A stretch of 64,000 nt of DNA from positions 3,720,001 to 3,784,000 of the forward strand of contig JASSKH010000016.1 in assembly GCA_031763025.1 (NCBI GenBank), given 5' to 3'. Each line of letters opens with the position of its first letter. The first letter of the stretch is position 1. A program made the position numbers and the translations under genes. Source of the stretch: Macrocystis pyrifera (taxonomy: Eukaryota; Sar; Phaeophyceae; Laminariales; Laminariaceae). Below the pieces are notes generated by a model. That model was not told the DNA's origin. It searched no databases and saw nothing but the letters and a program-made list of their open reading frames with translations. This document shows positions 1 to 64,000 of the stretch, one piece after another.

Positions 1-533
1 GCAAACTGCTGCTGCTGTACGTACACTTACTTGACGCGTACCAAACCAAAAGAAACGAAAAAAGGACCGAAATATGACGACAGCTTTGAAATGTTTCAGC
101 TGTCGTGCGATGACACATAGGACGACGAACCACCCGACGATCGAACAAGGAACACGCGGCAAGCATTTTATGCGCGAGGCGCCCAAGCGTCAGCGCGAGG
201 ATACGCGCCAGTCCCTGCAGATGGATGGAGATGCATAAAATACATACATCGTGTGTATACCATGCGTGCATCTAACGAGCCTGAAGGAGGACTGTTTTCT
301 GTTCGCAGAGTGCGGCTGCCACTATGCTACGTGTACTATTAATACGTGTTGTGTACGAAATGTATTTATGGTCTGCAATCCAAAATTATGATATGCCGAG
401 AGCTGCCGAGTGGAGTTGTGGCACTCGAAAAAAAAAACACGGCTCGTTGAAATTAAGTGCACAAACCAATTTACATGCATATTACAGCAGTAGTTCGTGA
501 AGCCAAGCCAGTGGAAAAGAGACAGCCACGCAC

Positions 534-562
534 CTCAAGCATGGCGAAACCCGTCTGCATGA
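534..562 (-). CDS. AMT exon 2 (29-nt micro-exon)
   Basis: A very short exon bounded by CTGGCAG and GTGCGT. It encodes MQTGFAMLE after completing the split Phe codon. Its size is unusual, but both splice sites and the motif agree. Confidence 0.75.
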
Positions 563-1461
563 CTGCCAGGCCAGAGCCGTTGGGTGTGGCGTGGCCCAGG
601 CGAGGTCCGCGGCGAGGCAGCGGTGCGTAGCGCAACCAATCGCGAGAAGGCACGGCAGGCGAGGGGCAATCAAGCAGCAAATAAACGGGACGCATGTTTA
701 GTGTAGGGGACCAGCAGGAATTCCAGTTCCAGCGAAAGTCTAGTCTCTCATCGCTGCGTTCATCACGACCAAAGATATCTCAAGGTTTTGGCGCGCGGCC
801 AGCACACCGACGTTGCCAAGTGCTGTTGCTCCGGGCGTATACAGGTGGTGCCCTCGCCGTGGCCACCGACGGCGCACGCTGGCGTCAGAGCGTATCATGG
901 CTTCGCGCGAGAGAGCAAGCAAGGCCCACATATTTTCTCGGGTATCGCCGACTACCATCGTGTCTAAAGCTGTTGCAGCAGCCGAAGAAACAACAGCAGC
1001 GGCAGAAGACAGATATCGATCGCGCTTGGACTTGTGACGTCAACTCCAACTATAATAATAATAAGAAGCTCGTCTACTCTGTCGATCGGACGATTTCAGG
1101 GTGACTGCTGTGGCCGATTTGATAGTTGCCTGGTGCTACCGGTAGCCGTACAGCAGAATACCCCGCACTATTGTAAGGCCGTCGTCTCTCGTCGATACGT
1201 GCCACCTAGCGCCTGCGCATGTACATACTACTCGTGGTCGGCGGATTTCGTAGGGAAAATTGTTCTCTTCTGCCTTTCCACACCACCCGACAACACGACG
1301 AAGAGAGCACGCGACAAGAGAACGCAAGGCACGACCAACTCACAGAAGACGAGGATGGCGCCAAAGAGGAGCCAGAAGATGTTGGCATCGTCCTGCAGAG
1401 CTGTCAAGGCATCTTGCAGGCTTTCCACCGTTGGCGGAGCAGACGAAGAGGAACTCGACAT
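534..1461 (-). CDS. Ammonium transporter, N-terminal part (exons 1-2; gene runs off the left edge)
   Basis: AMT/MEP/Rh proteins are plasma-membrane channels that take up ammonium. Exon 1 (1,344-1,461) starts at the ATG at 1,461 with a Ser-rich N-terminus and continues through NIFWLLFGAILVF. It ends in phase 1 at a strong GTGAGT donor. Exon 2 (534-562) starts after GGCAG and ends at GAG before GTGCGT. Joining them gives LVFFMQTGFAMLE, the hallmark end of the first AMT membrane helix (family form LVFFMQAGFAMLE), with the correct phase. Only about 49 residues are visible; AMTs are usually 400-500. No third exon was found in positions 1-533, so the rest should lie to the left. The identification rests on one short but diagnostic motif. 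The substrate is inferred from the family. Confidence 0.8.
1344..1461 (-). CDS. AMT exon 1
   Basis: Start codon plus 39 codons and one base. It carries the first part of transmembrane helix 1. The GTGAGT donor follows the T of a split Phe codon. Confidence 0.8.
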
Positions 1462-2607
1462 GGTCACGGCCTACTGCAGCAACTTTTCTGTGCCTCGAGA
1501 TGCGACAACCTGAAGGGAGATCGACGCTGCTGCTGTGATGCTGACCCGTTCCTGACGCTTGAAGGTAGTTAGTTGGGGTGTGGATATAGGGGGCAGGGTG
1601 AGGGCACCAGCCAGAGAGAGAGAGCTGTACACGCAGTGTGGCTCCCAGGCGCGTGCTGTCACACAGCAGGGTAGAAAATGGCCTGCAGACCAAGTAAAAA
1701 CTGAACTGCTGTCGCAGACTGCAGAGAGATGATGTCTGAAAAGTGACGAGAACTTTCGAATCTATGGAACAAAATTCCCCGAAAAAGCCCAATTTTGAAA
1801 TTGCTGCATAAAGATGACGTAAATTGCCGCTACCGGCTCTCAAACTCTAAAATCTCCCGCTTCGAGTCTAATATCTATGAATCTACCCCGATTTCTTTTC
1901 CGGAGAACCGTCGCTTATGACGTCAGCATCGGGACAGTGCAACAATCCTATTCTTTTTTCAAAATAATCTGATTTGTATGATTTTTTCGATATTCAAGAT
2001 ACGGCAAAACGCATGATACAGGATACGCCATACCGTCGAGACCACACGACACACGACGACGAGCACGATCACACGATGATGAGCCGTTTGACTTTATTTT
2101 TCCCATTATTTTTCCTCGTTCAGCATGCATGATGAGCAGCAGCCTCCGAGCAGCGGAGAGGCAGCAGCGCAGGAGGGCGCGAAGTGATGCCACAATCAGT
2201 TTGTTCCGAAAATGAAGGTAAATTGGCAAGGACACAGACGGGCAGAGACAGAGAGGACCAACAGCGAAACAGCTTTCTGTTGTCTCAACATACTGCTGCA
2301 CCAGGTATGTTTTTATTACTCCTCGCCGTAATTTTTACGATGTAATAATGGAGAGGTTATTTAACAGACTGACTGTGTCGCCGACGTGGGTACTGCTGTT
2401 GTATTATTACTGCTGTATGTTGAACAGCACGAACGACGAGGAGGCGAAGGGGCAGCAGCAGCAGCAGCAGCAAGCAGTAGCACCACTGCTGCACTGCTGC
2501 AGTATTTTACACAAGCCCAACAGGCGGCAGTCTACCGTACGTATCATATACAGGTACTACAGCAGCAGTATACCTGGTATATATACATGTTCAGTCAGTA
2601 TACAGCA
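1462..2607. other. Upstream region of AMT, no gene seen
   Basis: About 1.1 kb upstream of the AMT start. It holds short CAG and GA runs (for example 2,450-2,475) but no reading frame with recognisable features. The AMT promoter should be here; no motif stands out clearly enough to call. Confidence 0.4.
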
Positions 2608-2938
2608 GTCCCCGGTGGCTTGGTAGGTGGTCCGCGTGCCTGTCAAGATCAATTTCGTGGGTTCAAGTCCCACCGAGTGCACATGCTCATAGGGACTTTT
2701 TCTTGCATAAAAAATTGATAAGCGGAAAGCGCGAAAGCGTGAGTTGGCTACATTCGATGAAAATCGACGAGCAGTGGGAATGCTGAACCCTATGCGCGAC
2801 AAAAATAAAAGGCACGTACCGGGGGGAGAAGGGACGACACCTGTGACCACGGCTTGTCCAGAAGATCGTCGAGGGTAAAACCTCTCGTACGAGTGGGCTG
2901 GAAAGTAAAAGTGATGAATAAAAAAAAAAATTAAAAAA
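2608..2938 (+). repeat. tRNA-derived SINE, copy 1 (complete)
   Basis: The 5' end has RNA polymerase III boxes: A box TGGCTTGGTAGG at 2,616-2,627 and B box GGTTCAAGTCC at 2,660-2,670. Between them is GCCTGTCAAG, resembling a tRNA-Asp(GTC) anticodon arm. T-stem GTGGG/CCCAC pairs, but the acceptor arms do not, so this is a SINE head and not a working tRNA. A body of about 250 bp follows, ending in an A-rich tail at 2,918-2,938. The same unit occurs inverted at 6,969-7,292 and 37,799-38,124. Confidence 0.85.
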
Positions 2939-3583
2939 AGTCTGGTACACTCGTATTATATCGTATGGTACTACAGCAGTAGTAGTACGCACGCATGATA
3001 TATCGTTCCTGTGGTACAAATAATATTATGCCAACAAACCCAACGACAGGCAACAACGACGATGATGACGGTGATCGAAAGTCTCCGCCTCTCTTCGTCC
3101 CCGCTGCAGCACAACAACAATTTTTTTACTAGCTGGTGGTGCCCGGTTCAGATTATTCTGCAGATTACGTCAGAACCAATCGTTTGACGTGCATTGCTTC
3201 TGTTCTGTTGTACTCGTACCTACCTGTGCGTACAGTATATTAAAGGAAGTATTATAATAGAGTACCTGGTATATTATTACCCAACTACCAGGTACAGAGT
3301 AACTTGTCGTGAGTCTCTTCTGATGGTGGTGGTGCGGTGGTTTGTTATGCGATATTTACCTGGTTTGCCGGTGTGTAAGCGTCCCACACAGCGTCCCGGC
3401 GCCCCCCCCCGCTCTGTTTCTTACGAGATAAAAAGAAGTGTTGATTATACTACTAACATTAATATTAACACTTACACTTGTACCGACACATTGTGCGTTC
3501 GGCAAAAACATTTTCCCCAGACATGTTACATCTATGTGATCACATGATACTATTACCATCAATATTAATATTATTATCATGCG

Positions 3584-3975
3584 CAATGTATATGCAGCAT
3601 GATGACCTTCAACGTTTTCATCACTCAAAACATTCCTGAAAGAAGAAGACCACGGAAACAAGGAAACCTAAACGTGCGTAACGAGGTCTTCTAGCCATAT
3701 ACCTTCTATGTCTACTTCCCACTACCTTGGTATGCTTTATCTACAATAAATACTCTTCATTGTTGTCCCTGCTCCCTCCGTCTCAAGATGTGCTCCCTAC
3801 GTTCCATTCTTAGATCCTACGCCGTATCCAAGTTCCATACCCACGCCATCAGTGTGAGTCTGTCATCCCATCCCCCTCCCCCTGCTCCTTCTCGCTTCCT
3901 GGCGGTCCCTAAGCTGGAGTTGGAAACGCGACACCCTCCTCGAAATGGCGACCTTTGAAGTCACCGAGACGATAT
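3584..3975 (+). repeat. Dispersed repeat, inverted partner at 6,570-6,862 and 7,350-7,420
   Basis: 3,690-3,975 matches the reverse complement of 6,570-6,862 by eye, including GCTTTATCTACAATA, GTTGTCCCTGCTCCCTCC and CTTCTCGCTTCCTGGC. A smaller piece at 3,584-3,662 (ACTCAAAACATTCCTGAAAG) matches the reverse complement of 7,350-7,420. Family unknown. Confidence 0.7.
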
Positions 3976-4260
3976 GAAGCAGGCGTTTCCTTCACCACCC
4001 TTCTCCTTCCTATCGACTCACCATACTTTCCCCCCACGACACTATTACATTTTTAATAGCTGCCAGTCGATGAAGTTACTGCCCTCTACGCCGAGACGCC
4101 CAAAGGTTTCCACTGCTATAGTGGCAAGTTTGTGATATTTATCATCATCGACACATCACCACTTTTTTCTACGTATTTTACGAGTTTAATACAAACCTTT
4201 ACGAGTGAGTACAGCCAAACTACCAGAGGTAAGAAACAGAAACAACACCCTGTGCACACG

Positions 4261-4569
<309 letters not shown>

Positions 4570-5243
4570 TGTGTGTTCTTCACATTAAACCGTTCTTCTA
4601 CTCGTCGACATCCAGCAAGCCCAGTGTCCGTGTTGATTCTTCACCCTAGAAAGATACGAGCTCTGTGGTCACAGACTACGACACAGAGATAACACACCGT
4701 AATGCATTAATAGCCTACGCAATACCATGCCTTCGCACTAGGTGCGGCCGACACAACATACATACATACGCCAGCAACCAAAATACACCATAAAGAAAGA
4801 GAAGCAACGAAGAAACCAAACCGAACAAGAAAAAGAAAAAGAAAAGGAGAAGAATCCCAAATAAATAAATAAAATGGGAAGCCAAAGCTCAGACACATAC
4901 TTACCCCGAGCATGAGCCAAAAGGGACGTGCAAGGGGGAAGATACGAGAAGGAAAAAGGGGACTATGCATCTCGGTGAACACTTAACTAAGTAAAAAGAG
5001 CAATAATGAGTGGGCCAAAATACGCTCGTCACCCACCCACTATGTAGTACTTCTTTCATAAGGATAAGAAGGGAAAAATATAGGAAAAAGTTAAGTTATG
5101 GAAAAAAAATCAAAATACATACCGAACGGCCGCAGCAGTTGGCGGTATGAGTAGCAAAGAAAAGTCCAACCTATTAGTCGACCTGATACCTTGCTACGCT
5201 ATCTGCGGTCTCTCTGCTACTCTCTTCTACCGCGGTTTCCCTT

Positions 5244-6300
5244 CTACTCCTCCTGTTCCCCCCCCCTGCCCCCATACACTTGTACGGTGTTCCTTCTACC
5301 CCTCCTGCTGTTACCCCCCCCCCCATTCCCTCTAACACTACCTGCAGCGGATGCACGGCGCTGTCTACTCAGCTTTGCCTCAGCCTCGTGCCACCTGCCC
5401 ATGAACTGTTCAGCTGCTTCGAGGATTCCCCGGTACCACTTTCCAGTCTGTTTTGCTGCAGTGGGCCACAGTGCGGTCCCAACTCCAAAGACTAAGGGGG
5501 AGTCTTCCGTTGATCCCTCGGTGGCTTTGAACACTCTAAGGTCCTCAGCAATGGCCCTTGGCCAAGGCTTGGACTGCCCGCCTGGTTTCGGGCTCCCCCC
5601 ACCAGCGATCGTCCCGAACATCAACCGACTGGGCAATCGCCCCTCGTGTTGCCGCACCACAGCCCCCGCAAAGAAGAGTCACCGTTTACGGATGGTCGTT
5701 TCGATACTTTTGCATCGTGTTATCCTGAGCGCCTTCGCATACGAGAGGGTGGTGTGGTCGGTGCGTAGTCGGCGCTGGAAGCCAATGACTCGCAGAAGGA
5801 CTTCGTGGTGGGCTGATCGAAGCTTGGCGAAGTGGTCCGCATTGAGGGTCCACGTCACGCACCCGTACAGCAAGGTCTCAATCACCTCGGCCTTCAGCAT
5901 CCGGACTTTCAGACTAAGCGGTGCGTTCGTCCTATCGTACAGTTCCGGACCATACCGTTTGAGGCATGCCCGCATCAGACGGATTCGTCGCTCGATTTCG
6001 AAGGAGAGGTCAGCGTTCTCGTGGATAATGCCTCCTAGGTATAAAAACTGGGTCGTCTGTTTATACTTTTGGCCTGCAGCTTCGATCGCGAGCTTTAATA
6101 TTGGCTCTCCGCTTTGTAGCCCGGTTCGCGCCTTGGTTTCCGTTGGCTGGGTGCAGCCGTCCCAGCCAACTCCGACACCCCCATCCTTCCTGTCGCGCTT
6201 GCGTACCCACGCGGTGGCCAGCCTCTCCTCTCCCCAGGTTGCCCACGCAGCGCTCTCTGCTGTGGTGATGTACCCGTCCTGCCTCGGGGATGAACTCCTC
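5244..6300 (-). pseudogene. LINE retrotransposon 3' end (region after the reverse transcriptase domain), decayed
   Basis: The minus strand encodes a LINE-type C-terminal region. Recognisable blocks are FLYLGGIIHENADLSFEI, then RIRLMRACLKRYGPELYDR, SLKVRMLKAEVIETLLYGC, IGFQRRLRTDHTTLSYAKA, and RLPSRLMFG further on. These blocks follow the catalytic RT region in jockey/CR1-like elements of many eukaryotes. The RT catalytic motifs themselves are absent, so the copy is 5'-truncated. One in-frame TGA (5,679-5,681), just after SIETTIRKR, interrupts an otherwise open frame. The 5' limit near 6,300 is uncertain. Confidence 0.8.
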
Positions 6301-6569
6301 GGCGTCCGGGTTAAAAAAAAACTCATCATCACCACCACCCCGCGCGGTCCATAGAGTGAGCAGTTCACTCGCCAGACCGCGCGAGGTTCCCTCTCTACCC
6401 AGCCCGAGGCTCGATGCCCGTGTGGCTGCTGCTAGACCGCTGTAAGTCCTTGCGGGCTTCCTCGGCCCACCCCAAGGACGGGGCAGGCCGGAGAGGAGAG
6501 TATATAGTAATACGTGTAGTAGTAGTATATATAACGAGAAGAGGAGTATCGTCACAACAACCTAACTAA

Positions 6570-6862
6570 ACAGGTGAGTGAGTGACTACACAGGTCGCCA
6601 TTCCAAGGAGGGTGTCGTGCTTCAAACTCCAGCTTACTAAGTAGGAACTGCCAGGAAGCGAGAAGGAACAGGGGGGGGTGAGATGACAGACCCACACCGA
6701 TGGCGTAGGGATGGGGCTTGTATGATGGCTTAGGATATAAGAATAGAACGTGAAGAGCACATATATCTTGTTGAGACGGAGGAGGGAGCAGGGACAACAA
6801 TGAATGGACTATTGTAGATAAAGCATAACGGGAAGTATAGACATGGAAGGTAGCTATTTAGG
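6570..6862 (-). repeat. Inverted partner of the 3.7 kb repeat
   Basis: Reverse-complement relative of 3,690-3,975. The two copies flank the LINE fragment at 5.2-6.4 kb in opposite orientation. No coding signature is clear. Confidence 0.7.
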
Positions 6863-7312
6863 GGGACCATACATAGTGAATAGGACCAATATAGTCATAA
6901 TATTAATAGTAAAAATATGTAAACGTATACCTGGTAGGTTTTTGTCTGTACTGTAGGTCCTATTTACTAAAAAAAAAATTCTTCATCTCTTCTACTTTCC
7001 AGCCCACTCGTAGGAGGTTTTGCCCTCGACAATCTTCTGGACAAGCCGTGGTCACAGGTGTCGTCCCTTCTCCCCCCCGGTACGTGCCTTTATTTTTTGT
7101 CACGCATAGGGTTCAGCATTCCCACTGCTCGTCGATTTTCATCGAATGTGTAGCTAACTCACGCTCTCGCGCTTTCCGCTAATCGACTTTTCATGCAAGA
7201 AAAAGTCCCTGTGAGTTTGCACTCGGTGAGACTTGAACCCACGAAATTGATCTTGACAGGCACGCGGACCACCTACCAAGCCACCGGGGACGCCGGCAAT
7301 GGACCCCTGTAA
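6857..7312. mobile_element. MITE1 copy split by a SINE
   Basis: Left part 6,857-6,968 and right end 7,299-7,312 of one MITE1, separated by SINE copy 2. The left part also carries the word TACCTGGTA at 6,928-6,936, which other MITE1 copies lack. Confidence 0.8.
6969..7292 (-). repeat. tRNA-derived SINE, copy 2, inserted in a MITE1
   Basis: Reverse-complement copy of the 2,608-2,938 SINE, with its A-tail (T/A run) at 6,969 and its tRNA-like head ending near 7,292. The left flank is a MITE1 ending abruptly at TATTTACT. The right flank resumes at 7,299 with the missing MITE1 end, ATGGACCCCTGTAA. Confidence 0.85.
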
Positions 7313-8713
7313 TAGCTAGACCTTGTTGTGCATACTCGTAGGTTTCCTTTGTTTCAGTGGTTTTCTTCTTTCAGGAATGTTTTGAGTGATCCACGTTGTT
7401 GAAGTTCATGCTGCACATTGTCGGATGGCAAGCAAAATAGTAAATAATAATAACCAGGCAACTCGTATCATAAAAAGAAAGAAAAAAAATCAGCAGCAGA
7501 TCCGACAAGTAACTAAATACGTGCGAGATACTACTATTAATACCTATAACTGGTGTATATAGACAGCAGTATACCCGAAAAAATCATGTACTCGCGATGC
7601 AGGGATAATAATGCCTTCGTCAGAGGGTACCGGTTGGTTGAGGGCAGGGACAAAGGAATGAAGGACAAATAATAAAAGCTAGAGAAAATGCCCCGGACGT
7701 TCCGCCATCCCGTTCAACAACACACCACAACAGACAATCAGGTTAAAACCACATATTGGGTATACGTACGCACGTACATCACTCATGCAAACATGTGTGG
7801 GCACAGGGGATATACTGTATACTGTATACAGCAGTAGTTAGTACCACAGGTACCGCCATCGATCTAGACCACTGCACTCCACCGCACCCCCCACCAGAAA
7901 ACATCATACCAGAAAACATCACACCAGAAAATATGTAAAATTATAACATACAAGTTAATAGACCAGTAGCAGTAAAAGTAGTATTAATAATAACTCCGAA
8001 GTTATACTGGTATATGATAACACCATGCATCATACTGCTTGTTATTGATAACAGGGCTCCAGCACCTCGACCTTTCTTTAAGTGCTGTGTGACCACGTAC
8101 TCCCTTGCTCATGTGCTTGAGCAAGTGAGATTCGAGAGTTAATGTGAGAGCAACAACAACAACAACAACATGGATGGTTGGTTGTGATGAGGTCGCACGC
8201 AAGAACCGCTTCAAGCCGAAGGAAGGCATACGTCCCAAGAACAGCACCATGTACTGCAACTTCTGCTGCAGTATATGTGTACCACCACGTACAACAAAAT
8301 GTACTCGGTAAAATACAGTTTTTTCTCCTTGAGGTATTCTTTTGGAGCCTGTCCTGTGACCACGGAGTTTATGCGAGAACAACAACAGCGGTCACTGCTG
8401 TTGTACGTAAAATATTAATATTAATAGTATATACCCTGTACGACGAACCCCGTGAGGAAAAACGAATACCACTCTGGCCGAAAATATAAGAATCATTGGG
8501 AATCTGAGACCGATATCAAACCGTGTTTATATTTCAGGTCAGATTGTAAATGCAAGAACCAAGAACGAAATGGAAGATGTGATCGTATATATGGCGAAAA
8601 CAACATTCGTACACACATACATATGGGGGAAAAAGGGAAGTCATCGTACGGCACACAGGCGAGGAATAATATACTCCAACACGTAGCGGTTCTCCAGTGC
8701 TAGCTACTGCTGT
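7313..8713. other. Intergenic, including two copies of a simple-repeat-tailed element
   Basis: No gene recognised. 8,060-8,172 ends GAGTTAATGTGAGAGC followed by (AAC)n, and 8,345-8,392 ends GAGTTTATGCGAGAAC followed by AAC repeats. The same end with a (CAT)n tail occurs at 57,985-58,345. Confidence 0.5.
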
Positions 8714-8721
8714 GCTGACTA

Positions 8722-8826
8722 TTACGGGGGTCCATAGTTAACGGGACCAAATTTTGTTAGTAAAAATAGTTAAATATATAGGTTTTTATGTACACCATAG
8801 GTCCTATTAACTATGGGCCCCCGTAA
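8722..8826. mobile_element. MITE1 (TA-flanked, TTACGGGGG termini)
   Basis: Typical copy, 105 bp. Terminal inverted repeats of about 27 bp begin TTACGGGGGTCCATAGTTAA and end with its complement. The AT-rich centre is not palindromic. It is flanked by TA on both sides, as expected for Tc1/mariner-type insertion. No transposase is encoded. Confidence 0.9.
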
Positions 8827-8914
8827 TACCAGGCGAAGAACAACATCACGATGATGATGGTGATGGCCGTCAGAGCCAGATTTGAGCTTCTTGCGACCCT
8901 GACTGCGGCATTCC

Positions 8915-9013
8915 TGTACGAGTAGGAACGGTGCTAGGAACGGTGCTCCGTCTCGAGAGGGGTGCGTGGTCAATGGTCAAATGACTAAGGCAAGCAACAA
9001 ATGAGTACCCCCC
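8915..9013 (+). mobile_element. Poly(C)-tailed element A
   Basis: Runs GGAACGGTGCTCCGTCTCG, then TCAAATGACTAAGGCAAGCA, and ends ACAAATGAGTACCCCCC. It is directly followed by element B at 9,043. Confidence 0.7.
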
Positions 9014-9042
9014 GCTACCTCCCTCCTATTGTATACCTGGTA

Positions 9043-9571
9043 TATATAGGTTGGGTTGGCGTCGGTTGGCGACTACGCTGTGAATGAAACACGCCTCTCA
9101 CTGCGTGAGCTAGACAGCCAGGGTACCGTTTTTTTTTTGTTTTTTTTTGTTTGGCGGTTACCACGGCTGGCGGTCGAGTTAGATCATTTTTGTGCGGGGA
9201 GAACCTTTACTCCGCACAAGGGGGATGATCGTATCACGTATAGTGTGTATATGGTGAGGCACCCATGAGGCAGTTACATAGTAAACCCATTGCTGTCTCT
9301 GGAAGTGGCCACACCAGAAATTAAATCAGTTCATTGATGCTCTCATCCATACGCAAGAAAATCTGCCTCCAAAGCGGTTCTTAGTAGGATGCAGCTTACC
9401 CTTCATGCGACTCGCCCAACACCTCACGGCGCGTCGCGCTTGGTGCAAGCAATGTCTGCCTGGTCGGTGAAAACCCGACGTGCTCCGTCCCGGCATTGTA
9501 GGGATGCGAGAGTCTATGGTCATACGACTACGGCCATGCATGATAGTGAGTACACCCCCCGCCCCCCCCCG
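9043..9571 (+). mobile_element. Poly(C)-tailed element B, near full length
   Basis: Begins GGTTGGGTTGGCGTCGGTTGG, then passes through TACCGT, GCAGTTACATAGTA, GGAAGTGGCCACACC, AGTAGGATGCAGCTTACCCT and CTGCCTGGTCGGTGAAAACC. It ends CATGCATGATAGTGAGTACA followed by a C-rich tail. About 510 bp without tail; no coding capacity. Confidence 0.75.
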
Positions 9572-9582
9572 CTAGCCCCTAA

Positions 9583-9697
9583 TCATGTTAGAGGCGTCTC
9601 TAATAGGAGTACGAACTGTGCTCCGTCTCGAAAGGGATGCGTGGTCAATGGTCAAGTGACTAAGGCCAGAAACATGAACGTCGCCCCTCCCCCCGCC
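9583..9697 (+). mobile_element. Poly(C)-tailed element A
   Basis: Second A copy, head-to-tail behind the C tail of the B element at 9,043-9,571, with its own C-rich end near 9,690. Confidence 0.65.
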
Positions 9698-9870
9698 CAG
9701 CCTCCCTCTCGCATTGGTTGATGCCAACGGCAGGTGTCGTCGCGGTTTCTACATTTTCACGTGTCGCATTTCCACAAGCATTGCCATAGTCCCCTCCGCG
9801 TCATGTCGCCCCCCTCATCATGAAGGTATCTGTTCCGTTCTCGACCAATCGGCACCATCTGGTGCCGTCC

Positions 9871-9949
9871 TCTAATAGAGATACACCTAACGCTGAGCTA
9901 ACAGTCAGCGCTGAATGTTAGCTCAGTGGTTACGGTGTATCTCTAATAT
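9871..9949. repeat. Short palindromic element
   Basis: Arms of about 30 bp: TAATAGAGATACACC...GAGCTAAC on the left and GTTAGCTCAG...GGTGTATCTCTAAT on the right, with a short loop. The right arm looks slightly like a tRNA A box (TTAGCTCAGTGGTTA), but no B box follows. Confidence 0.55.
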
Positions 9950-10309
9950 AGCCTCCTGTGCTGCTTCGCGACACACTTCGAACTTGATCTCGAAATCCTC
10001 ATGTGGCGCGTGCTGCAACAGAGGTTCTCACTTTTTTGCGCAAGTATTTCTGACCGGTGGGACGGGGCTCCTTCAGGGCCCTGAGGAACCACCGAAGAAG
10101 GTATGCCTTATGAGGCACATGCCTTCCTTACAAGGGATATGACTTAGGAGGCCTACATTATCACCGGAATTACATTAAGTTTTTACAAAGTCCATGGGGT
10201 TGCCCATCGGGTTTGTTTTAAGTTACCGTTTTTCTCAAGAAGTGTCAGATTTGGCTGAGGCATGTATATCGAGCCCCTTGGCCCTTTTTTTTTCACTGAC
10301 TGCAGTGGT

Positions 10310-10403
10310 GCCGTTTTTGGGGGGGAAAACGACTCACTATGAACAGAATTTGATCGGTTTGTCCCCCCGAAACGGGACTGCAGTACCAAAACGGTTTGAG
10401 TGA
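10310..10403. mobile_element. Degenerate MITE2-like sequence
   Basis: Contains GATCGGTTTGTCCCCCCGAA and ACGGGACTGCAGTACC as in MITE2, with a weaker left arm. Termini not clear. Confidence 0.5.
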
Positions 10404-10509
10404 GGGGTCTCAGAAAAAGATAGGCGCATCCCCACCGCAGCGTGCGTCGTGCACTATATATACTACATACAGTATGCACAACAACAGCACAGCAATTATT
10501 GTTGTGGTA

Positions 10510-10614
10510 TTACGGGGGACCATAGTAAATAGGACCAAATATTGTCAGTAAAAATAGGTAAATACATAGGTTTTTGTGTGTACCATAGGTCTTATTTACT
10601 ATGGTCCCCCGTAA
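10510..10614. mobile_element. MITE1
   Basis: Complete 105-bp copy of the GTAAATAGGACC sub-form; flanked by TA (GGTA on the left, TAGTGG on the right). Confidence 0.9.
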
Positions 10615-10653
10615 TAGTGGATCGGTCCTTTTGGACTCCCCACTTGCTTCTTC

Positions 10654-10890
10654 TTATTCTGCTCTCCGATGTGCCTGGCGGCCCTTGCCCCCGACCAGCC
10701 CCGTAAGCATCACCCTCTTCGGCAAGCGCCCCCCTCGCACGCGGGCGATACAACCCGCGGACACAATATCCTCCCATTGAGTACCGTCGCCCCCGATGCT
10801 CTTGGACCCGATCTTGACGAGCGCGTCGGCGTAGGACATGGCACGTTCATCGTGTTTCCATTTCCACCAGGCGATGCATTGGTTGAGCAA
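10654..10890 (-). pseudogene. Second LINE 3'-end fragment
   Basis: Weak relative of the same class: AMSYADALVKIGSKSI resembles the TTLSYAKALRITRCKSI block of the 5.2-6.4 kb copy, and RLPKRVMLTGLVGG resembles its RLPSRLMFG block. Very short and clearly non-functional. Confidence 0.55.
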
Positions 10891-11060
10891 GGAGTGGCGA
10901 TCTTACTGCACCTTTTGTCGAGGCAAGTCTTTGCTCGGGCCGCGTCCCGCGTCACGCTTCCGTGCGGCTACCACTTTATTTCGGTGTGCGCACCTAAGCT
11001 CTTTTTACTCGTTCAAGAAACACTAATCCCAAGCATTTCCTTCCCAACAAAATGAGGGTG

Positions 11061-13285
11061 CAATCCTGAAGAGGTCGAGGTGTATACACACGCTGTAGCG
11101 GTCACCATATAGTCCTAACGCACATGGCTCAGACCCCCTCCTCCTGCACAATGTGGGCATACAAAAAAAATCATTACATTAAACAATGTAGCATACCATC
11201 TGGCGTACCGCCTTGAGACGTTTGTCCACACCTTGAGGGGTTTGGCTACGTTCTTCAATGTCTTGTCTCCGTAATATATTTTTTACACCCACGTTGTGCA
11301 TGGGGGGGGGGGGAGGTCCCGGACGTCTTGTGAATCTGTGTCGCCGGAATCATGATGATTGCCCTAGGTCCGTTGCACACGCGGCGCAATCTCTCCACTG
11401 AGGTCGCCGTCTCTTGAGATGGCCCCGCCCAAGTGCCCACCGAAGCTGGCGCGGCCGTTTTTTTTTTCCTGACGTGAGGCAAGAGTAGGAAAACGACCAT
11501 GACGGCGACAAGGGAGAGCGAGCAAACCAGCGAAAAAGGGGGTAAGGAAGGAGTGAAGGAGGGCGGGGGTGGGGGAGGGAGGGAGAGGGGTGAAGGACAG
11601 ACAGTGGGGCACTTCGTTTGTATACCTGGTCGGCTGCAGGACCAGGGCTAATGGTACCTACCCCTCGCGTCTTTCGTCAGCAGGTGCATGAATGGTTTCC
11701 GTTTGGGCCTCCCGAGACTGCCAGCCCGGGCGCCGCGCACACCATGGCAATCACCGCCGTTCAAGCTTCAAGCTTCGAGCTTGCACGTATGTACTTATTT
11801 TCGTATTTCTCGCTTCGAGCAGCAATAAACTGTTGTTGTATGATATTATCATGTTGGTAGCTTACGGAGGACTGTTTTGAGCGGAGACCCCCGCCAACAG
11901 GTTGTGAGCGTCGGGTCACGTATCCGCAGAGCTGCAAGTCACGAGGTGCATCGAGTGAAGACTACCTGCGGCCGAAGCTGCTGCTTCCACTGCTGTGAAA
12001 TTTACCACAGAGGCGCCGGGACCATGACGGTCTGGGGTAGGTGCAACGAGCTGCAACTTACTTCTTCTGCAGAGACCTGTGGTGAGCGAATACCGTGTAA
12101 CACGGGTGATGAGACAACACCCCCCCCCCGGGCGAATTGCCCACTCAATTTTCTCGACAACAGGGAAGGTGCAAACGCCGAGCGATGCGCTAATTTTATG
12201 GAAATCTCTCGACGAGATATTCCCCCACTGAGTTTGGGGAAACTCGACTCGGAAAAATTGTCCCAGAGGGGAGGGGGGGTGTTATCTCATCACACGTCCA
12301 TGTGATGCGGTAAAACCGTCGGTGGGCTTGCAAATATATGAAAATGGATAATACTACCGGCACCACCACGAGCAACCTCATCAACGCCGCACAAAGAATC
12401 AAGCCAAACAACGGCGAGAAAACTCGAAGACTTTCGAGAACTACGGCACGAAAGAGGCACGCTTTATTCTCAGCGTCTTGGCATATTTGGTGTAGTGTGG
12501 AAGGATAGGCCCAAGTCAACCGAGGAAACGGACCACGAGCGGAAGCGAACAAGGAGGACGCCGGAATCGAGTTGGCGGTCGATTTGGAAGAAGATTCGAC
12601 GACGTCTTCGATCAGGGATCTCCGTTTTAGCCGCTGGTGAAAGCCTCCGGCGCCGAATCACCAACTACAATACCTGGGGGGGTCGCGGAAGAAAAGTTGT
12701 CATGCGCCGGTGCAGCATCATTTCAACCACGAGGTCATCGCGGAGACGTTTTCATAGGATGGTTGCGAACATCATCGCTTGGGGTTACCGGTAAAGTCAC
12801 CTTCCGGAATAGAGGCAAAACCTCATCCGATGGGACTGCCGCACTTTCATGAATGGCCGCAACAGCGACGAGGGGTCGCCGGGGAGGCTGTAGGTGTCTT
12901 TCGTCATCGGGTGGCAGTATCCTATCGGGATTGTCAGGGGAGAACGTGCTCTGGAATGGCCGTATCATCATCTTTTCGTTCAGGGCTGCTTGAACGTCTC
13001 TCTCGGGGGTCTCGCTAGATTTTATCGTTGTTTAGGACTGCGCGTGAACGTCGTTCCTAGGGTCGCTGAACACCGTCATCACCGCTTCGGACTGGGCGAG
13101 GATATTGTCTGGGGTCGCTCCGCCATCATCTGGATCGCCAGGAGGACATAGTCTGCCTTTCCTGGTGGCACGCCAGGCCGGTGGAAATATTTATTGTGGA
13201 GTAGAGAACCATGCGTCTTCGTCGTGCGGAGGAGCGGCAAAAACATGTTAGACTTCTTGGCCAACGAACAAAACTATTATTAATA
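11061..13285. other. Intergenic, no gene recognised
   Basis: Several open frames on both strands, none with a recognisable domain. 12,300-13,260 has balanced composition and could be a decayed gene or element; nothing in it identified a family. Confidence 0.35.
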
Positions 13286-13390
13286 TTACGGGGGTCCATA
13301 GTTAACAGGACCAAATATTGTTACTAAAAATACCTAAATATATAGGCTTTTATGTATGCCATAGGTCCTGTTAACTATAGACCCCCGTAA
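13286..13390. mobile_element. MITE1
   Basis: Complete copy with both termini and flanking TA. Confidence 0.9.
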
Positions 13391-15060
13391 TAGTAGTCGT
13401 TGAAATATTGCACGTTCTTGGGATGTAGCCGTGAGGTTTGGCAGTACCATATAGTGGGAGCGTAGTAGTGTAGTATATAACGACTCTCTCTCTTGCGCAA
13501 CGTCAAGCGTTAACTAATGTCAATTCAACACCGTGCCAGGACTGAGTGTTCGTTGTATTTTAGAAGCAAAAGCCATGGGTATATTGGTAGCAGTGTATAA
13601 TTAACACAGACGCTGATGCTGCTTGACTGGCGTCCTTTCAGACTTGAAATCTACGGCCAATGCCGGCGTACTCTGTGGTATCTATTTAACGCGCGGAAAT
13701 GTGGTAGGCGGTACCTCCGTCCTGGCACATGTACAGAGTAGGACGTGTCTGTGTGGGTTCCATGTGGTGACCACGGACAAATGAATAGTTTGCGGCCGTA
13801 CGTAAGGACAAACAACAGCTATATTGGCGTATATCTTGCCTGGTGCGTATCAAGGGGGGGAGAAGGACCCAATCGGGATACGCACGGGCGTACAGATGGG
13901 GTACGTTCGTGAAGATCATGGCACCTGCAGGTATACACGTTGCGTAGAAAAAACACGTACAATGTCAACCACGAGCAGTGTGTCCAGATAGTCATCCGAG
14001 AATATATGGAGTGACTCGTTCGACCCAAGATTCAAGACTGGTATTATATACGAGACAGGCCCTTCTTCAGTTTTAGTATAATAAGGCAGGACTGTAATTC
14101 TTCATTTTTTTGTTGAAGCGTGCGTGATGCGTTGTGCATCGGCGGCGCGTGTTCTGCATTGTGTTCAATTAATTTATTCCTCTCGTGGAGGTCATACCGG
14201 CAGATCATCAAAGGTAGATATGACCGGTAGATCATAGCTAGACCGATGAGAGACTTCCTCCCTGGTCCCTGGACCTTGGATATAGTCACTTTAACGATGT
14301 TTACTGTTTCAAGAATCTAGAAATTTCGGCCCGAAATAATCCTGCACATAGAACTCCAAGGTATCCATCCGTTGGCCGTTGGGTTAGTTAGGAGCTACTG
14401 CTGCAGCAGCTGCGAGTTGGCACGTTCGAGTGTCCCGAGATGTACGACATCTATCTACTGCAGTTGTGTGTGTCAACAGCAATTGTAATTCCCTTGCACC
14501 AACGTACGTACGTATTTCATACCTGTACCCATGTACGCCACCCTCTCCGACTTGAAGGACGACAACAGGTGAAGAAGGAGTAGTACTACAGGTCGGAAGC
14601 AGGTAACGAAATGAGCTGTCTGCTCACGACTTGCATGCACACTCTATACGGTGAAAAAATGTTCCATGTTTGTTGCAAGACAGCAGTCTTCTTGACAAGC
14701 CGAGGTCATATAGGCACAGTACGTAGAAGCAGGTGTCTTTCTTTCCCCCACCCTGGTCGTACACCTCTGCCTTGATAATTTTCATCGCGCAGAGGATTCA
14801 TTCAGCATCCCTCCTGCGACTTCGGCGATTTTCGTCGAATTTGAGTGGATGGGTGTATATTTAGTGTATAATCGTACGAATGGCCTACGAAGGACAATTC
14901 CCGGTAGAAGGACGGAAAAGGGGAGCTCGACGCTATACAGGTATGGACTTTGAATTCAAGTAGAATATATTTTTTAATGTTTTTGTACGTATTACTGCTA
15001 CATGACCCCATAGATAAGCTCAGAGGGAACCGAGCTGACACGTAGCCCCCCCACGCCCCC
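13391..15060. other. Intergenic, no gene recognised
   Basis: Low similarity to anything recognised, except the SINE fragment at 14,690-14,850. Confidence 0.35.
14690..14850 (-). repeat. Diverged SINE body fragment
   Basis: Resembles the SINE body (GACAAGCCG, TTCAGCAT, CGATTTTCGTCGAAT in the same order and spacing), but clearly diverged and without the tRNA-like head. Confidence 0.55.
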
Positions 15061-15067
15061 CCTCGCG

Positions 15068-15144
15068 GCTCCGTGCCGGGCATTCGAGGGTCTATGGTCG
15101 CCACGGCCATGCATGACATGAGTACCCCCCCCCCCCCCCCCCCC
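15068..15144 (+). mobile_element. Element B fragment with poly(C) tail
   Basis: CTCCGTGCCGGGCATTCGAG to CATGCATGACATGAGTAC, then a run of about 19 C. Confidence 0.65.
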
Positions 15145-15944
15145 GGCCTTGGTTAGCGTTTCCCAACGATGATAAATTCGGTAGCATTGGCTGTCTAGAG
15201 CTGCACGCGAATCGTACAGTCCTCCCTGCATTCATCACAGCTGGGAACCCCTGAGGATACCGACGAACAAAAAATTCGTTTGTCGTGTCGTACGTACGGC
15301 CTATACAGAAGCCCTGTAGGAAAGACCAGAGACAGTGACTGCTGTGCGCTATGTTTCCAGCAGCAACAGCAGTACGTACCCTAAAAATCCGTCACAAGAT
15401 CCATATTCACGCCCGCCTCGCGTGAAGCCCGGTGCTCACCGTGGCCCTTCTTCGTCACTTCGACAAAGTTGGTGCTCAAACTGCATTGAAGTTGAAGTTT
15501 AGTTTGGTCGCAAAAATAAGCACCGCTTAAATATTACTTCGCATATCACAAAACGACCCTTATATCTCGTATATGGTGCAAGCGGAGCCTCACAAGGAGG
15601 CCAGACAGAGCCCATTCGTGCTTCCTGCGTGTCTCGAGACACACGCGACGCCTAGCCATGCAAACGGCGACGGCGCTCCTTGCAACACCCCCTCTACCTG
15701 CTAGCACCCGCTGACACCCGCGGCGGCACCGGGCTCGCCCGCGGTATACCGTGTTCTGACTACACGCACGCGCACGAAACGAAATAAAATGGCTTCAGGT
15801 TATATATAAGCAACGCTTGACTCGTATCTGGTACATACGTTCGTTTGAACACGAGTACAGCAGTACAAGTACAAGAAGGCGCTTCTATTGACGAACGTAG
15901 TGTTTGTTCGAAAATATAAGCTGTACCGGGACATTGTTTGCCAG

Positions 15945-17036
15945 AAAACGGTATACCTTGACAGAAAATATCATATGACTTGGGTTTATTAAGGATGATA
16001 CTTGTCAGTAGCCATCATAGTCGTTACTCGATAACACTTGCGTCATCTGGTATACATTTACGCCTTTCTAAGTACCGCGGACAGTTTTCCAGTCTGTGAG
16101 TAGTATTACTGTAGCAGTATACAGCAGCAGCAGTCTTACAATAATATCTACTGCTGTGCACTCGTGCATATTGCATAATAATAGGTCTCAATAACAAGCA
16201 GCGCATCGTGGATCTACTGTATTACGTACGTACAGAATCTACAGCCAGCAGCACACATGTACAGCAGTACCTGGTGCGTGCGCACTGGTAAATAATGGAC
16301 AGGGTATCTTCAGTATCCCGTCGGGACCAGTAGCATAGTTTTAGTTGTGGTTGAAGTAACAATATATGCTACAAGAGGGTCATGAGTACGTACCCCAAGT
16401 TTTATTGTTTTTTAGCAGTAGAATTGCGGGTCTCCGTGTTGTTTTTATATTGAACTGAATGCAAGGGTATTTCCCTATTTTTGTTTTTGAACGAATTTGT
16501 AGGGGTCGTCCTTTGTTTCGAGCAGTGAGCGCACACGCGCATCGCTCCCCTTTGAGCTCACTCTACTTTTGCTCACCATCATCAGCTTCCAGCTGAGCAA
16601 ATGAACCAACACTGTGGCTTGGGGTCACCACATCTTCTTCTCTTCTATTGAAGCTTCTCGTACAAGTCACCTAACAGTGGCTATACGTTTGCCTCGAACA
16701 TTTATTTTGACTGTGGATTGACCGGCCATCGGCAATCGAGTCTAGGCGTACACACCAGCTACGAGCTGGTATACACGCCAATCGCCATACCTAATAGGGT
16801 TTGGTGCCCTGATCACCTCGTTTGTCTTTACGTACCGTAAACTAGCAAAAATACGATGGTGTACCGTTTTTTGGAATTTTTGAGAGTGAGACGGACGGAC
16901 ATGGATGTTTCGCCTAAAAAACGGTATACCTTGACAGAAAATGATATCTTACTTGGGTTGAGTGTACCCTGATGGCCTGGTTTGAGTTTTTCGTACCGTA
17001 AAATGGCAAAAAAGCGCTGGTGTACCGTTTTTTTTT
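15945..17036. mobile_element. MITE3 pair: one intact copy (16,916-17,036), one split copy (15,945-16,872)
   Basis: The intact copy has 15-bp inverted ends AAAAAACGGTATACC and GGTGTACCGTTTTTT. A second copy has its left third at 15,945-15,991 (AAAACGGTATACCTTGACAG) and its right half at 16,800-16,872 (CGTACCGTAAACTAGC to GGTGTACCGTTTTTT). About 0.8 kb of other sequence lies between. Confidence 0.7.
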
Positions 17037-18394
17037 TGTCATTTTGTCCGTTAGGACAGGAAATTAATTTTGCTTTTAGATTACCCTAGGGTAAAACCCT
17101 AGGGAATAGGTCAGCATTGTTCTTTGAATTATGATGCAAATAAATGATAAAACATCAGTCGGCCTGTCGGAAGCTATAACCACCGTGCCAGCCAGGTAAT
17201 CTCGGCCGGTTGTCTGATCGCGACGACAGCAGTTACTTGTGGTGGTGGTGTGGTGCTGCCTATCTCTTTCTGTAGTCGCTCATGCATCTGCTGGCGGCTA
17301 AAACTCTCGGTGGTCAAAGCTCAGCAGCAGAAGCAGCAGCAGCTATTATAATACCCGCAAAAAAAAAACTATGCGTGCTATTATTAATGCTCCTCAAGTG
17401 AGTTCAGAGAAAGGGAGATAACTGGAGTGAGCGATAGTGGGCTTCGCCAGGAACACAACTCAGCCCCGACGTCGACCAAAACCAACCTGTATGCAGTTAC
17501 GGTCTATCGGGACGTTGTCATACAGAAGATTCCCAACTATAATAGAATGTTCTCTACCGGGACATTGTCATACAGAAGGTTCTCAGACTTGTAACATAAC
17601 GTTCTGCGGGCAAAGGGGATGTCTTAACTGCTCCACTGAATATTCTCTAAGAGCTACAGCATGTATAACCACAAGATTTGCCTGCAGTTATATTCCTACG
17701 ATACTACATACTATATAATATGCGTCTACAGGTATGTCTGGTGTCTGCAAAGAGCTATGTGCAACCATACAAGGATCCGCGTACGGGTATATATGCGTTC
17801 CTATGCAATGGATGTGGTACTCCATCACATTAGCCCACCCTGAATAGTCGTAGATGCAGATCACACGGCGATGCAAGGATGATGATCATATCATCCCAAA
17901 ATCGGAAAGAGGGATCGAAGATGCGGCTATTCAACACAGAGATGAAGTGATAGATCTACCCCACACCTCGTAGTGAGGCTTCGACGCCTCATTCAAGAAA
18001 TAACCGAATATCCGGAAGGGGAAAAAAATAAAACGCAAGAAACCAGCGAAGGCGCAAGGCCACCGCCGACTATGGTTTCGGCCGCCGAGCAACGGTGGCC
18101 GTACTTCCAAGGTCAGCGCCGACCCGCCCCCGCGCACCCGCGCCCACGGACAAGGGACCACCGAGTCCTTCCGAACCAACAACCCCCCAGGCCGTGCCGC
18201 CCACGCAACCAACGCAGCTCGCGCTGCGAGCGTCCATGGGCTCAAGATCGCCTTCGGCACCATCTTCTTCCCCACCTAGGCCCTATTTTTTTCTTACATG
18301 TACTATTTTGGGAGAGTGTTATAAGGATTACCCTGGGCTGGGTACAATATCGATCAATTACCCAGCTCAGGGCAATCCTTATAACAAATAGCAC
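17037..18394. other. Intergenic, no gene recognised
   Basis: Includes a two-unit tandem repeat at 17,505-17,590 (CGGGACRTTGTCATACAGAA) and the inverted repeat at 18,319. A proline-rich frame on the plus strand (17,973-18,410) is not recognised. Confidence 0.35.
18319..18386. repeat. Inverted repeat (possible MITE)
   Basis: GTTATAAGGATTACCCTGGG pairs with CCAGCTCAGGGCAATCCTTATAAC across a loop of about 20 bp. Single copy in the window. Confidence 0.6.
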
Positions 18395-18495
18395 GAGTTT
18401 CCTGGGTTAAATCTGTACTATGCAGATCCTGCACAACCTGTCACAACGGCAGGCGAGGAACTAGATGATCCACTGTAGATAGATCAGATAGATTA
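18395..18495 (+). repeat. GATC-rich dispersed repeat, partial copy
   Basis: Contains GCAGATCCTGCACAACCTGT and GATCCACTGTAGATAGATC. Relatives at 20,472-20,680 (reverse), 28,605-28,815, 42,040-42,310 and 49,740-49,935 (reverse). Confidence 0.65.
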
Positions 18496-18976
18496 TGACC
18501 TGGCTAAGGTGTGCACTACTGCTGTCACCAGACGGTTTTTACAGCGATTATCCGCGTCGTTTTCGACCCTATACCAGCGCCTCAATGCATGCAATGCAGG
18601 AGGCTTCACAGCAGGAAGTTGCATATTTTTTGGTGTGGCATAAAACGAACTGTTGTCGGTCAGAGGCCAGAGTTGGTCAATGTAAACCAAGCACAGCAAG
18701 CAGCGATGCTGACAGTGTATTTCCTGTCTGGGCGTATAGCGTAGAGCTGAACTCCAACCCGCGCCCGCGTTTCGGGTACAGCTTACTTGGAACTATAAGT
18801 AGAGTGAGATAATATTTGCAGTTGTAGCGTTGTAGCCAATGGCTTCATGGTTGGTTTGCAGCTACCAATAGCTACAGCAGCTTGAAAAGAGCTGCGAGTT
18901 CAGCACTGCACTGATGGTGCAAGCAGTGCTTAAATGCTAGTCGGTGCACTAAAACAAAATAGCACGGTTGTCGTTA

Positions 18977-19069
18977 ACCCTCTTAGGACTGCAGTCCCGT
19001 TTGGGGGTCAAATTGCTAAGAACTTGAGCGGTTTGTCCTCAAAATGGGACTGCAGTTCTAAAAAGGTTA
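18977..19069. mobile_element. MITE2 (TTAA flanks), standalone copy
   Basis: TTAACCCTCTTAGGACTGCA on the left, inverted equivalent ending AAAAAGGTTAA on the right. Arms of about 40 bp include GACTGCAGTCCC and GGTTTGTCC. TTAA on both sides. Confidence 0.8.
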
Positions 19070-19809
19070 AGCTTCCATAAAGCCAGTGTCCGGAGGTAAA
19101 TCGATCAGAACCTTTCGCCACATTATCGACGTAGTTTCGACCCCCCCTGTTTCTCCGCCACTCTTCCGCTAAACCCAGCACGCGGTACCACACATCCAAT
19201 CCTGAACACTTCTTCGAGGCATTACGCCTTCCCACGTATGGAGCGGAAGCGTTTCTGGCTACATAATACCAGGTACACGTCTACTCGCTTGTGCACGCAG
19301 AAAAGACGGGGTGGGCTCGTGATAGGCGGCACCGCGGCCTCGGCGGCGAAAACGTTTGCCACATCCTACCCGCGACGCACTTGGGGTACATACGGCAGCA
19401 ACAGCGGCGATGACGACACACTAGAAAGAAACGCGTTACCATACGTCGCTGTAACAAGCGCCCACAAGCACAAGAAACAAGAAAACAAGCACGCCCGGAC
19501 TCCCTCCCTCCCCCCCCTCCCTCTCCCCGCTCCCGCGGTCAACCCTATTAGAACTCCACCCGTGTGTTTGGGGACAACCTCGTGTACGCGAAATGGAGTT
19601 GGTTCATAGTTGCAGGATTTAAAAGGGTCAAGTTGGATAACTGTTGCAGGAATGAAAGGATTGTTGTCCGAAACTTTTTCTCGCTGCAAAAATCGTTCGT
19701 TCAAGTCTGCCAAATTCCAAAAAATAAAAAAGCGACCCCCAAAAACGAGGGTGCAGTAGCAGTATTCGTAGCACAAAAGTTGGACTCCGTACTGTATGTA
19801 TATGTATCC

Positions 19810-32053
<12,244 letters not shown>

Positions 32054-32255
32054 GGTTTCCCCAGTGCCCTCGGCTCTCAGATACCCTTTGCTCCGGTAAT
32101 CGCTTCCCTCTGCTGGCTCGTTGGTTGGTTGCCTGGTCAGTGGGGTTTTCTGTGTTTTTTTGTCTGGCTTCAAGGAGAAATATCCCCGAACCGTGATCCA
32201 TATTTTCAAGATTGGAACTCCCACGGGACTGTGGTGTGTGAGGCAATGGGAAGGA

Positions 32256-32292
32256 CCAATGGGAATGACCAGGATAGTGTCATTCCCATTGG
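32256..32292. promoter_or_regulatory. Perfect hairpin with facing CCAAT boxes upstream of KRR1
   Basis: CCAATGGGAATGAC (32,256-32,269) and GTCATTCCCATTGG (32,279-32,292) are exact inverted repeats with a 9-base loop. They lie about 205-240 bp upstream of the KRR1 start codon. CCAAT is the NF-Y binding core, so a promoter role is plausible but not shown. Confidence 0.5.
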
Positions 32293-32492
32293 AGAGGACA
32301 TGACAGCCAAAAGATATGATCGGCCTGCCGTGACCAACGGCCAAATGGCCATTTTCCTGTCAACTCTATTAATAGCGTTTGCACTCTGTCCTGGTGTGAC
32401 TCCACCACACCTCCGCCCCTCCTCATCTTCCTCCTTCTCCTCCTCCGCCTTTCATTGACGACCTCCTTCCGCAGTACCGCCAGCCACTACTA

Positions 32493-32584
32493 TTACGGGG
32501 GACCATAGTAAATAGGACCAAATATTGTTACTAAAAATAGTTGAATATACAGGTTTTTGTGTCCTATTTACTATGGACCCTTCA
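32493..32584. mobile_element. MITE1, right terminus truncated
   Basis: Starts TTACGGGGGACCATAG; internal deletion near TTTTTGTGTCC and the end stops at TATGGACCC without CCGTAA. Lies about 440 bp upstream of the KRR1 start codon. Confidence 0.85.
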
Positions 32585-33233
32585 ATACTGCTGTTGTGTC
32601 CACCGGGCCAGCCCACAACCAGATGCTGCGGCGCACACGGGGTTGGGTCACGCGATGAGATCTCGCTAGTGGAGAGACGCCGCCTAGCCTGCTTGGAACC
32701 GATCGTGAGGGTGTGCCTGCCTGGCCTGCCTCGACTTTGGTCCCCAGTGACGTGTACCCGCGTGCATGCCCGCCCCGGGGGCCACGAGGTGTTTCGGCGA
32801 CGAACACGCCATCACCAGAACGTATCACAAGTCAGAGAAGACTGTGCCCGCCTGCTGCTCCTGCATGCTGTGTCCCCTCGTCGGACCGCAAGCATGGGCG
32901 AGCAATCCGGTATTCTGAGAGAGCGGTGAGCGGCATCGTCCTCTGCTTCCTGGGCGGGACTCTCGACGCTTGATTGATCATTGCACGTGCTGAATTGATG
33001 ATTACGTTGTTGAGCGTTGTGCATTCATGCCCGGCTTTCCGGTACAAGCGGCTTCGTACCTGATACCGTTTTTTCGGTTCGTTTTGGTGTTGGTTTGATG
33101 GTGCAGCTGCTGTGTGTAGCTGCTTCGAAAGGATAGAGAAAAGACGGGCGAAAAAAACAAATGGGGAGAGCAAAAAAAAAATCGATTCGTGTGAGAGTAG
33201 CGCTGTGACCACGTACTATCCAACGGCCGCCAA

Positions 33234-33370
33234 ACCAGGTCCCGCCGAGCTAAGACGAAGATCCAAAGTGGGTCCAGGACACAGAGATGCCAAGCAATTT
33301 TCTCAGGTCCCGCCGAGCTAAGACGAAGATCCAAAGTGGGTCCAGGACGCAGAGATGCCAAGCAATTTTC
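33234..33370. repeat. Exact-looking 68-bp tandem duplication
   Basis: CAGGTCCCGCCGAGCTAAGA to GATGCCAAGCAATTTTCT, twice, with a single visible difference (GGACAC or GGACGC). Confidence 0.9.
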
Positions 33371-33852
33371 TGTTGCTTGTATTGTTGTGGATTCTCTGGC
33401 GTGTTTCGTACGAGATAATAGCTTTAAATTTAGCGAGAGTTTGAATTGTTGATATTCCGTACCAGATACCTGGTATATACGTACAACAAAACAAGATTAA
33501 TAGCGACGGTTGCAATATGTATCAAGCGAGAATCTGTGTGTTTCTACGTACGTTTTTTTGGGGGGTTTTAGCCAAAATCAGGTATAACACAAGGCCACTT
33601 TAGGGCCAAAACCAGTCACATACTAAAAACAAGTACAAATCACACGCCAGAAGCCCTGCTTTTAGCCAGACTGACATCGTACTTGATTTAGGCTCAAACA
33701 GGCAAGGGTATACCTGGCTTTGTCTACTCTATCTAGCTTTCAATTGATTTTGGCGAATTTTGAACCAATCAGAGAGGCCATACGTTCACGTTTTTTCTCT
33801 GCGCATGCGTCTGCGGTCCCTCGGTTGCTAATCTTGCGCATAACTCTGTACT

Positions 33853-33903
33853 CGTACGTACGTACGTACGTACGTACGTACGTATGTTTATTTACGTACG
33901 TAC
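33853..33903. repeat. (ACGT)n self-complementary repeat
   Basis: Eight or more ACGT units in a row, then a short gap and three more. Every unit is its own reverse complement, so the tract can form a cruciform. Confidence 0.85.
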
Positions 33904-34268
33904 GGTGAATTCACTTTTTCTTGTTTGGGGTGTACGATGTGCTTCAGTTGTTGTGGTGTGTACTCTGTTGTTTTCTATGCTCACAGGAGTCGTATTACAA
34001 GCAGTACCTACCGTGGATACACACGACAGTTCGTCTGCCCCACCCCGCGTCGAGGCGGTCTCAGGTTTGGTACGGCAAGATAATTTCGTGTCGAGCAAGC
34101 GGTTCCGCGAGGATGGTCGAGAAGCTTCAAAGCTGGCACCGGGGGGGGGGGGGGGGCGCCAGAATACTCTTGGCGGTCCGGCCGTGGCGAAACAAACGAA
34201 GCCTGCTGACCCTCTGCAGGTCCCAAGTGGAACCCGTGGTACCTATACCCAAAAGAAAACAAGAAAAT

Positions 34269-34531
34269 TCAGATTTTGGAGGCCACACGCTTGATGTTCA
34301 GGCGCAGTTGTTTTTGAAAGGATTTTCATGGACCAAACGCTGCTCGTGGCGCGCATTTTTACTTGGTTCTAGTAATACCTGATTTGGACCCAAATGGATC
34401 AGATTTTGGAGGCCACACGCTTGATGTTCAGGCGCAGTTGTTTTTGAAAGGATTTTCATGGACCAAACGCTGCTCGTGGCGCGCATTTTTACTTGGTTCT
34501 AGTAATACCTGATTTGGACCCAAATGGATCA
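34269..34531. repeat. 131-bp tandem duplication
   Basis: CAGATTTTGGAGGCCACACG to TTGGACCCAAATGGAT repeated without visible change. Very recent. Confidence 0.9.
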
Positions 34532-35347
34532 ATCAGGTGCACCTGATTTTGGCCATAGCCCTTTTTTTGTCTCCGGCTGATCGTTCAAAACATAAAAATA
34601 TAGCTACTGTAAACCTCATCACATTTCTCAAGTCAACTGTGCCGTGTGTCGAATAAGCTCCGGTTCAGAGCACAACTGTACCGCCGTGGCAAACACCAGT
34701 ATGATGAGTTCGTCGACCCGGCCTCACTCTCCTCCTATCACAAAGTATTAAGCGCGGTGGAGATAGCCTTGGTTTAACGAAAAAATGAGTTTTGTTACCT
34801 CCATCGAGGGGTCGTGTTAATGATAGGTTCATGCTGTAGTAACAGTAGCCAGTAGTCTATCGCGTCGCTGATCGGTGGCACACAGTCGTCTATGGCAGAC
34901 AGACGCCCTGCACAGCTTGTCTACGAGTAGTCAATACTCGCAGTACTATTGAGTGCCATCACACCAAGCGTCGCATAAGTCGATCTATTTTACTTGGCAG
35001 TCTGGCAGCCAATATGCGGCGCAACTCCTTGCTCAGTAGTTGCTGTCCGGTATTCGGTGCAAGTTCGTCACACGAAGGCCCTTGATCGATGGACGGGACG
35101 CTGGCGATACCGTGGAGAAAGGGTCGACCTCCACGAGCAAGCAGCAAAGAATCATTGCAAAGGTTCGGCCAGTACAGCAGTACAATGAAATGACCCGAGC
35201 GGTACCATTAGGGCCCGAGCGTGTATCTTACTAACACCATGATCAAGGATTGCCACGCCCACTTGATGAGGCGCAGAAAAGCGGGCTGCGCCACGCAGCT
35301 GAGGACGCCAAGAACGGCGACAAGAGGAGCGCGGCGGGGGCAGGGGG

Positions 35348-35387
<40 letters not shown>

Positions 35388-37047
35388 CGTACTGATACAG
35401 CTGTCGATGAATGCGGAAATGAAATGTGGCTACAACAGGTATCGTATCGACTATATAGCCCTTGAATTCTAGCACTTTTGCTGTGTTTCTTGTTGAATTG
35501 TTCAATTGGGGGGGGGGGGCGCGACAGCGGCCGTACTGACACTTGACACCGCTATTGACGAGAGTAGGAAGGAGACGGCAAAAGGGTACGGCTAGGCTCC
35601 CGAATCGGTTTTCTAGCAGCGACGGGCACCCACGTTACCATCACTGCCTGGCGTACGATTTTCTCTTTTCTCCCTTCTTGCCTTGTCTCTCCCTCTGTTT
35701 CCTTTCCCCTCCCCGCCAACCTTATGCAGGTATCTTCCTCTCCTTCACGTTGCTTCGTGCAGCAGCTATCTGTCCTTTTTGGGTACGTATGCTTTCCTTC
35801 TAGCAGCCTTTCTTTCTGATCTCCTTGCGTCATTTCTATTATGTTTCGTTTCAGATTACTTTTCATTGTTTTGTCTTTTTCGTTTTTATTTTATTGGCTT
35901 GCTTGTGTTGTGTTGTCGTACCCGGTACGCTGGCATTTCACTTGTTTTTTAAATAGGAATATGAGATAATTATTCGTTTTTGGTCCTTCTCTTGTCTCAC
36001 AGTCTGTGACCAAAGAATTAGTGTCTCTCTGGGATAAGGAATCAGGACTCAGTCTGGGTGTGCTGATGAAGCCGGGTAGGAAGGACGATTCAATGTGAAG
36101 ACAACACACACTTCGTCCACTCTCTCATTTGCCTTCGTCTTGCTTTGTTCCACCTTTGGCCCAGAGATCACCACCTTTCAACGCGCATCATGAATTTCTC
36201 CCGGGCGAAGCTCACAAGCCAACCGAACACGGCTCGTGCGAAGCCTCCAGAGTAGGCAGAGTACAGCAGCAGTAGTCCGTCCATCACCCTGTCACATGGG
36301 GATATTCCGCCAACACATACCATACAAGATGCATGCACCATATCGGGTATTATTGTTGAACGCGTATTGCGTAGTGCCGACCTATATGGTCAATATACCT
36401 GGGGTGTCTGTAGAGTACCTCTTATTTGAGCACAACTGTTGAAAGTATGCCATACGACACGAGGATGCACTTCTCGCAGCAAACTCCTCCCCCCCCCCCC
36501 CCCCCCCTGGAAACTGTTGCTTGCAAGTCCTAAATCGCCCGTGTACCGAAAGTTACACCCCTCAAGTCGCTCGCGAACTGCTCAGTTTTTGTGCAATCGA
36601 CAGCAGAACGAGCAACACAATCAAACAAGCGAACTACCTGGTAGCTCTTAGACGCGGCTCTGGCGACTGCTGTTGCTCTTGTTCGACACGTACTATACGC
36701 CTTCTCTTCATCAAACTACGCCTATGTTACGTATAAAACGTGAAATAAATATCGTACCCAATGTACTGCTGATCGCACTCATCGCGCCTGACGTCTGACC
36801 TTACCGCATGAGGGACCCCCAAAAAATAACAAGTAAATGCTACCTGTACCGCGAGGTACAAAACATAGGCATGTGTGTGGACCTTCCAGCAATGCAGGTT
36901 TCCACGCCGTCCAACAGAGACCCTATCGATCAATTCCTTTTGCTGCGAAAAGCAATCCGTGACGCGAAGCCACCTAAGTCATGCGGACGGTAAATAAAGC
37001 TCCATGCTGCAGAACGAAATCTTCGGCGATCACAGTACCCTGCCCAA

Positions 37048-37084
<37 letters not shown>

Positions 37085-37798
37085 CTGCTAGTATTGATTT
37101 GTTGCTTAGATATGTCTTGCCACGCCTACTATGCCAGGACACCGCTTGCGCATCACCAGGCATTGTCCATCAGCTCCAGTAACCACGAAAATGCGGTAAC
37201 CTCTGCCATCGATCAGAGGCAATAGCGAAAGCTGCCCACAAGCCACTGTGAGAGCGTTGGTCTCGCCGTCTTCATCGTTTCTCTTGATATTCACGCACGC
37301 ACGTGCGACGCCGAAAAACACAATATGTTATCTCCGCTTATTTCCAACGAGTGCCGGAAAAAGCACGCCCTAAGAGAGAATCGCCACGTCGGCGATCTTC
37401 CGCGTCAGCGGCGGGCGGGGGATACTCAAGCTGCGCGGGGAGTGCTTCCTGTCAGCACACCGGCCTGCAGCATCAGCGAAGCCGCAGGGAAATAACTTGG
37501 CGTACGTACCAAATATACATATTGCGGCGGAATGAGAAAAACCGCACCGATGTGCGTGCACACATCGACTACATGCATACGTAAAACGTGAATCAACCCA
37601 AGCCCACCCCCCCTAAAACGAAACACACCAGGTATACCGGCAGCCTACACACTCCGTACTAACTATACCATGCAACGTATTCAGCGAGGCAAGTAGTAGC
37701 AGATCCACGGAGTAGATACAGTAAATTTACTCACTTGCGTGCACCACAAAAATCCATCCGCACCACAGGTATACCGCAAGTCTAGAGCCGCCCAATCA

Positions 37799-38124
37799 TT
37801 TTTTTTTTTTATCATCACTTTTACTTTCCAGCCTAACTCGTAGGAGGGTTTACCCTCAGCGATCTTCTGGACAAGCCGTGGTCACAGGTGTCGTCCCTTT
37901 TCCCCCCCCGGTACGTGCCTTTATTTTTTGTCACGCATAGGGTTCAGCATTCCCACTGCTCGTCGATTTTCATCGAATGTACAGCTAACTCACGCTCTCG
38001 CGCTTTCCGCTAATAATCAATTTTGTGCAAGAAAAAGTCCCTACGAGCATGCACTCGGTGAGACTCGAACCCACGAAGTTGATCTTGACAGGCTCGCGGA
38101 CCACCTACCAAGCCACCGGGGACG
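37799..38124 (-). repeat. tRNA-derived SINE, copy 3
   Basis: Reverse-complement copy of the SINE at 2,608. A/T tail at 37,799-37,811 and tRNA-like head (A and B boxes) near 38,060-38,124. It lies in the intergenic region between KRR1 and RDR. Confidence 0.85.
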
Positions 38125-39986
38125 CATCATACCATACAACGTCGAGCCTAGCAAAAAAGTAACAGATCAAACGGAACGGGTAGATAAGATGTACAAAAAA
38201 TACGTCCACCACTCAACAATATTGCGCACCTGGTATACGCCAGCAGTCTGGATACTTGTGATACCAGGCCAGAGGCAAGCCTAATAAATCGTAGATTCAC
38301 GGAGCGGGCAGATCTACGCAAGCCGTGCACCGCGCGAAAAAGGATTGGTCATACCTGGGTATATATACCCACAGTTCACATATTTACTTTACCCTGCACA
38401 AGTCAGGCATAATACCTGAATCGCGGTAGATTTACGGCATGGGTAGACCAACGAACGTATGATGCGTACCTACACCATGAAGGGGAGGTGAGGCGGCGCA
38501 CTACTTGCGGAAACCATTCGTGGTTCGTTTCTTCCTCCGACTCACGAGTCCACGTCCAGGCGCCACCACGCCCCTTAGCGACCGACTCGGACGATTCGTG
38601 GTTCGCTTCTTCCTCCGGACCTCGAGTCCACGTCCACGCATCACCACGCTCTTTTTATTCTCCTTCATATATATATATAACCCCGAGGAGAGGCCGTCAA
38701 GTGGTCCAACCATCAGAAGCAAACGAGCGTCGCCCGGCCGACTTCGGAGACATACTTCTCCCAAGAATTGCGACAAGAAAATTCACGACGACACCTACAA
38801 GATATCCTCCCTTTACGGGGGGGGCGCATAGTAAATAGGACCAAGTATTGTTATATTAGAGTAACCGGAAACCCGGGAACCAGGGGACGCTTGGGTGCCA
38901 GCGTCCTCAGAAAAGTTCCGGGTACGTACGAGTATACTAATAGAATGTTGTACCCGTACCCGTACCCATACTCGCACCCGGGTATTCATCCAAGGGCATA
39001 CTCTTACCCCGGGTATTGTGCCACGGGCGTACGAAACTTAGAGAAGTTCCAGATACAGGTAGAATGTACTGAAAAAAGTGAAATATATAGGTTTTTGTGA
39101 GCACCGTAGGCCTTATTTACTATGTGGTCCCCCGCAACAGGGGGTCTTCGCTTCGTCGTATGTCGTTCTCCTCTTGAAACGATACCGAACACCTGAACAA
39201 CGACACCCACCCGATAGGTTTGTCGCTGCTGGCTGTCGGCTTTTTTTGGTTTCTAACCCCCAGCCATCAGTGGAGGAACGTTTTCTGACGTGCCTGCTAC
39301 TACCTGCGGCCGAGGTTCCAGGCAGGAGAAGTACGGTGGTTGAACACAAACAATCTATCGGAGTTTCCGATCTCTGATACCGTCGCGAGTGCTATGCTGC
39401 TTCGCTTGTCATCAGAACGCCCGAACCCCCCACCACACTCCCGCCGTGCGCGCACTAGAAACCCAGACCCTGTGTCATCGACACATGGAGCCCACCGTGC
39501 AGCTTACGCGCAGCCGCACCCTGCACTATAAAACCAGACCCTCGTCCCATCACCCTTGTATCGCCGACCGATGAAGCCCGTCATGCAAGTGCGTACGCGC
39601 GCGGAATCAGTCGACTCGCACCGGGCATTCGAACCGACAGAACAAGAAAAACAACAGTCAGCTCACCGGGGTCGGCGTTCGGATAGCCACAATAAACCCT
39701 TTCCTCTTCAAAATGTGAGCAACAATGATCTGAGTCAAGCTTTCATGGAACCTTGTCCCCATCGCGGAGTCCGGTTCTAAAGGGGCCTCTCAGGAAGAAC
39801 GGTCACTTCGACCCGCGACTGGTTTAACTTCGCGTGCGACGGAACTGCAGCCGCCAGAAACGGCGGCGGCGACCGTCCAAGACTCTCACGAGAGCGAAAA
39901 TCCGGCGACGCCGCCACACGTTTACACGGTACTATTTAATACCAAGTAGTCTTCATCCTGTTGATCTGACATAGCTGCTGGTGCGC
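38125..39986. other. Intergenic region downstream of RDR
   Basis: No gene recognised. Contains the interrupted MITE1 (38,813-39,137) and a repeated CGACTCACGAGTCCACGTCC-type duplication near 38,505-38,650. Confidence 0.4.
38813..39137. mobile_element. MITE1 interrupted by a GGGTACCCG-rich insertion
   Basis: Left end at 38,813 and right end at 39,137 belong to one MITE1. About 200 bp in the middle (38,864-39,068) is foreign and contains repeated CCCGGGTAT/TACCCGTACCC words. Confidence 0.8.
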
Positions 39987-63160
<23,174 letters not shown>

Positions 63161-63946
63161 GGGTGCCGAGCTGGGTGCTCTCACGCCCTTCCTTCTTTTA
63201 GGCTCGGCCGTCACGACTCAGTCACGCGTGCGCTCACACGCCTTCTGCGTGGGCCCGCACGTGCGCTTTTACCTCGGTTGGGTTGAGAGAGGTTGCCCCT
63301 GTGTTTCAGGGGCGGACAGGGAGGGGAGAGACACGGAGGGGAGGGGGGGGGGCAGAGGTACGTTGAAGTATTTTTATTTAAGAGAGAAAAAGGGCGAGGG
63401 ACAGAGAGCGAGAGAAAGCGCGGCGGGGGGGGGGGGGGGGGAGGAGGCAGGAAGGGCGAAGGAACGTATCAGGGGATGACGGTCACCCCAAACCCACCGT
63501 TTGAGACATCTGGCTGTCAGCAGCAGTAACGCAGCTCGACTATCAATAATAGTGTTGGATGTCGCATATTGATATCGGAATCGAGTTCGATACGATGCAA
63601 GTGTACAAAAGAACAAATCGATACGACTTCGTTATGTATTACGCGATACACCAAAGCTTTCGCTCAGAAGTGTCAGCTTGAAAAATACGGGGATGCCAGG
63701 GGATCAGGGGATCGCCTGGACGGCAAAATCCACCCAAAGTACACGTTCGATACGATATTCAGTGGTAAATATCAGCCCTATCGTGATAGTGGGTTAACAC
63801 AAGCAGCAGCAACATCAATATCGTATTGTATCGTTCGGGTTGAGTTGTTGAATTAACCGTCACACCGTCCCTGCGGCCGCACGACCCCGTTCGCCAAAAT
63901 GGTTGACAGTCCACACCTACAGCAGTATCAATTGTAATTGTTACCC
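63161..63946. other. Flank upstream of RDR, no gene recognised
   Basis: Contains a G run at 63,424-63,441 and GA-rich sequence. Would hold the RDR promoter if exon a is right; nothing specific seen. Confidence 0.35.
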
Positions 63947-64000
63947 TTACGGGGGGCCATAGTAAATAGGACCAATCAATTATTAGTAAAAATATGTAAA
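63947..64000. mobile_element. MITE1, cut by the window edge
   Basis: Left half only; continues to the right. Confidence 0.85.

Follow-up and report, generated by a model that had tools for sequence, protein, structure and literature searches.

What kind of element ends in a run of C? Poly(A) and short-repeat tails are the accepted mark of LINE and SINE insertions. The stretch of Macrocystis pyrifera DNA analysed here (64 kb, hereafter the window) holds two dispersed families, A and B, with a common 3' end followed by a C tail, an observation that we confirm. Our reading, a LINE with a SINE-like passenger in which cytosine takes the role of adenine, supports in part and corrects in part the interpretation given by the first-pass annotation.

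A common 3' end and C tails

Copies were collected by profile search in the window and in 28 further loci (L004-L011, L012-L031), yielding 140 copies (51 A and 89 B), 138 of which reach the 3' end of their model; removal of 15 copies of the near-duplicate loci L008, L011, L027 and L028 left a non-redundant set of 123. Copies were assigned by best score between the first A model and the second B model, the first A model being kept because more iterations pulled in B copies. The additional loci were picked for holding GAGTAC-C10, so that tail counts in L004-L031 are biased and window-only figures are given alongside. Genome-wide pattern counts cover the whole assembly (537,376,219 bases, 223 contigs), which the available text of its publication describes as 537 MB in 35 scaffolds and 188 contigs, obtained by PacBio sequencing of a haploid gametophyte (PMC10498591).

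At least nine A and over a dozen B copies had been claimed for the window, and this count stands: the profiles detect 9 A and 16 B copies with aligned 3' ends, to which three very short B ends recognised by eye can be added (Table 1). The claim that copies end at one place and run into 10-100 pure C holds for the common end position, whereas the exact letters and run length apply to the better copies only. Exact GAGTAC terminates 16 of the 25 window copies (4/9 A, 12/16 B) and 71 of the 123 non-redundant ones, the remaining copies showing GAGCAC, GCGTAC, GAGTTC and other variants. The first C-run of at least 5 within about 50 nt on the 3' side has a length of at least 10 in 14 of the 25 window copies and of 5-9 in 11, and starts no more than 3 nt from the element end in 14; several B copies carry a repeated end, ATCGAGTACA, between the element end and the C-run. 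The longest runs adjoining copies measure 86 and 93. A C-run of at least 5 lies within 30 nt on the 3' side of 112 of the 123 copies, a figure biased by the choice of loci. The opposite end varies, as described earlier and as in 5'-truncated retroposons, with B starts spanning positions 2 to 487 of the 512-position model. Ends fixed on both sides were not found: among 80 B copies, 70 are shorter than the 10 that begin within positions 2-6.

The pattern common to A and B matches the window seven times, against none in 100 shuffles, and GAGTACCCCCCCCCC occurs at 7229 sites genome-wide (3580 + 3649) versus 46 (25 + 21) for the reversed pattern. Homopolymers of at least 20 nt in the window comprise 7 of C and 11 of G, and none of A or T. 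Among its 31 C/G runs of at least 15, 13 are tails, four are 5' flanks only and 14 are neither; two of the 14, at 41916 and 52544, adjoin short B copies found by eye. A C39 run at 35349-35387 (-), preceded by ...TATCAGTACG, which is GAGTACG-like, has no A or B similarity that could be found upstream and possibly marks a further element family. Beside these, the window contains 12 sites of a palindromic MITE-like family of about 110 bp with the ends TTACGGGGG...CCCCCGTAA (Table 1), as well as tandem repeats with 73 bp units at 51499-52041 and 24 bp units at 49360-49554.

Table 1. Copies of families A and B and MITE-like sites in the window, with adjoining C-runs (read on the sense strand of the element).
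Element	Position	Strand	3' end and tail	5' side and remarks
A	8927-9008	+	C6, then C-rich	tblastn match to P0122
A	9584-9683	+	degraded 3' end	5' side inside C-rich tail of B 9039-9553
A	21840-22001	+	C-terminal codons, stop TGA, GTA before C-run; C33 (22002-22034)	LINE 3' end, 84% to P0122 residues 598-655; TSD 21821-21839 (C7 + AGTAATACTTCC) and 22036-22051 (C4 + AGTAATACTTCC)
A	25664-25722	-	degraded end and tail	profile and P0122 match
A	41424-41588	-	GAGCAC; C9 (41414-41422)
A	50734-50798	-	C18 (50715-50732)	no C-run of at least 5 within 40 nt
A, diverged	53358-53431	-	GCGTAC; C86 (53271-53356), then directly B 52960-53270
A	59324-59378	-	followed by short B end 59293-59323
A, longest in window	59626-59828	-	C19 (59606-59624)	C10 (59832-59841); 89% to P0122 residues 591-655
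B, near full length	9039-9553	+	C-rich	begins after C-rich end of A 8927-9008
B, strongly truncated	15068-15125	+	C20
B	21595-21792	-	C11 (21576-21586)	no C-run found
B without last bases	23195-23315	+	C8-T-C93 (23305-23406)	C-rich
B chain	25771-26068	-	C17-B-C15-B	B at 25924-26047 and 25771-25878
B	41645-41868	-	C12 (41631-41642)	C11 (41871-41881)
B, short end, by eye	41890-41915	-		C19 (41916-41934)
B, near full length	47540-48049	+	repeated end, then C15 (48069-48083)	C20 (47506-47525)
B, truncated	48219-48287	+		after C-run (C9, 48212-48220)
B, diverged, full-length 5' end	48721-49237	+	C32 (49237-49268)	C10 (48698-48707); 3' part 49130-49237 lies after C-rich spacer and shows CTTCATGCGACTCGC again; either a single copy with an interruption or two copies side by side
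B, 5'-truncated	50164-50522	-		directly after C10 (50523-50532)
B, very short end, by eye	52517-52543	+
B, 5'-truncated	52960-53270	-	repeated end, then C12 (52929-52940)	directly after C86 of A 53358-53431
B chain	54984-55294	-	C28-B-C19-B-C22-B-C23	B at 55207-55269, 55076-55162 and 55027-55055
B, very short end, by eye	59293-59323	-		adjoins A 59324-59378
B, 5'-truncated	61319-61585	-	degraded; first C5 run 40 nt off	after C18 (61588-61605)
MITE-like	8720-8828, 10508-10618, 13284-13393, 21362-21471, 27379-27489, 29048-29159
MITE-like	43472-43579, 52394-52502, 53549-53657, 53835-53945, 54076-54186, 54273-54376

Coding capacity of A and the 3' domain shared with B

Neither family had been thought to code for protein, and a partner enzyme elsewhere in the genome was postulated. 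The non-coding description holds for B only, where the longest ATG-initiated frame measures 61-71 codons in two copies checked. A carries the C-terminal codons of a reverse transcriptase ORF, with a TGA stop overlapping GAGTAC, and judging from this translation it is the 3' end of a brown-algal non-LTR retrotransposon (LINE). The LINE with a GAGTAC-C terminus that had been sought as a partner is therefore the parent element of A, and A itself represents its truncated 3' end. The ends of two predicted proteins from public sequence, P0121 and P0122 (655 aa; RVT_1, E=2.3e-32), closely match the translation of A, and tblastn to P0122 recovers seven of the nine A copies in the window, those at 53358 and 59324 giving no match. 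In L005 and L011, decayed reverse transcriptase sequence runs into A and then into C35 and C29, respectively; the frame upstream of A in L011 contains stops and frameshifts, its RVT_1 match (E=2.5e-05) staying under the curated cut-off, and no intact kelp LINE ORF or copy was retrieved among the loci examined. A non-LTR-type reverse transcriptase is thus found together with a common 3' end and variable 5' truncation.

Named relatives of the LINE are mostly from Ectocarpus, which provides the best ones, with one from Sphacelaria, and they support the brown-algal origin of the DNA. The Ectocarpus relative P0199 (973 aa, 59% identity over 99% of P0122) contains RVT_1, matches L1 ORF2p chains with E about 1e-27, and carries a similar motif, NNAPSSRGRVVNGLTAK, at its end. 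An Exo_endo_phos match (E=5.2e-07) at the N-terminus of P0240, another Ectocarpus protein with sequence overlap to P0199, leads us to infer that the kelp LINE has an endonuclease, probably of the apurinic type. Between the reverse transcriptase and the C-terminus of the LINE lies a cysteine-histidine motif, CPCG...H....C. Some predicted proteins read past the end of the element (P0167 with ...EYAPPSPP, P0145 with ...MSTPSPPP and P0152 of Ectocarpus with EEYVPPT), which is suggestive only, within the limits of codon degeneracy, of a C end that is not confined to this assembly. Some A copies (8923-8947, 41487-41523) carry a 12-bp motif, TAGGAACGGTGC, in two or three tandem units, and a unit of 12 bp leaves the reading frame of A intact.

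Other candidates were set aside. A second abundant LINE (window 5274-6149 on the reverse strand with 4261-4568, and L032 1-5250) has an endonuclease and a reverse transcriptase, with 1097 aa open in L032, and was rejected as partner with microsatellites, not C, downstream of its frames; these differ by copy, (TAC)102 in the window and (CATA)n in L032. For this LINE, the 150 reverse transcriptase matches that were scored, from 7470 candidates, had near-equal scores. At L025 4964, considered as a LINE end, no reverse transcriptase was recognised by eye in the translations. The A/B pattern matched three IMG/VR contigs, all in one and the same protein-coding stretch that is neither A nor B, and had no match in GTDB contigs. 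With P0122, 17 stretches in GTDB fitted the peptide pattern, none of them confirmed, and one in IMG/VR, likewise unconfirmed. Three proteins filed under Parasphingorhabdus/Hyphomicrobiales MAGs (P0001, P0134 and P0141) resemble brown-algal LINE fragments, P0001 matching the window at 99% with a query coverage of 55%, and are probably host DNA in bacterial bins.

Near-full-length B measures about 530 bp and starts near TATATACCTGGTATATATGGGTTGGG. Its last ~70 nt are homologous to those of A, with 50 of 66 aligned consensus columns identical, and this same stretch is coding in A. B is short and non-coding and has a LINE-shared 3' end, as expected of a SINE, and we regard it as a putative non-autonomous, SINE-like passenger equipped with the 3' domain of the LINE; to judge from this shared domain, it would depend on the LINE. 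The scan for tRNAs in the window, run with bacterial settings, returned none, and no Rfam match at E<=5 lies over any A or B copy; of the 27 Rfam matches within this limit in the window as a whole, none reaches the gathering score, and 22 are to microRNA families. Nearly half of the A copies (20/43) start at model positions 95-104, where the shared 3' domain begins. The predicted folds of the A and B tails are alike, multi-branched and closed by GUGCUC/GAGUAC (z -2.0 for A, -0.7 for B). Pairs were counted in those 40 of the 123 copies, 38 of them distinct, whose 3' domain is complete and recognisable; no covariation in this set exceeds the shuffle control (91.1% vs 90.9% of cells paired). RNAalifold prefers a different, weak structure for the 3' domain. 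Thus, the shared fold is unproven and we dropped conserved RNA structure as proof. A subfamily of B, e.g. at 48025-48068 of the window, has the repeated motif ATCGAGTACATCTCTC(C/T)TATCGAGTACA ahead of the C tail.

C-runs on the 5' side and a possible route of insertion

C-runs also adjoin most copies on their 5' side, which the first-pass annotation had missed. In the 30 nt 5' of the element, a run of at least 5 C is present in 93 of 123 copies (random 5.6%) and a run of at least 5 G in none (random 5.5%), and the window alone gives 19 of 25 for C versus 5.0%. By class, such runs precede 9 of 10 full-length, 30 of 41 mid-length and 27 of 29 short B copies, and 27 of 43 A copies. They end no more than 3 nt from the element in 52 of the 123, while 30 copies lack any C-run in the nearest 40 nt on this side; opposite-sense runs of at least 8 within 30 nt were found in 0 of 138 copies. 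The profile start of A is not always the true 5' end, some starts being limits of the model; a longer LINE query shows copies that begin after C in L029, L024, L012 and L019, and copies that begin without it at L014 9093, L021 4796, L022 3652 and L022 8493. Copies also cluster by strand. Neighbours less than 130 bp apart form 38 same-strand pairs versus one opposite pair, where random placement gives 8.1 and 8.3, and the spacers of the 38 consist of at least 80% C in 14 cases and at least 60% in 28.

A clear target-site duplication (TSD) of 16 nt, CCCCAGTAATACTTCC, surrounds the copy at 21840, with C7-AGTAATACTTCC before the element and G-C4-AGTAATACTTCC after its C33 tail; the C7 lies within the 5' copy of the TSD, and the target therefore held C's already. 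No convincing TSD was found in the remaining 122 copies. One of the 123 copies has a TSD of at least 12 nt with at least four non-C letters, where shuffling gives a mean of 0.55 and a maximum of 3, and because long TSDs outside C are not enriched, a target duplication inside C is not demonstrable; cuts of both strands within a C-run would leave a pure-C duplication, which is invisible. No pre-insertion empty site was found, which weighs against targeting of C.

On balance we consider it probable that A, as the 3' end of a LINE, and B, as a SINE-like element with the same 3' domain, insert into C homopolymers by G-primed, L1-like target-primed reverse transcription and that their tails become new targets. 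The LINE endonuclease would nick the G-strand in or beside a C homopolymer, and the freed ...GGGG-3' end would pair with a 3'-terminal C-run of LINE or B RNA and thereby prime reverse transcription, which would often stop early and lead to 5' truncation. Second-strand joining would also take place in the C-run, and with both junctions in C any target duplication would therefore be mostly C. Overall, this would amount to the L1 process with C/G replacing A/T, in which the C's of the RNA might derive from a transcribed donor tail with internal priming or from slippage at the start, alternatives that the data do not separate. Each deposited tail would be a site for further insertion; carrying C tails and sitting in C stretches, A and B may build their own landing sites. 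Tail-only insertions would leave bare C-runs, and the 14 of 31 C/G runs of at least 15 without a profile-found copy fit such events without proving them. More tentatively, and with somewhat less than even confidence, we propose a brown-algal LINE lineage for which the C homopolymer is tail and target alike: G-ended DNA would act as primer, the last codons of the ORF as RNA recognition element, and insertions, even of bare tails, would spread the habitat, so that the C/G runs of kelp would be largely its product.

It is rather unlikely that replication slippage after insertion lengthened short C tails or C-rich targets to which the element itself had added few C's. Tail lengths do vary widely, near-duplicate loci with 95.7-98.9% identity differ by a few C (10, 11 and 12 C in L027, L026 and L028; 12 and 16 C in L004 and L008), and at 21840 a C7 in the 5' TSD contrasts with the C33 of the tail. 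However, slippage alone accounts neither for the sense-strand link on the 5' side nor for same-strand clustering; it may be an additional contributor alongside G-primed insertion into C-runs.

Less likely again is that the 5' C's were made during insertion, by the reverse transcriptase switching to another RNA at its C tail or by untemplated addition, so that no C-rich target would be needed. Head-to-tail chains such as 54984-55294 could be concatemers from one event, and very short B ends between two C-runs (L022 3991, L007 1503) point the same way; however, the C7 in the 5' TSD of copy 21840, the C/G runs without A or B and the 5' C-runs of full-length B argue against this.

Homopolymer length is a weak point of PacBio-type data. 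The C-runs come from a PacBio-based assembly for which Canu correction is mentioned in the available text (PMC10498591), and run lengths may indeed be inexact; that the runs as such are assembly or sequencing artefacts, an objection anticipated by the first-pass annotation, is highly improbable given the 7229 sites against 46 controls, their orientation with the elements, and proteins of other sources (P0167 and P0145) that read past the end in a manner consistent with GAGTAC plus C. Hardest of all to credit is that A and B have no relationship and both just happen to settle in C-rich DNA. The blastn searches brought up no similarity between the two families on the 5' side of the last ~70 nt, but the homologous 3' domain and the same GAGTAC-C end contradict this idea.

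Significance and known systems

If true, a pair of elements that has C tails, targets C and numbers thousands of copies would widen the signature of retroposons, and annotation looking for A-rich tails only would miss it. Such a pair could account for the richness in C/G homopolymers (18 runs of at least 20 nt in the window versus no A/T run that long), and give a natural system for the use of G-ended primers by reverse transcriptase. It would also provide a LINE that hardly has a 3'UTR and in which the end of the coding sequence is at once the 3' domain present in the passenger. Among the matches listed in the open-licence literature, no title describes a LINE or SINE with a poly(C) tail.

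In human LINE-1 and Alu, the tail homopolymer matches the target homopolymer, copies are truncated, and insertion into the tails of older copies occurs. The kelp pair would be alike in all of this, but has C/G for A/T and, in the LINE, an ORF that stops just a few nt short of the tail. Dong targets a microsatellite. There are LINEs specific for microsatellites and others specific for RNA genes, and the kelp LINE would resemble the microsatellite-targeting ones, such as the HERO families, Togen at (TG)n and Dong, in inserting into simple repeats; the microsatellite-specific LINEs named in the available text are of the restriction-like-endonuclease type, whereas the kelp target is a C homopolymer and the endonuclease probably apurinic-type (PMC4640811). 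Stringent-type LINEs such as ZfL2-1 and ZfL2-2 of zebrafish recognise the 3' tail, according to the text available to us (PMC4176376), and by analogy the kelp 3' tail domain, being common to LINE and passenger, is presumably recognised by the LINE protein. Unlike in ZfL2-1 and ZfL2-2, this domain is LINE coding sequence and ends in poly(C) (PMC4176376). The closest parallel by description comes from another brown alga: RTEX-N1_Ec32 of Ectocarpus, a non-autonomous element of ~600 bp with more than 6000 copies, has its 3' end in common with the autonomous RTE-X LINEs RTEX-1_Ec32 and RTEX-2_Ec32, much as B has with A, while the available main text mentions neither a poly(C) tail nor a C-run target (PMC12477816). 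Likened on these grounds, B and A look like the kelp counterpart of RTEX-N1_Ec32 and the RTE-X LINEs.
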